Below, one piece after another: positions 1 through 64,000 of a stretch of DNA of 64,000 nt. Position 1 is the stretch's first letter, and each line of letters opens with the position of its first letter. The DNA comes from Burkholderia sp. WP9 (GTDB lineage: Bacteria > Pseudomonadota > Gammaproteobacteria > Burkholderiales > Burkholderiaceae), in contig NZ_FNTG01000001.1 in NCBI RefSeq assembly GCF_900104795.1, positions 1,116,001 through 1,180,000 on the forward strand, given 5' to 3'. Position numbers and translations under genes: made by a program. The notes below the pieces were generated by a model. The model saw only the letters and a list, made by a program, of their open reading frames with translations, was not told where the DNA came from and did not search any database.

Positions 1-99
1 CCTGCTTGACGGTTCATGTGGATCGGCCCGCCGACTTCTCCATTCGCCGCCGCAGACGCGCGATAATCCGCCTCATCTGAACCACATCATTGACCTTCG

Positions 100-558
100 A
101 TGAGACCTCCGCGCCTCGACCAACTCGACGATCTCGACCGCAACCTGGTTGCGCTGCTACAAGCCAACGCACGCGAGAGCGTCGCCAATCTCGCGCGCCA
201 ACTGGGCGTGGCGCGGACTACGGTGATCGCGCGAATTGCGCGGCTCGAGCGCAGCAACGTGATCGCCGGTTACAGCGTTCGGCTCGGCCAGGACGTGCTC
301 GACTCGAGCATCATGGCCTACGTCGGCATCATCATCGCGCCCAAACACGGGCCCGCCGTGCAGAAACGTCTCGGCAAGATGCCCGAGGTGCAGTTGCTGT
401 GCGCGGTGAGCGGCGAGTTCGATTACGTTGCGTGGCTGCGCGCCGATTCGCCCGACCGGCTCAACGATCTGCTTGACCAGATCGGCGGTCTGGAGGGCGT
501 GGAGCGGACCACGACCTCGATCATTCTCGCGCGCAAGATCGACCGCGGCATGGTGTGA
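100..558 (+). CDS. Lrp/AsnC family transcriptional regulator
   Basis: A 152-residue protein with the two-part layout of Lrp/AsnC regulators. An N-terminal winged helix-turn-helix covers about residues 8-55; it opens with LDDLDRNLVALLQANAR and has its recognition helix near 33-50. A RAM-type effector-binding domain covers about 68-150, with the typical LLCAVSGEFDY stretch. Members bind DNA as dimers or octamers and respond to amino acids. It sits upstream of, and in the same direction as, the saccharopine-dehydrogenase-like gene at 810, so control of that gene is plausible but inferred. The ATG at 100 fits the usual family N-terminus. Bases 1-99 hold no gene I can support; a minus-strand gene could start near base 17, but too little of it is visible. 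Confidence 0.9.
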   Translation: MRPPRLDQLDDLDRNLVALLQANARESVANLARQLGVARTTVIARIARLERSNVIAGYSVRLGQDVLDSSIMAYVGIIIAPKHGPAVQKRLGKMPEVQLLCAVSGEFDYVAWLRADSPDRLNDLLDQIGGLEGVERTTTSIILARKIDRGMV

Positions 559-624
559 GCGCACGAGCGGCCTCCGTGGGCTGCGCACGGCGCCATTCAT
601 TTACGCGGTTTTAACAACTTTTCG

Positions 625-687
625 ACACATCGACTGATGTGTTCGTCATAACGTCGAAGTTCATAGTCATAGCGCAGCATTTTGCGC
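625..687. promoter_or_regulatory. Two inverted repeats before the saccharopine-dehydrogenase-like gene
   Basis: The 251 bases between the Lrp-type gene and the next gene are AT-rich. They contain two perfect inverted repeats: ACACATC-GACT-GATGTGT at 625-642, and GCGCA-N6-TGCGC at 672-687, itself flanked by TTCATA and TATGAA. The first could be a weak terminator for the regulator gene, though no long T run follows. Either could be an Lrp-family operator. Their position between regulator and presumed target favours a regulatory role, but this is inference. Confidence 0.4.
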
Positions 688-809
688 GTATGAAGTGTTT
701 TTGCTTCTCCCTAAACTGTTGCTCAAGGGTTCAGCCCGCTGGGCGCGGCGCCACGAGCGCAGCGCACGTCCCAAGCTGGAGACAGCACACAGATAACAAG
801 GAGAAGCGT

Positions 810-1898
810 ATGAAAGTAGCTATCGTAGGCGCAGGTTTGATCGGTCACACCATCGCCCATATGTTGCGTGAAACCGGCGACTACGAAGTCGTCGCGTTCG
901 ACCGCGACCAGCACGCGCTCGACAAGCTCGCCGCTCAGGGCATTCCGACCCGCCGTGTGGATTCCGCCGATGCCGCCGCGCTGCGCGCGGCCGTGCAAGG
1001 CTTCGACGCGCTCGTCAACGCGCTGCCTTATTACCTCGCCGTGAACGTGGCCGCGGCTGCCAAGGGCGCGGGCGTGCATTACTTCGATCTGACGGAAGAC
1101 GTGCGCGCCACGCACGCGATCCGCGCGATCGCCGACGACGCCTTCATGCCGCAGTGCGGTCTGGCGCCGGGCTTTATCGGCATTGCCGCGCACGAACTCG
1201 CAAACCGCTTCACGGAAATCCGCGACGTCAAGATGCGCGTGGGCGCGCTGCCGGAATTCCCGACCAACGCGCTGAAGTACAACCTGACGTGGAGCGTCGA
1301 CGGTCTGATCAACGAGTACTGCCAGCCGTGCGAAGCGATCCGCGACAGCCGCACGCAATGGGTGCAGCCGCTCGAAGGCCTCGAACATTTCTCGCTCGAT
1401 GGCACCGAGTACGAAGCCTTCAACACCTCCGGCGGTCTTGGCACGCTGTGTGAAACCTTGTCGGGCCGGGTGGAATCGCTCGACTACAAGTCGGTGCGCT
1501 ATCCGGGCCACCGCAACCTGATGCAGTTCCTGCTCGAAGACCTGCGTCTTGCCAGCGACCGCGACACGCTCAAGAACATCATGCGCCGTTCGGTGCCTTC
1601 CACCGCGCAAGACGTGGTGCTCGTGTTCATCACGGTGAGCGGCATGCGCGACGGTCAACTGGTGCAGGAAGTCTTCACCCGCAAGATCTTCGCGAAGACG
1701 GTGTGCGGCGTGCCGATGAGCGCGATCCAGATCACCACGGCCGGCGCGATGTGCGCGGTGCTCGATCTGTTCCGTGAACAGAAGCTCCCGCAAAAGGGCT
1801 TTGTGCGTCAGGAGCAGGTGTCGCTGCGCGATTTCCTCGCGAACCGCTTCGGCCAGTTGTACGAGGGGCAGTCGCTGGAGACGATGGCGACTGTCTGA
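810..1898 (+). CDS. Saccharopine dehydrogenase-like NAD(P)-dependent oxidoreductase
   Basis: A 362-residue protein with an N-terminal Rossmann fold: GAGLIG at residues 7-12 follows a beta strand and is followed by acidic FDRD near 33-36. The body resembles the saccharopine dehydrogenase / lysine 6-dehydrogenase / carboxynorspermidine synthase group, which oxidises or reduces C-N bonds at amino-acid side chains. The start is ATG 810, not the longer open frame from 639, because AAGGAG at 798-803 lies at ideal spacing and the dinucleotide fold begins at once. A hairpin terminator follows at 1990. The exact substrate (lysine or a related amino acid) cannot be read from sequence; an adjacent Lrp/AsnC regulator fits amino-acid metabolism. 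Confidence 0.8.
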   Translation: MKVAIVGAGLIGHTIAHMLRETGDYEVVAFDRDQHALDKLAAQGIPTRRVDSADAAALRAAVQGFDALVNALPYYLAVNVAAAAKGAGVHYFDLTEDVRATHAIRAIADDAFMPQCGLAPGFIGIAAHELANRFTEIRDVKMRVGALPEFPTNALKYNLTWSVDGLINEYCQPCEAIRDSRTQWVQPLEGLEHFSLDGTEYEAFNTSGGLGTLCETLSGRVESLDYKSVRYPGHRNLMQFLLEDLRLASDRDTLKNIMRRSVPSTAQDVVLVFITVSGMRDGQLVQEVFTRKIFAKTVCGVPMSAIQITTAGAMCAVLDLFREQKLPQKGFVRQEQVSLRDFLANRFGQLYEGQSLETMATV

Positions 1899-1989
1899 CG
1901 GCGTGGCATGAGGGCCGTGCGACAACGTGGCGGCAGGCGAGAAAAGCCTGCTGCACACAGCAATGAAGACTCCGTAGAGGGTCTTTCAA

Positions 1990-2018
1990 ACGCCCTGCGC
2001 TGCGGGGCGTCGTTTTTT
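1990..2018 (+). terminator. Rho-independent terminator
   Basis: ACGCCC (1990-1995) pairs with GGGCGT (2005-2010) and is followed by a T run to 2018. It ends the oxidoreductase transcript and lies just before the end of the convergent kinase gene. Confidence 0.75.
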
Positions 2019-2035
2019 GTGGCGTGCCGCGCAGG

Positions 2036-2653
2036 CTAATCCGGCACCGGCGGCATGATCGCCGCCCCGCGCGGCGCGCCGACAATGCGTGCGAGCAGCG
2101 CTTCATAATCCGCCGAAGCGGGCGCGGTATTGTCGAACATCAGCAGGTCGTCGCAGAGATCGCCGCTGGGCGCGAAGCGGCGCTGCCGGTACTCGTCCCA
2201 ATGCGCGAGTTTGTAGGCGTCGTTCGGATTCGCGCGCTCCACGATCCGCTGATGCGCCGTCTCTTCCGACGTATAAACCCATACGACCCGCAACGCTACT
2301 TCGGCACTCACGCCCAGCCACGCGCGATCGAACAGGCGCCGCTCGCGCACTTCGCGCGAAAGCGGCCCGACCACCAGCGCGCTAACGCCGAGTTCGAGAT
2401 TGTCGCGGGCGGTGTCGAGCAGGCCGCGGTACTCGGGATCGCGCAGATGCTCGAGGAACAGCGGGCTGTCGCGGTCGTTGGGGTCGCCGGTCAGCATGGC
2501 CATGGCGGCCGCGCTGTAGCCACCGTAAAGCGTATCTTTATCGAGCAGGCAGAAGGGCGTGCCGCACGCTTTCATCAGCGGGCCATGCAGTTTCCTCGCG
2601 AGCGTGGTCTTGCCCGTGCCTGCGTGACCGCAGAAGAAAACCATATGCGTCAC
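2036..2653 (-). CDS. P-loop ATPase / small-molecule kinase-like protein
   Basis: A 205-residue protein with a Walker A loop GHAGTGKTT at residues 9-17 after the strand MVFFC. The acidic LLDKD segment that follows resembles zeta-toxin-like and gluconate/shikimate-type kinases of the AAA_33 group, which phosphorylate small metabolites or nucleotides. The substrate is unknown. The GTG at 2653 overlaps the stop of the upstream cydX gene (GTGA), suggesting translational coupling; an in-frame ATG at 2644 is an alternative start. The pairing of such a kinase with a bd-oxidase small subunit is odd and may be only positional. Confidence 0.75.
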   Translation of the reverse strand: MTHMVFFCGHAGTGKTTLARKLHGPLMKACGTPFCLLDKDTLYGGYSAAAMAMLTGDPNDRDSPLFLEHLRDPEYRGLLDTARDNLELGVSALVVGPLSREVRERRLFDRAWLGVSAEVALRVVWVYTSEETAHQRIVERANPNDAYKLAHWDEYRQRRFAPSGDLCDDLLMFDNTAPASADYEALLARIVGAPRGAAIMPPVPD

Positions 2654-2799
2654 GAAGGCGTGTCCTCCGGCGGGGCGGATACGGCGCCAGCCACCTGTGG
2701 GTCACGGGCGAACTTGCCGCCGGCCTCCAGCCACATCACGTTGATGATGCCGAAGCCCAATGCCACGCCGATGCCGAGAATCCAGGTGAAATACCACAT
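2650..2799 (-). CDS. cydX: CydX/YbgT-type cytochrome bd oxidase small subunit (orphan)
   Basis: A 49-residue membrane protein. Its first residues, MWYFTWILGIGVALGFG, match the near-invariant MWYFxWILG start of CydX, and the single transmembrane helix (about 4-23) is followed by the usual WLE. CydX is a single-helix subunit that stabilises the haem d site of CydAB in the inner membrane. An AGGAG sits about 7 bases upstream of ATG 2799. The soluble tail (26-49) is longer and more Pro/Ala-rich than in E. coli. No cydA or cydB is present in the window, and the gene upstream lies on the other strand, so this copy is detached from the oxidase operon. It was found by translating the minus strand upstream of the kinase. 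Confidence 0.8.
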   Translation of the reverse strand: MWYFTWILGIGVALGFGIINVMWLEAGGKFARDPQVAGAVSAPPEDTPS

Positions 2800-3037
2800 T
2801 GCTGTCTCCTTGTGATCGGCAGGTTACGAGCTGCCCTTTGCAGCGATCATGAAGAAGAACGCGGCGCCACGCAAGGGGCCAGGGGTCGTCCATTCGGCCA
2901 GGCTGGCAGAACGGGCGTGCGTTGCTATCATGCATGGAAAGGGAGCAGCAGCGGTCAGGACGGTCGGGCATCGTCCGGCATGCTGGTTAGAAGAAGCAGA
3001 AAAGCGGGACCACAATCAACAACACGGGAGAACCCGC

Positions 3038-3514
3038 ATGCCGATGCGTCTGGATCACCATCGCAAAGCCGCGCTGGTCGCCATGGCCCGGCTGGGCGCG
3101 TTGGGCACGCTGGCCGCGTTGAGCCTTGGCGTGCTCGCCGGCTGCGCTTCCACACCCGCCGAGCCCGTTCCGTTCAAGGCAGTGCCGGCCGCGCGCATCG
3201 TCCGGGCTGGCTACACGGAGCCGGGGGCGGGGCTCGTCGCCGTGGATGTCCGGCGTGAGCGCTCGCGCGACGTGATCGTGCGTTTTCGCAGTGCGCTGGT
3301 GTATATCGACGGCGAGCAGGTCACGGACGTAATGAACGGCGAGCACGTGGTCTTTTATCTGAGCCCGGGCGTGCATCGCATCGCCGTGTCGACGCAGTTT
3401 GATCCTGTCATCGAAATGCGCTTTATGGTGACGGCGGATACGCGCTACACCAATCGCGCTTCGGTCACGTTCGGCGACGACCACCGCATTGCGCTGCAGC
3501 GGGTCGCTCAATAG
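3038..3514 (+). CDS. Putative lipoprotein, about 158 residues
   Basis: The N-terminus has basic residues, a hydrophobic stretch and a lipobox ending LAGC near residue 35, so it should be lipid-modified and exported. The mature part (about 120 residues) is beta-rich, with a YIDGEQVTDVMNGEHVVFYL stretch and PGVHRIAVS, reminiscent of small DUF2846/PEGA-like lipoproteins that present carbohydrate- or wall-binding beta domains. Function is unknown. I chose this ATG rather than the upstream in-frame one at 2849 because the signal peptide starts here and a purine-rich GGGAGA precedes it. It is monocistronic as far as can be seen, between divergent cydX and corA. Confidence 0.7.
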   Translation: MPMRLDHHRKAALVAMARLGALGTLAALSLGVLAGCASTPAEPVPFKAVPAARIVRAGYTEPGAGLVAVDVRRERSRDVIVRFRSALVYIDGEQVTDVMNGEHVVFYLSPGVHRIAVSTQFDPVIEMRFMVTADTRYTNRASVTFGDDHRIALQRVAQ

Positions 3515-3633
3515 CGTTCTCTGCCGCGCGAGCATGCAGCCTGAAGCGCCCACGCGGTTTAACAATTCGATACATGACGCCCACGCATAGCCCTTAACAT
3601 GACGGCTATTGCAAATCCGGCCCGTTTAGGCCC

Positions 3634-3652
3634 GACGCGTGGCTTACGCGTC
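3634..3652 (+). promoter_or_regulatory. Hairpin in the corA leader
   Basis: GACGCGT (3634-3640) and ACGCGTC (3646-3652) form a perfect 7-bp stem with a 5-base loop, extended with bulges by flanking GGCCC and GGGTCC. It lies 44 bases before the corA start and has no T run. It may be a leader structure; a magnesium-responsive role is only a guess. Confidence 0.35.
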
Positions 3653-3696
3653 GTAAGGGTCCGGCCGGTCTGTTCCGTTTTCAAGGTAATTCAAAC

Positions 3697-4674
3697 ATGC
3701 TGATCAATTGCGCCGCCTATCAGGACGGCCGGAAGCTGGCAGACATCGACATCGATAGCATCAGCGATTACGTGGCGCGGCCCGAGTGCTTTGTCTGGGT
3801 GGCGCTGAAGGACCCGGGCCCGGGAGAGCTGGCCGTGATGAAACACGAATTCGGCCTGCACGAACTCGCGATCGAAGACGCGCAGAACGGTCACCAGCGC
3901 CCCAAGATCGAGGAGTACGGCGAATCGCTGTTCGCGGTGATGCACACGGTGGAGATGGACGAAGACAACGAATTGCTGATCGGCGAAGTCGACGTGTTCG
4001 TGGGGCGCAACTATGTGCTGTCGGTGCGGCGCGGTACGCGCATCGGCTTTCAGAATGTGCGCGCCCGCTGCGAGCGCGAACCGCAATTGCTCAAGGAAGG
4101 CTCGGCGTTCGTGCTGTATGCGCTTGCCGACGACATCGTCGATCGATATTTTCCGATCATCGAGACGATGAACAGCGAGATCGAGGCACTCGAAGACCGT
4201 ATCTTCGACCGCAACAATTCCGCGGCGTCGCGCGCGATCATCCAGGATCTGTACTCGCTCAAGCGCCGCCTCGTGATCCTGCAGCACCATATCGCACCGC
4301 TGCAGGAAGCCATCAGCAAACTCACGGGCGGGCGCATTCCGAGCGTCTGCGAGGGCATGCAGGCGTACTTCCGCGACGTCTACGATCACCTCGAGCGGAT
4401 CGTGAGAATCATCGACGGACGGCGCGAAATGGTCGTCACCGCCGTGCAGGTCAATCTCGGCATGATTTCGCTCGCCGAGAGCGAGGTGACCAAACGGCTC
4501 GGCTCGTTCGCCGCGCTGTTCGCGGTGCCGACCATGATTGCCGGCATCTACGGGATGAACTTCCAGAGCATTCCCGAGTTGCACTACAAGTACGGCTATC
4601 CGATCTGTCTGGCGGTCATGCTGACCGTCGACCTCGTGCTGTACTGGCGATTCCGCAAAGCCGGCTGGCTTTGA
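3697..4674 (+). CDS. corA: CorA-family magnesium/cobalt transporter
   Basis: A 325-residue protein with a large N-terminal cytoplasmic alpha/beta domain and long helices, then two C-terminal transmembrane segments. The signature GMN follows the first membrane helix at residues 286-288 (IYGMNFQSIPE), and the chain ends with the short basic tail WRFRKAGWL. CorA forms homopentameric channels for Mg2+ (also Co2+ and Ni2+) in the inner membrane. Length and layout are normal for the family. The gene appears to stand alone, about 180 bases downstream of the lipoprotein gene, with a hairpin in its leader. Confidence 0.95.
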   Translation: MLINCAAYQDGRKLADIDIDSISDYVARPECFVWVALKDPGPGELAVMKHEFGLHELAIEDAQNGHQRPKIEEYGESLFAVMHTVEMDEDNELLIGEVDVFVGRNYVLSVRRGTRIGFQNVRARCEREPQLLKEGSAFVLYALADDIVDRYFPIIETMNSEIEALEDRIFDRNNSAASRAIIQDLYSLKRRLVILQHHIAPLQEAISKLTGGRIPSVCEGMQAYFRDVYDHLERIVRIIDGRREMVVTAVQVNLGMISLAESEVTKRLGSFAALFAVPTMIAGIYGMNFQSIPELHYKYGYPICLAVMLTVDLVLYWRFRKAGWL

Positions 4675-4901
4675 TCGACGCAGAGGGCGGCGCTTTGCGA
4701 ACTCGTCCCGCGTTGTCCCCGCTTGCATCGTGCGCAATAAAAGTCCAGCATAGGCGGCCCGCCGGGCTGTGATCTTGCAGCCGGCGGCAAATTCGCCAAG
4801 CACGGACCAAGCGAGGGACCCTTTGCCACACGTCACCTGCCGGCGCGCCGATCCGGTGCGCCGGTTCGAATCGAGCGGGTGCGCCGCACCACCGCGCGTC
4901 G

Positions 4902-4951
4902 TTGACAATTCACGCGGACTGCGCTGAGAATGGCCCACGCAAACGTTTGCG
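4902..4951 (+). promoter_or_regulatory. rbs promoter with LacI-family operator
   Basis: A -35 box TTGACA (4902-4907) is followed after 18 bases by GAGAAT (4926-4931) as a -10. Immediately downstream is the perfect 14-base palindrome CGCAAACGTTTGCG (4938-4951). The central A-C-G-T and the CGCAAACG half-sites are typical of LacI/GalR-family operators, so RbsR (gene at 9205) probably binds here and blocks initiation until sugar is present. Confidence 0.7.
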
Positions 4952-5003
4952 CACTATTAAAAATAAGGCTCTTTTTTGAGCCCGACAGACCCTGGAGATA
5001 GGC

Positions 5004-5966
5004 ATGAACCAACGCATTCGCCGCCGCATCCTGGCGGCCGCCGTCCTCGCCACCGCCGGCGCCGCTTTGCCGTTTTCCTCCGCGTATGCGCAGAGCGCGC
5101 CCGCTCACAAGCCGAAGGTCGCGCTGGTCATGAAGTCGCTCGCCAACGAGTTCTTCCTGACCATGGAAACCGGCGCGAAGGACTATCAGAAGCACAACCC
5201 GTCGCAATTCGACCTGATCACCAACGGCATCAAGGACGAGACCGATACCGCGAACCAGATCCGCATCGTCGAGCAGATGATCGTCTCGAAGGTCGACGCG
5301 ATCGTGCTCGCGCCGGCTGATTCGAAGGCGCTGGTGCCGGTCGTCAAGAAGGCGGTGGATGCGGGCATCATCGTCGTGAATATCGACAATCGGCTCGACC
5401 CGGACGTGCTCAAGTCGAAAGATCTGAACGTGCCGTTCGTCGGGCCCGATAACCGCAAGGGCGCGCAGAAGGTCGGCGATTATCTGGCCAAAAAGCTCAA
5501 GGCGGGCGACGAGGTCGGCATCATCGAAGGCGTGTCGACCACCACCAACGCGCAACAGCGCACCGCCGGCTTCAAGGACGCGATGCAGAAGGTCGGCGCG
5601 AAGGTCGTCTCGGTGCAATCGGGTGAATGGGAGATCGACAAGGGCAATGCGGTGGCGTCGGCCATGCTCAACGAATACCCGAATCTGAAGGCGCTTCTCG
5701 CCGGCAACGACAACATGGCGATCGGCGCGGTCTCGGCCGTGCGCGCGGCGGGCAAGCAGGGCAAGGTGCTGGTGGTCGGCTATGACAACATCAACGCGAT
5801 CAAGCCGATGCTCAAGGACGGACGCGTGCTCGCCACCGCGGATCAGTACGCCGCCAAGCAGGCCGTGTTCGGTATCGACACCGCGCTGAAGGCGCTCAGC
5901 GAGCACAAGAAGCAGTCGGATCTGTCGGGCGTGGTGGAGACGCCGTGCGATCTGGTCACGAAGTGA
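5004..5966 (+). CDS. rbsB: Sugar ABC transporter, periplasmic binding protein (RbsB-like)
   Basis: A 320-residue protein with a basic N-terminus and a signal peptide probably cut after residue 29 (SAYA). The mature part is a type I periplasmic binding protein of the RbsB group: KVALVMKSLANEFF near the start, then APADSKALVPVVKKA and VGYDNINAIKPMLKDG. It captures a pentose or hexose and delivers it to RbsA/RbsC. The GGAGATAGGC before ATG 5004 includes the ribosome-binding site. It is the first gene of rbsB-A-C, 37 bases downstream of the transcribed operator region. Ribose is the default substrate, but a related sugar or sugar alcohol is possible. Confidence 0.88.
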   Translation: MNQRIRRRILAAAVLATAGAALPFSSAYAQSAPAHKPKVALVMKSLANEFFLTMETGAKDYQKHNPSQFDLITNGIKDETDTANQIRIVEQMIVSKVDAIVLAPADSKALVPVVKKAVDAGIIVVNIDNRLDPDVLKSKDLNVPFVGPDNRKGAQKVGDYLAKKLKAGDEVGIIEGVSTTTNAQQRTAGFKDAMQKVGAKVVSVQSGEWEIDKGNAVASAMLNEYPNLKALLAGNDNMAIGAVSAVRAAGKQGKVLVVGYDNINAIKPMLKDGRVLATADQYAAKQAVFGIDTALKALSEHKKQSDLSGVVETPCDLVTK

Positions 5967-5970
5967 ACAT

Positions 5971-5990
5971 GGCCCGGTTAGCGCCGGGCC
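5971..5990 (+). other. Hairpin after rbsB, in the 300-base gap before rbsA
   Basis: GGCCCGG and CCGGGCC form a perfect 7-bp stem right behind the rbsB stop, without a T run. Such intercistronic hairpins often protect or partly terminate a transcript so that the binding protein is made in excess over the membrane components. The rest of 5967-6266 shows no gene I can support. Confidence 0.5.
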
Positions 5991-6266
5991 AAGTCGTACG
6001 CAGGTTCGGGGCAACGACGTTTCATGCTCAATGCATGGCGTGCGCTCACGAACCCGCGGCTATTCAATAAGCGCTCAAGAAACCTGCCGTGCCGCCGTTA
6101 ATTCCAGAGGTAAGCGTCATGACGGTGCCGCGCGACGGGAGGGGGCGTGGCTGTTAGCGCCTGTGCATTCCGCACATTGGGCCCGCATGACACGAGACGG
6201 CCGGTGGCGGCCACATGCAAACGGATTGCGTGAGGCCACCGCCGCCGCCTTGGAACCAGGATTGCG

Positions 6267-7861
<1,595 letters not shown>

Positions 7862-7865
<4 letters not shown>

Positions 7866-8941
7866 ACGATCAATCGGCGCCTGAAGCATCGGGCGACAAG
7901 CCGGGTGTGGGCGGCGTGGGGAGCGTGAGTGGTGCGGGCAGCACGGGCGCCGTCGCGCCGCCCGCCGACCCGTCGGCGCCGCTCGCGAGCGGCAAGCCGG
8001 CCGGCACGCGCCTGGGCTTTTCGAATTACCTCGGGCTCGCCGGCGCGTTGCTGGCGATGATCGTGCTGTTCTCGCTGCTGAGTTCGCACTTTTTGACGTA
8101 CGACACCTTCAGCACGATCGCCAATCAGATTCCGGATCTGGTGGTGATGTCGGTGGGCATGACCTTCGTGCTGATCATCGCCGGGATCGATCTGTCGGTG
8201 GGGTCGGTGCTGGCGCTGGGCGCGTCGGTGGTGAGCGTGGCCGCGCTGAAGTGGGGCTGGGGGCCGTTGCCGTCGGCGCTGCTCGGGGTCGCCGCGGCGG
8301 CGCTGACCGGCACCATTACCGGCGCGGTGACGGTGGGCTGGCGGATTCCGTCGTTCATCGTCTCGCTCGGCGTGCTCGAAGCCGCGCGCGGCATGGCGTA
8401 TCAGATGACGAATTCGCGCACCGCCTATATCGGCGACGCGTTCGACTTCCTGTCGAACCCGATCGCAGTTGGCATCTCGCCGGCGTTCCTGATCGCGGTG
8501 GCGGTGATGGTGATCGCGCAACTGGTGCTCACGCGCACGGTGTTCGGCCGCTATCTGGTCGGCATCGGCACCAACGAGGAGGCGGTGCGGCTCGCAGGCG
8601 TCAATCCGCGGCCGTACAAGGTCATCGTGTTCGCGCTGATGGGCGCGCTCGCCGGGCTGGCCGCGCTGTTCCAGATCTCGCGTCTGGAAGCGGCCGACCC
8701 CAACGCGGGCCAAGGCGTCGAACTGCAGGTGATCGCGGCCGTGGTGATCGGCGGCACGAGCCTGATGGGCGGGCGCGGCTCGGTGATCAGCACCTTTTTC
8801 GGCGTGTTGATCATTTCGGTGCTGGCGGCCGGCCTCGCGCAAATCGGCGCGAATGAGCCGACCAAGCGCATGATCACCGGCGCGGTAATCGTGGTGGCGG
8901 TGGTGCTGGATACGTACCGCAGCCGTCGCAAGCGCGCCTGA
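7862..8941 (+). CDS. rbsC: Sugar ABC transporter permease (RbsC-like)
   Basis: A 359-residue inner-membrane protein of the BPD_transp_2 family. The first 55 or so residues are a Gly/Ser/Ala/Pro-rich, probably disordered cytoplasmic tail, longer than in E. coli RbsC. Hydrophobic helices follow, with the family landmarks VGMTFVLIIAGIDLSVGS, RTAYIGD and EEAVRLAGVNPRPYK (the loop that meets the ATPase), then AAVVIGGTSLMGGRGS. It forms the membrane channel of the rbs importer. It begins inside the rbsA stop codon. Confidence 0.92.
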
Positions 8942-8984
8942 TCGAGGGCCGGCGCGGCAAGCCGGCAGTTCACGGCACGCCGGC

Positions 8985-9056
8985 AGCAGAAGTAGCGGAA
9001 GTAGCAGAAGTAGCGGAAGTAGCAGAAGTAGCAGAAGTAGCAGAAGTAGCAGAACC
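8985..9056. repeat. 9-bp tandem repeat between rbsC and rbsR
   Basis: Eight head-to-tail units of AGC(A/G)GAAGT run from 8985 to 9056; the last is AGCAGAACC. Two units carry G in place of A at position 4. It lies outside coding sequence. It creates a long leucine run in an antisense frame, which is an artefact. Such short-unit repeats can vary in copy number and change the spacing of the rbsR leader. Confidence 0.9.
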
Positions 9057-9204
9057 GGAAGCCGCATGCACGGCACGGGCAGTCGCAGCGAGACGCGCGG
9101 TAAAGCGTCAGTATTTACGGGGTTGGTCAGTTTTCGAAGAAAACGGCCGGTAGGTCGCCAGGTGGTGCGGCCGGCGGGTAAAACAGGCAGGAGAGCAACA
9201 GGTT

Positions 9205-10245
9205 ATGGCGACGATCAAGGATGTAGCGGCCGCGGCGGGCGTGTCGTTCACGACGGTATCGCACGTGGTGAACAACTCGCGGCCCGTGTCGGCTGACGTG
9301 CGCGCGAAGGTCGAGCACGCGATCCGTCAGCTTCACTATGTTCCGTCGGCGGTGGCCCGCTCGCTGAAGGCACGGTCGACGGCGACGATCGGGCTCGTCG
9401 TGCCGAACACCACGAACCCGTATTTCGCGGAGCTGGCGCGCGGCATCGAGGACGGTTGCTCGCGCAACGGCTACTGCGTGTTCTTCTGCAATTCCGACGA
9501 CGATCCGGCCAAGCAACGTAACTATCTGCGCGTGCTGCAGGAAAAGCGGATCGACGGCCTGATCGTCGCATCCGCCGGCGACGACGCCGTGCTCGCGCAG
9601 ACGCTCGCCGACTCGCGCGAGCCGCTGGTGATTCTGGACCGCAACATCGAAGGGCTGAATGCGGATCTCGTGCAGATCGACCATGAGAAGGGCGCGTATC
9701 TCGCCACCCGGCATCTGCTCGAACTGGGGCACGTACGGATTGGCTGTATTACCGGCACCGTGCAGACAGCGGTTAGCGCGATGCGCGTGCATGGCTTCAT
9801 CCGCGCGATGAGCGAGCGCGGCATCGAGATTCCGCCCGACGCGATCGTGGAAAGCGATTATTCGGGCACCGGCGGTTACCGCGCGGCGGGCCAACTGTTC
9901 GACACGGTCAAACCGTCGGCGATTTTCGCCTGCAACGACATGATGGGCATCGGCGCGCTGCGCGCAGCCGCGGAACGCAATATCAGCGTGCCGCGTGATT
10001 GCTCGATCATCGGGTTCGACGATATCGAACTGGGGCGTTTCACCTACCCGGCGCTCTCGACCGTCGGCCAGTCGGTGCGCGCGCTCGGCGACATCGCCGC
10101 GCAGACGCTGATCGAACGCATTGCCGGTGGCTCGCCCGATAGTCCGCGTCCGCCTGGCCGCCGGCGCGTCGTATCGCCGCGGCTGATCGTGCGCGAGTCC
10201 ACCGCGACCTGGGGCGGCGCGGCCAAACGCGATCTGGCGGCCTGA
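9205..10245 (+). CDS. rbsR: LacI-family repressor of the rbs operon
   Basis: A 346-residue regulator. The N-terminal helix-turn-helix and hinge (residues 2-60) begin MATIKDVAAAAGVSFTTVS and contain VAxSLKxRxT, the LacI hinge. The rest is a periplasmic-binding-like sensor domain, with VVPNTTNPYFAELARGIE and IGFDDIELGRFTYPALSTV. It lies downstream of and parallel to rbsBAC, and the palindrome at 4938 is its likely operator. The C-terminal 25 residues are Arg/Pro-rich. Many Burkholderia rbs operons continue with a ribokinase gene; none follows here, so the imported sugar must be phosphorylated by an enzyme encoded elsewhere. Confidence 0.9.
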   Translation: MATIKDVAAAAGVSFTTVSHVVNNSRPVSADVRAKVEHAIRQLHYVPSAVARSLKARSTATIGLVVPNTTNPYFAELARGIEDGCSRNGYCVFFCNSDDDPAKQRNYLRVLQEKRIDGLIVASAGDDAVLAQTLADSREPLVILDRNIEGLNADLVQIDHEKGAYLATRHLLELGHVRIGCITGTVQTAVSAMRVHGFIRAMSERGIEIPPDAIVESDYSGTGGYRAAGQLFDTVKPSAIFACNDMMGIGALRAAAERNISVPRDCSIIGFDDIELGRFTYPALSTVGQSVRALGDIAAQTLIERIAGGSPDSPRPPGRRRVVSPRLIVRESTATWGGAAKRDLAA

Positions 10246-10568
10246 TCTGGCGTCCAGACTCTGCGCTGCGCGCGCATTGTCGAACCCGCATACGCGCGAT
10301 GGTGCGCACCCGCTCGCCCGGTGCATCCGTGCATGACCGCTGCTGACGACCTGGACATCGATTTCCCGGAGCAGGCGTCATCTAGTGCCGCTGGCACGCT
10401 GCATTGCGCCCGATTTCCACAAAACGGCGCGCCGTCTTTCTGACTTCCCCTCCGCAAGCAACCCTTAGGTGCATCTCGCATCGTCGGTTCGCATCAGCGT
10501 CTCGCCGTCAGTGATTTGTAATTCCTGCCAATTGCTTACATCGCCTTTCCTCATACCATATAAATCCT

Positions 10569-10595
10569 TCAAGGAACTAACTACTGTGCCGTAAA
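10569..10595 (+). promoter_or_regulatory. Sigma-28 (FliA)-type promoter before the chemoreceptor gene
   Basis: TCAAGGAA (10569-10576), an 11-base spacer, then GCCGTAAA (10588-10595), compared with the flagellar consensus TAAAGTTT-N11-GCCGATAA. The spacer length is exact and the -10 keeps GCCG and the final AA. It lies about 100 bases before the receptor start. The rest of the 450-base gap 10246-10696 shows nothing I can support. Confidence 0.6.
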
Positions 10596-10696
10596 CAGGG
10601 TTATTAGAGCGCCGCCTCAAATGAGCGCCGACACGCAGCCACCACACGCCAACCGCTGCGTACGCAACTCTCATTTTCAAAGCACAGGAACCAGAC

Positions 10697-12472
10697 ATGT
10701 TGAACAAGGGCATTACGATCAAGGCGCGCATAGGCCTCACGATGGCTTTTCTCGCGGCGTTGCTGGTGGCCATCGGCGCCTTCGGTATGTTCGGTATGAG
10801 CGATTCGAACCACGCCTTGAAGGACACGTTCACCAACTCCATGCCGAGCGCGGTCGATATCGGCAACGCCGAACTCTACGCGGCGCGCGAGCGGTTGGCG
10901 CTCGACCGGGCGGCGTTCCTGATCGGCACGCCGGAAGTTGCGCCGACAATCGAGCGCGCGCGCACCATGCGCGTCACGTCCGATATGTGGTGGAAAAAGT
11001 ATATGGACCTGCCGCGCGGGCCGGATGAGGAGCGCCTCGCGCAGGACGTGGTGGCCAAGCGTGACGCGCTGCATCAGCAACTGGATGCTTTTGCGGCAAT
11101 CGTTGCCGCAAACGACCAGAGCAAGCTGGTCGACGGCGCCAAACGGCTGCAAGCCGCCTACAGTGAACTCGCCAATTCCGACGACGCGCTGCGCAAATTC
11201 CAGTTCGCGTCGGCCAAAGATGGCTACGACGCGGCGCAAAGCAGCTTCGAACTGTTCCGCCTGGTGAGCGCGGGCGCATTGCTGATCGGCGTGCTGGCCG
11301 CGGCGATCTCGTATCTGACGCTCAGCCGCGCGATCGCCCGGCCGCTCGACGCCGCGCTCGGTCATTTCGATGCGATCTCGGCAGGCGATCTGCGCCGCCC
11401 GGTGGTCGTGACTTCGCGTGACGAGATGGGGCAACTGCTCGAAGGCATCGCCAGAATGCAGCGCAGCCTCACCGAAACGGTGCGCACCGTGCGCAGCGGC
11501 AGCGAATCGATTGCGACTGCAACCCGCGAGATCGCCGCCGGCAATATCGACCTGTCCTCGCGCACCGAAGAGCAGGCCTCGGCGCTGCAGGAAACCGCGT
11601 CGAGCATGGAAGAGCTCACCGGCACGGTCAAGCAGAACGCCGACAACGCCCGCCAGGCCAGCTCGCTTGCGGCGAATGCGTCGGAGATCGCCAACAAGGG
11701 CAGCGCCGTGGTCGAGAAGGTGGTCGGCACGATGGGCGACATCAATCAAAGCTCGGCGAAGATCGCCGACATTATTTCGATCATTGAAGGGATCGCGTTC
11801 CAGACCAATATCCTGGCCCTGAATGCGGCGGTGGAAGCCGCGCGCGCCGGCGAAGAAGGGCGCGGTTTCGCGGTGGTGGCGGGCGAAGTGCGCAGTCTCG
11901 CCCAGCGTTCGTCGGCGGCGGCGAAGGAAATCAAGGAACTGATCGATACCTCGGTCGAGCGCGTTCAATCGGGTTCGGCGCTGGTCGACGAAGCCGGCCG
12001 CACCATGACCGACATCATCGGTGCGGTGCAGCGTGTGACCGACATCATGGGAGAAATCGCCGCGGCTTCCGAAGAACAGAGCAGCGGCATCGATCAGGTG
12101 GCGCGCGCCGTCACGCAGATGGACGAAGTCACGCAGCAAAACGCTGCGCTGGTCGAAGAAGCAGCGGCCGCGGCCTCGTCGCTCGAAGATCAGGCCGGCA
12201 AGTTGCGTCAGGCCGTAGCGGTGTTTCACCTGGAAGAAGGCGGCCTCACGCCGCCCATGAGCGCCGCGCTGAAGCGCGCGCCTGCGCCGCTGCGCCCGGT
12301 GATCGCACGCAAGGCTTCGCGCGCACCTGCCATGCAACCCGCGCCGCAATCCGCCGCCGTGACGAAAGCGCCTGCCGCAGCAGCACAGCCCGCTGCCGCA
12401 ACGGCACGCGCGCCCGCAAAAGCTATGGCGTCCGCTGGAGCTGGCAGCGATCAAGATTGGGAGACGTTCTGA
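10697..12472 (+). CDS. Methyl-accepting chemotaxis protein with CheR-tethering tail
   Basis: A 591-residue receptor. It has a transmembrane helix at about 12-33, a periplasmic four-helix-bundle ligand domain (about 35-188), a second helix at about 189-209, HAMP (about 211-263) and a cytoplasmic signalling hairpin to about 505. The hairpin tip has the invariant block around [20 protein letters not shown] and [13 protein letters not shown] long Ala/Pro linker (about 515-580) ends in DWETF, the xWxxF pentapeptide that recruits CheR and CheB to high-abundance receptors such as Tar and Tsr. The ligand is unknown. The sigma-28 promoter upstream ties it to the flagellar regulon. A strong terminator follows at 12563. 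Confidence 0.95.
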
Positions 12473-12562
12473 CGGGACGTAGGCTGCAACATTCGTTCCC
12501 GACGCGCCGGCCGATCCCATTAGATGGGTAAGCGCGGCGGTTCAGCTGACCGCGCCACTCGT

Positions 12563-12600
12563 AAAGACCGCGATTGCGTACGCATTCGCGGTCTTTTTTT
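12563..12600 (+). terminator. Strong rho-independent terminator
   Basis: AAAGACCGCGA (12563-12573) and TCGCGGTCTTT (12586-12596) form an 11-bp stem followed by a T run to 12600. It ends the chemoreceptor transcript. The remaining bases to 12847 contain no gene I can support. Confidence 0.9.
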
Positions 12601-12847
12601 ATGGCGTGCGCATTAAGTAACGTTTGTGCATGCAGTCCGTACCCTGGCAAGCGTAATGATCCGGTACATTGACGGACGCCCCGAAGAAAGTCACTTTTGG
12701 GGTCGCTGCCAGACATGTAGCGGCAATCGCCGACGCGGCTCGTCAGTTCAACGGGCGTGGTTTCGCCGCCTTCGAGCGCCGCGATGCATGGCCACCCACC
12801 AACACGCCACATTCAACCGCTCAATGCGCCAGCCACAAAGGACCGAC

Positions 12848-13609
12848 ATGACGCCTCACGACCTCGCGCACCGCCTCGTCGAAGCACGCCGGCAGCATCG
12901 CCCGATCGATGTGCCCGCACCCGACAGCCTGCCGCCCGATGCGGCAACCGCGTACGCGATCCAGCAGGCGGTCATCGCCGGTCTCGGCGAATCGACCGGT
13001 GGCTGGAAGATCGGCGCCAAAGTGCCGGGCGGCGCCGCCTCGGGCGCGCCGATTCCGGCCTCGCTGGTATTGCCTTCGCCGGCGCGCATCGCGCATGCCG
13101 GCTTCTTCCGGGTGCTGGTGGAACTGGAGATCGCCTTCCGCTTCGCGGAGGCGATCGAGCCGCGCGGCCGGGCCTATGCGCGCGACGAAGTGCTGGCGAA
13201 GGTCGGCGTCGTGCTGCCGGCCATCGAGATCGTCGACAGCCGCTTTACCGAGTGGCCGAACGTCGCGCCGCTTGCGCAACTGGCCGACGCCCAGAACAAC
13301 GGCGCGTTGATCACCGGTCATCCTGTCGCTTATTCGGGGCTCGCGCGTGGCTTCGACTTCGTTTCACCGGAGCTGGAGCTGAGCTTCGACGGCGACTCGC
13401 TGATACCGGAGGCCACGGGCAATCCGGCTGGCGACCCGCGCGAACTGCTGGTGTGGTTCGTCAACCACTGCGCCGCCATGGGCATCACCATCGAGCCGGA
13501 ATGGACGCTCACCACCGGTTCGTACGTCGGCGCACACAGGCTGGACAAAGCGGGCATCGTGCGTGGGCACATCGACGGACTTGGAGAAGTGGAAATTGAA
13601 CTGACCTGA
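12848..13609 (+). CDS. 2-keto-4-pentenoate hydratase-like protein (fumarylacetoacetase fold)
   Basis: A 253-residue protein of the MhpD/hydratase-decarboxylase group. These enzymes hydrate 2-hydroxypenta-2,4-dienoate or decarboxylate oxalocrotonate in aromatic meta-cleavage pathways. Family landmarks are the early GWKIGAK and the metal-site segment around LVELEIAFRF, followed by PAIEIVDSR. No other catabolic genes flank it, so its pathway is uncertain and it may be a stand-alone fumarylacetoacetase-superfamily enzyme. The ATG at 12848 is chosen because the longer frame upstream has no family similarity. A terminator follows at 13651. Confidence 0.8.
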   Translation: MTPHDLAHRLVEARRQHRPIDVPAPDSLPPDAATAYAIQQAVIAGLGESTGGWKIGAKVPGGAASGAPIPASLVLPSPARIAHAGFFRVLVELEIAFRFAEAIEPRGRAYARDEVLAKVGVVLPAIEIVDSRFTEWPNVAPLAQLADAQNNGALITGHPVAYSGLARGFDFVSPELELSFDGDSLIPEATGNPAGDPRELLVWFVNHCAAMGITIEPEWTLTTGSYVGAHRLDKAGIVRGHIDGLGEVEIELT

Positions 13610-13650
13610 GAGGCTGCGCGCTTGTAACAGCGCATTACCAAGCTCCACTC

Positions 13651-13677
13651 AAACGGCTGCCTATGGGCGGCCGTTTT
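13651..13677 (+). terminator. Rho-independent terminator
   Basis: AAACGGC (13651-13657) pairs with GCCGTTT (13670-13676), followed by a short T run. It lies just after the hydratase-like gene. Confidence 0.7.
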
Positions 13678-14332
13678 ACATTTTTCGCATCTGTGATGGC
13701 CGCCGTGCCGTATACACCTATTGGAACGACGCAGCGTCTCGCCGTCATCCAGTTATACAGGTGGCTAACCACGCTGCCGACGCGGGTAAGGCGAAACGAC
13801 ATGACTGGTACAACGGATGAAAACGCGCGGAACAAAACTGCTCGCGCGTTGACGAAGCGATTGACGCTGCACGGTGAAATGATCGAGATTGGCATGACGC
13901 ATGACCAATGCATGAAGATGTAACAGGCAACTGTTTGCGTAGACCGAACGCTTGTGTCGCGCGTTGATGAAAAAAGAGGCGGATACAGAAAACGGGCTCA
14001 CGTCTGCGCTTTCAGCAACAAAGTGTGTGTGTGCAGACACGCCGTCTGATACAGCAGTGGGATCGTTCGATGAACGTAGCGGCTGGCGCGGGACGTGATT
14101 GCAGGATCACTGAGCAGCACTGAGGCAGAGTGCTGATATGGCCGCAAGGCATGAGTGCAAAGGCAGCGACGTGTGACCATAATCGCTGCGTTACGAGTGC
14201 AAGATACGAGTGCAAGATTGTAGGTCGTCGAAACTTTGTTTCCAAGTGAGGATTGTCGGGAGGCGAATGCGGCGCGATTTTCGCAACGTAGTTCGTGAAA
14301 AAAAATTTAAAAGGGTTTAGGATGAATTCGAG
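13678..14332. other. Gene-poor stretch before prkA
   Basis: No convincing gene. An open frame with an internal ATG at 13801 (about 40 residues, to 13923) lacks a good ribosome-binding site and any recognisable motif. The region is lower in GC than its surroundings, has a short GT run near 14022-14033 and an A/T-rich block at 14299-14318 (including AAAAAAAATTTAAAA), and probably holds the control region of the prkA operon. No credible sigma-54 site was found. Confidence 0.5.
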
Positions 14333-14370
14333 CGATGTCGTTTCCGAATAGCGCGCCGCGCACGACATCG
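14333..14370 (+). promoter_or_regulatory. 9-bp inverted repeat upstream of prkA
   Basis: CGATGTCGT (14333-14341) and ACGACATCG (14362-14370) are perfect inverted arms 20 bases apart, ending 25 bases before the prkA start. They could bind a dimeric regulator at two helical turns or form a leader stem. The prkA ribosome-binding site GGAGG follows. Confidence 0.5.
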
Positions 14371-14395
14371 GTCTAGACTTCGGCGAGGAGGTAGC

Positions 14396-16318
14396 ATGGA
14401 TATCTACAGCAGTTTCGCGACCCGCTTCGAGAAAACGCGAGAAGATGAGCTCTCGCTCGAGGAGTATCTCGCGCTCTGCAAAGACAATCCCGCCGCGTAC
14501 GCCACGGCTGGCGAACGCATGTTGACGGCGATCGGGGAGCCGGAACAGATCGACACTCGTAACGATCCGCGCATGTCGCGCATCTTCGCGAACAAGGTCA
14601 TCAAGGTATACCCCGCATTCCGTGAGTTCTACGGAATGGAAGAGGTGATCGAGCAGGTGGTCGCCTACTTCCGGCACTCGGCCCAGGGGCTCGAAGAAAA
14701 GAAGCAGATTCTGTATCTGTTGGGCCCGGTCGGCGGCGGTAAATCGTCGATCGCGGAACGTCTCAAGCAGCTCATGGAGCGTGTGCCGTTTTACGCGATC
14801 AAGGGCTCGCCCGTGAATGAGTCGCCGCTCGGTCTGTTCGACTACGAAGAAGACGGCCCGATTCTCGAAGAACAATACGGCATTCCACGCCGCTACCTCA
14901 AAAGCATCCTCAGCCCGTGGGCGGTCAAACGCCTGCACGAATACAACGGCGACATCCGCAAGTTCCGCGTGGTGCGCCGCTACCCGTCGATCCTTCGCCA
15001 GATCGGTATAGCCAAGACCGAGCCGGGCGACGAAAACAATCAGGACATTTCGTCACTGGTCGGTAAGGTCGACATCCGCAAACTCGAACAGTACGCTCAG
15101 GACGACGCGGACGCGTACAGCTACTCCGGTGGCCTGTGTCTCGCGAATCAGGGCCTGCTCGAGTTCGTCGAAATGTTCAAGGCGCCGATCAAGGTGCTGC
15201 ACCCGCTGCTCACGGCGACCCAGGAAGGTAACTTCAAGGGCACGGAAGGGTTCGGCGCGATCCCGTTCGACGGTGTGATTCTGGCTCACTCGAACGAGTC
15301 CGAATGGAAGGCATTCCGCAACAACCGCAACAACGAAGCACTGCTCGACCGGATCTTCGTGGTGAAGGTGCCGTACTGCCTGCGCTACGGTGAAGAGATC
15401 AAGATCTACGAGAAGCTGCTGCGCAATTCGTCGCTGGCGAACGCGGTGTGCGCACCTGGCACGTTGAAGATGATGGCGCAGATGTCCGTGCTCACGCGTT
15501 TGCAGGAGCCGGAGAATTCAAGCCTCTTCTCGAAGATGCAGGTGTACGACGGCGAGAATCTGAAGGACACCGATCCGAAGGCCAAGTCTTATCAGGAGTA
15601 CCGCGATTTCGCGGGCGTGGATGAAGGGATGACCGGCGTGTCGACCCGTTTCGCGTTCAAGATTCTTTCGCGCGTGTTCAACTTCGATTCGACCGAGGTC
15701 GCGGCCAATCCGGTGCACCTCATGTACGTGCTCGAACAGCAGATCGAACGCGAACAGTTCCCGCCGGAAACCGAGCAGAAGTATCTGTCGTTCATCAAGG
15801 ACGTGCTCGCCTCGCGCTATGCGGAGTTTATCGGCAAGGAGATTCAGACCGCGTATCTGGAGTCGTATTCCGAGTACGGTCAGAACATTTTCGATCGTTA
15901 CGTGACGTACGCGGACTTCTGGATCCAGGATCAGGAGTTCCGCGACCACGACACCGGCGAGAGTTTCGACCGCGCGGCGCTGAACGCCGAACTGGAGAAG
16001 ATCGAGAAACCCGCGGGCATCAGCAACCCGAAGGACTTCCGCAACGAGATCGTGAACTTCGTGCTGCGTGCGCGTGCGGCCAATGGCGGGAAGAATCCGG
16101 CATGGGTCAGCTACGAAAAGCTGCGCGTCGTGATCGAAAAGAAGATGTTCTCGAACACGGAAGAGTTGCTGCCGGTGATCTCGTTCAACGCCAAGGGTTC
16201 GGCGGAAGAGCAACGCAAGCACGAAGACTTCGTCAATCGCATGGTGACGAAGGGCTATACGCCGAAGCAGGTGCGCTTGCTGTGTGACTGGTATCTGCGC
16301 GTGCGCAAGTCGTCATGA
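14396..16318 (+). CDS. prkA: PrkA serine protein kinase / AAA+ ATPase
   Basis: A 640-residue protein matching PrkA along its length. The N-terminal AAA+ module has Walker A GPVGGGKSS (residues 110-118), then conserved SPVNESPLGLF and GGLCLANQGLLEFVEMFKAP. The C-terminal part carries the kinase-like region. PrkA homologues act in stationary-phase, nutrient-stress and sporulation-type responses. Some work suggests a Lon-like protease/ATPase role rather than a classical kinase, so the biochemical label is unsettled. It is the first gene of prkA-yeaH-spoVR, a conserved trio. GAGGAGG precedes the ATG, and an inverted repeat lies just upstream. Confidence 0.95.
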   Translation: MDIYSSFATRFEKTREDELSLEEYLALCKDNPAAYATAGERMLTAIGEPEQIDTRNDPRMSRIFANKVIKVYPAFREFYGMEEVIEQVVAYFRHSAQGLEEKKQILYLLGPVGGGKSSIAERLKQLMERVPFYAIKGSPVNESPLGLFDYEEDGPILEEQYGIPRRYLKSILSPWAVKRLHEYNGDIRKFRVVRRYPSILRQIGIAKTEPGDENNQDISSLVGKVDIRKLEQYAQDDADAYSYSGGLCLANQGLLEFVEMFKAPIKVLHPLLTATQEGNFKGTEGFGAIPFDGVILAHSNESEWKAFRNNRNNEALLDRIFVVKVPYCLRYGEEIKIYEKLLRNSSLANAVCAPGTLKMMAQMSVLTRLQEPENSSLFSKMQVYDGENLKDTDPKAKSYQEYRDFAGVDEGMTGVSTRFAFKILSRVFNFDSTEVAANPVHLMYVLEQQIEREQFPPETEQKYLSFIKDVLASRYAEFIGKEIQTAYLESYSEYGQNIFDRYVTYADFWIQDQEFRDHDTGESFDRAALNAELEKIEKPAGISNPKDFRNEIVNFVLRARAANGGKNPAWVSYEKLRVVIEKKMFSNTEELLPVISFNAKGSAEEQRKHEDFVNRMVTKGYTPKQVRLLCDWYLRVRKSS

Positions 16319-16458
16319 TGCGCATTGCGTGCCGCCCGCGCGGTCCATCCGCGCGGGCACCCTGCGAGGCGCAAATTGCATGGACATAGCGTTGCTTCAG
16401 GCAACGTGCGTCTCGCGCACCCGAAATTAGTGCAGCTGCATGGGATCGGAGACCGGGC

Positions 16459-17730
16459 GTGCTTCATCAAATCATCGACCGCAGGTTGGCAGGCAAAAAC
16501 AAGAGCATTGCGAATCGCGAGCGTTTTTTGCGTCGCGTAAAGAACTATATTCGTCGCGCCGTTTCGGAAGCGGTGCGCGACCGCAGCATCAAGGATATTC
16601 AGAACACCCAGAGCATCACGATCCCGCGCAAGGACATTGCGGAACCGTCGTTCCGGCATGGCCCCGGCGGCAAGCGGGAAATGGTGCATCCGGGCAATGC
16701 CGACTATATCCGCGGCGACAAGATCCAGCGCCCGCAAGGCGGCGGCGGTGGAGGCGGGGGCAACCAGGCCAGCAACGAAGGCGAGGGTCAGGACGACTTC
16801 GTGTTCGAGCTGAGCCGCGAAGAATTCATGCAGTATTTCTTCGACGACCTCGAACTGCCGCGTCTCGTCAAAACCCATCTGATGGCCGTGCCCACGTGGA
16901 AAAGCATCCGCGCGGGCTGGGCCGCCGAAGGCACGCCGAACAATATCGACGTGGTCCGTTCGCTGCGCAGCGCCCTCGGCCGCCGCATCGCGCTCGGTGC
17001 GCCGCTCGTCAACCAGTTGCACGAGATGGAACGGCAACTGGAGGTGATGAAAGCCGATCCCGACGATCGTCGCGACGAAATCAAACTGCTCGAAGAGGAA
17101 ATTCACCATCTGCGTGGGCGCATCTGGCGGATTCCGTTTATCGATCCGTTCGATTTGCGCTATGTGAACCGTGTGAAGCAGCCCACGCCTTCCAGTCAGG
17201 CGGTGATGTTCTGTCTGATGGATGTGTCCGGTTCCATGGACGAGCAGCGTAAGGATCTCGCCAAGCGCTTCTTCATTCTGCTGTATCTGTTTCTCAAGCG
17301 AAACTACGAGAAGATCGAAGTGGTGTTCATTCGCCACCATACGCGCGCCGAGGAAGTCGACGAAGACACCTTCTTCCACTCGACCGAAAGCGGCGGCACG
17401 GTCGTGTCGAGCGCGCTGGAGTTGATGCAGAAGGTGATGGACGAACGCTATTCACCGACTGAATGGAATATTTACGGCGCTCAGGCTTCGGACGGCGACA
17501 ACTGGACCGACGACTCGCCAAAGTGCCGCAAGATTCTCTCTGATGACATCCTGGAGAAGGTGCGCTATTTTGCGTATATTCAGGTGACGCCGGAAGAGCA
17601 GAACTTGTGGCTGGAATATGCGCAGTTAGCCCTGAGCCAGCCGCACATGGCGATGAAGAAGGTCGAGACCGCGGCTGACATTTATCCGGTGTTTCGTGAA
17701 TTGTTTGAAAAGCAGGCGGCTAATTCATGA
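16459..17730 (+). CDS. yeaH: YeaH/YhbH family protein (DUF444)
   Basis: A 423-residue cytosolic protein. It starts with the family sequence IIDRRLxGKNKS on a GTG codon at 16459, has a Gly run (residues 94-101), and carries a von Willebrand A-like domain whose metal site DVSGSM sits at residues 255-260. Its partner PrkA is encoded 140 bases upstream. The intervening sequence holds no gene. YeaH/YhbH proteins work with PrkA and SpoVR in stress and sporulation programmes; the molecular role is not established. Its stop overlaps the first possible spoVR start (ATGA). Confidence 0.93.
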   Translation: MLHQIIDRRLAGKNKSIANRERFLRRVKNYIRRAVSEAVRDRSIKDIQNTQSITIPRKDIAEPSFRHGPGGKREMVHPGNADYIRGDKIQRPQGGGGGGGGNQASNEGEGQDDFVFELSREEFMQYFFDDLELPRLVKTHLMAVPTWKSIRAGWAAEGTPNNIDVVRSLRSALGRRIALGAPLVNQLHEMERQLEVMKADPDDRRDEIKLLEEEIHHLRGRIWRIPFIDPFDLRYVNRVKQPTPSSQAVMFCLMDVSGSMDEQRKDLAKRFFILLYLFLKRNYEKIEVVFIRHHTRAEEVDEDTFFHSTESGGTVVSSALELMQKVMDERYSPTEWNIYGAQASDGDNWTDDSPKCRKILSDDILEKVRYFAYIQVTPEEQNLWLEYAQLALSQPHMAMKKVETAADIYPVFRELFEKQAANS

Positions 17731-17933
17731 CGAACAAGCCCCCGCACAACGAAGCGCGCGGCGAGCCAGAGAACGGCGCGCCGGAACGCGGGAAAGGCGT
17801 GCCGCAGCAGCAACAGTCGGGGCATGCCGAGGCGAAGGCGGACGATACGGGAGCCGCCACGGCCGGAGCAGTCGACACCGCTGCAGCACGGGGACACACC
17901 GGAACGCCCAACGTGGGGCAAAGGGAAGTCCGT

Positions 17934-19457
17934 ATGAACGTAGCCGATAGACGGCCTCTGCCGTGCCCGTCCGACTGGACATTCGAATTGATCGAAGAGT
18001 ACGACTCGCATATTGCCCGTGTTGCAGAGCAATATGAACTCGACGTGTATCCGATCCAGCTCGAACTCATCAGCGCCGAACAGATGATGGATGCGTACGC
18101 GTCCGTCGGTATGCCGGTGAACTACCGTCACTGGTCGTTCGGCAAACACTTTCTCTCTACCGAAAAGAGCTACCGTCGCGGGCAGATGGGGCTGGCGTAC
18201 GAGATCGTCATCAATTCCAATCCCTGCATCGCGTATCTGATGGAAGAGAACACGATGACGATGCAGGCGCTCGTCATCGCCCACGCGGCTTACGGGCACA
18301 ACTCGTTTTTCAAGGGCAACTATCTGTTCCGGTTGTGGACGGATGCGCATGCCATTATCGATTACCTCGTCTACGCGAAGAATTACATCGCCGAGTGCGA
18401 GGAGCGCTTCGGGCTCGACCGGGTCGAAGAATTGCTCGACTCGTGCCACGCGTTGATGAACTACGGTGTAGACCGCTACAAGCGTCCGCAAAAGCTCTCG
18501 CTCGAAAAGGAGTTCGCGGCGCGCCGCGAACGCGAGGCTTATTTGCAGTCCCAGGTCAATGAACTGTGGCGCACCTTGCCGACCCGGCATACGCCGCTGC
18601 CGGAGGAAATCGAGGAGCGCTATCCGCCGGAGCCGCAGGAGAATCTGCTGTATTTCGCGGAGAAGAACGCGCCGTTGCTGGAGCCGTGGGAGCGGGAAGT
18701 CATCCGCATCGTGCGCAAGGTCGGCCAGTATTTTTATCCGCAACGGCAAACTCAGGTAATGAACGAAGGCTGGGCCACGTTCTGGCACTACACGTTGCTC
18801 AACACAATGTACAACCAGGGCAAGCTGGAAGACGGCTTCATGATGGAGTTTCTCCATTCGCACAGCAATGTGGTCTACCAGCCGCCCGTCACCAAACCGT
18901 ATTACAGCGGCATCAATCCGTACGCGCTCGGTTTTTCGATGATGAGCGACATTCGCCGGATTTGCGAAGCGCCCACGGAAGAGGACCGCAAGTGGTTCCC
19001 GGAACTCGCGGGCAGCCCGTGGCTACCGGCCATGCACTATGCAATGCGCAACTTCAAGGACGAGAGTTTTGTCGCGCAGTATCTGTCGCCGCATCTGATT
19101 CGTGAAATGCGCCTCTTCTCGGTGCTCGACGACGATATGCGCGACGCGCTCGAAGTCTCGGCGATTCACGACGACAGCGGTTATCAGTACGTGCGCCAGG
19201 CGTTGTCGCGGCAGTACGACATGCATCATCGCGAGCCGAACATTCAGGTGTGGGCGGTGAATACGCGCGGCGACCGGAGTTTGACGCTACGGCATTTCAT
19301 GAGCGACAACCGGCATCTTTCCGGTGACAGTGACGAAGTGCTCAAGCATATGGCGCGCCTGTGGCAATTCGACGTCTACCTGGAAAGCGTCGATGAGAAC
19401 GGCACGGTCCGCAAGCGTTACGAGTGCCGCTATGTACCGCCGGCGGTAAGGGTGTGA
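17934..19457 (+). CDS. spoVR: SpoVR family protein
   Basis: A 507-residue protein matching the SpoVR/YcgB family from its start: LPCPSDWTFELIEEYD, then VNYRHWSFGKHF, NPCIAYLMEENTMTMQ, HAAYGHNSFFK and NEGWATFWHY, whose conserved His/Glu residues suggest a metal-dependent core. It completes the prkA-yeaH-spoVR stress operon. The frame is open from an ATG at 17727 that overlaps the yeaH stop. That start would add 69 Gly/Ala/Thr-rich residues with no family similarity. I prefer ATG 17934 because AAGGGAAG lies upstream at good spacing; the longer form cannot be excluded. Confidence 0.9.
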   Translation: MNVADRRPLPCPSDWTFELIEEYDSHIARVAEQYELDVYPIQLELISAEQMMDAYASVGMPVNYRHWSFGKHFLSTEKSYRRGQMGLAYEIVINSNPCIAYLMEENTMTMQALVIAHAAYGHNSFFKGNYLFRLWTDAHAIIDYLVYAKNYIAECEERFGLDRVEELLDSCHALMNYGVDRYKRPQKLSLEKEFAARREREAYLQSQVNELWRTLPTRHTPLPEEIEERYPPEPQENLLYFAEKNAPLLEPWEREVIRIVRKVGQYFYPQRQTQVMNEGWATFWHYTLLNTMYNQGKLEDGFMMEFLHSHSNVVYQPPVTKPYYSGINPYALGFSMMSDIRRICEAPTEEDRKWFPELAGSPWLPAMHYAMRNFKDESFVAQYLSPHLIREMRLFSVLDDDMRDALEVSAIHDDSGYQYVRQALSRQYDMHHREPNIQVWAVNTRGDRSLTLRHFMSDNRHLSGDSDEVLKHMARLWQFDVYLESVDENGTVRKRYECRYVPPAVRV

Positions 19458-19506
19458 CGCCTTCCTGAAGCCGCGGTCGTTTGGACACTAGCGTGATCTG
19501 TGAGAA

Positions 19507-19542
19507 GCCCCTGCCAATCGTGAGACTGGCAGGGGCTTTTTT
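19507..19542 (+). terminator. Strong rho-independent terminator of the prkA operon
   Basis: GCCCCTGCCA (19507-19516) and TGGCAGGGGC (19527-19536) form a perfect 10-bp stem followed by six T. Confidence 0.92.
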
Positions 19543-19692
19543 ATCGCGGCCTGACAAACCACCATCTTTCCCTTGCACTTCTGTAAAATTCGCGCACGTG
19601 CGAAGCGTGCCGCCACGGCATCTCGGCTCGCGCGTTGTGAAGGCGGCGCCACGACCGTTACCTCCGTTCAAAGACAAGGAAAGAGAACAAGC

Positions 19693-20997
19693 ATGACCGA
19701 CCTAACCGACCAAACCGTGGCTTCGGCTCACGACACACGGCGCCGCATCTTCGCGATCGTTGGCGCTTCATCGGGCAATCTCGTCGAGTGGTTCGACTTT
19801 TACGTGTATTCGTTCTGCGCGCTGTACTTCGCGCCGGCGTTCTTCCCGAGTGGCAATCCGACCACGCAGTTGCTCAACACCGCCGGCGTGTTCGCGGCAG
19901 GCTTCCTGATGCGTCCGATCGGCGGCTGGTTCTTCGGCCGTCTCGCCGACAAGCACGGCCGCCGCATGGCCATGATGGTGTCGGTGTTCATGATGTGCGG
20001 CGGGTCGCTGGTGATCGCGCTGCTGCCGACCTACGCACAGATCGGCGCGCTCGCGCCGGCGCTGCTGCTGGTTGCGCGGCTGTTCCAGGGGTTGTCGGTG
20101 GGTGGCGAATATGGGACCAGCGCGACCTATATGAGTGAAGTCGCGCTCAAGGGGCGGCGCGGCTTTTTTGCGTCGTTCCAGTACGTGACGCTGATCGGTG
20201 GGCAGTTGTGCGCGCTGCTCGTGCTGGTGGTGCTGCAACAAACGCTCTCCACCGAAGAGCTGAAGGCGTGGGGCTGGCGCGTGCCGTTCGTGATCGGCGC
20301 GCTGGCGGCCTTGATCGCGCTGTATCTGCGTAAATCGCTCGACGAAACCACCACGGCCGAGACGCGTCATCGCAAGGAAGCGGGCACGTTGCGCGGACTG
20401 TGGGTGCATAAAGGCGCGTTCATGACCGTGCTCGGTTTCACGGCCGGCGGCTCGCTGATTTTCTACACGTTCACGACGTACATGCAGAAGTACCTGGTCA
20501 ACACGGCAGGCATGCATGCCAAGACGGCCAGCAACGTGATGACTGCGGCGCTGTTCGTGTATATGGTGATGCAGCCGGCGTTCGGTGCGTTGTCCGACCG
20601 CATCGGCCGCCGCCGGTCCATGCTGTTCTTCGGGTTTTTCGCGACCGTCGGCACGGTGCCGTTGCTGCATGCGCTAAAAGACGTGACGAGCCCGTATGCG
20701 GCATTTGGCCTCGTGGTGTTGGCGCTTGCCATTGTGAGCTTCTACACGTCGATCAGCGGTCTGATCAAGGCGGAAATGTTCCCGCCGGAAGTGCGCGCGC
20801 TGGGCGTGGGGTTGTCGTATGCGGTGGCCAATGCGATCTTCGGCGGCTCGGCGGAGTATGTCGCGCTGTGGTTGAAGCAGGCGGGCAGCGAGTCCACGTT
20901 CTACTGGTACGTCACTGCGCTCTGCGCGATTGCCGGCATCGTCTCGCTGCGTATGCGCGATCCGTCGAAAGAAGGGTATTTGCGGCACGAGCCTTGA
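19693..20997 (+). CDS. kgtP: Alpha-ketoglutarate permease (MFS, KgtP)
   Basis: A 434-residue, 12-helix proton symporter of the metabolite:H+ MFS subfamily. Long stretches resemble E. coli KgtP as I remember it: [36 protein letters not shown] with the MFS loop motif, [34 protein letters not shown] and [20 protein letters not shown]. It should import 2-oxoglutarate across the inner membrane. The start is ATG 19693, after AAGGAAAGAG; the upstream extension of the frame is not family-like. It is probably monocistronic, with the terminator of the preceding operon just upstream. Confidence 0.92.
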
Positions 20998-21131
20998 ATC
21001 TGCAAAGCACCATAACGCACCGTTAGGCACGACCGAAGCGGTTCGCGAGCGGCGTTCCAGGGAGATCCGGAGCGCCGTTTTCGCGGCCTTAACGCTTTGA
21101 GCGGAAGGCGTATCGACCGCGCGGAGCACGC

Positions 21132-21353
21132 TCACGCCACGATGATCTCGGTGCCCAACGCGTGCAGCAGATCGCGCAGCGCTTCGGCCTGCGCCATTTT
21201 CGCGCCGCTGCGCAGGTGAATCTGCAGCGCCCGCCCGGTGATTCCGTCGACGGATTGCGCGAGCCACAACTCCACTGCAAGCCCCAATCCTTCAGGCTGG
21301 TTGACGACGACCGGTTCGATCACACGCGGCTTGAAACAGGCACTGTCGGACAT
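21132..21353 (-). CDS. Hypothetical protein, 73 residues
   Basis: A small soluble protein starting MSDSACFKPRVIEPVVVNQ, with a predicted alpha/beta pattern, an ending LLHALGTEIIVA and no signal peptide or membrane segment. I do not recognise the family. Coding use on the minus strand (GC-rich third positions) and the sensible composition support a real gene. It lies between convergent kgtP and the downstream end of the minus-strand glycosyltransferase gene. Confidence 0.55.
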   Translation of the reverse strand: MSDSACFKPRVIEPVVVNQPEGLGLAVELWLAQSVDGITGRALQIHLRSGAKMAQAEALRDLLHALGTEIIVA

Positions 21354-21508
21354 GGCGTATCGCCTCAGGTCTGGTGATGGATCACACCTATCCTAGTCAG
21401 CGTGCTGCGTGAGACCAAGCAACAAATACGCGTTTGCTTAGCAGCGGATGCTTAGCAGAAAACCCGCTTATCGCCCCGCGCCGACCGGCGTTCAGCGCCA
21501 GCGCCGCG

Positions 21509-22591
21509 TTACACCGGCTCCGATCGATCGCTCGCGAACTCCGGGACCAACTCCTTCACGACAGCGGCCGGATCCACGCCCAACGCGGGCGCCGTAGCCA
21601 CCGCGGCGACCGCGGCCGCCGCCACGGCCTGCTGGGGCGCGCTCAACGCGCCACGCGCGAGCATCAGAAGATGGTAGTAAAGCCGCGCGTTCAGCCCATA
21701 GCGGTACGCGAACAGATGGGCGAAGGCGACCTTGAATCCGGCGAGCGCCTGACGGTTCTTCGCGTGAGCCGACACCACGATCGGCGCGAGACGGCGCAAC
21801 GCCAATCTGCGCGACGGCTCGAGTTGCGCCGGCAGCTTCAATGCCTTGACGTACGCATACGCGCAGAGCGTCGCCGCGGCCGTCGTGCCGCGCGTGCTGT
21901 GCGAGATCGAGCTTGCCGTCTTGCGATACACGGACACGTAGTCGTGCAGGTAGAAGACCTCGCGCGCCGCGAGACACAGCTCGGTGCCAAACACGAAGTC
22001 GCAGCACACGCCGTACGTGTCTTTGTAGCCGATCCGTTTCACGAGTTCGGCGTTGGCCATCCAGCCGTTGTTCGGGAACATCTGAATGAGGCCGGTTCTA
22101 CCCGGCAGGGATTGCAGGCCCTCGACAGCCTTCGAGCGTCGAAACGCCGCGTTCAGCTTCGCGCTCGCCGCGAAATCGATGGCGCCGCCATGATCGGCTT
22201 CGTACTGATCGCCGAATGCCACCTCGAGTCGCGGATGCAGCGTCCATAACGACACGAGTTTTTCGACGCCGTCCGTGGTGAGCAGATCGTCGTCGTGGAT
22301 CAGCAGAATCTTGTCGCCGCTCGCCCGCCTGAACAGGTTCGCGACGTTGCGCGCCTGGCCGAGGGAAGGCTGATTCCTCATATAGCGCACGCGTGGCTCG
22401 CGTGCATAACGCGTTGTGATCAACCGCTCCGTGCGCCTGTCCGCCGAATCGTCGCCGATCAGGATTTCCAGATTGCCGTAGCTTTGCGTCAGGCACGAGT
22501 CGATGCACGTCATGAGCAGATCAGGGCGGTCGCAAGTGGGCAGACAGATGGAAACCTTGGGGTGGGTGGAGGGGGTCGAAGTGATGGACAT
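21509..22591 (-). CDS. Glycosyltransferase family 2 protein
   Basis: A 360-residue protein with the GT-A nucleotide-sugar fold at its N-terminus: VSICLPTCDRPDLL, then QSYGNLEILIGDDSAD, and the DxD-type metal site in LLIHDDDLLT. The C-terminal 140 residues are helical and Ala/Leu-rich, perhaps for membrane association or acceptor binding. It transfers a sugar to an unknown acceptor. No other polysaccharide genes flank it, so it is an orphan transferase. The upstream region 22592-22803 is AT-rich and probably holds its promoter. Confidence 0.85.
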   Translation of the reverse strand: MSITSTPSTHPKVSICLPTCDRPDLLMTCIDSCLTQSYGNLEILIGDDSADRRTERLITTRYAREPRVRYMRNQPSLGQARNVANLFRRASGDKILLIHDDDLLTTDGVEKLVSLWTLHPRLEVAFGDQYEADHGGAIDFAASAKLNAAFRRSKAVEGLQSLPGRTGLIQMFPNNGWMANAELVKRIGYKDTYGVCCDFVFGTELCLAAREVFYLHDYVSVYRKTASSISHSTRGTTAAATLCAYAYVKALKLPAQLEPSRRLALRRLAPIVVSAHAKNRQALAGFKVAFAHLFAYRYGLNARLYYHLLMLARGALSAPQQAVAAAAVAAVATAPALGVDPAAVVKELVPEFASDRSEPV

Positions 22592-22803
22592 AAGCGTCGC
22601 CTTTGTTATCTGTTGAGGGGCGGCAGCTGGTCCGCTTGACGCACACGTCGCTGCAAGCAGAAAAATAGTCCATCACACCAAAAAAATAATCGGTAAAAAT
22701 AAGGAAGAAATGTTTGCCGTATGAAAGCGCGCTGAAGGGGAATATTTATGCGGCTTCGCTGAAAAAAAGCAGCAAAGCCGCTCGCCCTCCAACACGCACG
22801 ATT

Positions 22804-22983
22804 TCAACTAACCGAGGGTTCTCCCTCGCCGGGTTTTTTGCCCGGACGGTCTGCGGGCGACTGATTGCGGCCCTCGTCGTCGCGTTCCGGCAGCTTGCTT
22901 TTCTCGTTGTCGCTGTGTACGACCGGCTGCGGATGTTCCATGTCAGCCGGTTTCTGATCGCCACGCACTTTGGTTTCGCTCAT
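22804..22983 (-). CDS. Small hydrophilic, probably disordered protein (59 residues)
   Basis: ATG 22983 is preceded by AGGAGA at good spacing. The product is almost entirely charged or polar (rich in Glu, Lys, Asp, Pro, Gly), with a tail of RPGKKPGEGEPS type and no hydrophobic core, so it should be unfolded in isolation. This resembles small stress-associated hydrophilic proteins, but I do not recognise the family. It is set apart from its neighbours by its own upstream region. Confidence 0.6.
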   Translation of the reverse strand: MSETKVRGDQKPADMEHPQPVVHSDNEKSKLPERDDEGRNQSPADRPGKKPGEGEPSVS

Positions 22984-23248
22984 GTTTCTCTCCTGATTGG
23001 ATGACATGTTCGATGCAGCAAGCGGCAGGCCCGGCTCACGATCCGGCGCGCCACGAGCGAAGCATTCGCGCCTTATCTGCACCTGCGCAGTGCCGGCGCG
23101 CATCGCCCGAGTGCAGCCGTACGCCAGTGCGACGCGGCCGCCGCTGACGCATGGCGCCTGAACGCCCACTGCACGCGTGGCATGCTGCTTCGCAGCAGCT
23201 GGCACAACATTCGCTTAAAGGAAAATCAGAGTAGAAGCGGCTAGCGAG

Positions 23249-23348
23249 CCGGCATGTCCATGCCGGTCACCGTGGGGCATTGCTCTTGGGGCGCATCGTG
23301 CGCCCACGTCGAAGCAATTCGACGTTTGAACGGAACTGTCCGGTTCCG
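23249..23348 (+). promoter_or_regulatory. Run of four perfect hairpins upstream of the NMT1-type operon
   Basis: Four perfect stems lie within 100 bases: CCGGCATG-TC-CATGCCGG (23249-23266), GGGCGCA-TCG-TGCGCCC (23289-23305), ACGTCGAA-GCAA-TTCGACGT (23306-23325) and CGGAAC-TGTCCG-GTTCCG (23331-23348). None has a T run. They lie 250-350 bases before the binding-protein gene. The sequence reads as a structured RNA leader or a compact regulatory region, possibly a riboswitch. The rest of 22984-23599 shows no gene, only a short 12-base repeat near 23439-23475. Confidence 0.5.
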
Positions 23349-23599
23349 ACAACAAGGAGCGTGCGATGCAGTTGCCCCGAATATTCACCCGACTGTTGTG
23401 CATCACCGCAATCACACGCGGCGAGCTGCGTTCGCTTGTGGGTTCGCTTTTGCGTTCGTTTTTGCGTTCATCCCTGCCCACGCGTCGTATCGAGCCAGCA
23501 TGCGTGCAGCGTGGCAGTCACATCGCCCGTTCCTTGTACGGCATCCGGCCTTGCCTTCTCACGATCCCAACTCTTCCCACATTCACACGGAGTTCAGTC

Positions 23600-24631
23600 A
23601 TGCGCGTGTTGCATCTTCTCTCCCGCATTGCAGTGTCCGCTCATTCAATCGCGGCCCGTGCCGCTAGCGCCGCCGTCCTGGCCGGCGCTGCGCTCGGCGT
23701 ATTCGTTGCGCCGCCGGCTCACGCCGACGATCACGTCAGCCTGCTGACGAGCTGGTATGCGCAAGCCGAGCACGGCGGTTTCTATCAGGCCGTCGCGACC
23801 GGCATCTACAAGAAATACGGGCTCGACGTCACGATCAAAATGGGCGGTCCGCAGGTCAACGGCATGCAGTTGCTGGCTGGCGGGCAGGCGGACTTTCTGC
23901 TCGGCTACGACTTCCAGGTGCTCTCCAGCGTGGAAGCCGGCATTCCCGTCACCACCGTGGCCGCCGCGTTCCAGTACGACCCGCAAGGCATGATGACCCA
24001 CGCCGACGTGACCAGTCTCGCCGGCCTGAAGAACAAGACGATCCTCGTCGCCGGTTCGGGCCGCACGACGTGGTGGCCGTGGCTGAAGGCGAAGTACGGC
24101 TACACCGAGGCCCAAGCGCGTCCGTACACCTTCAACCTGCAACCATTCTTTGCCGATCCGAACGTGGCGATGCAGGCGTATCCGTCGTCGGAAACGTTCC
24201 AGGCGGAGCAGGCTCATGCGAACGCGCACTTCTTCCTGTTCGCCGATGACGGCTATCCGCCGTACAACTCGACCATCGTCACGATGCGCGACACGATGAA
24301 AAACAAGCCGGACGTCGTGGCGCGTTTCGTGAAGGCGTCGATGGAAGGGTGGAAGAGCTATCTGAACGATCCCGCACCGGGCAATGCGTTGATCAAGAAA
24401 GACAACCCGCAGATGAGCGACGCGCAACTCGCCTACGGCGTGGCGCAACTGAAGAAACTCAAGCTCGTAACCGGCGGCGATGCGGCCACGCAAGGCATCG
24501 GCACCATGACCGACGCGCGCTGGAAAAAGACCTTCGATTACATGGTCGACGCGAAACTGCTCAAGCCCGCTACCGACTATCACGCGGCCTACACGCTGCA
24601 ATTCATTCAGAACGCGAAGGTGATGCCTTGA
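23600..24631 (+). CDS. ABC transporter substrate-binding protein, NMT1/THI5-like
   Basis: A 343-residue protein with a long Ala-rich signal peptide, probably cut after residue 42 (AHA). The mature part is of the SsuA/ThiY-like type: VSLLTSWYAQAEHGGFYQAVATG, then VTIKMGGPQVNGMQLLAGGQADF. This fold binds aromatic or heteroaromatic molecules, sulfonates or pyrimidines in the periplasm. It is the first gene of an operon with a Rieske oxygenase, its ATPase and permease, and an aminohydrolase. The ATG at 23600 is chosen because the signal peptide starts there; a longer frame from 23366 lacks export features. Confidence 0.85.
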   Translation: MRVLHLLSRIAVSAHSIAARAASAAVLAGAALGVFVAPPAHADDHVSLLTSWYAQAEHGGFYQAVATGIYKKYGLDVTIKMGGPQVNGMQLLAGGQADFLLGYDFQVLSSVEAGIPVTTVAAAFQYDPQGMMTHADVTSLAGLKNKTILVAGSGRTTWWPWLKAKYGYTEAQARPYTFNLQPFFADPNVAMQAYPSSETFQAEQAHANAHFFLFADDGYPPYNSTIVTMRDTMKNKPDVVARFVKASMEGWKSYLNDPAPGNALIKKDNPQMSDAQLAYGVAQLKKLKLVTGGDAATQGIGTMTDARWKKTFDYMVDAKLLKPATDYHAAYTLQFIQNAKVMP

Positions 24632-24698
24632 GGCCGGCCCTCCACGCAGACATCGCAGCTCGCCCAAACGCCTGAACGCCTGAAAGAAGGAGCATCAC

Positions 24699-25745
24699 AT
24701 GCTGGTCACCCGTCAAAACGTCCTGCGCCGCTTCTGGTACGCCATCATGCCGATGGCGCAACTCGACGCCGGACCGCAGCCCTTCACCTTGCTCGGCGAG
24801 CCGATCGTGTTATGGAAAGGCGCGGGCGGCAAGCCGCACGCGTTGCGCGATCGTTGCTGCCATCGCACGGCGAAACTGTCGAAGGGATTCGTCGATAGCG
24901 ATGGCAATATCGCCTGCGGCTATCACGGCTGGACCTACGACTGCTCGGGCCAATGCGTGAAAATTCCGCAGAACGGCGGCGGCGCGATTCCGTCGCGCGC
25001 CGTGGTGCCGTCATATCGCTGCGAAGAACGCTACGGCTACGCGTGGGTCGCGCTAGAGGACCCGTTGCAGCCCATTCCCGAGTTTCCCGAAGACGGTGCG
25101 CCCGGCTATCGCCGCATTCTGCAGTTTTACGAGCGTTGGGAAACGAGTCCGCTGCGCATGATGGAAAACTCGTTCGACAACTCGCATTTCAGCTTTGTGC
25201 ATAAAGGCAACTTCGGCCTGTTCGACAATCCGAAACCGTCGAAGTACGAATTCCGTCCGCACGATTGGGGCTTCGAAGCCGAGACGCATGTGCCCGTGCG
25301 CAATCCGCCGGCGAGCTACCGCATCACCGGCACGACCGAGGAAGTCACCGAGCGGCATCTGATCAACCGCTGGTTCATGCCGTTCGCGCGGCGCTTTGGC
25401 TGCGTGTATCCGGCGAGCGGTATCCATCACATCATCTACAACTGCGCGACGCCGATCGACGACCGCACGCTGATGCTGTCGCAATGGCTCTATCGCAACG
25501 ACACCGAAGACGCGTGTTCGACGCAGGAACTGATCGACTGGGATCGCCCGATCACCGACGAAGACCGCGACATTCTCGAAGCCACCGACTACGACGCGTG
25601 CATCGACGTGCGGCGTCAGCAGGAGTGCCATATGGAATCGGATCAGCCCGGCTTGCTGATGCGCCGCATGCTGCTCAAGCTGCTGAACGATCATGGAGAG
25701 TCCGAAGTATTTCGCGAAGTATTGCCCCTTCACGTGGAGGAATGA
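24699..25745 (+). CDS. Rieske non-haem iron oxygenase, alpha-subunit type
   Basis: A 348-residue oxygenase. The [2Fe-2S] Rieske motif is C53-x-H55-x17-C73-x2-H76. The mononuclear iron site is D160-x2-H163-x4-H168 in DNSHFSFVH. This layout is that of single-component-type ring hydroxylases and demethylases (VanA/phthalate family), which oxidise or demethylate ring compounds using electrons from a separate reductase. No reductase gene is in the operon. The substrate is unknown; transporter and deaminase neighbours point to an N-heterocycle such as a purine or pterin. AAGGAG precedes ATG 24699. Confidence 0.9.
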   Translation: MLVTRQNVLRRFWYAIMPMAQLDAGPQPFTLLGEPIVLWKGAGGKPHALRDRCCHRTAKLSKGFVDSDGNIACGYHGWTYDCSGQCVKIPQNGGGAIPSRAVVPSYRCEERYGYAWVALEDPLQPIPEFPEDGAPGYRRILQFYERWETSPLRMMENSFDNSHFSFVHKGNFGLFDNPKPSKYEFRPHDWGFEAETHVPVRNPPASYRITGTTEEVTERHLINRWFMPFARRFGCVYPASGIHHIIYNCATPIDDRTLMLSQWLYRNDTEDACSTQELIDWDRPITDEDRDILEATDYDACIDVRRQQECHMESDQPGLLMRRMLLKLLNDHGESEVFREVLPLHVEE

Positions 25746-25747
25746 TC

Positions 25748-26581
25748 ATGGCGGCGACTCAAGCCTTTATCGCTGACGTGGCCGCGCCGTCGCTCTCGGT
25801 GCAGCGCGTCGACAAGCGCTATGCGAACGGCACGATCGCACTGGAGGACGTGCGCCTCGCCATCGAACCCGGCGAGTTCGTTTCGCTGCTCGGCCCGTCG
25901 GGTTGCGGCAAAAGCACGCTGCTGAAAATGTTTGCCGGCATCGAAACGCCCACGCACGGCCATCTGCGCTGGTGGGGGCAAGCGTTCGAGACGGTCGGCT
26001 CGCCGGGCCGGCGCATGTCGATGGTGTTTCAGGAGGCGACGCTGATGCCGTGGGCCACGGTCGCCGACAACGTGCGTTTGCCGCTCGATCTCGCGCGTGT
26101 GCCGCGGCGCGAAGCCGACGCGCGCGTGGCCGCTGCGCTCGACGGCGTGGGGCTCGCGAAATTCGGCCACGTGCTGCCGCGTGAATTGTCGGGCGGCATG
26201 CAGATGCGCGCGTCCCTGGCGCGTGCGCTCGTGACCGAGCCGGATCTGCTGCTGCTGGACGAGCCGTTCGGCGCGCTCGACGAATTCACCCGCAACCGCC
26301 TCGACAGCGATTTGCGCGCGTTGTGGCAGCGGCGCGGCATGACGGTGGTGTTCGTCACGCACAGCATTTACGAGGCGGTGTATCTGTCGAGCCGCGTGGT
26401 CGTGATGCAGGCGCGGCCGGGCCGCATCATCGCCGAAGTGCCGATCGACGGTCCGCTCGAACGCGACGACGCCTATCGCGTCAGCGAGCCGTTCATGCAG
26501 CATTGCAAGACGCTCTCGGAGTTGATTACCGATGCGCATCGCGCGTCGTTGGCGAACGAAGAAACAGGAGTGCAATCATGA
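25748..26581 (+). CDS. ABC transporter ATP-binding protein (SsuB/TauB type)
   Basis: A 277-residue ATPase with Walker A GPSGCGKST at residues 49-57, the Q-loop MVFQEATLMPW, signature LSGGMQMR and Walker B LLLLDEPFGALDE. It belongs to the nitrate/taurine/sulfonate-type importers that pair with NMT1-like binding proteins. Two ATGs are possible, 25742 (overlapping the oxygenase stop) and 25748. GGAGGA at 25736-25741 fits the second. Its own stop overlaps the permease start (ATGA). Confidence 0.92.
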   Translation: MAATQAFIADVAAPSLSVQRVDKRYANGTIALEDVRLAIEPGEFVSLLGPSGCGKSTLLKMFAGIETPTHGHLRWWGQAFETVGSPGRRMSMVFQEATLMPWATVADNVRLPLDLARVPRREADARVAAALDGVGLAKFGHVLPRELSGGMQMRASLARALVTEPDLLLLDEPFGALDEFTRNRLDSDLRALWQRRGMTVVFVTHSIYEAVYLSSRVVVMQARPGRIIAEVPIDGPLERDDAYRVSEPFMQHCKTLSELITDAHRASLANEETGVQS

Positions 26582-27510
26582 CGGGCGAAGTGCTTGCGGG
26601 TCATTCGGGCAAGTCGGGACGCGGGGCGGCTGCCGCGTCGCCGACTGCGGCAGCTGCGGCTGCAGCGCAGGGCGCAGGGCAGCGTGCGAAATCCGCTGCG
26701 AGGCCGGCTACCAGTTCCCAGCGGCAGCCGTGGTTGCAACGCCCCGGCGTGATGAAGGCCATCGCGCCGTGGGTGGTCGGCGTCGTGGTGCTGGCGTGCT
26801 GGCAAGCCTGGTGCGTGGTGATGAAGGTGCCGGCGTATCTGGTGCCGTCGCCGTCGGCGATCGTGAGCGAGCTGGTGCAGGACGGGCCGCTGCTGTTCGG
26901 CAGCCTGCTCGCGACCCTGAAGATCACCCTGTTGGCGTTTGCGCTGGCCACGGTGCTGGGCGTCGTCATCGCGTTGCTGTTCGTGCAGAGTCCACTGATC
27001 GAGGCGAGCCTCTTTCCCTACGCGATCCTGTTGCAGGTCACACCGGTCGTGGCGATCGCGCCGTTGATCATCATCTGGGTCAAGGACATGAACGTCGCGC
27101 TGGTCTTGTGCGCGACGCTGGTGGCGTTGTTCCCGATCATCTCGAACACGGTGCTTGGCTTGCGCAGCGTGAACCCCGGCTTGATCAACCTCTTCAGGAT
27201 CAATCGGGCGACCCGCTGGCAGACGTTGGTGCGTTTGCGGATTCCGAGCGCGTTGCCGTATTTCTTCGGCGGCCTGCGCATTTCGAGCGGGTTGTCGCTG
27301 ATCGGCGCGGTGGTGGCGGAGTTCGTCGCTGGTACGGGCGGCAGCGGCGCGGGGCTCGCCTATCAGATCTTGCAGGCGGGTTTTCAGCTGAATATTCCGC
27401 GTCTGTTCGCGGCGCTGCTGCTGATCACCGTGACGGGCGTGGTGCTGTTCGCCATCACGGCGTGGGTGTCGCGCGCGGGTTTGCGCGGCTGGCACGACAG
27501 CCAGCTTTGA
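26578..27510 (+). CDS. ABC transporter permease (SsuC type)
   Basis: A 310-residue inner-membrane protein. The first 55 or so residues are Ala/Gln-rich and probably disordered. About six helices follow, with the EAA-loop region near NLFRINRATRWQTLVRLRIP and SALPYFFGGLRISSG, which docks on the ATPase. It forms the channel for the ligand of the NMT1-type binding protein. ACAGGAG precedes the ATG at 26578, which overlaps the ATPase stop. Confidence 0.9.
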   Translation: MTGEVLAGHSGKSGRGAAAASPTAAAAAAAQGAGQRAKSAARPATSSQRQPWLQRPGVMKAIAPWVVGVVVLACWQAWCVVMKVPAYLVPSPSAIVSELVQDGPLLFGSLLATLKITLLAFALATVLGVVIALLFVQSPLIEASLFPYAILLQVTPVVAIAPLIIIWVKDMNVALVLCATLVALFPIISNTVLGLRSVNPGLINLFRINRATRWQTLVRLRIPSALPYFFGGLRISSGLSLIGAVVAEFVAGTGGSGAGLAYQILQAGFQLNIPRLFAALLLITVTGVVLFAITAWVSRAGLRGWHDSQL

Positions 27511-27553
27511 ATGACGCGGTCTCGAACTCAGCTTCACACTCTCGCTCGAACTT

Positions 27554-29011
27554 ATGACGACACACGACACAACACAGCACACGACACCTGGCACGCTGAT
27601 CCGCAACGCGGCGGCGATCATGACCGGCGGCCGCGGCTCGGCCGACGATCCCGCGCGCGTGAGCGGTCCTGACATTCGCATTGTCGGCGACACGATTGAA
27701 GCGATCGGCGCGCTCACCCCGCGGCCGGGCGAGACGATCGTCGACGCCACCGATTGCGTCGTCTATCCGGCATGGGTCAACACGCATCATCATCTGTTCC
27801 AGTCGCTGCTCAAGGGCGACACGGCGGGACTGGACGCCACGCTCACGCCGTGGCTCGCCGCGACGCCGTATCGCTTCCGGGCGCTCTTCGACGAGCGGCG
27901 CTTCCGGCTCGCGGCGCGCATCGGCCTGATCGAACTGGCGCGCTCGGGCTGCGCGACGGTGGCCGACCACAACTACGTGTACTACCCGAACATGCCCTTC
28001 GACAGTTCGGCGATTCTCTTCGAAGAGGCCGGGAAGCTCGGCTTGCGTTTCGTGTTGCTGCGCGGCGGCGCGACGCAAACGCGCCAGCTCGAGGCCGAAC
28101 TGCCGACCGCGTTGCGCCCTGAAACACTCGACGCCTACATCGCCGATATCGAACGGCTCGCCACCCGTTTCCACGACGCGTCGCCGCGCGCGATGCAGCG
28201 TGTCGTGATGGCGCCGACCACCGTGCTGTATTCGATCTCGCCTGCCGAAATGCGCGCGACGGCGGCGGTGGCGCGCCGCCTCGGTCTGCGTCTGCATAGC
28301 CATCTCTCGGAGACGGTGGGCTACCAGGACAGCGCGCATGCGATGTACCGGCAATCGCCGGTTGCATTTTGCGGCGAGCACGACTGGCTAGGCAGCGACG
28401 TCTGGTACGCGCATCTCGTCAAGGTCGATGCCGACGAGATCGCGCTGCTGGCGCAAACCGGCACGGGCGTCGCCCATTGTCCGCAGAGCAACGGGCGCCT
28501 CGGCAGCGGCATTTGTCCGGTGCGCGAAATGGCCGATGCGGGGGTGCCGGTGTCGATCGGCGTCGACGGAGCGGCGTCGAACGAAGCGGCCGACATGATC
28601 TCCGAAGTACACATGACATGGCTCGCGCAACGCGCGCGGCGCGGCATGCTCGCGCAGCCCACGTTTCGCGGCGGGAGTTTCGAAGGCGGCGCGAACGCCG
28701 CGAGTGTGGCCGATGTGATTCACTGGGGCACGGCGGGTGGCGCGCGGATCATGGGCCTCGACGAAGTGGGCAGGATTGCGGTGGGTTTCGCCGCGGATCT
28801 CGCGGTATATCGGCTCGACGACCCGCGCTATTTCGGCTTGCACGATCCGGCGATCGGGCCGGTGGCGTCGGGCGGCAGGCCATCGCTCGCGGCACTGTTT
28901 GCTGCTGGAAAGCGCGTGGTGGCCGATGACGGGATCGACGGTGTCGATCTCAAGGAACTGGCGCGCGAGGCGAGGGCGGCTGTGCGGGAGTTGCTGGAGG
29001 AGGTGGTGTGA
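27554..29011 (+). CDS. Amidohydrolase, 8-oxoguanine / isoxanthopterin deaminase-like
   Basis: A 485-residue zinc or iron aminohydrolase of the TrzN/AtzB/guanine-deaminase group. Metal ligands are H78-x-H80 in NTHHH, H250 in HSHLSE (with E253), H287 and D338 in GVDGAASNE. The spacing and the HLSE motif are those of cytosolic N-heterocycle deaminases such as the Pseudomonas 8-oxoguanine deaminase and the isoxanthopterin deaminase. Specificity cannot be settled by eye. It is the last gene of the transport/oxygenase operon, 43 bases after the permease. A product such as urate would fit nearby purine genes. Confidence 0.85.
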   Translation: MTTHDTTQHTTPGTLIRNAAAIMTGGRGSADDPARVSGPDIRIVGDTIEAIGALTPRPGETIVDATDCVVYPAWVNTHHHLFQSLLKGDTAGLDATLTPWLAATPYRFRALFDERRFRLAARIGLIELARSGCATVADHNYVYYPNMPFDSSAILFEEAGKLGLRFVLLRGGATQTRQLEAELPTALRPETLDAYIADIERLATRFHDASPRAMQRVVMAPTTVLYSISPAEMRATAAVARRLGLRLHSHLSETVGYQDSAHAMYRQSPVAFCGEHDWLGSDVWYAHLVKVDADEIALLAQTGTGVAHCPQSNGRLGSGICPVREMADAGVPVSIGVDGAASNEAADMISEVHMTWLAQRARRGMLAQPTFRGGSFEGGANAASVADVIHWGTAGGARIMGLDEVGRIAVGFAADLAVYRLDDPRYFGLHDPAIGPVASGGRPSLAALFAAGKRVVADDGIDGVDLKELAREARAAVRELLEEVV

Positions 29012-29018
29012 GGCAACA

Positions 29019-29087
29019 CCGCCGACAGCGCGGTGAAACGCGAGCCTGTCGGCGGGGCAACCGATGCGGCCAGTGCTGCCGCATCGG
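29019..29087. terminator. Two strong hairpins between convergent genes
   Basis: CCGCCGACAG (29019-29028) pairs with CTGTCGGCGG (29046-29055), with an inner CGCG/CGCG stem. A second stem follows, CCGATGCGG (29061-29069) with CCGCATCGG (29079-29087). Neither has a T run. Their place between facing genes suggests bidirectional transcript ends. Confidence 0.6.
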
Positions 29088-29100
29088 CTGCCGCTGACTA

Positions 29101-29703
29101 GTGCAGCAACTGGCTCAGTTCAAACTGCGCTACCCCGATCTGCGTCTGAAGTTGTCTTTCCATTTGCTGGTATTGGTGCCGCCGGTCGTTGAGTTGGTGG
29201 ATTTGGGGCAGTAGAGTGTTCAACTCCCCTCTCAGTTTCGCCATATCATCGTTGAAGCGGGTGAGCTCCGCGCGAATGGTTTGCCTTCGATCACGGAGCT
29301 CGCGAATGCGCATGTCCACTTGCGGGTCGTGAGGCTGACCTGTGCTTTCGAGTTGTTGAAGCTGGGCGATCAGGTTGGCGCTCTCCTGTTCTGTCTGATT
29401 TTTCCGCTGCAGCAGGTCCGCCTTCCGTTGTTCCGTGGTTGTTTGAAGCCCGCGTATCTCCTCGAGCCTTCGCGCGGTCGACAGCACATCCTGCGTGACG
29501 GTTTGCAGTTGCGTTTGCAAGTGAGCCAATGTCTGATGTGCCTGCTGGATCTGGTAGGCCTTCTGCTCGTCGCCCACGGCAGTGTGTCGGTCTCTGGACT
29601 CGTTTCCGCCGCCTCGCAGGCCGACAGCGTCATGCGGCTTCCAGCTGCCGTCCGGCCGACGCTCGATCGGCACGCCCGGCTCGGCCGGTTTGTCTGGTTG
29701 CAC
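29101..29703 (-). CDS. Distal part of an interrupted large protein (coiled coil)
   Basis: This open frame is in exactly the same reading frame as the 566-residue frame upstream, separated from it only by a TAA at 29731-29733. It begins on a GTG that is a valine codon in the joined reading (TWRVVQPD). Residues 1-40 continue the upstream repeat-like segment (PGVPIERRPDGSWKPHD, then VGLRGGG). Residues 45-200 are a Gln/Leu/Arg-rich coiled coil. It lacks a clear ribosome-binding site, so it is probably a severed C-terminus rather than a separate gene. Similar DGxW...VGLRGG segments occur, as I remember, in secreted toxins and effectors of plant-associated bacteria. Confidence 0.6.
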
Positions 29704-29730
29704 GACGCGCCACGTCTGGTTGGCCGTGTC

Positions 29731-31431
29731 TTAGCGCACCGGATAGCTCTGGCCGTGATCCTGAATGTACCTCTGCCCCTTCGAATCGATCAGGACTCCG
29801 GCGTGCGCTGGGTCCGGCTGCAACGTGCCTGAAGGTTGTGCCGCGTAGCGCGACGGCAGCACGGGCGTATCCGGCGCGTGTTGATGGGCGGATCCGGTGG
29901 GGCTCGGGTCTTTCGTCTCGCTGCCGCTGCCCGCGAAATTGCGCTCGAACACATCCACCGAACCGGCGGGCAGCGACGCAGACGGCTCGGGGTGGAGCGC
30001 GCCGCCAGTGGACGAAGGGTGCTCGCCGACGCCGGGGAGGTGTTCCCCTTCGGGTCCCAGACCGCCGAGCAACAGGCCGCCGATTGCCGTTCCGGCGTCG
30101 ATCAGGCCCACCTGTCCACGGCTCAATCCGCCATGATCGGGAAATTCGGCATCGAGCAACCTGGTCGCCAGCCAGTCCGCGCCCGGGATCGGCGACAGGT
30201 CGGCGAACACGCGGCCAACGCCGTAGAGAATCTTGTCCGCAAGGTCGGGAATAGCCTCGCGCAGCATTTCGCGGTTTTTCCCGTCGATGTCCTTGAGCGC
30301 GCCGCCGTAGTTCTTCGCGAGATTGTCGACGTAGTCCTTGTCGGGTGCAGGTGGATTGTTGGCGACGTCCTCGAAGGTCTGCTTTTCAACGTGGCTCAGG
30401 CCCTCTCCGGGCTTGTCCATCGTCTTCAGCGCCTGGTCCTGCAAGGCCTGCATGCGACGATGTATCGACGAGCCTGGATCCGCCATGCCCTGCTGGAACG
30501 TCAGCAGATCTTGCGCGATCTGCTCAGGCGGGCGCTGACGCGCCGATGATGTGGCGCGCTCCTGGCTCGAATAGCCGTCGTCGGAAAGCAGCTTCTCCAT
30601 TACCGACTGGTACGGGAAGGTCTTCGCATAGGCGGGCTTGCGCGTATCGTCATCCCAGTCGGGATCGTCTGAGGTTTTCGGCAGTTTGATTTTGTCAGGC
30701 TTGTACTGCTGCGCCGCGTCGAGAATGTCGTTCACGCGGGCGGCCGAATCGTTCCATGACTTCTGAGTCGCCGCGTAGACGTCGCCAGCCTTGTTGAGGA
30801 TATCGCGCTGCATATCAGTCTTGATCTTGACGGCCTGCGCGAAGCTGGCCTCGCGTTGCTGCGCTGTCGCGGCCGGTGCGCTGAATGCGCTGTACTGGTC
30901 GCGCAACTGCTGCAAGCGTTGCGTGCCGGCGTCGCCGAGCAGCCCGGCGCCAGTCGGCATATTGAACACGGCATTCATGCGTTTGAGCGGATCGGCGCGA
31001 GTCTGCTCCAGCTGGGAAATCACGTCTGCTTTAAGTTGCTGGATAGCGGCGTCACGTTGGGCGTCCGGTTCGCCGATCACGGCTTTCGCCCGCGCGGCGA
31101 AGCCCTCACGGGTTTCCTCGTCCATCTGCGCCGTAGCGGCCGCGAGACCCTCCAGACGTATCCGCGCGTTAGCGAAGCCTCGCGGGTAGCCGGTCGTCAG
31201 CAGGTTCGTCGTCGATTCCTGAGCTTGCGTGACTTTCGTGTCGTTTGCGTAGTTGATCGATTGGTTGCCACCGTCATACTTGTTCAGCATGGTTTGGGCG
31301 AATTCGGCCGGCGTGGTCGTGTCTTTCGGCGCCACGGTTGCGAGCTTCGGGGCGACAGCGTTGTGCTGGCTCGGCAGCCTGCCGGGTGCGTTCCCGGACG
31401 GAATGCGAAAATCGGAGACGGAGTTTGTCAT
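29731..31431 (-). CDS. Large effector-like protein, N-terminal 566 residues before an in-frame stop
   Basis: A 566-residue hydrophilic protein. It has a Ser/Pro/Asn-rich N-terminus without an export signal, as in type III effectors. Helical, Gln/Ala/Asp-rich regions (about 60-400), a short hydrophobic Gly/Leu stretch (about 450-475) and a Pro/Ser/His-rich linker follow. It ends SKGQRYIQDHGQSYPVR directly at TAA. Homologous segments, as I recall them, continue YPVR-Y-D...TWRVV, and here the next codons read DTANQTWRVVQPD. The stop thus replaces a probable Tyr codon. No type III secretion genes are in the window and no PIP box was found upstream. Function unknown. Confidence 0.65.
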   Translation of the reverse strand: MTNSVSDFRIPSGNAPGRLPSQHNAVAPKLATVAPKDTTTPAEFAQTMLNKYDGGNQSINYANDTKVTQAQESTTNLLTTGYPRGFANARIRLEGLAAATAQMDEETREGFAARAKAVIGEPDAQRDAAIQQLKADVISQLEQTRADPLKRMNAVFNMPTGAGLLGDAGTQRLQQLRDQYSAFSAPAATAQQREASFAQAVKIKTDMQRDILNKAGDVYAATQKSWNDSAARVNDILDAAQQYKPDKIKLPKTSDDPDWDDDTRKPAYAKTFPYQSVMEKLLSDDGYSSQERATSSARQRPPEQIAQDLLTFQQGMADPGSSIHRRMQALQDQALKTMDKPGEGLSHVEKQTFEDVANNPPAPDKDYVDNLAKNYGGALKDIDGKNREMLREAIPDLADKILYGVGRVFADLSPIPGADWLATRLLDAEFPDHGGLSRGQVGLIDAGTAIGGLLLGGLGPEGEHLPGVGEHPSSTGGALHPEPSASLPAGSVDVFERNFAGSGSETKDPSPTGSAHQHAPDTPVLPSRYAAQPSGTLQPDPAHAGVLIDSKGQRYIQDHGQSYPVR

Positions 31432-31657
31432 AGGGCATTTCGTTATGTTTAAGGGACGCTGCGTTGCAACCCATTGAGGCGGATTGCCATAACGATGAAA
31501 ACACCTCGGACAGGGCGCCGTGTGTTACCGGAGGATGACCACGCGAGCGCGACGCGCATCTCCGGTGACTGCCGTCGAACGAAAAAGCGCAAGCCTTGCA
31601 GCGCAAGGCCAACTCTAGAACACGCTGACCTCCACACTTACAAACAAGCGCTTGACC

Positions 31658-31963
31658 ATGCCCGTCATTCAGCGCACCGTGGACGAGAACCCTTTCTCGC
31701 GGGAGTACGAAATGTCCCTCAACTTCCCGAACCCAAGCCGCAGCTATGACGCCTCGCACCACTGCGTCAATTTTTGGGGCTACGACAATGCGCGCGAAAT
31801 CGCTTTCGTCGTCACCCGTTCGGTGATTTCTAATCTGAGCCCCAGTGTGGGCGCCGACGAACCGGCCGTGCTTGCGGCGTTCGACCGGCATCGCGAGCAA
31901 ATCCTGACGCTCGCTCGCGGGCTGTATCTCGGCGGCCCGCAAAACCGCTACACGATTTCCTGA
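31658..31963 (+). CDS. DUF1488 family protein
   Basis: A 101-residue protein matching DUF1488 from about residue 18: LNFPNPSRSYDASHHCVNFW, then AREIAFVVT and a final FDRHREQILTLARGLY. DUF1488 members are small cytosolic proteins of unknown role. A TTG at 31652 is an alternative start; the family domain itself starts near an ATG at 31709. It is divergent from the interrupted gene and convergent with the LysR gene after it. Confidence 0.75.
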   Translation: MPVIQRTVDENPFSREYEMSLNFPNPSRSYDASHHCVNFWGYDNAREIAFVVTRSVISNLSPSVGADEPAVLAAFDRHREQILTLARGLYLGGPQNRYTIS

Positions 31964-32003
31964 CGCGGCACGGCGTGCCGCGCAAACGTCGCCGAAGCGA
32001 GAC

Positions 32004-32933
32004 TCAGGCCGCCGGTTCGCGCGGCGCGCCGCCCGTGAGCGAAACGACAAATTCGAAAAACGCACGGACCTTTGCGGGCGGATGATGCCGCGAAGGATAG
32101 AGCGCATACAGCGGATACAGCTCGTCGCCCCAATCCGGAAAGAGCTCGACCAGTTTGCCGCTCGCCATGAGCGATTCGGCGCCGAGCGCGAGAATCTGCG
32201 CGACGCCCTGACCGGCTGCGCAGGCACTATGCAAGGTGCCCACGTCGTTGACGGTCAAACGGCCTTGCGGCGTAATCACGGTCTTTTTGCGGCCGCGATG
32301 AAATTCCCAGCTGAACGGGTAGCCCGTCAGCGGATCGCGGAATTTGATGCACACATGCTTGCCGCTTTCGAGTTCGGCCGGATTCACCGGATGCCCATGC
32401 TTCTTCAGATACGACGGCGCGGCCACGGTGAGAATCCGTGTGTCCAGCAGCTTGCGGGCAATCAGCGTCGATACTGGCGGATCGCCGAAACGGATCGCGA
32501 GATCGAAACCGTCGGCGACCATATCGCCCAACTGGTCGCGGGTGATCAGTTCGAGCTGCAGGTCGGGGTGCCGGTCGACAAACCCGCCCAGCCTTGGCCC
32601 AAGCACGAGCCGCGAAAAGAACGGATCCATGTTCACGCGCAAACGTCCGCGAACAGCGGTCGCGCCCTGCGCGGCGGATGCCGCGGCTTCTTCGAGTCCG
32701 CCCAGAAGCGGCACGATCTGTTCGTAGAAGCGCCGGCCTTCGTCGGTCAACGCGACCGAGCGCGTGGTGCGATCGAAAAGCCGGATGCCGAGCCGCGCTT
32801 CGAGCCGTGCGACCGAACGGCTGACCCCGGATTGCGACATGTCGAGCGCTTCGCCAGCGGCCGCAAAACTGCCGCAATCGACGATCGCCGTCAAGACGCC
32901 CATGCCGTTCAGCATGCGCTCGTCAAATGGCAT
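32004..32933 (-). CDS. LysR-family transcriptional regulator
   Basis: A 309-residue regulator with an N-terminal winged helix (about 5-65) containing FAAAGEALDMSQSGVSRSVA and RLFDRTTRSVALTDEG. An effector domain follows, with DGFDLAIRFGDPP and IARKLLDTRILTVA, features of the large AaeR/DmlR-like subgroup. Its target is unknown. The region 32934-33225 upstream shows no gene. Confidence 0.92.
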   Translation of the reverse strand: MPFDERMLNGMGVLTAIVDCGSFAAAGEALDMSQSGVSRSVARLEARLGIRLFDRTTRSVALTDEGRRFYEQIVPLLGGLEEAAASAAQGATAVRGRLRVNMDPFFSRLVLGPRLGGFVDRHPDLQLELITRDQLGDMVADGFDLAIRFGDPPVSTLIARKLLDTRILTVAAPSYLKKHGHPVNPAELESGKHVCIKFRDPLTGYPFSWEFHRGRKKTVITPQGRLTVNDVGTLHSACAAGQGVAQILALGAESLMASGKLVELFPDWGDELYPLYALYPSRHHPPAKVRAFFEFVVSLTGGAPREPAA

Positions 32934-33225
32934 GTGAGAGTCCTTTGTTATGCATTAATGCGTGACATGCTAACGCGAAAGTCCGTTTGAATTCACGCGC
33001 CAAAACGGGGAAACGCCGCCTGGTAAGGCGGACGAATGATGTCATGTCATGAGTGGAATGACAGCCGCGCTACCGCGTCAATCACGCTGCGGGCGTCAAT
33101 CTGCATGAGCTCGTCCGATGCAACAGGAACATGCGGCTCTCGTCATGCATTGGGCATACTTGGATGGAATAGCGGACAACGCGGAATCGCGCGTATTTTT
33201 ATTGCGCGCGCCGCCGATGGTCCCG

Positions 33226-34653
33226 TCAGCGGCCCGCGCCTTGGGTCGCTTGCGCGCGCACGGTGCGCGAGGCAGGTGTTTCGTCGAGGTGACGAAACAC
33301 CCAGGCCGATACGAGCGTGATCACGCCGACACACACGAAGGCGAGCCGAAACCCGAGCGCGGCCGATCCCACTTGCGCGGAAAAGAGATTCACGAGGCCG
33401 CCGCCGATCGACACGCCCAGCCCGATCGCGAGCATCTGCACCATGGAAAAGAGGCTGTTGCCACTGCCGGCGTCGGCATGCGAGAGGTCTTTGAGCGTGA
33501 CGCTGTTCATCGCCGCGAATTGCATGGAGTTGGACGCCCCGAACACCGCCAGAATCGCGATCCCGACCACGAGCGGCGTGTCGCGCGTGATCAGTGCAAA
33601 GGCCACGATCGACGAGCCGACGATCACGGTATTGACGAGCAGGAACGTGTCATAGCCATAACGGCGCACGAGCGGCGCGATCCAGCGTTTGGCGACGGTG
33701 CCGGCCAGCGCCGCGGGCAGCATCATCAGCCCCGAATGCAGCGGCGAATAGCCCAGTTGCAATTGCAGCAGCAAGGGCACGAGGAACGGCACGGCACTCG
33801 AACCGATGCGGCACACCAGGTTGCCGATCAGACCGACGCTGAAATTCGGCTCGCGAAAGAGCGCAAGCTTGAAGAGCGGATTGGCGCGGCGTTTCGCGTA
33901 CGGAATGTAGGCGAGCGCGCTCACGGCGGCGAGCACGAAGAGCGCCGCCGACCAGGCCAGCCGATGCGTCGGCATGGGCGCGTCGACAGCGAGCGAAAAC
34001 GCGATCATGCACAGCGACAGCAGCGCGCAGCCGATGAAGTCGAACGGCGGCGCCTGGGTTTCGCCATGCGCCGGCAGGAAGCGTTGCACCGCATACAGGC
34101 CCACGGCGCCGATCGGCACATTGATCAGGAAAATCCAGTGCCACGTGATCGCCTGCACGAACCAGCCGCCGAGCGTCGGCCCGGCGATCGGCCCCAGTTG
34201 TCCCGCGACCGAAATGAACGCGAGTGCCGCCACGTACTGCTCGCCCGTCACGCTGCGTAAGACCGCGAGCCGTCCGATCGGCAGCAGCATCGAGCCGCCC
34301 ACACCTTGCAGCACGCGCGCCAGCACCAGCTGGCCGAGCGTATGCGCGCTCGCGCAGCAGATCGAGCCGATCACGAACAGGAGGATTGCCACGAAATAGA
34401 CGCGCCGCGTGCCGAAGCGGTCGGCGAGCCAGCCGGAGGCCGGCGTGAGCATCGCCATGGTCAAGGTGTACGCGACCACGATCGGCTGCATGGCGAGTGG
34501 CGCGACGTGCAAGCTGTTTGCAATCGACGGCAACGCCGTATTGACGATCGTCGTGTCGAGCGACTGCATGAAAAAGCCGGCGGCGACGATCCACAGCAGT
34601 GCGGTCTGGGAAGAATCCTTGGTCATCTTTAACGGGCGGCGGGGCGGCGGCAT
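33226..34653 (-). CDS. MFS multidrug exporter, DHA2 (EmrB/QacA) type
   Basis: A 475-residue inner-membrane protein with about 13-14 hydrophobic segments. It has the DHA2 landmarks MQSLDTTIVNTALPSIA (motif D1), GWLADRFGTRRVY (motif A) and VGGSMLLPIGRLAVL (motif C). It probably exports drugs or metabolites by proton antiport. It is divergent from the LysR gene at 34788, which may control it. An internal ATG at 34626 is an alternative start; neither has a strong ribosome-binding site. No membrane-fusion partner (EmrA) is encoded beside it. Confidence 0.92.
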   Translation of the reverse strand: MPPPRRPLKMTKDSSQTALLWIVAAGFFMQSLDTTIVNTALPSIANSLHVAPLAMQPIVVAYTLTMAMLTPASGWLADRFGTRRVYFVAILLFVIGSICCASAHTLGQLVLARVLQGVGGSMLLPIGRLAVLRSVTGEQYVAALAFISVAGQLGPIAGPTLGGWFVQAITWHWIFLINVPIGAVGLYAVQRFLPAHGETQAPPFDFIGCALLSLCMIAFSLAVDAPMPTHRLAWSAALFVLAAVSALAYIPYAKRRANPLFKLALFREPNFSVGLIGNLVCRIGSSAVPFLVPLLLQLQLGYSPLHSGLMMLPAALAGTVAKRWIAPLVRRYGYDTFLLVNTVIVGSSIVAFALITRDTPLVVGIAILAVFGASNSMQFAAMNSVTLKDLSHADAGSGNSLFSMVQMLAIGLGVSIGGGLVNLFSAQVGSAALGFRLAFVCVGVITLVSAWVFRHLDETPASRTVRAQATQGAGR

Positions 34654-34787
34654 GAGCGGGCGGCAGCCGGAACCGGAGCATTCGGTGGGGCGATTCCGTC
34701 ATCATATTGACATCCTCGTCAATCGGGAACCCCACTAGAGGCGCTGACTGTTATCGACTTTGCCGATAAGCGAGGCGACAATGGCTC

Positions 34788-35648
34788 ATGCTCAATCCCA
34801 TCTGGCTCAAGACCTTTTCGACCGTCGCCGCGTGCCACAGCTTTACCGAGGCGGGACGGCGGCTCGACCTCACGCAATCGAGCGTCAGCGAACACATCCG
34901 AAGGCTCGAAGAGAGCGTCGGCCGGCGCCTGTTCGTGCGCGACACCCATTCGCTTGCCATGACGCCCGACGGCGAAGCCATGCTCGCGCACGCCAGCGTG
35001 ATTCTGCAGGCGCTGGCGCGGGCGGAGTCGCAGTTTCGCGCGCCGCGTCTGAAAGGCCGCGTGCGGCTCGGTTCCTCGGACGATGTCGCGCTCGGCCCGC
35101 TGCCGACGGTGCTGGCGGCCTTTCGCAACGCGCATCCGGATGTCGAACTGGAAATCACTATCGGCATGACCGGCAAGCTGTACGAACTGCTCGATGCGGG
35201 GGCGATCGATCTGCTGGTCGGCAAGCGGCGGCTCGGCGACCGGCGCGGCGTGCCGCTCTTCACCGGTCGGCTGGAGTGGCTGGCGCGCGCCGGCACGCTG
35301 GTCGACCTGAGCCAGCCGTTGCCGCTGATTCTGGTCGCGGAGCCGAGCGTGACGCGGGCCGTCGTGCTCGACGCGCTCGCCGAGGCCGGCTTTAGCTGGC
35401 AACTGGTGTGCACGAGCAGCAGTCACGCGGGTTGTATCGCGGCCGCGCGCGGCGGGCTCGGCATCACGGTTCGTCCGCAGTATCTGGCCGCGCGGGGGCT
35501 TGCGCCGCCGCTGAACACGGCGAGTCTGCCGGTGCTGCCGTCGGTGGAATTCATCGCTCTCGCGGCGAAACGGTTAAGCCGGCCGGCGGGCACGTTGCTG
35601 AAGCTGCTGCACGACAGTGATTTGCGCGGATCGTGGATCGGGGAATGA
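34788..35648 (+). CDS. LysR-family transcriptional regulator
   Basis: A 286-residue regulator with the winged helix at its start (MLNPIWLKTFSTVAACHSF, then LDLTQSSVSEHIRRLE and RLFVRDTHSLAMTPDG) and a LysR effector domain with VRLGSSDDVALGPLP. Its divergence from the DHA2 exporter gene, with 134 bases between the starts, is the classic LysR target arrangement. The inducer is unknown. Confidence 0.92.
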   Translation: MLNPIWLKTFSTVAACHSFTEAGRRLDLTQSSVSEHIRRLEESVGRRLFVRDTHSLAMTPDGEAMLAHASVILQALARAESQFRAPRLKGRVRLGSSDDVALGPLPTVLAAFRNAHPDVELEITIGMTGKLYELLDAGAIDLLVGKRRLGDRRGVPLFTGRLEWLARAGTLVDLSQPLPLILVAEPSVTRAVVLDALAEAGFSWQLVCTSSSHAGCIAAARGGLGITVRPQYLAARGLAPPLNTASLPVLPSVEFIALAAKRLSRPAGTLLKLLHDSDLRGSWIGE

Positions 35649-35700
35649 GGGCGCGCAGGCGGCGCGTGCGCGATACAACGCGCCGCTTCGCGTGTTCGGA

Positions 35701-36798
35701 TCAGGCGGGCAGCGTGGCAGCGAGCTTGTCGAACTCCGTCGCCCACTCCGCGCGCCACGTGTTGCGCGTGGCCTCGTCGACCCACGCGCCGTCAATCCCG
35801 TTCAGCATGAATTGCCGCAGTTCCGCGACGCTGAACCCGAAGTGGCTGTACATCAACTGCCATGCTTCGCTCGGGTTCACTTTGTGCAGCGTGGGGTCGT
35901 CGGTATTCGGATGGATCTTCAGGCCGAGTTGCGGCATGCGCCGCAGCGGATGTTGTTCAGCCCACACGTCCGGGGCCAGCGTACGCAGGTAGTACGAGTT
36001 GGTCGGCACCACGGTGAAGACGATGCCCCGCGCGGCATATTGCTCGGCCAGTTGCGGATTGTCCACGATCGTATAGCCGTGATCGATGCGGTCGCACTGC
36101 AGCAGATCGACGGCGGTTTCGACATTGCGCCACGGCATGCCGAATTCGCCCGCGTGCGCGGTGGTTTTGAAGCCAGCGTTGCGCGCGTGGCGATATGCCT
36201 TCCAGAACAGTTCCGGCGGCCGGTCGTTCTCGCGATAGTCGATGCCGAGGCCCGCCACTTCGTCGGCGCGGTTGGCGCACATCCAGGCGACCAGTGCGAC
36301 GGCTTCGTCGGGATCGGCTTCGCGATCGATGCTCGGGATCAGCCGCGCGCTGATGCCGAAGTCGCGCGCGGCGTCGCGAATGGCGGTGACGATTGCCGCT
36401 TGCGCATCGGCATAGGCGATGTGCGAGACGCGCACCGTGCCCGTAGGATTCCAGAAGAATTCGCTGTGACGAACCTGATGCGCGGCGGCATCGGCGAGAT
36501 ATTCGTAGGCGATACGGCGCAGATCGTCCGCTTGCGTGAGCAGATGTTCGTCGAGCGCGCGCAGCACGCGCAGCACGCCGACCGGTTTTTCGCCACGCTT
36601 GTAGAAAGAATCGATTTCCTCGCGACTGAGCGGCGCATGGCTTTTTTCGGCCAGCGCGATAAACGTCTCATGACGCACCGCGCCCAGCAGGTGGCAGTGC
36701 AATTCGGCTTTCGGCAGTGCCTTGAAGAAGGCGCGATGCGCGTCGGTCAGCCCGATGTTCAGACGCGATGCGGGCACGTTACCCATTGTCTCTTTCAT
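35701..36798 (-). CDS. add: Adenosine deaminase / adenosine-adenine aminohydrolase
   Basis: A 365-residue metal-dependent deaminase with HxH in ELHCHLLG (residues 34 and 36 from this start), THAGE-type TTAHAGEFG, HGYTI and NTDDPTLHK, the ligands and catalytic residues of adenosine deaminases. It converts adenosine to inosine, though some members prefer adenine or N6-modified purines. It follows the purine permease gene by about 80 bases on the same strand. The frame is open to a TTG at 36825; I prefer ATG 36798. It convergently faces the LysR gene. Confidence 0.88.
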   Translation of the reverse strand: MKETMGNVPASRLNIGLTDAHRAFFKALPKAELHCHLLGAVRHETFIALAEKSHAPLSREEIDSFYKRGEKPVGVLRVLRALDEHLLTQADDLRRIAYEYLADAAAHQVRHSEFFWNPTGTVRVSHIAYADAQAAIVTAIRDAARDFGISARLIPSIDREADPDEAVALVAWMCANRADEVAGLGIDYRENDRPPELFWKAYRHARNAGFKTTAHAGEFGMPWRNVETAVDLLQCDRIDHGYTIVDNPQLAEQYAARGIVFTVVPTNSYYLRTLAPDVWAEQHPLRRMPQLGLKIHPNTDDPTLHKVNPSEAWQLMYSHFGFSVAELRQFMLNGIDGAWVDEATRNTWRAEWATEFDKLAATLPA

Positions 36799-36877
36799 GT
36801 CGGTATGGTATTCGGTAGTGCGCAAAACTCAGTGTAGTGCGAATGCAAGGTGAACTCGTGGCGCGAAGGCGCGGGGC

Positions 36878-38254
36878 TCAGTGCGGCTTGACCACGGTAT
36901 AGAAGTAGTAGCCGAGCGGCACGGCCAGCACATACAGGCCCCACGGCACTTCGCGGAAACGTCCCGCGAGCAGTTTGACAAGGACGTAGCAGAGCAGGCC
37001 GCCTGCAATGCCGGTGCCGAAGCTGTTCGACATCAGCGTGAGCAGCACCATGGAGAGTACCGGCAGGGAGTCGGTGAAGTCGTCGAAATGCGTGTGGCGG
37101 ATCGTGCTGAACATCGACAGGCCGATCAGGATCAACGCGGGCGCGGTCGCTTCTTTCGGAATCGCCAGCGCGACCGGCACGAACAGCAGCATCAGCGCGA
37201 ACATGGCGGCCGCGGCGAGCGACGACAGGCCGGAGCGGCCACCCGCTTCCACACCCGCCGCCGATTCCACCAACGCGGTGAGCGCCGGAATGCCGAATAC
37301 GGGGCCGAGCGTCGCGGCAATCGAATCGACCAGAAACGGCCGGTTGATATTGGGCAGATTGGCGTTTTCGTCGAGCAGATCCGCTTTGGCGCCGACGGCG
37401 AGCGTGGTGCCGAGCGTGGAAAAGAATTCGGCTGCGAAGAATACGAACAGATACGGAATGGACGCGACGCTCAGCGCGCCGGCGATATCGAGTTTGAACG
37501 CGATCGGCGCGATACTGTGCGGCCACGACAGAAACGACGCTGGCATATGCGTGACGCCGAGCGGCACGCCCGTGGCGGCCGCGATCAGGATCGCCCACAG
37601 AATGGCGCCGGGCACGCGGCGTCCTTGCAGAACGACTGCCGCGCCGAGTCCGACCAGCGCGACGAGTGTGCCTGGCCGCGAAAAGTCGCCGAGCGCGAGC
37701 GCATTGGTCTTCGCGTTGGCGATCACCATGCCCGCATTGCGAAAGCCGAGCACCGCGATGAACAAACCAATCGATGCGCCGAGCCCGAGTTTGATCTGCG
37801 CCGGAATCAGCCGCACCACCAGACTGCGTGCACCCACCAGCGTCAGGATCAGAAACAGCACGCCGGAGACGAACGCGATGCCGAGCCCCGTTTGCCACGC
37901 GACATGTTCGCCCGCGAGCGTAATGCCGAGAATCACCGAGCCGCCGATACCCGGTCCGACCAGAAACGGCAAGTTCGCGTACAGCGCCATCAGCACCGTG
38001 CTCAGCACGAATACGAGGATCGTCGCGGTGGTGGCCGCGCCGCGATCCATGCCGCCCGCGGCGAGCAGTGACGGAATCACCACCAGCAAGTACGCGGCCG
38101 CGAGAAACGAGGTGATGCCCGCGATCGTCTCGACCCGCACGCTGGTCTTGCGCGCGCCGAGCGCGAAACGCCGCCCGAGCCAGCCACCGTTTGCAAGCGA
38201 CATGCCGCTCGTTGCATCGGCGCTTGAAGATTCGTTATTGATCAATTGATTCAT
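36878..38254 (-). CDS. NCS2-family guanine/hypoxanthine permease (AzgA-like)
   Basis: A 458-residue protein with about 12-14 membrane segments. AzgA-group landmarks are VRVETIAGITSFLAAAYLLV, ILVFVLSTVLMALYANLPF, GPGIGGSVILG and the later ESAAGVEAGGRSGLSS. It imports purine bases by proton symport. It is transcribed with the downstream adenosine deaminase and away from the LysR gene at 38308, 53 bases away. The ATG at 38254 begins MNQLINNESS; a further upstream start is not family-like. Confidence 0.9.
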   Translation of the reverse strand: MNQLINNESSSADATSGMSLANGGWLGRRFALGARKTSVRVETIAGITSFLAAAYLLVVIPSLLAAGGMDRGAATTATILVFVLSTVLMALYANLPFLVGPGIGGSVILGITLAGEHVAWQTGLGIAFVSGVLFLILTLVGARSLVVRLIPAQIKLGLGASIGLFIAVLGFRNAGMVIANAKTNALALGDFSRPGTLVALVGLGAAVVLQGRRVPGAILWAILIAAATGVPLGVTHMPASFLSWPHSIAPIAFKLDIAGALSVASIPYLFVFFAAEFFSTLGTTLAVGAKADLLDENANLPNINRPFLVDSIAATLGPVFGIPALTALVESAAGVEAGGRSGLSSLAAAAMFALMLLFVPVALAIPKEATAPALILIGLSMFSTIRHTHFDDFTDSLPVLSMVLLTLMSNSFGTGIAGGLLCYVLVKLLAGRFREVPWGLYVLAVPLGYYFYTVVKPH

Positions 38255-38307
38255 CCTGTAACCATGCCATTTATACTGCTGCGCATTGCGTCGATGCATT
38301 GCTTTCC

Positions 38308-39231
38308 ATGACCGACCGTTCTTCCCTGCTGCCCGCGCTCACGCTGCGGCAAATCCAGTACTTCGTCACGCTAGCGCATGCCCGCAGCTTCACGCAGGCC
38401 GCGCAGTCGCTCGCGTTGACGCAACCCGCGCTGACCGCGGCGATCCGGCAGATCGAATTCCTGCTCGGCGGGCCCTTGTTCGCGCGTTCCGCGCATCGGC
38501 TGACATTGACCCATGCCGGCGCGAGCGTCCTGCCGCTCGCGGAACGCCTGCTCAACCAGGCGCGCGGCACTTTCGACGACATGGCCAGCACCTTCGCCGA
38601 ACGCGTGCAGACGGTGCGTATCGGACTGATTCCCTCGGCCGCGGCGCGCTTGCTGCCCGCGCTCTGCGCGTTGCGTGCGCAGCAACCGTCGCTGCGCTTC
38701 ACGTTGAACGATATGCCGAACACCGCGTTGCTCGACGCCGTGCGCCAGGGCGCGGCCGATTTCGGCATCGGCGTGCACGAGCCCGATGCGTCCAGCCCGG
38801 ACGACGACGCCGCCGCACTGCGCTACCAGGATCTGTTCGAGGATCAGATCGTCGTGGTGGTGCGGCGCGACGACCCGCTCGCGCAGAAGAAGAGCCTCGC
38901 GTGGTCGAAGCTGGTCGGCCGCGATCTCGCCGCATTCGTGCGCGGCAGCGTGAGCGAGGCGTTGCAGCGCACCGGTGGCGCGGAAGGTTTGCAACTGAAC
39001 GTCGCGTACCGCGTCGAGTACACCGAGCCGTTGTACGAACTGGTGCGCAACCGCCTCGCGATCGCCGTGCTGCCGAGCCTCTACACGATGCATCTGCACG
39101 ACGCGGAACTGGTCGCGTTGCGGCTCGACAAGCCGCGCGTGAGCCGTTCGATCGCGCTGATCTCGCTCGCCGGCGACGATCGCGGCCCGCATGTGCGAGC
39201 GTGTCGCGAGTGGATCGCCGCGCATATCTGA
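38308..39231 (+). CDS. LysR-family regulator, divergent from the purine permease
   Basis: A 307-residue regulator: winged helix with LTLRQIQYFVTLAHARSF, then LALTQPALTAAIRQIE and an effector domain starting VRIGLIPSAAARLLPAL. It is divergent from the permease-deaminase operon and a likely regulator of it. A TTG at 38299 is a less likely start than ATG 38308. The short shared promoter (53 bases) should place the LysR site over both starts. Confidence 0.9.
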   Translation: MTDRSSLLPALTLRQIQYFVTLAHARSFTQAAQSLALTQPALTAAIRQIEFLLGGPLFARSAHRLTLTHAGASVLPLAERLLNQARGTFDDMASTFAERVQTVRIGLIPSAAARLLPALCALRAQQPSLRFTLNDMPNTALLDAVRQGAADFGIGVHEPDASSPDDDAAALRYQDLFEDQIVVVVRRDDPLAQKKSLAWSKLVGRDLAAFVRGSVSEALQRTGGAEGLQLNVAYRVEYTEPLYELVRNRLAIAVLPSLYTMHLHDAELVALRLDKPRVSRSIALISLAGDDRGPHVRACREWIAAHI

Positions 39232-39299
39232 CGCAGCGCGCCCGGTTCGCATCACGCCTGTCCCGATGCACACGCGTAAATGCACGCTAAACCCGAAAC

Positions 39300-40421
39300 T
39301 CACGGCAGCGTGGCGAGCCGCGCCCGCAGCGCCGCATAGAAGCCGTCCGCGTCGACCTCGGTGATCCACGTCGCGTTCGGCTTGCGGCCGCTGTGGCCGC
39401 TCCAGTCCACGACGGTTTCGCCGAGCGTCCATTCGCCCACCGTTTCGATCATTACGTTGACTTCGCGTCCCTTGAACAGGGACGGCTCGATCAGGTAGCC
39501 GGTCGCGCAAGGGTCGTACATCGGCGCGGATTCGATACCGCGTCGGCCTTTCTGATAGGCCACTTCGGCGGCCATGATGTCGGCGGCCATGGTGCCGCAG
39601 CGATTGCCGAGCGCGCGGATCGGCGCGATGCGCGCCGGCGTGATCGGCGCTTTCACGGCCACGTCGCGCGGCAGCACCACGATCGGCACGCCGCTCGCGA
39701 ACACGATTTGCGCGGCCTGCGGATCGACGTAGATGTTGAACTCGGCGGCAGGCGTAATGTTGCCGCGCTCGAAAAAAGCGCCACCCATCAGCACGATTTC
39801 GCGGATGCCGTTGCGAATCTCCGGCGCCTCCGTGAGCGCGGTGGCGAGATTGGTCAGCGGTCCGAGCGCGCAGAGTGTCACGCTGTGCGGCGGTGCTGCG
39901 CGCAGCGTGTCGATCAGAAAGGCGACCGCATGTTGCGGCGCGAGCGGTGCAAGCGGCTCATGCAGCGGCACGCCTTCGAGTCCGGTTTTGCCATGCACGT
40001 TGGCGGCGGTGATCAGTTCGCGCGTGAGCGGCCGCGGGCAGCCCGCGTAAATCGGCAGCGAATGCGTGCGCTCGGCCCAGTCGCGCACGATACGCGCATT
40101 GCGTTCGGTGAGATCGAGCGGCACGTTGCCCGCCACTGTCGTGATCGCGCGCACGTCGAGACGCTCGCTCGCGCCGAGCGCGAACAGAATCGCAATCGCG
40201 TCGTCCTGGCCCGGATCGCAATCGATAATCACGCTGCGTCGCGTGCCGGCCTGCAATCCGGCGCTGGACGACGCGCCGTTCGCCGTATCGGCCGCAGCGG
40301 ATGCGCTCGCGGAACCCGCCGCGCCCGCTAGCATCGGCCAGGCTGAAGCGCCGGCCGCGAGGCCCATCGCCTTGCGAAGAAAGGCGCGGCGGTCCTGTTT
40401 CGTGTCGGAGGCGTTCATCAT
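39300..40421 (-). CDS. Exported inosine/uridine-preferring nucleoside hydrolase
   Basis: A 373-residue protein with the nucleoside hydrolase metal motif in IIDCDPGQDDAIA and later LMGGAFFERGNITP and EFNIYVDP. It splits ribonucleosides into base and ribose. A twin-arginine-like signal (DRRAFLRKAMGLAAG, followed by an Ala-rich stretch) opens the protein, so it should act in the periplasm. That fits uptake of outside nucleosides with the porin gene 2 bases upstream and the purine permease nearby. Two ATGs overlap (40421 and 40418). Confidence 0.9.
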   Translation of the reverse strand: MMNASDTKQDRRAFLRKAMGLAAGASAWPMLAGAAGSASASAAADTANGASSSAGLQAGTRRSVIIDCDPGQDDAIAILFALGASERLDVRAITTVAGNVPLDLTERNARIVRDWAERTHSLPIYAGCPRPLTRELITAANVHGKTGLEGVPLHEPLAPLAPQHAVAFLIDTLRAAPPHSVTLCALGPLTNLATALTEAPEIRNGIREIVLMGGAFFERGNITPAAEFNIYVDPQAAQIVFASGVPIVVLPRDVAVKAPITPARIAPIRALGNRCGTMAADIMAAEVAYQKGRRGIESAPMYDPCATGYLIEPSLFKGREVNVMIETVGEWTLGETVVDWSGHSGRKPNATWITEVDADGFYAALRARLATLP

Positions 40422-40423
40422 CG

Positions 40424-41533
40424 TCAGAACGCGTGGCGCATGCCGACCGTCGCGATCATCTGACGGATGCTGGTGGATTGGGCGTAGGCAAAAATCTGCG
40501 CGTGTTGCGCGTCGCCAGCCGCCTGCTGTGCGATCACCGTGAGCGCGACGTCCGTGCGCTTCGACAGGAAGTAGTCGGCCTGCAGATTCACCTGATGCCA
40601 TTTGGGCCCCGTGTTGATCACGTCGTATTTGCCGTCGGTGAAGGCATACGCGGCGCCGAGAATGAAGGCGGGCGTAACGTGGTAGTTCAGGTTCAGGTTG
40701 TAGTTCTGCAAATGCAGATGCGAGTTGTCGAGATAATCGTAGCGGACATCTGTGAAGAGCGCCGCGAATTGCGCCGCGCCTATCGTATAGAAACCACCCG
40801 TGCCGAAGATGCGCTGTTTGCTCGCGTACGCGGCGGGATGCAGTGCGCTCTTCGAGAAGATCAGCAGCGACGAGGCGTAGTCGTTGGAAATCGCGCCGTC
40901 CTGGTTGGTCGCGCTGTACGGATTGTTGTACTGCGCGTACACCACGCTCCACTTCAGCGGGCCGTGCTCGTAACCCGCGCCGAAGCTGTACGCATTGTTG
41001 TTGGCGAAACCGGTCGCGTTGCTGAAACCATATTCGGCGGTGGCCTTCAGGCCGTGATAGTCGGGTGTGACGTACTTGACCGCGTTCTGCACGCGGATGT
41101 CGTTATAGCCGTTGTCGTTGTCGCCGATATTCACGCCATTGCTCGCGATGATCACGGGGCCGACATAGTCGTGCACCGTGTCGTACTGACGGCCGAAGGT
41201 CAGCGTGCCGTACTTCTTGCTGGCGAGCCCGACGAACGCCTGGCGGCCGAACAGGCGGCCGTTTTGCGACGCGGTGCCGGTCATCACGTTAAAGCCGTTC
41301 TCCAACTGGAAGATCGCAGCCATACCGCCGCCCATATCTTCGACGCCCTTCAAACCCCAGCGCGGATTCTGATTGGTGCCGGAGAGCGCCTGCCACGCGT
41401 TCTTGCCGCCCTGGTTCGTCGCGTAGCCGACGCCCGCCGAAATCAGGCCATACAGCGTCACGCTGCTTTGCGCATGCGCGGCGCTGGAGAGCGCGCCGGC
41501 GATCGCGAGAGGGGCGAACTTGAGTAGTTTCAT
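40424..41533 (-). CDS. Gram-negative general porin (OmpC/Omp38 type)
   Basis: A 369-residue outer-membrane beta barrel. It has a signal peptide MKLLKFAPLAIAGALSSAA cut near residue 21, then SSVTLYGLISAGVGY, AWQALSGTNQNPRWGLKGVED and the typical porin end ATVGMRHAF with a C-terminal Phe. This is the trimeric porin type abundant in Burkholderia. It is the first gene of a two-gene operon with the exported nucleoside hydrolase, so it may admit nucleosides. Confidence 0.93.
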   Translation of the reverse strand: MKLLKFAPLAIAGALSSAAHAQSSVTLYGLISAGVGYATNQGGKNAWQALSGTNQNPRWGLKGVEDMGGGMAAIFQLENGFNVMTGTASQNGRLFGRQAFVGLASKKYGTLTFGRQYDTVHDYVGPVIIASNGVNIGDNDNGYNDIRVQNAVKYVTPDYHGLKATAEYGFSNATGFANNNAYSFGAGYEHGPLKWSVVYAQYNNPYSATNQDGAISNDYASSLLIFSKSALHPAAYASKQRIFGTGGFYTIGAAQFAALFTDVRYDYLDNSHLHLQNYNLNLNYHVTPAFILGAAYAFTDGKYDVINTGPKWHQVNLQADYFLSKRTDVALTVIAQQAAGDAQHAQIFAYAQSTSIRQMIATVGMRHAF

Positions 41534-41877
41534 CGTGGTCCAGTAGCGGGAAAAGAGGGCGCCTGGCGTGAGGCGCATTTGAACTGGGCTCGACTATACG
41601 AAGACGGTCGTTATAAAAATAATGTTGTTTTTTTATAGTTACATAAATTTAATTTATTCAAGACCGAGGGCCTTGACCACCGGCGAAACGGGGTGGTCAG
41701 CGGCGTGTTGCGCGTTTACCGCGTTGGCCAAATATTATTTTTTCGCCAAGTCGTGGATCGTTATACTTTCCAAATACGGTTAAGCTTTCCATATATGGAA
41801 CATATAGCCGCTTACGTGCGCGGGGGCCGCACTTCAAAAGCCAGAGCGCCAAACCAGCCAGAGCGATAAAAACCACG
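41534..41877. promoter_or_regulatory. AT-rich divergent control region between porin and chemoreceptor
   Basis: No gene. The stretch around 41600-41665 is strongly AT-rich for this genome (runs of T, TTTAATTTATTC) and should hold the porin promoter. At 41787-41800 is the perfect 14-base palindrome TTCCATATATGGAA, a probable regulator site 78 bases before the chemoreceptor start. No clear sigma-28 promoter was seen. Confidence 0.5.
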
Positions 41878-43452
41878 ATGACCACGAACTTGACCATCAA
41901 TTTGCGGATCGCGATCACCATCGCGTTTCTTGGCGTATTGCTGACCGCTACCGGCGTGCTCGGCATTCTCGGTATGAACGAAAGCAACGAGGCGCAGCGC
42001 GACGCTTACTCGGTTCATTTCGCCTCGGTCGTCGCGCTCGGCAAATCAGGTACGGCAATGTCGCGGGCGCGTTTCGGACTCGACTGGGCGATGAGCAATC
42101 CGCACTCGCCGCAACTGACCACGCAACTCGAGCGCGCCCGCATGCTGCTCGGCGAGTCGGACAAGTGGTGGAACACCTTTCGCGACCTGCCGAAAACGCC
42201 CGAACTGCGGCGCCTCACCGAGGATCTCGACGCGAAGCGCACCGCCGTGCGTCGCGACGGTATCGACAAACTGATCGAAGCGATCCGCACGGGCGACGCG
42301 AGCTGGATGGACGAAAGCCGCGCGAATCATCTGATCGGCCTGTACACGGCAATGAACGCGAGTCAGGGTGATCTGGAGAACTATCTGAACCAGCAGGCGA
42401 GCGACGCGAACGAGCGCTCCGCCACGCTCTTTCATACGCTCCTGTACGCGAGCATCGGCAGCATTCTGGTGGGGCTCACGGTAGCGTTCATCAGTTGGCG
42501 CACGTTGCGCCGCGCGATCATGGCGCCGCTGAACGACGCACTGCGCCAATTCGATGCGATTGCCGCCGGCGAACTGACGACCCAGGTGCCGATTCGTTCG
42601 AACGACGAAATGGCGACGCTGTTGCGCGGCGTCGCGTCGATGCAGGACAAACTCGGCGCGACCGTCACCACTGTGCGGGCCGGTTCGCATTCGATCGCGT
42701 CGTCGACCCAGCAGATCGCCGCGGGCAATCTCGATCTGTCGCAACGCACCGAGGAACAGGCCGCGTCGCTCGAAGAAACCGCGGCGGCGATGGAGCAGCT
42801 CACGTCGACCGTGCAACTGAATGCCGGGAACGCGCAGCACGCGAGCGAACTGGCGTTGCGCGCTTCGGAGATGGCCGCGCGCGGGCGCGATTCGGTCGGC
42901 AGCATGGTCGAGACGATGCGCGTGATTCACGCGGGCTCGTCGAAGATGACGGGCATCATCACCGCGATCGAAGGCATTGCGTTTCAGACCAATATCCTCG
43001 CGTTGAACGCGGCCGTGGAAGCCGCCCGCGCAGGTGAAGAAGGGCGCGGTTTCGCGGTGGTGGCGGGCGAGGTGCGCAGTCTCGCCCAGCGTTCGGCGGC
43101 GGCCGCGAAGGAAATCGGTTCGCTGATCGCGGAGTCGACCTCGCGCGTCGAGAGCGGCGCGGGACTCGTCAACGAGGCGGGCGAGACGATGCAGGAAATC
43201 GAAGCCGCGGTCGGGCGCGTGGCGCGCCTTGTCGGCGAGATTGCGACGGCCTCGCAGGAGCAGAGCGAAGGGATCAAACAGGTGAGCCTCGCCGTCACGC
43301 AGATGGACGAGGTCACGCAGCATAATGCCGCGCTGGTCGAGGAAAGCGCGGCGACCGCCAACTCGCTCGCGGATCAGGCGCGGCAATTGAGCGAATTGAC
43401 CGCGGCCTTCAAGGTCGCGAGCGATACGGCGCGGCACGAGGCCGTTTATTAA
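41878..43452 (+). CDS. Methyl-accepting chemotaxis protein
   Basis: A 524-residue receptor: membrane helix at about 11-32, a periplasmic four-helix-bundle domain (about 35-180), a second helix at about 183-207, HAMP to about 260 and a signalling hairpin with the invariant [20 protein letters not shown] block. The tail is short and ends RHEAVY, so unlike the receptor at 10697 it has no CheR-tethering pentapeptide. The two receptors share the signalling domain closely but differ in the sensing part. The ligand is unknown. Confidence 0.95.
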
Positions 43453-43687
43453 GCGGCCTTCGGGCGGTGGGGATCGGCCAGGCTGCATTTCGAGCAGCCT
43501 TCAAGCAGAGGCGTTCGGCGAGACCGCTTTCTAAATCGCGTTTGAGCTGCCGCGCTCACGCCGGTCACGCGCGCAACGTCATCCGTATTTCGCCGCGCCG
43601 AGCACCCTTACCGATGGTAATGGCATCGTTGCCGGGCTTCGGGCGATTCTGTATGGTGGGTCATCCATTTATCCGAAGAGAGCGCGC

Positions 43688-44737
43688 ATGACATCCGCCG
43701 CCAACCAGCCACCGTCGCCGATCCGCACCGACGTTTTGATCGTGGGCGCGGGCCCCGTCGGGCTTTTTGCCGCTTTCGAGGCAGGCGTGATCGGCCTGTC
43801 GTGCCAGATCGTCGACGGGCTCGGCAAGATCGGCGGCCAATGCATCGAGCTCTATCCGGACAAGCCGATCTACGATATTCCCGCCATTGTGTCCTGCACG
43901 GCGCGTGAACTGGTCGAGCGCCTGCTTGCGCAATGCAAGCCGTTCGACCCGCCGATCCATCTCGGTCAGCGGGTTGAGTCGGTCGAGCAGGGCGGCGACG
44001 GGCGCTGGACAGTCCGTACCGATCGCGGTCTCGTGTTCGATGTCGCCGCGATCCTGCTGGCGGCCGGCAACGGCGCGTTCGTGCCGCAGAAGCTGGCGCT
44101 GGCCGAAGCGGTGCCGCTGGAGTCGCGTCACGTGCATTACAGCGTGCCGCGTATTGCCGATTTCGCCGGCAAGACCGTGGTGGTGGCAGGCGGCGGGGAC
44201 TCCGCGCTCGACTGGGCGTTGGCGCTGCGCAAGGTCGCGCGGCGGGTGACGCTGGTGCATCGGCGCAGCGGTTTCAGTGCGGCGGATTCGAGTGTCGAGT
44301 CGATGCGGCGCGCGGTCGAAGCGGGCGAGATGGACTTCATGGTCGGCGCGATTGCGGGCCTCCAGGTAGAGGACGATGCATTGAAGTCGATCACCTTGCG
44401 GCATATCGAGGGCGAGACGCAACTCGCGGCCGAGCACATCGTCGCGTTGTATGGACTGGTTGCCGATCTCGGACCGGTCGCGCAATGGGGGCTGTCGATT
44501 CACGCCGGCCGTGTCGATGTGGATACCTCCAACTACGAGAGCTCGCGGCCCGGCATTTTCGCGGTTGGCGACATTGCTAATTATCCCAACAAGCAGAAAC
44601 TGATTCTGTCGGGTTTTCATGAGGCGTCGCTGGCACTGCGCAAAGCATACGCGTACGCGTATCCGGAGAAGAAGCGCGTGCACGTCCACTCCAGTTACGA
44701 CGCGAAGCTGGCGGAAAAGGTCAGCGCTGCCGGTTAA
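43688..44737 (+). CDS. Ferredoxin/flavodoxin-NADP+ reductase, thioredoxin-reductase-like type
   Basis: A 349-residue flavoprotein. The FAD-binding GAGPVG is at residues 20-25, then GLSCQIVDGLGKIGGQC and ELYPDKPIYDIPA, a signature of the type 2 (YumC-like) ferredoxin-NADP reductases that lack the CxxC of thioredoxin reductase. The NADP-binding motif is VVVAGGGDSALDWA and the late FAD motif is GIFAVGDIANYP. It passes electrons between NADPH and ferredoxin or flavodoxin in the cytosol. It appears monocistronic. It could in principle supply the Rieske oxygenase at 24699, but the distance makes that speculative. Confidence 0.9.
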   Translation: MTSAANQPPSPIRTDVLIVGAGPVGLFAAFEAGVIGLSCQIVDGLGKIGGQCIELYPDKPIYDIPAIVSCTARELVERLLAQCKPFDPPIHLGQRVESVEQGGDGRWTVRTDRGLVFDVAAILLAAGNGAFVPQKLALAEAVPLESRHVHYSVPRIADFAGKTVVVAGGGDSALDWALALRKVARRVTLVHRRSGFSAADSSVESMRRAVEAGEMDFMVGAIAGLQVEDDALKSITLRHIEGETQLAAEHIVALYGLVADLGPVAQWGLSIHAGRVDVDTSNYESSRPGIFAVGDIANYPNKQKLILSGFHEASLALRKAYAYAYPEKKRVHVHSSYDAKLAEKVSAAG

Positions 44738-44817
44738 ATGTGCCGCGAAACTAGCGCATCGAGATCGGGCCGGCAGAGATCGGGAGAGGTCACTACCGGC
44801 TCGTTTCTACACGCCTT

Positions 44818-45054
44818 TTACTTTCCTGCGGATTCGCTGGCGCCGGCCGCCGCTCTGGCTTCCTTGTCCTTCTTTTTGGCCTCGTGGTGGCCGATTGCGC
44901 ATCCCGCCGCCGCGCCCGCTACGCCGTGATCACCCGCAACGTGGCCGGCTACGCCGCCCACTACCGCGCCTTTGGTGCAGCCTTCCGCTTGCGCTGCGGT
45001 GTAAGTGAATGCCAATGTTGCCGCAAGGGCGAGGCTGGTAAATGCTCTTTTCAA
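44818..45054 (-). CDS. Small exported Gly/Ala-rich protein (glycine-zipper-like)
   Basis: A 78-residue protein starting at TTG 45054, preceded by CAGGAG at 6-base spacing. A signal peptide (KRAFTSLALAATLAFTYTAA) is probably cut after AQA at residue 23. The mature part has two Cys (GCTKG and GCAIG) framing a Gly/Ala/Val/His repeat with GxxxG spacing, then a charged Lys/Glu tail. This resembles small periplasmic glycine-zipper proteins that insert into membranes or coat the envelope; the two Cys could form a disulfide. Function unknown. Confidence 0.65.
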   Translation of the reverse strand: MKRAFTSLALAATLAFTYTAAQAEGCTKGAVVGGVAGHVAGDHGVAGAAAGCAIGHHEAKKKDKEARAAAGASESAGK

Positions 45055-45248
45055 TTGCAACTCCTGTTCGTTTGATGATGGTGCGATCAGGCAGTAGCAA
45101 TCGGGAGGCCTGGCCCGCCAGCTGGTGTTTTTCCACGTGGATTGCGGCGCGAAGCCCGCCGGCCAGTCCTTTGTTGGCACACCATAAACGGATGCGGCCA
45201 GCGGATGCCGGTGTATGCTTTTGCACGTAACCCTCATCCTTTGAAATC

Positions 45249-47222
45249 ATGAAACAGCTCGATGTCCCTTCTACCGGTGAAAACGGCGAACCTGCCAAGG
45301 CTGCGGCGCCGGTTCGCATGAACCCGGCTGCCGATGTCGATTACTGGTCTCTGGTGCAGGCGATCGAAGACTATGCAATCTTCCTGCTCGATGCGACCGG
45401 GCGGATCGTCAGTTGTAATGGCGGGGCACTGAAACTGGCGGGTTACACAGACACGGATATTATCGGCGAGCACTTTTCGCGCTTCTACACTGAGGAGGCC
45501 GTGGCGCGCGGCTGGCCCGCCTACGAATTGCAACAGGCGTCGCTCACCGGCCGTTTCGAGGACGAAGGCTGGCGTGTCCGCAAGGACGGCACGACCTTCT
45601 GGTCGAACGTCGTGATCACGGCGATCCGCAACGACGCCGGCATTCTTACCGGCTTCGCCAAGATCACGCGCGACCTGACCGCGCAACGCGAGTACACGGA
45701 AGCGCTTCGGCAAAGCGAAGAGCGTTTCCGTTTGCTGGTCGACTGTGTCAAGGACTACGCGATATTCATGCTCGATCCGCAAGGCTATGTGGTGAGCTGG
45801 AATGCCGGCGCCGCGCGCATCAAAGGCTATACGCGCGATGAAATCGTCGGTCAGCATTTCTCGGTGTTCTACGTGCCGGAGGAAGCGGCGGCGGGCAAGC
45901 CCGCGCGTGAACTGGCGCTTGCCCGGCAGCTCGGCCACGTCGAGGACGAAGGCTGGCGGGTGCGCAAGGACGGCACGACGTTCTGGGCCAACGTCAACAT
46001 CACAGCGATACATGACGAATCGAACCGGCTGTGTGGTTTCGCCAAGGTCACGCGCGATCTGACCGAGCGGCGTCAGCGCGAAGAACTGGAGCGTTCGGGC
46101 GAACGCATGCGTCAGTTCCTCGCGACCCTCGCGCATGAATTGCGCAACCCGCTCGCGCCGGTGCGCAATGCGATCGGGGTGATGCAACTCGAAACCGGTG
46201 TCAGCCCCACGCTCGCGCGTTCGCGCGATCTGATCGACCGCCAGGTTACGCACCTCACTCGGCTTGTCGATGATCTGCTCGATGTCGGCCGCATCATGTC
46301 TAACAAGGTCGAGTTGCGCCTCGGCCGCATCGATCTGGCCGAGGTTGTGGCGCGCGGCGTCGAGGCAGCCCGGCCGTTTACGGACGCGCACGAGCAGCGC
46401 GTCGTGCTGCTTATGCCGGTCGAGCCGATCTTCGTTCGAGGCGATATGACGCGTCTCGTCCAGGTGCTGCAGAACCTCTTGCACAACGCGTCGAAATTTT
46501 CGCCGGTGGGCAGTGTGATTGAAATTTCGTCCCGCATCGATTTTCACATGGCCGTGCTCGAAGTGCGCGATAGCGGTTGCGGTATTCCTCTGCGCTCGCT
46601 CGACAAGATCTTCGAACTGTTCGCCCAGGAAAAAGATGCGCAGAGCTCGGGCGAAGGCGGGTTGGGCATCGGCCTCACGCTGTGCAAGTCGCTCGTCGAG
46701 ATGCACGGCGGCAGCATTGTCGCGAGCAGCGAGGGGCCTGGCAGCGGCAGTACGTTCACGCTGAGTCTGCCGCTGGCCGCCGCGCCGTCCGATGCAGCCA
46801 GTGACGAGGCGAATGCGGCAAGCGGCCAGGTCGCGCCGCTGCGCATTCTGCTGGTCGACGACAATCGCGATTCCGCCGACAGTCTCGCGATGCTGCTCGA
46901 ACTCAAAGGCCACGAGGTGCGTATTGCCTACGAGGGCGAGCAGGCGCTGCAGGTCGCGCCGCGCTTCGCGCCGCACCTCGCCGTGATCGACATCGCGATG
47001 CCGAAGATGGACGGCTACGCCACCATCGCGGTGCTGCGCAAGATGCCCGCGCTCGCCGATACGATGTACGCCGCGATGACCGGTTTCGGCCAGGCATCGG
47101 ATCGCGAGCGCACCCGCGGGGCCGGTTTCCACGCGCATCTCGTGAAGCCCGTGGAACTCGCATTGTTCGATACGTTGCTCGCGGAGGTCGAGGCGCGGCG
47201 TAGCGGGCGCGCTACTGGCTAG
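45249..47222 (+). CDS. Hybrid sensor histidine kinase, PAS-PAS-HisKA-HATPase-REC
   Basis: A 657-residue cytosolic kinase without membrane helices. Two PAS domains (about 33-145 and 160-272) share nearly identical ends (EDEGWRVRKDGTTFW). The HisKA box has the phospho-accepting His at about 296 (LATLAHELRNPL). The ATPase follows, with VLQNLLHNASKFSP and GLGIGLTLCKSLVEMHGG. A C-terminal receiver starts ILLVDDNRDSAD with its Asp in VIDIAMPKMDGY. It senses an internal signal (redox, light or a small ligand) and may pass phosphate onward by phosphorelay. No output regulator is encoded alongside, so it is an orphan hybrid kinase. Confidence 0.95.
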   Translation: MKQLDVPSTGENGEPAKAAAPVRMNPAADVDYWSLVQAIEDYAIFLLDATGRIVSCNGGALKLAGYTDTDIIGEHFSRFYTEEAVARGWPAYELQQASLTGRFEDEGWRVRKDGTTFWSNVVITAIRNDAGILTGFAKITRDLTAQREYTEALRQSEERFRLLVDCVKDYAIFMLDPQGYVVSWNAGAARIKGYTRDEIVGQHFSVFYVPEEAAAGKPARELALARQLGHVEDEGWRVRKDGTTFWANVNITAIHDESNRLCGFAKVTRDLTERRQREELERSGERMRQFLATLAHELRNPLAPVRNAIGVMQLETGVSPTLARSRDLIDRQVTHLTRLVDDLLDVGRIMSNKVELRLGRIDLAEVVARGVEAARPFTDAHEQRVVLLMPVEPIFVRGDMTRLVQVLQNLLHNASKFSPVGSVIEISSRIDFHMAVLEVRDSGCGIPLRSLDKIFELFAQEKDAQSSGEGGLGIGLTLCKSLVEMHGGSIVASSEGPGSGSTFTLSLPLAAAPSDAASDEANAASGQVAPLRILLVDDNRDSADSLAMLLELKGHEVRIAYEGEQALQVAPRFAPHLAVIDIAMPKMDGYATIAVLRKMPALADTMYAAMTGFGQASDRERTRGAGFHAHLVKPVELALFDTLLAEVEARRSGRATG

Positions 47223-47416
47223 CGCTCGAATCAGCCCGCGCTTCCTTCATTCCAGAGCGCAACAACAGTCTGCGCGTGCTTCCGCTTTCCTGAAGAAACC
47301 TTGGCGTACTCCGCCTTTCGCCGGCTGAGGCACGCCGCTTGCTGTCCGCCTCGTATGGCCGGCGGTCCCTTTTGAGGATCTGCCGGCAATCGATCGAACA
47401 GCTTCAGGGAGGCACG

Positions 47417-48604
47417 ATGCTCGATACGCGTGAACGTGGGGCCGGCGTCACTACCCGGCCGCCGCACGGCTCCGGCCTGATCACCCCCGAGGCTTCGCAA
47501 AACGCGGGGCGTCGCGCGCGCACGGAAGCGAAACTTGCCGGATCGCTCGAAGATTATCTGCATGGCACGCGTTTCGATCCGAACGACTCCGTCGCCTTGG
47601 GCGGCGTGTTGAGCGCGCTGGTCGAACGCGGCTATGACCGTGCGCCGGTCGTGCCCTTGCCGGGCCACGGCGAGACGCTCGCGCGCTGGCGCGCGCTCGC
47701 CGCGGTGGCGGCGTGCGATCTCGGCCTCGTCAAACTGTTCGAAGGGCACACAGACGCGCTCGCCATTCTCGCGGAATTGCACGGCCCGGAGGCGCCGGCG
47801 GGAAGCCGCTGGGGTGTGTGGGCCGCCGAGCCGCCCGACGCGCGCGTCCAGGCCGTCAAAGTAGGATTCCGAAGCGATGGCGAGGGCCTTCATCTTACCG
47901 GTACGAAAGCGTGGTGCTCCGGCGCCGCCGTCGTCACGCATGCGCTCGTGACTGCGTGGCTGGATGGCGAACCGGTGCTCGCGGCCGTAGCGATGGATCA
48001 GCCGTCGATCACGATCGATACGTCGAAATGGCAAGCCGTCGGCATGCAGGCCACGGCGAGCGCCGACGTGACGTTCAACCAGGCTTGTGCAACGCTGGTG
48101 GGTGGCGCGCACGACTATGTGCGCCGGCCGGGCTTCTGGCACGGCGGCGCCGGTATCGCGGCGTGCTGGTACGGCGCCGCCGCGCAAATCGGCTGGATGC
48201 TGCGGGAAGCGTCCACGCAGCGGGCGGATTCGCATCGGCTTGCGCATCTCGGTGCGGTGGAGGTTGCCTTGGCGGGCGCCGCTGCGGTATTGCGCGAGAC
48301 CGCGACGCACATCGACACCAATCCGCTGGCCGATTCGCAGCGCGAGGCGATGCGTGCCCGCCTCGTGGTGGAAGAAGCCGCGAGCGCCGTGATGAATCAT
48401 GCAACGCGTACGCTCGGGGCTGGCCCGTTGTGCCGCAATGCGCGCTTCGCGCGTGCGCTGGCGGACCTGCCGGTATTTCTGCGGCAAAGCCACGCGGAGC
48501 GCGATCTTGCCGCGCTTGGTGAACTGAGCGCCGCCGCGGGAGCGGACGAGGCAGGCAAGGGCGGTGATGATCGCGATGCCGGAGGTGCCCCGTGGATGCT
48601 CTGA
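47417..48604 (+). CDS. Acyl-CoA dehydrogenase-like protein
   Basis: A 395-residue protein resembling FAD-dependent acyl-CoA dehydrogenases in its middle and C-terminus: GLHLTGTKAWCSGAAVVTHA (the beta-domain FAD contact), then helical segments such as EEAASAVMNHATRTLGAGPLC. The catalytic base and true substrate are not evident. Genes like this sit with a PIG-L deacetylase, a NodS-type methyltransferase and a glycosyltransferase in rhizobia and Burkholderia; here the last two follow but the deacetylase is absent. GGGAGG precedes ATG 47417. The last ~20 residues are Gly/Asp-rich. Confidence 0.75.
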   Translation: MLDTRERGAGVTTRPPHGSGLITPEASQNAGRRARTEAKLAGSLEDYLHGTRFDPNDSVALGGVLSALVERGYDRAPVVPLPGHGETLARWRALAAVAACDLGLVKLFEGHTDALAILAELHGPEAPAGSRWGVWAAEPPDARVQAVKVGFRSDGEGLHLTGTKAWCSGAAVVTHALVTAWLDGEPVLAAVAMDQPSITIDTSKWQAVGMQATASADVTFNQACATLVGGAHDYVRRPGFWHGGAGIAACWYGAAAQIGWMLREASTQRADSHRLAHLGAVEVALAGAAAVLRETATHIDTNPLADSQREAMRARLVVEEAASAVMNHATRTLGAGPLCRNARFARALADLPVFLRQSHAERDLAALGELSAAAGADEAGKGGDDRDAGGAPWML

Positions 48605-48628
48605 CACCCGTCACGGAGGGCCGCTGAC

Positions 48629-49234
48629 ATGAGCTCGCCCGCCACCTACTTCGATGAACTCTATCAACAGAGCGACGATCCGTGGAAGCTGCGCGAAGGC
48701 TGGTACGAACGCCGCAAGCGCTCGCTCACGCTCGCGCTGCTGCCGCGTCCGCGCTACCGGAACGCGTTCGAACCCGGCTGTGCGAACGGCGAACTGACGG
48801 TTGAACTGGCGAGGCGCTGCGACATGCTGCTCGCCGCGGACCTGCACGCGCGCGCCGTGCAGTTGACGCGCGAGCGCGTCGCCGGCGCGCCGCAGGTTCG
48901 TGTCGAACAGCGCACGGTGCCGGGCGAGTGGCCAACCGAGGCCGGCCCGTTCGATCTGATCGTGATTAGCGAATTCGCTTACTACCTCGACGCCGCGGAA
49001 CTCGAAACGCTGGCTTCGCGAGTCTCCGCGTCGCTCACGACGGACGGCACGCTGCTCGCCTGTCACTGGCGCCGGCCTTTCGCCGAAGCGCTCGAATCCG
49101 CCGACGCCGCGCATGCGTTGTTCGATGCACGCTGCGGCCTGTCGCGTCTCGCGCATCACGATGAAGCCGATCTGTTGATCGACGTCTGGTCGCGCGACGC
49201 CCGTTCGGTCGCGCAGCGCGAGGGGCTCCTATGA
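48629..49234 (+). CDS. SAM-dependent methyltransferase, NodS-like
   Basis: A 201-residue class I methyltransferase. It starts with the NodS-like YFDELYQQSDDPWKLREGWYE. The SAM-binding motif I is FEPGCANGELTVELA (about 49-63) and motif IV is DLIVISEFAYYL. NodS-group enzymes N-methylate glucosamine-type acceptors, so a sugar or amino-sugar substrate is plausible. The ATG follows GGAGGG and starts 24 bases after the dehydrogenase stop; its stop overlaps the next start. Confidence 0.85.
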   Translation: MSSPATYFDELYQQSDDPWKLREGWYERRKRSLTLALLPRPRYRNAFEPGCANGELTVELARRCDMLLAADLHARAVQLTRERVAGAPQVRVEQRTVPGEWPTEAGPFDLIVISEFAYYLDAAELETLASRVSASLTTDGTLLACHWRRPFAEALESADAAHALFDARCGLSRLAHHDEADLLIDVWSRDARSVAQREGLL

Positions 49235-49884
49235 TCGGCGTGATTGTTCCGGCGCATAACGAAGAGGCGTTGCTGGCGCCTTGCCTCGCGGCCCTGATCG
49301 AGGCGTCGCGTCATGAGGATCTGGCGAGGGAAACGGTGCGCATCGTGGTGGTGCTCGACGACTGCGACGACTTTACCGGCGCGATTGCGCGTGCTTACGG
49401 TGTCGAGACGCTCACACTGAAAGCGCGCAATGTCGGCATTGCGCGTGCGAGCGGAGCGGACTTCCTGCTTGCGGATGGCGCGCGCTGGCTCGCGTTTACC
49501 GACGCCGACAGCCGAGTGTCGCCGGGTTGGCTCGTCGCCCAGCTTTCGCTCGACGCGGACGCGGTGTGCGGCTCGATTGCCGTCGACGACTGGACCCCGC
49601 ATCCGCACAGCGTGCGCGAATATTTCCGCAAGACTTACGTGGATGCGGACGGTCATCGACATATTCACGGTGCGAACCTCGGCGTATCGGCCGACGCGTA
49701 CCGGCGCGCGGGTGGCTTTCCGCCGCTCACGTGCAGCGAGGATGTCGCGCTGGTGGATCGGCTGATCGCGATAGGTGCGCGTATCGCGTGGAGCGCGGCG
49801 CCGCGCGTGATTACGAGTGCGCGTGCGGCAGCTCGCGCGCGTGGTGGTTTCGGCGATACGTTGGCGGGGTGGGCGGTTGGTTGA
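49231..49884 (+). CDS. Glycosyltransferase family 2 protein
   Basis: A 217-residue GT-A transferase with IGVIVPAHNEEALLAPCL at the start, LVVVLDDCDDF-like acid residues (IVVVLDDC), the DxD metal site in WLAFTDADSRVSPGW and the ED motif in SEDVALVDRL. It is translationally coupled to the methyltransferase (ATGA overlap). Together the three genes look like an N-acyl-oligosaccharide- or glycolipid-modifying set, which is inferred from gene content in other genera. No secretion or polymerisation genes are adjacent. Confidence 0.85.
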   Translation: MIGVIVPAHNEEALLAPCLAALIEASRHEDLARETVRIVVVLDDCDDFTGAIARAYGVETLTLKARNVGIARASGADFLLADGARWLAFTDADSRVSPGWLVAQLSLDADAVCGSIAVDDWTPHPHSVREYFRKTYVDADGHRHIHGANLGVSADAYRRAGGFPPLTCSEDVALVDRLIAIGARIAWSAAPRVITSARAAARARGGFGDTLAGWAVG

Positions 49885-50016
49885 AGCGGTCGGGTAAAGC
49901 GGTGCTCACAAGCAGTCGGCTAAAGCGGCCGCATAAGGCGTACGGAGCCGCCCAATGCTTCCGGCGCGCGCAATCAACACTCGACTTAGCCGGCAGTACG
50001 CCGCGAGGAGGGCGGC

Positions 50017-50511
50017 ATGATGGACGCAATCTTCCTGCTGTTCGGTCAGGGCAGGACACTCGATCCGCTACAGATGGCGGCTCGTTCGATCGTCGTATTT
50101 CTGGTCGCGCTTGTGCTGATCCGGATCTCAGGGCGGCGCTCGTTCGGACAACGCTCGCCGTTCGATTCCGTTGTGGTGATACTACTTGGTGCAACGCTGA
50201 GCCGGGCGATCGTCGGGGCATCGCCGTTTGTCGCAACGGTGGCGGCGTCGTTCGTGATCGTCGTGTGTCATCGTTTGCTGGCGTGGGCGTGTATTCGCTC
50301 GTCCTTGCTGGAGCGGCTGGTGGGCGGTGTCGAACGGGAAGTGTTCAGCAACGGCGAGTCCAACTCACGCGAAATGAACGCCGCGCTCATCACGCCGACC
50401 GATGTTCAGGAGAGCGTGCGCCAGAAAACCGGCTCACGTTCAATGAACGATGTGGCCGCGGCGATTCTCGAACGCAACGGTGAGGTGAGCGTGATCCGAA
50501 AGAAGGCCTGA
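50017..50511 (+). CDS. DUF421 / YetF-like membrane protein
   Basis: A 164-residue protein with about three hydrophobic helices in its first 95 residues, containing the family sequence RISGRRSFGQRSPFDSVVVILLG, of which only the RxxGKR-like core is diagnostic. A small C-terminal cytoplasmic beta domain (about 100-164) follows. YetF-type proteins are widespread, inner-membrane and of unresolved function (linked to spore germination or stress in Bacilli). ATG 50017 follows GGAGGGCGGC; an ATG at 50020 is also possible. Bases 49885-50016 show no gene. Confidence 0.85.
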   Translation: MMDAIFLLFGQGRTLDPLQMAARSIVVFLVALVLIRISGRRSFGQRSPFDSVVVILLGATLSRAIVGASPFVATVAASFVIVVCHRLLAWACIRSSLLERLVGGVEREVFSNGESNSREMNAALITPTDVQESVRQKTGSRSMNDVAAAILERNGEVSVIRKKA

Positions 50512-50583
50512 AGCGTGCCCGTGCCGTGCGCGTAACCGATAAATCCGCCCAGCCGTTCAGTCGTTTAGCCGATCGACAACCAA

Positions 50584-51981
50584 TCAGCCGCGACCGCCTC
50601 GCGAGATCTCCTCGCCCGCGCGATGCGGCATGCGCAGCGTGACCGGAATCGACGCGAACGAGCACAGGCCGACCACCAGAAATGCCGGCCAGAAATCCGA
50701 CCACGTGATACCGGGATGGCCGTGCAGCACGCGCGAGATTTGCAGCACGATACCGCCGATCGTCACGCCCAGCCCGAGCGACATCTGCTGCACCACGCTG
50801 CCGAGACTCGTGGCGCGTCCCACGTCACGGCTGGCGATTTCCGCATAAGTCAGCGAGTTCAGACTCGTGAACTGCAACGCGGGGAAGAATCCGCCGAGCA
50901 GCACCACGATCCAGATGATCCACGTCGGCGTGCCGGGGAAGAACAGTCCGCAGGCCGCGATCGAGATTCCCGACAACGCGGCATTGACCACCAGCACCGA
51001 ACGAAAACCGAAGCGATGCAGCACGCTCGAGGCGACCGTGCGCATGAACATGCCGCCGAATGCGGACGCGCAGGTGATCAGGCCGGATTCGAACGCGCTC
51101 ATGCCGTGGCCTTCCTGCAGCATGAGCGGCAATAGAAACGGCAACGCGCCGAGGCCGATACGAAACAGCGAACCGCCGAGCACGCTCGCCTGGAACGTCG
51201 GCACTTTGAAAAAGCGCAAGTCCAGCAGCGGAAGCGGCACGCGCTGCGCGTAGGCGACATAAGCCGCGAGCAACACGGCGCCGCATGCGCACATGCCGAG
51301 CGCGTCGCGATTCGAAATCAGTTCGCCGCCGACCAGCGACAGCCCAAGCAGAAGCAACACCGCGCCGGCAGCCGAAAGAAAAAAACCGATCCAGTCGAGC
51401 GGACCCGGGTCAGGCTCGCGCGTGTTGGCGATGTGCCGGTTGGTCAGATAGATACCGAGAATGCCGATCGGCACGTTGATGAAGAAAATCAGCCGCCAGT
51501 GCAGATATGTGGTGATGAAGCCGCCGAGCAGCGGTCCGGCGGCGGGGCCGAGCATCGCGGGGACGCTCAGATAGTTCATCGCGCGGATGAAGTCGGACTT
51601 GTGCACCACGCGGAAAATGATGATCCGCCCGACCGGCACCATCATTGCGCCGCCCACACCCTGCACGAAGCGCGCGAGCGTGAAGGTGGCGAGTGAGTTC
51701 GAAGCGGCGCACAGCAGCGAGCCCGTCACGAAAATGCCGATTGCCGTGCGAAAGATCGTGCGCGCGCCGAACCGGTCGGCGAGCCATCCGCACACGGGAA
51801 TGAACACGCCGAGTCCCAGCACATAGCTCGTCACCGCGATTTTCAGCGTGACCGGATCGCGCCCGAAGTCGCGCGCCATGGCCGGCAGCGCGGTGACGAT
51901 CACATTCGCGTCGACGCTTTCCATGAACATCGCGCACGCGACGATAAGGGGCGCAATCAGGGCTTTCTGGACGACGGTCAT
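50584..51981 (-). CDS. MFS multidrug exporter, DHA2 (EmrB/QacA) type
   Basis: A 465-residue membrane protein with about 13-14 helices. Landmarks are MESVDANVIVTALPAMA (D1), VCGWLADRFGARTIF (A) and VGGAMMVPVGRIIIF (C). It is related to the exporter at 33226 but clearly different. It probably expels drugs or toxic metabolites by proton antiport. The start at 51981 begins MTVVQKALIAPLIVACAMF; no regulator gene is next to it. Confidence 0.92.
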   Translation of the reverse strand: MTVVQKALIAPLIVACAMFMESVDANVIVTALPAMARDFGRDPVTLKIAVTSYVLGLGVFIPVCGWLADRFGARTIFRTAIGIFVTGSLLCAASNSLATFTLARFVQGVGGAMMVPVGRIIIFRVVHKSDFIRAMNYLSVPAMLGPAAGPLLGGFITTYLHWRLIFFINVPIGILGIYLTNRHIANTREPDPGPLDWIGFFLSAAGAVLLLLGLSLVGGELISNRDALGMCACGAVLLAAYVAYAQRVPLPLLDLRFFKVPTFQASVLGGSLFRIGLGALPFLLPLMLQEGHGMSAFESGLITCASAFGGMFMRTVASSVLHRFGFRSVLVVNAALSGISIAACGLFFPGTPTWIIWIVVLLGGFFPALQFTSLNSLTYAEIASRDVGRATSLGSVVQQMSLGLGVTIGGIVLQISRVLHGHPGITWSDFWPAFLVVGLCSFASIPVTLRMPHRAGEEISRGGRG

Positions 51982-52139
51982 GAAGGCGGGCTGCGTCGGG
52001 CGTTCACGGTCAAAGAGGCATTATTGCACCTGTACGGTGCGCATGGTTAAAAGACAACGCTCCGATGTCACCCTTTTTAAGATTGTCTCTATGGCGGCCG
52101 GCCTTCTGCGGCAAAGGTCCGACACTTTATTGATATTTG

Positions 52140-52167
52140 TTGCAGTGCGACAGAAGCTCGGTATAAT
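52140..52167 (+). promoter_or_regulatory. Strong sigma-70 promoter
   Basis: TTGCAG (52140-52145), a 16-base spacer, then the consensus -10 TATAAT (52162-52167). An imperfect repeat GGGTT...AACCC (about 52169-52192) lies at the expected start of transcription and could bind a regulator. It drives the 49-residue ORF at 52209. Confidence 0.7.
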
Positions 52168-52208
52168 CGGGTTATTGCCTAGGTATAAACCCTATACAGG
52201 AGTCTGTC

Positions 52209-52358
52209 ATGAACACCGCTTCCAACGCCGCCGCCCGCGCTACTGTCTCCACGAGCAACACGTTCCTCGGCAAGCTGCGCGCACTGGCGCTGCATGCACT
52301 GAACCTCCATCTGCAAAATTGCGCGGTGATCGCTGAAGCGCATCGTCGTCCGGAGTAA
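52209..52358 (+). CDS. Hypothetical protein, 49 residues
   Basis: ATG 52209 is preceded by CAGGAG at ideal spacing and by a near-consensus promoter. The product has a Ser/Thr/Ala-rich N-terminus, then an amphipathic helix (GKLRALALHALNLHLQN) and a charged tail ending RRPE. No signal peptide is clear. I do not recognise it. The strength of the signals argues for real, high expression, and the hairpins downstream suggest a short, stable transcript. Confidence 0.65.
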   Translation: MNTASNAAARATVSTSNTFLGKLRALALHALNLHLQNCAVIAEAHRRPE

Positions 52359-52394
52359 TCAAAAGCGGCGCGCTCTTCGCGCGCTGACTCGCAG

Positions 52395-52449
52395 AGCAGG
52401 GCGCAGCGTTGCGCCGCTGCTGTTTGCACGGCACGCTTTCGCGTGCCGT
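52395..52449 (+). other. Strong hairpins after the 49-residue ORF; rest of the gap empty
   Basis: AGCAG-GGCGCA (52395-52405), loop GCGT, and TGCGCC-G-CTGCT (52410-52421) form an 11-bp stem with one bulged G. ACGGCACGC-TTTC-GCGTGCCGT (52428-52449) forms a perfect 9-bp stem. A smaller GC stem precedes them near 52365-52385. There is no T run. This could be a transcript end or a structured RNA. The remainder to 52902 contains no gene I can support. Confidence 0.5.
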
Positions 52450-52902
52450 TGCGTGAGGTAGCCGCGAGGCCCGTTCGACAATGTCGAGCGTTGCTTCGCG
52501 CGCACGGGTCGCCGCGCGTCATCAACGCGCTGATCAAAAGTGTCATCGACACCAGTGCGACCCACTACTTGCGCTCCATCCCCATCCTGTCCGGCCGTCA
52601 CCACGCGCCGTCGATTCTTCATTCGCAGCGCGCAAATAGCGTTTAAACTTCAGCCCCTGCCGAAAGGCGGTGCGTGTCGTTGCCATCCGATCGGCAATAT
52701 CGACCGTTTATTCACGCGTTTCGCTCTGTCACGCCGCGTGCCGCATTCGATGCAGCGGGCCCAGGTTAAACCCCGCGTCAGGGCTCACACTGTCAACCTT
52801 TTCACCCCTGTGCCGTTATCCATTTGTAATCGCCAATAAGAGGCGACGCCGCGGCGGACGAATTGTCGTCGTGACAGCTCCAAGCAAGGCCCCGCATTGA
52901 CC

Positions 52903-55497
52903 ATGTTCCATCGATATAACAATAAATTCGACCGGCTAGGCGCGATGTTCGACCGTGCATCGAAAACGCTCTCTGACCGCGGGCTTCTCTCGCCCTTGCT
53001 CGCGCTAGTGCTTGGCGCGCTGCTGCTGGTCGTCTTGCAACATCTCTCGCAAGCGGTGGACTATCGCTCGGTGATGCGTCAGTTGCGTGAACTGACGGCC
53101 GGCGAATGGGCCGCCGCGCTCGGCGCCACCGCGCTCAGTTACGTGGCGCTGGTCGGCCGCGATGCCGTCGGTTTGCGCTATCTGGGCGCAGTCGTGCCGC
53201 GTGCGGCGCTGTGGATCGGTGCGACCGCGGGCTCCGCACTCGGTAATGCCACCGGTTTCGGTGCGCTGACAGGCGGCGCTGTGCGCGCGCGCGTCTACAG
53301 CGTGGCGAACGTCACGCCCGCGCAGATCGGGCGCATGACGGTGTTCACGAGCGTCTCGCTCGCGCTCGCGCTGGTGCTGATGACGGCGCTCGGCATGCTC
53401 GGCGTGGCCGGCACGCTCGCGCCGATGCTGCATCTCGAACCGGTCGCGCTGCGTTGGAGCGGTGCGGCGCTGCTCGTCGTGCTCGGACTGGCGGCCACCG
53501 CATGCCGCAGCGAAACGCGCCCGGTCCGCACGCGCTGGCAGTGGCTCTCGTTCGACATTCCCGCGCGCCGCGATCTGCTCGCGCAAGTGGCGCTCGCGGT
53601 CCTCGACGTGGTGGCAGCCGGCCTCGCCTTGTGGGCGCTGCTGCCGCATGCGGACGTGAGCTTCGTAACCTTCATCACGGTCTACGCCGCAGCGATGCTG
53701 CTCGGCATGATCGGCCATACGCCCGGGGGCGTCGGCGTGTTCGAGGCGGCGATGGTGTTCACGCTGAACGGTAGCGTGCAAACGCATCATATGGTTGCCG
53801 CGTTACTCGCGTATCGTGCGATTTACTTCGGTGTCCCGTTGATCGTCTCGGCCGCGCTGCTCGCCGGTTTCGAGGGACGGGCGCTGAAAAGCCGACTGCC
53901 GTTTCAACACGCGGCCGCCGCCTCGAAGCTCGCGCCGCTGTTCCTGAGTCTCGTCACGTTCGTGGTGGGTGGCATGCTGGTGATTTCCAGCGCGACGCCC
54001 GCGTTCTGGCAACGCATCCGCATTCTGCGCGACGTACTGCCGCTGTGGGTGCTCGAAAGTTCGCAGATGCTCTGCAGCGTGCTCGGGGTGCTGCTGCTGT
54101 TCGTCGCGCGTGGTTTGCTGCGGCGGCTGGACGCCGCGTGGTGGATGACGCTCATGCTGGCAGTGCTGAGTCTCGCGTTGTCGTTGACCAAAGGTCTTGC
54201 GTTCGTGGAAGCCGGCGTTCTCGGCATGCTGATCGTGCTGCTGCTGTCCACGCGCCAGCGTTTCAACCGTCATTCCTCGCTGTTCGCCGAGCGCTTTACC
54301 GCGGGCTGGCTGGTTTCGGTTGCGATGGTGCTGATGCTCGCCACGTGGGTCATGCTGTTTGCTTTTCGCGACGTGCCGTACACGCGCGACCTGTGGTGGC
54401 AATTCGCCTTCGACGAACGCGCGCCGCGTGCGCTGCGCGCGACGCTGGCCGCCAGCCTCTTTGCGGCGGTGTTCTCGTTCTGGCAGTTGCTGCGTCCCGC
54501 ACCGGGCCGCTTCGTCAAGCCGGCGCCGGAAGATCTGCACGACGCGGCGCGCATCGTTCGCGCGCAGGAGCGTAGCGACGCCGGCCTCGCGCTGATGGGC
54601 GACAAGAGCTTCCTGTTCTCCGAGTCGCGTCAGGCTTTTCTGATGTACGCGAAATATGGCCGCACATGGGCCGCTTTGCACGATCCGGTGGGGCCGCGCG
54701 AAGAGTGGGCCGCTCTCATCAGCAAGTTCGTCGCGCTCGCGCATGCCCACGGCGGGCGCGCGGCGTTTTATCAGGTGCGCGCCAACGCGTTGCCGCTTTA
54801 TCTCGACGCCGGTCTCACGCTGATGAAACTCGGTGAAGAAGCGCATGTCGTGCTCGACGACTTCGATCTGAAGGGCTCGCATCGCGCGCATCTTCGCTAT
54901 GCGCTCAAGCGCGGCGAGCGTGATGGCTTCACCGTCGAAGTGATCGATCAGGCGCACGTGCCGGCGTCGCTTGAAACGCTGCGCGAGATTTCCGATGGCT
55001 GGCTCGACAGCCGCGACGCGCGCGAAAAGAGCTTCTCGGTCGCCGCATTCACGGACGAGTATCTCGCGGCGCAATCGGTGATGCTGGTGCGTCAGAACGG
55101 CGAGCCGGCCGCGTTCGTCACCTTCATGACGACCGATATGAACACTGAAGCGACGGTCGGCGTGATGCGTCATGTGGCAAGCGCGTCGCCTTATGCAATG
55201 GAATATCTGTTCACGCAACTTGCGCTGCATCTGAAGCAGGCGGGCTTCCGCTCGCTCAGCCTCGGCATCGCGCCGCTGTCCGGCATGCAGCCCACGCCGC
55301 TCGCTTCGCGCTGGCACCGGTTCGCCGGCATCGTGTGGCGTTTCGGCGGCCGTTTCTATAATTTCCGCGGACTGCGCGCTTTCAAGAGCAAATTCCAGCC
55401 GCATTGGGAGCCGCGCTATCTCGCGGCGTCGGGTTCGGTGGGCGTGTTCTTCACGCTCGCGGACCTGTCATTGCTGGCGGGAGGCCGGCGTTCATGA
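52903..55497 (+). CDS. mprF: Lysyl-phosphatidylglycerol synthase/flippase (MprF/LpiA)
   Basis: An 864-residue membrane protein. Two hydrophobic blocks of helices (about 30-330 and 340-530) form the flippase. A soluble C-terminal DUF2156 domain (about 545-855) follows, with ALMGDKSFLFSESRQAFLMYA, then HLRYALKRGERDGF and FVTFMTTDMNTEATVGVMRH, features of the GNAT-like aminoacyl-tRNA transferase of MprF. It uses lysyl-tRNA (sometimes alanyl-tRNA) to aminoacylate phosphatidylglycerol, lowering membrane charge against acid and cationic peptides. The next gene, acvB, begins within its stop. A TTG at 52897 is a possible earlier start. Confidence 0.93.
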   Translation: MFHRYNNKFDRLGAMFDRASKTLSDRGLLSPLLALVLGALLLVVLQHLSQAVDYRSVMRQLRELTAGEWAAALGATALSYVALVGRDAVGLRYLGAVVPRAALWIGATAGSALGNATGFGALTGGAVRARVYSVANVTPAQIGRMTVFTSVSLALALVLMTALGMLGVAGTLAPMLHLEPVALRWSGAALLVVLGLAATACRSETRPVRTRWQWLSFDIPARRDLLAQVALAVLDVVAAGLALWALLPHADVSFVTFITVYAAAMLLGMIGHTPGGVGVFEAAMVFTLNGSVQTHHMVAALLAYRAIYFGVPLIVSAALLAGFEGRALKSRLPFQHAAAASKLAPLFLSLVTFVVGGMLVISSATPAFWQRIRILRDVLPLWVLESSQMLCSVLGVLLLFVARGLLRRLDAAWWMTLMLAVLSLALSLTKGLAFVEAGVLGMLIVLLLSTRQRFNRHSSLFAERFTAGWLVSVAMVLMLATWVMLFAFRDVPYTRDLWWQFAFDERAPRALRATLAASLFAAVFSFWQLLRPAPGRFVKPAPEDLHDAARIVRAQERSDAGLALMGDKSFLFSESRQAFLMYAKYGRTWAALHDPVGPREEWAALISKFVALAHAHGGRAAFYQVRANALPLYLDAGLTLMKLGEEAHVVLDDFDLKGSHRAHLRYALKRGERDGFTVEVIDQAHVPASLETLREISDGWLDSRDAREKSFSVAAFTDEYLAAQSVMLVRQNGEPAAFVTFMTTDMNTEATVGVMRHVASASPYAMEYLFTQLALHLKQAGFRSLSLGIAPLSGMQPTPLASRWHRFAGIVWRFGGRFYNFRGLRAFKSKFQPHWEPRYLAASGSVGVFFTLADLSLLAGGRRS

Positions 55498-56759
55498 CAT
55501 TGCATTCGTTCTTCCGGGCCGCCGTGGTGGCGGGCCTCGTGATTGGCGGCGCGCTTGCGCACGCCGCGACCACCACCGTGCCAGGCGGCCGTTATGGCGA
55601 CGTGAAGGTCACGCAGCCGGAAGGTCCGTTGCGCGGCTTCGTGGTGCTGTACTCGCAAGCCAGCGGCTGGAGCGCGGCGGATCAGCAAAGCGCCGATGCG
55701 CTTGCGAAGGCCGGTGCGTTGACCGTCGGCGTCGACACCGCCCGCTATGCGGCCAATCTCGGCGCGAAGAAAGAAGCCTGCCATCAGCTGGTGGGTGATG
55801 CCGAAGCGCTGAGCCACCAGCTCGAACGGCAGTCGCAATCGAGCCACTATTTCGCGCCGATCGTCGTGGGTACCGGGCAGGGCGCGACGCTCGCCATGCA
55901 CGTGCTCGAACAGGCGCCCTCGAATACGATTGCCGGCGCGGTCGCGGTGGACGCCGAGCGCACGCTCGATCCGCGCTTCCAGCCGTGTCCGCCGGATCCG
56001 ACGGTGATCCGCGACAAGGTGCCGGGTTTCGTCGAAAAAGCGGCTACGGGTAGCGCCGATCGCACGCGGCTCGTTGCGTTGGTCACGCCACATCTGCAAG
56101 CGGTGTCGACGAGCGATGACGACGTGTCCGATCTGCCGCTGATCGAATTGCCGGCAGCGCATCCGAACGGCCTGATGGCGATCGTGATATCCGGCGACGG
56201 CGGCTGGCGCGATCTCGACAAGACCATCGCCCAGGCTTTGCAGAAAGACGGCGTCTCCGTGATCGGCTGGGACAGCTTGCGCTATTTCTGGAGCGAGAAG
56301 CCGCCTGCGCAAACCAGCCGCGACCTCGCGCGGGTGATGCAAACCTATGGCGCACGCTGGAACGCACAGCACGTCGCGCTCGTCGGCTATTCGTTTGGTG
56401 CGGACGTGATGCCGTTCGCCTATAACCGTCTGCCGCCCGCGTTGCGCGAGAAGGTATCGCTGATCGCGTTGCTCGGCTTCGCGCCGGACGCCGATTTTCA
56501 GATCCGCGTGGGCGGCTGGCTCGGCATGCCGGCAAGCGACAAGGCGCTGAAAGTCCAGCCGGAATTGACCCGTGTGCCGCCCGCGATCGTGCAGTGCTTC
56601 TACGGCGAGAACGAAAAAGACACCTTGTGTCCGTCGCTGACGAAAACCGGCGTGGAAGTGATTCGCACCTCGGGCGATCACCACTTCGGCGGCGATTACA
56701 ACTCGCTGGAACAGCGCATTCTGAGCGCCTTCAGGAAGCAGAGCGGCGTGCGCAACTGA
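55494..56759 (+). CDS. acvB: AcvB/VirJ-type periplasmic serine hydrolase (lysyl-PG hydrolase)
   Basis: A 421-residue protein with a signal peptide cut near residue 24 (AHA). An N-terminal lobe precedes a VirJ-like alpha/beta-hydrolase lobe, with VISGDGGWRDLDKTIA, the nucleophile elbow GYSFG (Ser) and a terminal His in SGDHHFGGDY. The two-lobed length fits AcvB rather than the shorter VirJ. In Agrobacterium, AcvB hydrolyses lysyl-phosphatidylglycerol made by LpiA and is needed for virulence. Here it overlaps mprF by four bases, so synthesis and breakdown of the lipid are translationally coupled. Confidence 0.92.
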   Translation: MTLHSFFRAAVVAGLVIGGALAHAATTTVPGGRYGDVKVTQPEGPLRGFVVLYSQASGWSAADQQSADALAKAGALTVGVDTARYAANLGAKKEACHQLVGDAEALSHQLERQSQSSHYFAPIVVGTGQGATLAMHVLEQAPSNTIAGAVAVDAERTLDPRFQPCPPDPTVIRDKVPGFVEKAATGSADRTRLVALVTPHLQAVSTSDDDVSDLPLIELPAAHPNGLMAIVISGDGGWRDLDKTIAQALQKDGVSVIGWDSLRYFWSEKPPAQTSRDLARVMQTYGARWNAQHVALVGYSFGADVMPFAYNRLPPALREKVSLIALLGFAPDADFQIRVGGWLGMPASDKALKVQPELTRVPPAIVQCFYGENEKDTLCPSLTKTGVEVIRTSGDHHFGGDYNSLEQRILSAFRKQSGVRN

Positions 56760-56775
56760 TATCGCCGCAGCGCCC

Positions 56776-56799
56776 CGGCGTGCTGACGGCGGCACGCCG
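56776..56799 (+). terminator. Hairpin after acvB and 336-base gap
   Basis: CGGCGTGC (56776-56783) and GCACGCCG (56792-56799) form an 8-bp stem behind acvB, without a T run. The rest of 56760-57095 contains no gene; a short tRNA D-arm-like sequence at about 56986-57015 is not a tRNA. Confidence 0.45.
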
Positions 56800-57095
56800 A
56801 CAAATGCTCATTCGTCTGTTGAGAGCGCTATCGCACATAGGCCGGACTCACCGGCATCTATGATCCTTACAAAGACCTGACCGTCAGGCTCATCAAGCGG
56901 TAGCGCGCGACGAGCCTGCGTGGCCGGTTGCTGTCCGCGTCTTTGTCTTGTGAATTCTCCTACGATAATGCAGCACGCCGCCGGGTAGCTCAGTTGCCCG
57001 GTAGCGGGCTGCTGGCATGGCTGGCCGCCGCTCCGGCACGCTCGCGCGACCGGTTGGGCAACGCCGGCACTTTGCCCCATGCGTCGAGGCCGTGA

Positions 57096-58724
57096 ATGCT
57101 GGATTCATTCTTCTTCGATACTGCCGCGCGTGAGCCGGATCGTCCCGCGCTATGGGTCGACCAGCGCTCGTATTCCTACGGCGAGGTTGCGTCGCGAGCC
57201 TGTGGGATCGCGGCCGCCTTGGGCCCGGTATTGCCAGCCGGCCGAGCGCGACGCTGCCTGTTGTTCGCCCATCGCAGCATGGATGCCTATGCGAGTTTGC
57301 TAGGAATCCTCAGGGCTGGTTGCGCTTACGTGCCGCTCAATCCGAACGTGCCGATTGCACGTATTGCCGCGGTAATCGAGCAAGCGGGCGCGTCCGTCAT
57401 GCTGGTCGACCGGCGATGCGCCGTATTACTCGACGAAGTGGTGTCGCTGCTGGACGAGTCGCCGAAAATTCTTCTGCTCGACGACGACGTAAGCGAAGAA
57501 GTCAGAACAGTCTCCCAGGAATTCAGGGAGACATCCCCTGTCTGCGAGGCATCTGCCCGCTGCGCGCAGACGCGGCTACCTGACGGGCCAAACGAGGCCG
57601 AAGCGGCCACTCCTCGCGCGTTGCACGACCAGGCCTACGTTCTGTTCACGTCAGGCTCGACCGGCGCACCCAAGGGCGTACCGATTTCGCACGAGAATGC
57701 TTGCGCCTATGTGACGGGGCAACTGGAATTGTTCGAAAAGCTTCCCGAAGCGCGCTACGTGCAGTTATGCGAGCTTTCCTTCGATCCCTCGGTGCACGAC
57801 ATGTTCGTGTGCTGGGCGAACGGCGCATGCCTGTTTGTACCGAAGACGGTCGAGCCGATCTACAACGCGGCCTTCATCAAGGAACACGCAATCACGCATT
57901 GGAGCAGCGTACCTTCTGTCGCGGCTTTCATGCAGCAGTTCCGCAAACTGCAGCCGGACGAATTCCCCAGTCTGCGCGTGACGCTGTTCGGTGGTGAACC
58001 GCTGCAGCGTCAGCTGGTGCAAGCGTGGCGGCGCGCCGCGCCGAACAGCCGGGTTCTCAACATGTACGGGCCGACTGAAACGACGGTTGCGTGCACTGCC
58101 TTCGAAGTCACTGCGGAATTTCTCACCGATCCGCGCCACACGGTGATGCCGCTTGGCCGCGCGTTACCGGGCATGGAGTTGTTGATCGTGGACGCCGCGC
58201 TCGAACCGGTCGCGCCGGGCATCAGCGGTGAATTGCTGATTGGTGGTCCGCAGGTCGCGTCCGGGTATCTGTCGGCGGATGACCCCGGCAATCGCCGATT
58301 CATTTCGAACCTGTATCCGGGCTGCCGCGCGTCGCGCTGGTATCGGAGCGCTGACGCCGCGCGCGAGGTACCCGGTCAGGGAATCGTGTTTCAAGGCCGG
58401 CTGGATACGCAGATCAAGATTCGCGGCAACCGTATCGAGCTCGAAGAAGTGGAGCATGTCGTTCGATCATGCAGTCAGGCGGCGCTATGCGCGGTCATCG
58501 CCTGGCCGGTCGACGAAGTGGGGCGCGCGGCTGGCCTGGTGGCTTTCGTGGCGTGTGCGCAACGCGGTGCCGCGCGGATTCTGCAGGCATGCCGTGAGCG
58601 CTTGCCGGCGTATGCCGTACCGCAACGGGTCGTGATGCTGGACACGTTGCGGCTGAATGTAAATGGCAAGGTCGACAAGAGGGCTCTCGCTGAGCACTGT
58701 GTGACCGGCGACGTGCTCACCTGA
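57096..58724 (+). CDS. Free-standing amino-acid-type adenylation enzyme
   Basis: A 542-residue ANL-superfamily enzyme with all core motifs of NRPS adenylation domains. A3 is FTSGSTGAPKG. A4 is FDPSVHDMF, whose Asp matches the residue that holds the alpha-amino group of amino-acid substrates. A5 is NMYGPTETT. A7/A8 are YRSADA and GRLDTQIKIRGNRIELEE. A10 is NGKVDKRAL with its catalytic Lys. It should activate an amino acid (or similar acid) as the AMP-ester and load it on the carrier encoded next. There is no condensation or thioesterase domain. Related ligases occur in PEP-CTERM/exosortase clusters, but no exosortase is present here. Confidence 0.85.
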   Translation: MLDSFFFDTAAREPDRPALWVDQRSYSYGEVASRACGIAAALGPVLPAGRARRCLLFAHRSMDAYASLLGILRAGCAYVPLNPNVPIARIAAVIEQAGASVMLVDRRCAVLLDEVVSLLDESPKILLLDDDVSEEVRTVSQEFRETSPVCEASARCAQTRLPDGPNEAEAATPRALHDQAYVLFTSGSTGAPKGVPISHENACAYVTGQLELFEKLPEARYVQLCELSFDPSVHDMFVCWANGACLFVPKTVEPIYNAAFIKEHAITHWSSVPSVAAFMQQFRKLQPDEFPSLRVTLFGGEPLQRQLVQAWRRAAPNSRVLNMYGPTETTVACTAFEVTAEFLTDPRHTVMPLGRALPGMELLIVDAALEPVAPGISGELLIGGPQVASGYLSADDPGNRRFISNLYPGCRASRWYRSADAAREVPGQGIVFQGRLDTQIKIRGNRIELEEVEHVVRSCSQAALCAVIAWPVDEVGRAAGLVAFVACAQRGAARILQACRERLPAYAVPQRVVMLDTLRLNVNGKVDKRALAEHCVTGDVLT

Positions 58725-58804
58725 GCGCAGTGCGGCAACGTCTTCTTGTGCGCGCTCGATGGATGAGTGCCGCGTTGAAAAATTGAAGTATCGGGGAAAT
58801 CAGA

Positions 58805-59065
58805 ATGAAGACTCATGTGCGCCGCATTCTTCGCCAGACCGCCTGTCTCGCCGTATCGGTCGATACGCTCGGCGATCAGGATGGTCTCTACGCCGCCGGC
58901 TTGTCGTCGCTCGGCGCTGTCCGCGTGATGATGGCCATCGAGGACGAATTCGCCGTGGAGATTCCAGGCGCGCTGATCACGCATGAGATGTTTGAAAGCA
59001 TCGATTCCCTCGCAAGCGTGATCGCGCTCATCGTGCCGGAGGAGTCGATTGCAACGCGAACCTGA
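58805..59065 (+). CDS. Stand-alone acyl/peptidyl carrier protein
   Basis: An 86-residue four-helix carrier protein. The phosphopantetheine site is DGLYAAGLSSLGAV, where the second Ser of SSL should carry the cofactor (Ser replaces the usual Asp before it). The C-terminus TRT is short. It lies 80 bases after the adenylation gene and its 3' end overlaps the hydrolase start, so the three genes form one unit. Its cargo is the product of the adenylation enzyme; a phosphopantetheinyl transferase must come from elsewhere. Confidence 0.88.
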   Translation: MKTHVRRILRQTACLAVSVDTLGDQDGLYAAGLSSLGAVRVMMAIEDEFAVEIPGALITHEMFESIDSLASVIALIVPEESIATRT

Positions 59066-60905
59066 AGTGGCGCTGCGTCGGCCGATCACGCCCGCTCAGC
59101 TCACCATGACACCCGTTACGTTCGGCGGCTGTTTCGGATGGCTGCACCGTCCGGCCGGCACGCAACCGGAGACGGGCGTCGTGCTGTGCAACCCGTTCGG
59201 CTATGAAGCACTGTGCACTTATCGAGGCTGGCGTGACCTCGCCGACAGGCTCGCCGCGCGCGGTATCGCGGTGCTGCGCTTCGACTATCCCGGCACGGGC
59301 GATTCGAGTGGCAACGAAGACGACCCGCAACGCATGCGTGCGTGGCTCGACAGCATCGAAGCGGCAGCGCTGTGGCTGCGCGCCGAAACCGCGGTGACGC
59401 GCCTGAGTCTGTGCGGGCTGCGTTTTGGCGCGACGCTGGCGGCGCTGGCCGCCGAACAGATGGGCGGCGTCGACGATCTGGTGCTGCTCATGCCGGTGAG
59501 TTCGGGCAAGGGCTACATGCGTGAACTGGAGCTTCAGCATCAGAGTTGGCTCAGTTCGCAGCAGGCGCTCGGACTCAGCCTAGGTGACGAGGCCGCCAAC
59601 ACGGTCGGCGCATACGGCTTCCGTTTGTATCCGGATACGCTCGAAGCGCTCGCCATGGTCGATCTCGAACGGACTACGCAATCGCCCGCGCGGCGCGTGT
59701 TGCTGCAGGATCTGAATGAGAGCGCGCGTCTGAAGCGCGTGGCCACGCATTATCAGACGCTCGGTGCGTCAACCGATCTGCAATTTTTCGGCGAATACGG
59801 CAAGTTTCTGGTCAATCCCAGTTACAGCGAAACCCCGGATCAGGCGTTCGCGAGCGTGCTCGAATGGTTCGGTGCCGCCGCGCTCACTGAACCCGAGCCG
59901 CGCGTCGAGATGCTTGCGGGCGCAACGACCGCGCAGATCGATTTCGCGCATGGGCGCGAAACGCCGGTGGTGTTCGAGGGCGGCGGCTATGCGGGCGTAT
60001 TCTGTCAGCCGCGGCAAGCATTTGAAGGGACGCCGGCTGTATTGTTCGTCAACACGGGCGGCGTGCACCGGATTGGCGACGGCCGCTTCACGGTGCTGAT
60101 GGCGCGCTATCTGGCGGCCAAGGGCATCGCCTCGTTGCGCATGGACTTGAGCGGCCTCGGCGATAGTCAGCGTCGTGACGCCGCGCTGTCGCTCGACAAG
60201 GTGTACGCGCAATATGCGCTCGCGGATGCCAAAGCGGGTGTCGATTGGCTCGTGGCGGCGGGGTATCCGGAAACCGTGATGTTCGGCGTGTGCACAGGTG
60301 CCTACGTCAGCCTGCATACGGCGCAGACGCACCCGGCAGTGGTGGGTTGCGCGGCCGTCAATCTGCCGTTTTTCACGTGGGATGGCGCGCAAACGCGGCC
60401 CGGCGCGCGCCATATGGCGGCGAGCGTCGTATACCGGCGCGCCATGCGCGATCCGCGCAAATGGCTGCGTTTGTTGACCGGCCAGGCAAACGGCCGGGTG
60501 ATCGCGATCGAACTCGCTCGCCGTTTGGGCGCGCGCCTTTCCTCGCGCGCCGGTAAAGGGCTCGAGTGGCTGCTCGGCCAACGCACGCCGGGCGGCGTAG
60601 TGCGCAGACTCGTTCTGGACCTGGAGCGCAAGGGTGTGCAGACCTCATTGATCTATGGTTCGCTCGATGAAGGACTGGACGCACTGGAAATTCATTTCGG
60701 ACCCCGTGGTAATCGCCTCGATAAGTTGAATAACATCGATGTGAAACTGATCGGCAAGGTCGACCATGCGCTCTTTTCACAGTCCGCGCGCCACGTGGTG
60801 ATGGCGCAGTTCGACCGGTTTCTGCGCGAGCGTATCTTGAATGCGCGGCGTCCAGCCGCCGTGCCGGATCACGGGTTGCACGTCGCGCAGGTTCTACGGC
60901 GTTGA
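59049..60905 (+). CDS. Fused double alpha/beta hydrolase
   Basis: A 618-residue protein containing two alpha/beta-hydrolase domains in tandem (about 15-285 and 300-590). Domain 1 has FDYPGTGDSSG but its elbow reads CGLRFGAT, with Arg where the nucleophile should be, so it is probably inactive. Domain 2 has MDLSGLGDSQ and the elbow FGVCTGAY, with Cys as nucleophile, and a late His in GKVDHALFSQ. It may offload or trim the carrier-bound product. Single-domain relatives (two separate hydrolases) accompany exosortase-type ligases; here they appear fused. The start is TTG 59049 behind GGAGGAG, inside the carrier gene. Confidence 0.85.
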   Translation: MQREPEVALRRPITPAQLTMTPVTFGGCFGWLHRPAGTQPETGVVLCNPFGYEALCTYRGWRDLADRLAARGIAVLRFDYPGTGDSSGNEDDPQRMRAWLDSIEAAALWLRAETAVTRLSLCGLRFGATLAALAAEQMGGVDDLVLLMPVSSGKGYMRELELQHQSWLSSQQALGLSLGDEAANTVGAYGFRLYPDTLEALAMVDLERTTQSPARRVLLQDLNESARLKRVATHYQTLGASTDLQFFGEYGKFLVNPSYSETPDQAFASVLEWFGAAALTEPEPRVEMLAGATTAQIDFAHGRETPVVFEGGGYAGVFCQPRQAFEGTPAVLFVNTGGVHRIGDGRFTVLMARYLAAKGIASLRMDLSGLGDSQRRDAALSLDKVYAQYALADAKAGVDWLVAAGYPETVMFGVCTGAYVSLHTAQTHPAVVGCAAVNLPFFTWDGAQTRPGARHMAASVVYRRAMRDPRKWLRLLTGQANGRVIAIELARRLGARLSSRAGKGLEWLLGQRTPGGVVRRLVLDLERKGVQTSLIYGSLDEGLDALEIHFGPRGNRLDKLNNIDVKLIGKVDHALFSQSARHVVMAQFDRFLRERILNARRPAAVPDHGLHVAQVLRR

Positions 60906-61063
60906 GATCGACGGGTGCGGTTTGGGATAGCTGTGACGCTGTTCACTATCGCGCGTAAGCGCCGCGTCCGGCAGGGTTGTGCGCAATGCAGAGCGCTCAA
61001 CCCTGCGCGCATCGCAATCAACAGGGATTGACAAAGCGCCTCAAGTCAACGAAGATCGAACGC

Positions 61064-61126
61064 ATGAACTGCCTCGACATCCGTATTGCGCTGATTATTA
61101 GCATCATTCATCGAATGGTGGGTTAG
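61064..61126 (+). CDS. Isoleucine-rich leader peptide of ilvA (20 residues)
   Basis: An AUG at 61064 opens a 20-codon frame ending at TAG 61124-61126. Six of its 20 residues are Ile, including the run ALIISII, with two Leu and one Val. This composition is that of attenuation leaders of branched-chain genes. A TTGACA at 61028-61033 with a weak -10 at 61051 would start transcription almost at the AUG, so the message may be leaderless or nearly so. The stop codon overlaps the antiterminator segment. Confidence 0.75.
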   Translation: MNCLDIRIALIISIIHRMVG

Positions 61127-61178
61127 CGCGCGTCTGATAGCAGTGACACATAACCCGCCACACGAGGCGGGTTTTTTT
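61117..61178 (+). terminator. ilvA attenuator: terminator and competing antiterminator
   Basis: AACCCGCC (61152-61159) and GGCGGGTT (61166-61173) form an 8-bp terminator stem with a T run to 61177. GGTGGGTTA (61117-61125), at the leader peptide's stop, can instead pair over 9 bp (one G-U) with TAACCCGCC (61151-61159) and break the terminator. A further alternative pairs GCGCT (61088-61092) with AGCGC (61125-61129) and would free the terminator. Ribosome position on the Ile codons should choose between them. Confidence 0.75.
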
Positions 61179-61245
61179 ATGTCCGCTGCAACCTGCCTCC
61201 TGGTGAACTCTCTGCTGATTTGTCCTTGCCGCACAGGAGCTTGCC

Positions 61246-62820
61246 TTGTCGTTACACGAACTCAAACGGGCGGCCGAAGCCGCTGATAGCGTCGCGCTTC
61301 GGCACGACTACCTGAAAAAAACCCTCACCGCGCGCGTCTACGACGTGGCCCGCGAGACCGAACTCGAACGCGCGCCGAATCTGTCGGCACGTCTGCGCAA
61401 TCCGGTCTACCTGAAGCGCGAGGACAACCAGCCGGTGTTCTCGTTCAAGGTGCGCGGCGCGTACAACAAGATGGCGCATATTCCTTCCGAGGCGTTGGAA
61501 CGTGGCGTGATTACCGCGTCGGCGGGCAATCATGCGCAGGGCGTGGCGCTGTCGGCGGCGCGCATGGGCGTGAAGGCGATCATCGTGGTGCCGGTCACGA
61601 CTCCGCAAGTGAAGGTCGATGCGGTGCGCGCGCACGGCGGGCCGACCGTCGAAGTCGTGCAGTTCGGCGAATCGTATAGCGATGCGTATGGACACGCGGT
61701 GAAGCTGCAGGAAGAGCGCGGCCTGACCTTCGTGCATCCGTTCGACGATCCGTATGTGATCGCCGGGCAAGGCACCGTCGCCATGGAAATTCTCAGCCAG
61801 CATCAGGGTCCGATTCACGCGATCTTCGTGCCGATCGGCGGCGGTGGGCTCGCGGCGGGGGTGGCTGCGTACGTGAAATCGGTGCGCCCGGAGATCAAGG
61901 TGATCGGCGTGCAAACCGATGATTCGTGCGCGATGGCCGCGTCGCTGAAAGCTGGCGAGCGGGTCACGCTGAACGAAGTGGGTCTGTTCTCGGACGGCAC
62001 GGCGGTGAAACTGGTCGGCGAAGAAACCTTCCGCCTGTGCAGCGAATATCTCGACGACGTGCTGCTCGTAAATACCGACGCACTCTGCGCCGCGATCAAG
62101 GATGTTTTCCAGGACACCCGCAGCGTGCTGGAGCCCGCGGGTTCTTTGGCCGTAGCCGGTGCCAAGCAGTATGCGGAGCGCGAAGGCATCGAGAACCAGA
62201 CGCTGATCGCGATCACGTCCGGTGCGAACATGAACTTCGACCGCATGCGCTTCGTGGCCGAACGCGCCGAAGTGGGTGAAGCGCGCGAAGCCGTGTTTGC
62301 CGTGACGATCCCCGAAGAGCGCGGCAGTTTCCGGCGTTTCTGCGAACTGGTGGGCACGCGCAGCGTCACCGAGTTCAACTATCGCATTGCGGACGCGAAT
62401 TCCGCCCATATCTTCGTGGGCGTGCAGATCAGGAATCGCAGCGAATCGGCGCAGATCGCCGGCGCATTCGAAGCGCACGGGTTCGCCACAGTGGACCTCA
62501 CGTTCGACGAACTCTCCAAGCAGCACATCCGCTACATGGTGGGCGGCCGCTCGCCTCTGGCGCACGACGAACGTCTGTTCCGTTTCGAGTTTCCCGAGCG
62601 TCCGGGCGCGCTGATGAAATTCCTTTCGTCGATGGCGCCGAACTGGAATATCAGCCTGTTCCACTACCGCAACCAGGGCGCGGACTACAGCTCGATTCTG
62701 GTCGGCATCCAGGTGCCGGTGAGCGAGAACGAGGCTTTTGATCGTTTTCTCGCCACGCTCGGCTATCCGAACTGGGAAGAGACGCAAAACCCGGTGTATC
62801 GCCTGTTTCTCGCATCGTAG
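61246..62820 (+). CDS. ilvA: Threonine ammonia-lyase, biosynthetic (IlvA)
   Basis: A 524-residue PLP enzyme that converts threonine to 2-oxobutyrate, the first step to isoleucine. The PLP Lys is K68 in FSFKVRGAYNK, and PIGGGGLAAG is the phosphate loop. The C-terminal 200 residues are two ACT-like domains (allosteric isoleucine and valine binding), as in long biosynthetic IlvA. The start is TTG 61246 behind CAGGAG; the usual family N-terminus begins a little later (near HDYLKK). The upstream Ile-rich leader and terminator point to transcription attenuation. Confidence 0.95.
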   Translation: MSLHELKRAAEAADSVALRHDYLKKTLTARVYDVARETELERAPNLSARLRNPVYLKREDNQPVFSFKVRGAYNKMAHIPSEALERGVITASAGNHAQGVALSAARMGVKAIIVVPVTTPQVKVDAVRAHGGPTVEVVQFGESYSDAYGHAVKLQEERGLTFVHPFDDPYVIAGQGTVAMEILSQHQGPIHAIFVPIGGGGLAAGVAAYVKSVRPEIKVIGVQTDDSCAMAASLKAGERVTLNEVGLFSDGTAVKLVGEETFRLCSEYLDDVLLVNTDALCAAIKDVFQDTRSVLEPAGSLAVAGAKQYAEREGIENQTLIAITSGANMNFDRMRFVAERAEVGEAREAVFAVTIPEERGSFRRFCELVGTRSVTEFNYRIADANSAHIFVGVQIRNRSESAQIAGAFEAHGFATVDLTFDELSKQHIRYMVGGRSPLAHDERLFRFEFPERPGALMKFLSSMAPNWNISLFHYRNQGADYSSILVGIQVPVSENEAFDRFLATLGYPNWEETQNPVYRLFLAS

Positions 62821-62912
62821 AGCGGCTCGGGGTTTACCTTGACGTAGTGCGTGCCGCGCGACGAATGAGTCGTGCAGCGAATGCGCCACGAGCCCTGCCT
62901 GGACGGCGTTAG

Positions 62913-64000
<1,088 letters not shown>

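Follow-up and report, generated by a model that had tools for sequence, protein, structure and literature searches.

A predicted leaderless isoleucine attenuator of the Rfam P9 family ahead of a second ilvA copy in Burkholderia sp. WP9

The leader element and its place before ilvA

The window, which is the whole 64,000-nucleotide stretch of the Burkholderia sp. WP9 genome analysed here, carries a copy of ilvA, the gene for threonine ammonia-lyase, which is the first dedicated step to isoleucine. The encoded protein scores above the cut-offs of three threonine ammonia-lyase models and is of the biosynthetic type, and the sequence ahead of the gene holds the parts of a candidate transcription attenuator, as follows.

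61028..61056, +: predicted sigma70-type promoter, with -35 TTGACA at 61028-61033, a 17-nt spacer and a weak -10 GAAGAT at 61051-61056 (weight-matrix scan)
61064..61126, +: leader peptide ORF MNCLDIRIALIISIIHRMVG, ATG to TAG, with six Ile codons (sequence)
61091..61175, +: match to Rfam RF00624 (P9), 55.8 bits
61094..61099, +: codons 11-12 (ATT ATT, Ile-Ile), at the centre of the predicted stall site and within the stretch in which stalling would free the antiterminator
61102..61120, +: hairpin 1:2 (61102-61109 with 61113-61120), predicted anti-antiterminator (free-RNA fold, covariation)
61117..61125, +: segment 2, antiterminator 5' arm GGTGGGTTA, overlapping the leader stop codon and paired to segment 3 when the RNA is folded with a ribosome on the Ile codons
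61151..61159, +: segment 3, TAACCCGCC, common to antiterminator and terminator (sequence, folds)
61152..61178, +: intrinsic terminator 3:4 (stem 61152-61173) and T run 61174-61178 (terminator scan)
61246..62820, +: ilvA, second copy, threonine ammonia-lyase, 524 aa, TTG start (profile matches)
61303..62813, +: 96.2% identity with the main ilvA of this genome, the copy without leader (blastn)

The original prediction had named an Ile-rich frame of 20 codons, a 9-bp pairing between the end of that frame and the 5' arm of a terminator, and a T run behind that terminator just ahead of ilvA, and all of these are reproduced in the window. The frame agrees base for base, with Ile at codons 6, 8, 11, 12, 14 and 15 and the stop codon TAG at 61124-61126; 61117-61125 can pair by inspection over 9 bp with 61151-61159, one of the pairs being G-U; and the terminator scan found a stem at 61152-61173 of eight pairs, six of them G-C, followed by T5, which is the stronger of two terminator-like sites in the 401-base region, where shuffles expect 0.6. 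The 2:3 and 3:4 stems are mutually exclusive, having segment 3 in common both in the window sequence and in the folds of 68 related cassettes described below. The ilv, leu, thr, trp and his attenuators of enterobacteria likewise have a codon-rich leader, 1:2, 2:3 and 3:4 stems and a stop codon at segment 2, and those of the enteric ilv operons are well known.

A scan of the whole window against all Rfam families gave two gathering-level matches, one of which is the RF00624 match (55.8 bits against a gathering score of 43, E 3.6e-9). The other lies elsewhere, a xanthine (NMT1) riboswitch, RF03054, at 23224-23290 on the + strand with 45.9 bits. A riboswitch or T-box at 61064-61178 was considered and dropped, as no such Rfam family matches there even at E up to 1, and the Rfam Trp, Phe, Leu and Thr leaders score 27.1, 22.8, 19.7 and 18.4 bits, each below its gathering cut-off. 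RF00624 is named 'Pseudomonas sRNA P9' and is typed 'Gene' in Rfam. The element, for which the original prediction had known no described counterpart, is thus familiar as a sequence, filed as a small RNA gene. P9 is reported to have been first predicted in Pseudomonas aeruginosa, where it was detected on northern blots and its position ahead of a threonine dehydratase gene was remarked on.

Spread of the P9 element and conservation of its leader frame

The source genome has one P9 match. At E up to 0.001, P9 was found in 27 of 39 genomes of the genus sample (25 over the cut-off), in 12 of 300 of the order sample (seven over) and in 20 of 369 of the class sample (four over), the weaker class-sample matches that could be read being mostly chance-like in appearance; samples of more than 40 genomes were searched with stricter filters, at the cost of weak matches. 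Two genera of one gammaproteobacterial family have P9 over the cut-off in 28/40 and 23/25 genomes, and are taken as Pseudomonas because members there reach 92.6 bits. In one genus ilvA follows 27 of the 28 over-cutoff matches and the 28th precedes a broken ilvA; among loci of at least 65 bits in the two Pseudomonas-like genera, 34 of 35 precede an ilvA match, and three members at 82.8-86.3 bits precede ilvA. Our own model R2, which excludes the -35 and the AUG, gave matches at E up to 1e-4 in 13/300 order genomes and 37/398 phylum genomes, counts that take in some chance matches as well as one or more leaders of another kind (thrA), and from which weak matches are missing.

From P9, our models R1 and R2, one named-genome scan, and plasmid and viral matches, 72 cassettes were assembled, selected partly on the presence of a gene of six recurring families behind the leader; many of the rows are close relatives. 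Not among them are L011, L012, L040, L129, L160, L173, L174, L178, L203, the weak class loci L141-L154, L156 and L157, and L235-L284 from the two Pseudomonas-like genera. L155 repeats L128, and L123, L137-L140, L162-L172, L175-L177, L181 and L186 repeat other loci, while one genus-sample match, eight phylum-sample matches and three in each Pseudomonas-like genus sample stand outside the locus set. Judged by eye, and excepting L144, L152, L157 and L174, the left-out rows are chance matches, decayed leaders or leaders for other amino acids: L011 has a leader-like frame that lacks its stop codon, ahead of an unassigned gene, L203 is a leader before thrA and L160 a leader before leuS. The last of these (L160:2980-3062, on Rhizobium leguminosarum plasmid pRlX5) is a Leu-rich leader, MNNVRAHSLLLLALVPMVG with its stop codon, which has the same GGTGGGTTAGCGCGCG arm and a terminator and precedes a leucyl-tRNA synthetase-like gene, named by eye.

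All 72 cassettes have an upstream ATG that shares the frame of the Ile-Ile motif, with no stop between the two, against 5 and 7 cassettes for the other two frames; the ATG was chosen in frame, which makes a distance divisible by three a matter of construction, and the evidence is the three-frame count. Loss of the frame or of its Ile codons in relatives, which would have told against the original prediction, did not occur in these selected cassettes, from which two decayed copies that would fail the frame test (L040, L178) had been left out. L040 is the leftover leader beside pobA in a genome without ilvA there (G329), and has a broken frame and a mutated segment 2 with the terminator kept; L178:1501-1598 (G255) is a decayed extra leader copy with GTG in place of ATG and a damaged terminator. 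The peptide ends vary by group, with MVG, LAG, SAG, WWVF, WWVC or RIIIIP just before the stop, and the RNA arm GG[T/C]GGG (GGYGGG) is kept in 67/68 folded cassettes, as are the Ile codons. Varied peptide ends over a kept RNA arm are what a codon-reading switch would predict, and a small RNA would not.

The genes behind the 72 leaders, each assigned by tblastn, are 35 ilvA, 14 AAA_33 kinase, 8 SnoaL-like, 9 P-loop kinase, 5 PhzF and 1 GNAT. These counts bear on the idea that P9 is a small RNA acting in trans on other mRNAs, its ilvA neighbourhood being incidental, for which the Rfam name and type speak, as does the trpL attenuator of Sinorhizobium meliloti, whose RNA and peptide also act in trans according to passages of PMC7298713. 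Against it stand the presence of one of the six families behind each cassette (for which they were partly selected), the near-constant ilvA behind over-cutoff matches in one genus, the conserved frame and Ile codons, and the decay of frame and segment 2 in G329, where the gene is gone; we consider a trans-acting RNA improbable, and an attenuator acting on the gene behind it accounts better for the pattern.

Stems, promoter and the proposed switch

Covariation was read from an alignment, A3, of 74 matches fitted by the model to stems 1:2 and 3:4, two rows of which are false. Stem 1:2 is paired in 93% of cells, compared with at most 62% when slid, and 63 of its cells are changed on both sides against 13.2 in shuffles, which supplies the compensatory changes that had been looked for in this stem; counted by pairs, both-side change occurs in 6/8, not above shuffles (mean 4.7, reached by 85/500). 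The terminator 3:4 has both-side change in two pairs and five cells; one of its G-C pairs is replaced by A-U in 4/74 rows, and four P-loop leaders have CCCACC/GGTGGG instead of CCCGCC/GGCGGG. The antiterminator 2:3 has no pair with both-side change in this alignment, in which about 27 rows are shifted one column in segment 3 in the terminator and 2:3 pair counts. With the register corrected, 2:3 is fully paired in 67/68 against 65.8 in shuffles, reached by 452/2000, in a test that picks segments 2 and 3 by pattern and is thus partly circular. The comparative support for 2:3 is neutral.

The folding set comprised 68 cassettes, L006, L015, L185 and L187 being left out as their segments were not assigned. 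A ribosome placed at the second Ile codon makes 2:3 the likely fold, as long as segment 4 is yet to be made, in 67/68 cassettes, and a ribosome at the stop codon does so in 0/68. With no ribosome, 2:3 is likely before 1/35 ilvA, 0/14 AAA_33, 6/7 SnoaL, 1/7 P-loop, 0/4 PhzF and 0/1 GNAT genes. At full-length equilibrium 3:4 is favoured even with the ribosome at Ile (group means 0.91-1.00), and antitermination must therefore be kinetic, that is, depend on timing. The equilibrium preference for 3:4 also speaks in favour of a plain promoter and terminator, in which the terminator insulates ilvA, nothing is regulated and the Ile-rich frame is an accident. We regard this as very improbable in view of the in-frame conservation in 72/72 cassettes and the covariation in 1:2; an unregulated terminator would, moreover, be expected to cut the gene off from this promoter, with downstream promoters a possible way round. 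A regulated terminator fits these observations better.

Among the codons at which a stalled ribosome frees 2:3, 254/684 (37%) are Ile, against 12/584 (2%) of the other codons, and a footprint 2 nt shorter or longer gives 250/695 versus 16/573 and 211/639 versus 55/629 Ile, respectively. The search models contain ATTATT columns, which favours the finding of Ile-Ile and makes this partly a selection effect; outside the Ile-Ile codons, Ile accounts for 141/1132 (12%). This concentration of Ile in the switch-competent codons speaks against an attenuator that senses a general slowing of translation, for instance by ribosome-targeting drugs, instead of the supply of isoleucyl-tRNA, as do the place of ilvA at the entry to isoleucine synthesis, which is established knowledge, and the finding of SnoaL and ilvA behind one Ile leader in five loci. 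Such a general sensor would be easier to reconcile with the GNAT, P-loop kinase and PhzF genes, which are not known isoleucine genes, and with the PhzF leaders (RMICTT) and three AAA_33 leaders (RIFTA), which have just one or two Ile codons; we judge it unlikely, though less so than the other alternatives, and a sensor of isoleucyl-tRNA is preferred.

For the promoter, the original prediction of an RNA start at or next to the AUG is supported by comparison of the cassettes and less by the window itself. There, a weight-matrix scan finds a perfect -35 (TTGACA), a poor -10 (GAAGAT) and a predicted start at 61063-61064, at the AUG, and a stricter consensus promoter scan of the 401-base region reported none. 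A TTGNC or TTGA word starts 35-38 nt before the leader ATG in 58/72 cassettes; TTGAC itself is at this distance in 52/72, but in 0/14 of those before AAA_33. In a sigma70 weight scan the predicted start falls no more than 3 nt from the AUG in 63/72 cassettes versus 21/360 shuffled controls (34/35 ilvA, 9/14 AAA_33, 5/8 SnoaL, 9/9 P-loop, 5/5 PhzF and 1/1 GNAT), and in 9/72 no start is predicted so close. The leader RNA is thus probably leaderless, starting at or next to the AUG, and it is the comparison of cassettes, not the window sequence alone, that supports this; an RNA starting at the AUG would leave no room for a Shine-Dalgarno site. Leaderless starts are documented in related betaproteobacteria: in Burkholderia cenocepacia, according to passages of PMC4603805, the transcript start coincides with the annotated start for 72 genes and lies within 10 nt of it for another 42, and 24 of these transcripts are tRNAs, and for Cupriavidus metallidurans an excerpt of PMC7563307 gives leaderless mRNA from 4.67% of primary starts.

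Taking these lines together, we propose, with a probability of roughly 0.88, that 61064-61178 is a ribosome-mediated transcription attenuator through which the second ilvA copy would be reached only when charged tRNA-Ile is scarce, a reading for which the conserved frame, the covariation in 1:2 and the geometry common to the family all argue. Transcription would start at or one base before the AUG and the 5' end would be translated in the manner of a leaderless mRNA. When Ile-tRNA is plentiful the ribosome would reach the TAG at 61124-61126 and cover segment 2, allowing 3:4 to form and transcription to terminate; with scarce Ile-tRNA it would halt at the Ile codons 11-15, covering segment 1, upon which 2:3 would pair before segment 4 is made and the polymerase would read into ilvA. 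In the absence of translation, 1:2 and 3:4 would form and termination would follow. We infer the RNA start, translation, stalling, read-through and the benefit of an attenuated copy beside an unattenuated one from sequence.

The duplicated ilvA and the other genes behind the leader

The ilvA of the window had been called a lone gene, which is wrong: the main ilvA of the source genome, without leader, lies at G000:C1:3047748-3049277, and the window copy matches it at 96.2% over 1511 nt, with no blastn match between their upstream sequences. A leader stands before an ilvA in 24 of the 39 genus-sample genomes, nine of which have two complete ilvA genes and 15 no unbroken full-length copy, and the other 15 genus genomes, without a leader-led ilvA, have exactly one complete copy each. 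In each of the nine complete pairs a copy has its nearest relative in its partner, with support 1.000; identity is 95.75-99.34% within a genome and does not exceed 91.8% across genomes. From one genome to the next the leaders are alike, and pobA lies behind the attenuated ilvA in G000, G336, G321 and G311, the four of the nine genomes whose retrieved stretch extends far enough. A locus that looks shared, with coding parts that agree within each genome, is the pattern of gene conversion, by which the attenuated and main copies are apparently kept near-identical. Contigs of many draft genomes of the genus end inside the attenuated ilvA at varied positions (L005, L016, L018, L021, L024, L029-L032, L034 and L035), and these ends would fit a near-identical repeat breaking the assembly.

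Beyond the genus sample, two Cupriavidus replicons carry the leader before an ilvA: a 2.58-Mb megaplasmid in C. metallidurans CH34 and a plasmid of 2.51 Mb in strain EM10, whose ilvA match is split over two frames. For CH34 the RNA is predicted to start at complement 2357290 of NC_007974.2 or one base ahead of it, the leader ATG being computed from L158. These leader-led copies group with the leader-led G138 and not with the main copies of other Cupriavidus species. The named-genome IlvA scan seems to have returned mostly main leaderless ilvA, R1 finding a leader in 1/80 of its loci (L044). A contig filed as viral, IMGVR_UViG_2928170801_000001, has a P9 leader (L161:5354-5434) followed by an ilvA-like gene. 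The sequence retrieved around the copies of Cupriavidus (L158, L159) and of the viral contig (L161) shows no pobA, and neither does L044, where the contig ends early. In a Pseudomonas-like genome, L245 has an intact-looking Ile leader before an ilvA-like frame of 63 codons, to which the IlvA probe gave no match.

The families behind the cassettes were named on representatives. Those over their cut-offs are PALP/threonine ammonia-lyase, AAA_33, SnoaL/DUF4440, PhzF and Acetyltransf_3, and the P-loop kinases score below the cut-off of the model that they resemble, 'DNA topology modulation protein'. Three of the 14 AAA_33 cassettes (L182-L184) have a SnoaL gene between leader and kinase, and L006 encodes a SnoaL-AAA_33 fusion protein. 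In one Pseudomonas-like genus, 20 of the 23 over-cutoff matches divide into 13 with leader, SnoaL and AAA_33 and seven with ilvA, and five of these seven have a SnoaL gene behind the leader and ahead of ilvA; at L268, L270 and L271, three of these five loci, the SnoaL frame ends where ilvA starts. The leader shared by SnoaL-ilvA and SnoaL-AAA_33 pairs ties both of these poorly characterised families to isoleucine, and the SnoaL-like and AAA_33 proteins likely take part in a response to isoleucine shortage; that they handle the reactive product of IlvA is a guess.

Two further candidate links were dropped. A tie of other downstream genes to phage defence failed when PADLOC matched only two P-loop kinases of seven proteins, at 16.9-20.8 bits. 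The GNAT behind an Ile leader (L126:1649-2245) resembles the GNAT part of the NCBIfam model ileS_w_GNAT at 63.1 bits (cut-off 1999); as L126 also resembles ordinary GNAT structures among 15 PDB sequences, its link to Ile-tRNA was given up, and another GNAT, beside a PhzF gene, gave no match to the ileS_w_GNAT model. At L009:1618-3081 a PhzF gene behind a leader is followed by a GNAT gene.

Considering the P9 elements together, we hold at slightly better than even odds that they form one class of leaderless isoleucine attenuators across Pseudomonadota, and are not small RNA genes, controlling a so far unrecognised isoleucine-shortage regulon. In this regulon, the SnoaL-like (DUF4440) protein and the AAA_33 kinase, which their pairs behind one leader and the fusion protein connect with each other and the SnoaL-ilvA pairs connect with IlvA, would be induced with threonine deaminase, and the P-loop kinase, PhzF and GNAT would be further members. 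Where Rfam has a small RNA gene, the present reading is a leader-peptide attenuator acting in cis, whose cassette precedes five gene types besides ilvA.

The type of mechanism is textbook and already known. Unlike the enterobacterial attenuators, the window RNA is predicted to start at the AUG, with no room for a Shine-Dalgarno site, and its target is a duplicated ilvA where theirs is an operon. The start of the RNA with the ATG of the leader ORF is described for rhizobial trpL of S. meliloti in passages of PMC7298713, and is predicted likewise here; trpL has Trp codons and belongs to an alphaproteobacterium, while the window element has Ile codons and belongs to Rfam P9, a comparison made by description and not by sequence. 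In Corynebacterium ilvBNC and in the attenuators of Staphylococcus and Listeria, as far as the partial accounts describe them, a branched-chain leader peptide controls branched-chain genes, as here, in other phyla and with other targets; these too are compared by description only. Among the matches listed from open PMC full text, judged by title and start of abstract and with Livny 2006 and Vitreschak 2004 outside this scope, none presents P9, or an ilvA leader of Burkholderia or Pseudomonas, as an attenuator. 'RF00624' does not occur in the open PMC full text searched, and the passages checked of papers bearing on P9 or leaderless starts do not mention ilvA or PA0331. The leaderless P9 version, its duplicated target, its reach and its gene set are thus new to the literature searched, outside which the two likeliest papers lie.

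Read in this way, an orphan 'sRNA' family becomes a testable cis switch with a named signal, the charging of tRNA-Ile, and the SnoaL-like/DUF4440 proteins and AAA_33 kinases would gain a first physiological handle, isoleucine shortage, together with a partner in IlvA. The attenuated and unattenuated near-identical ilvA genes form a natural pair, which brings its own internal control for measuring leader function. Should the leaderless start be confirmed, isoleucine attenuation can run without a Shine-Dalgarno start, and the unrelated genes behind the same element would be predicted to answer to isoleucine shortage too.
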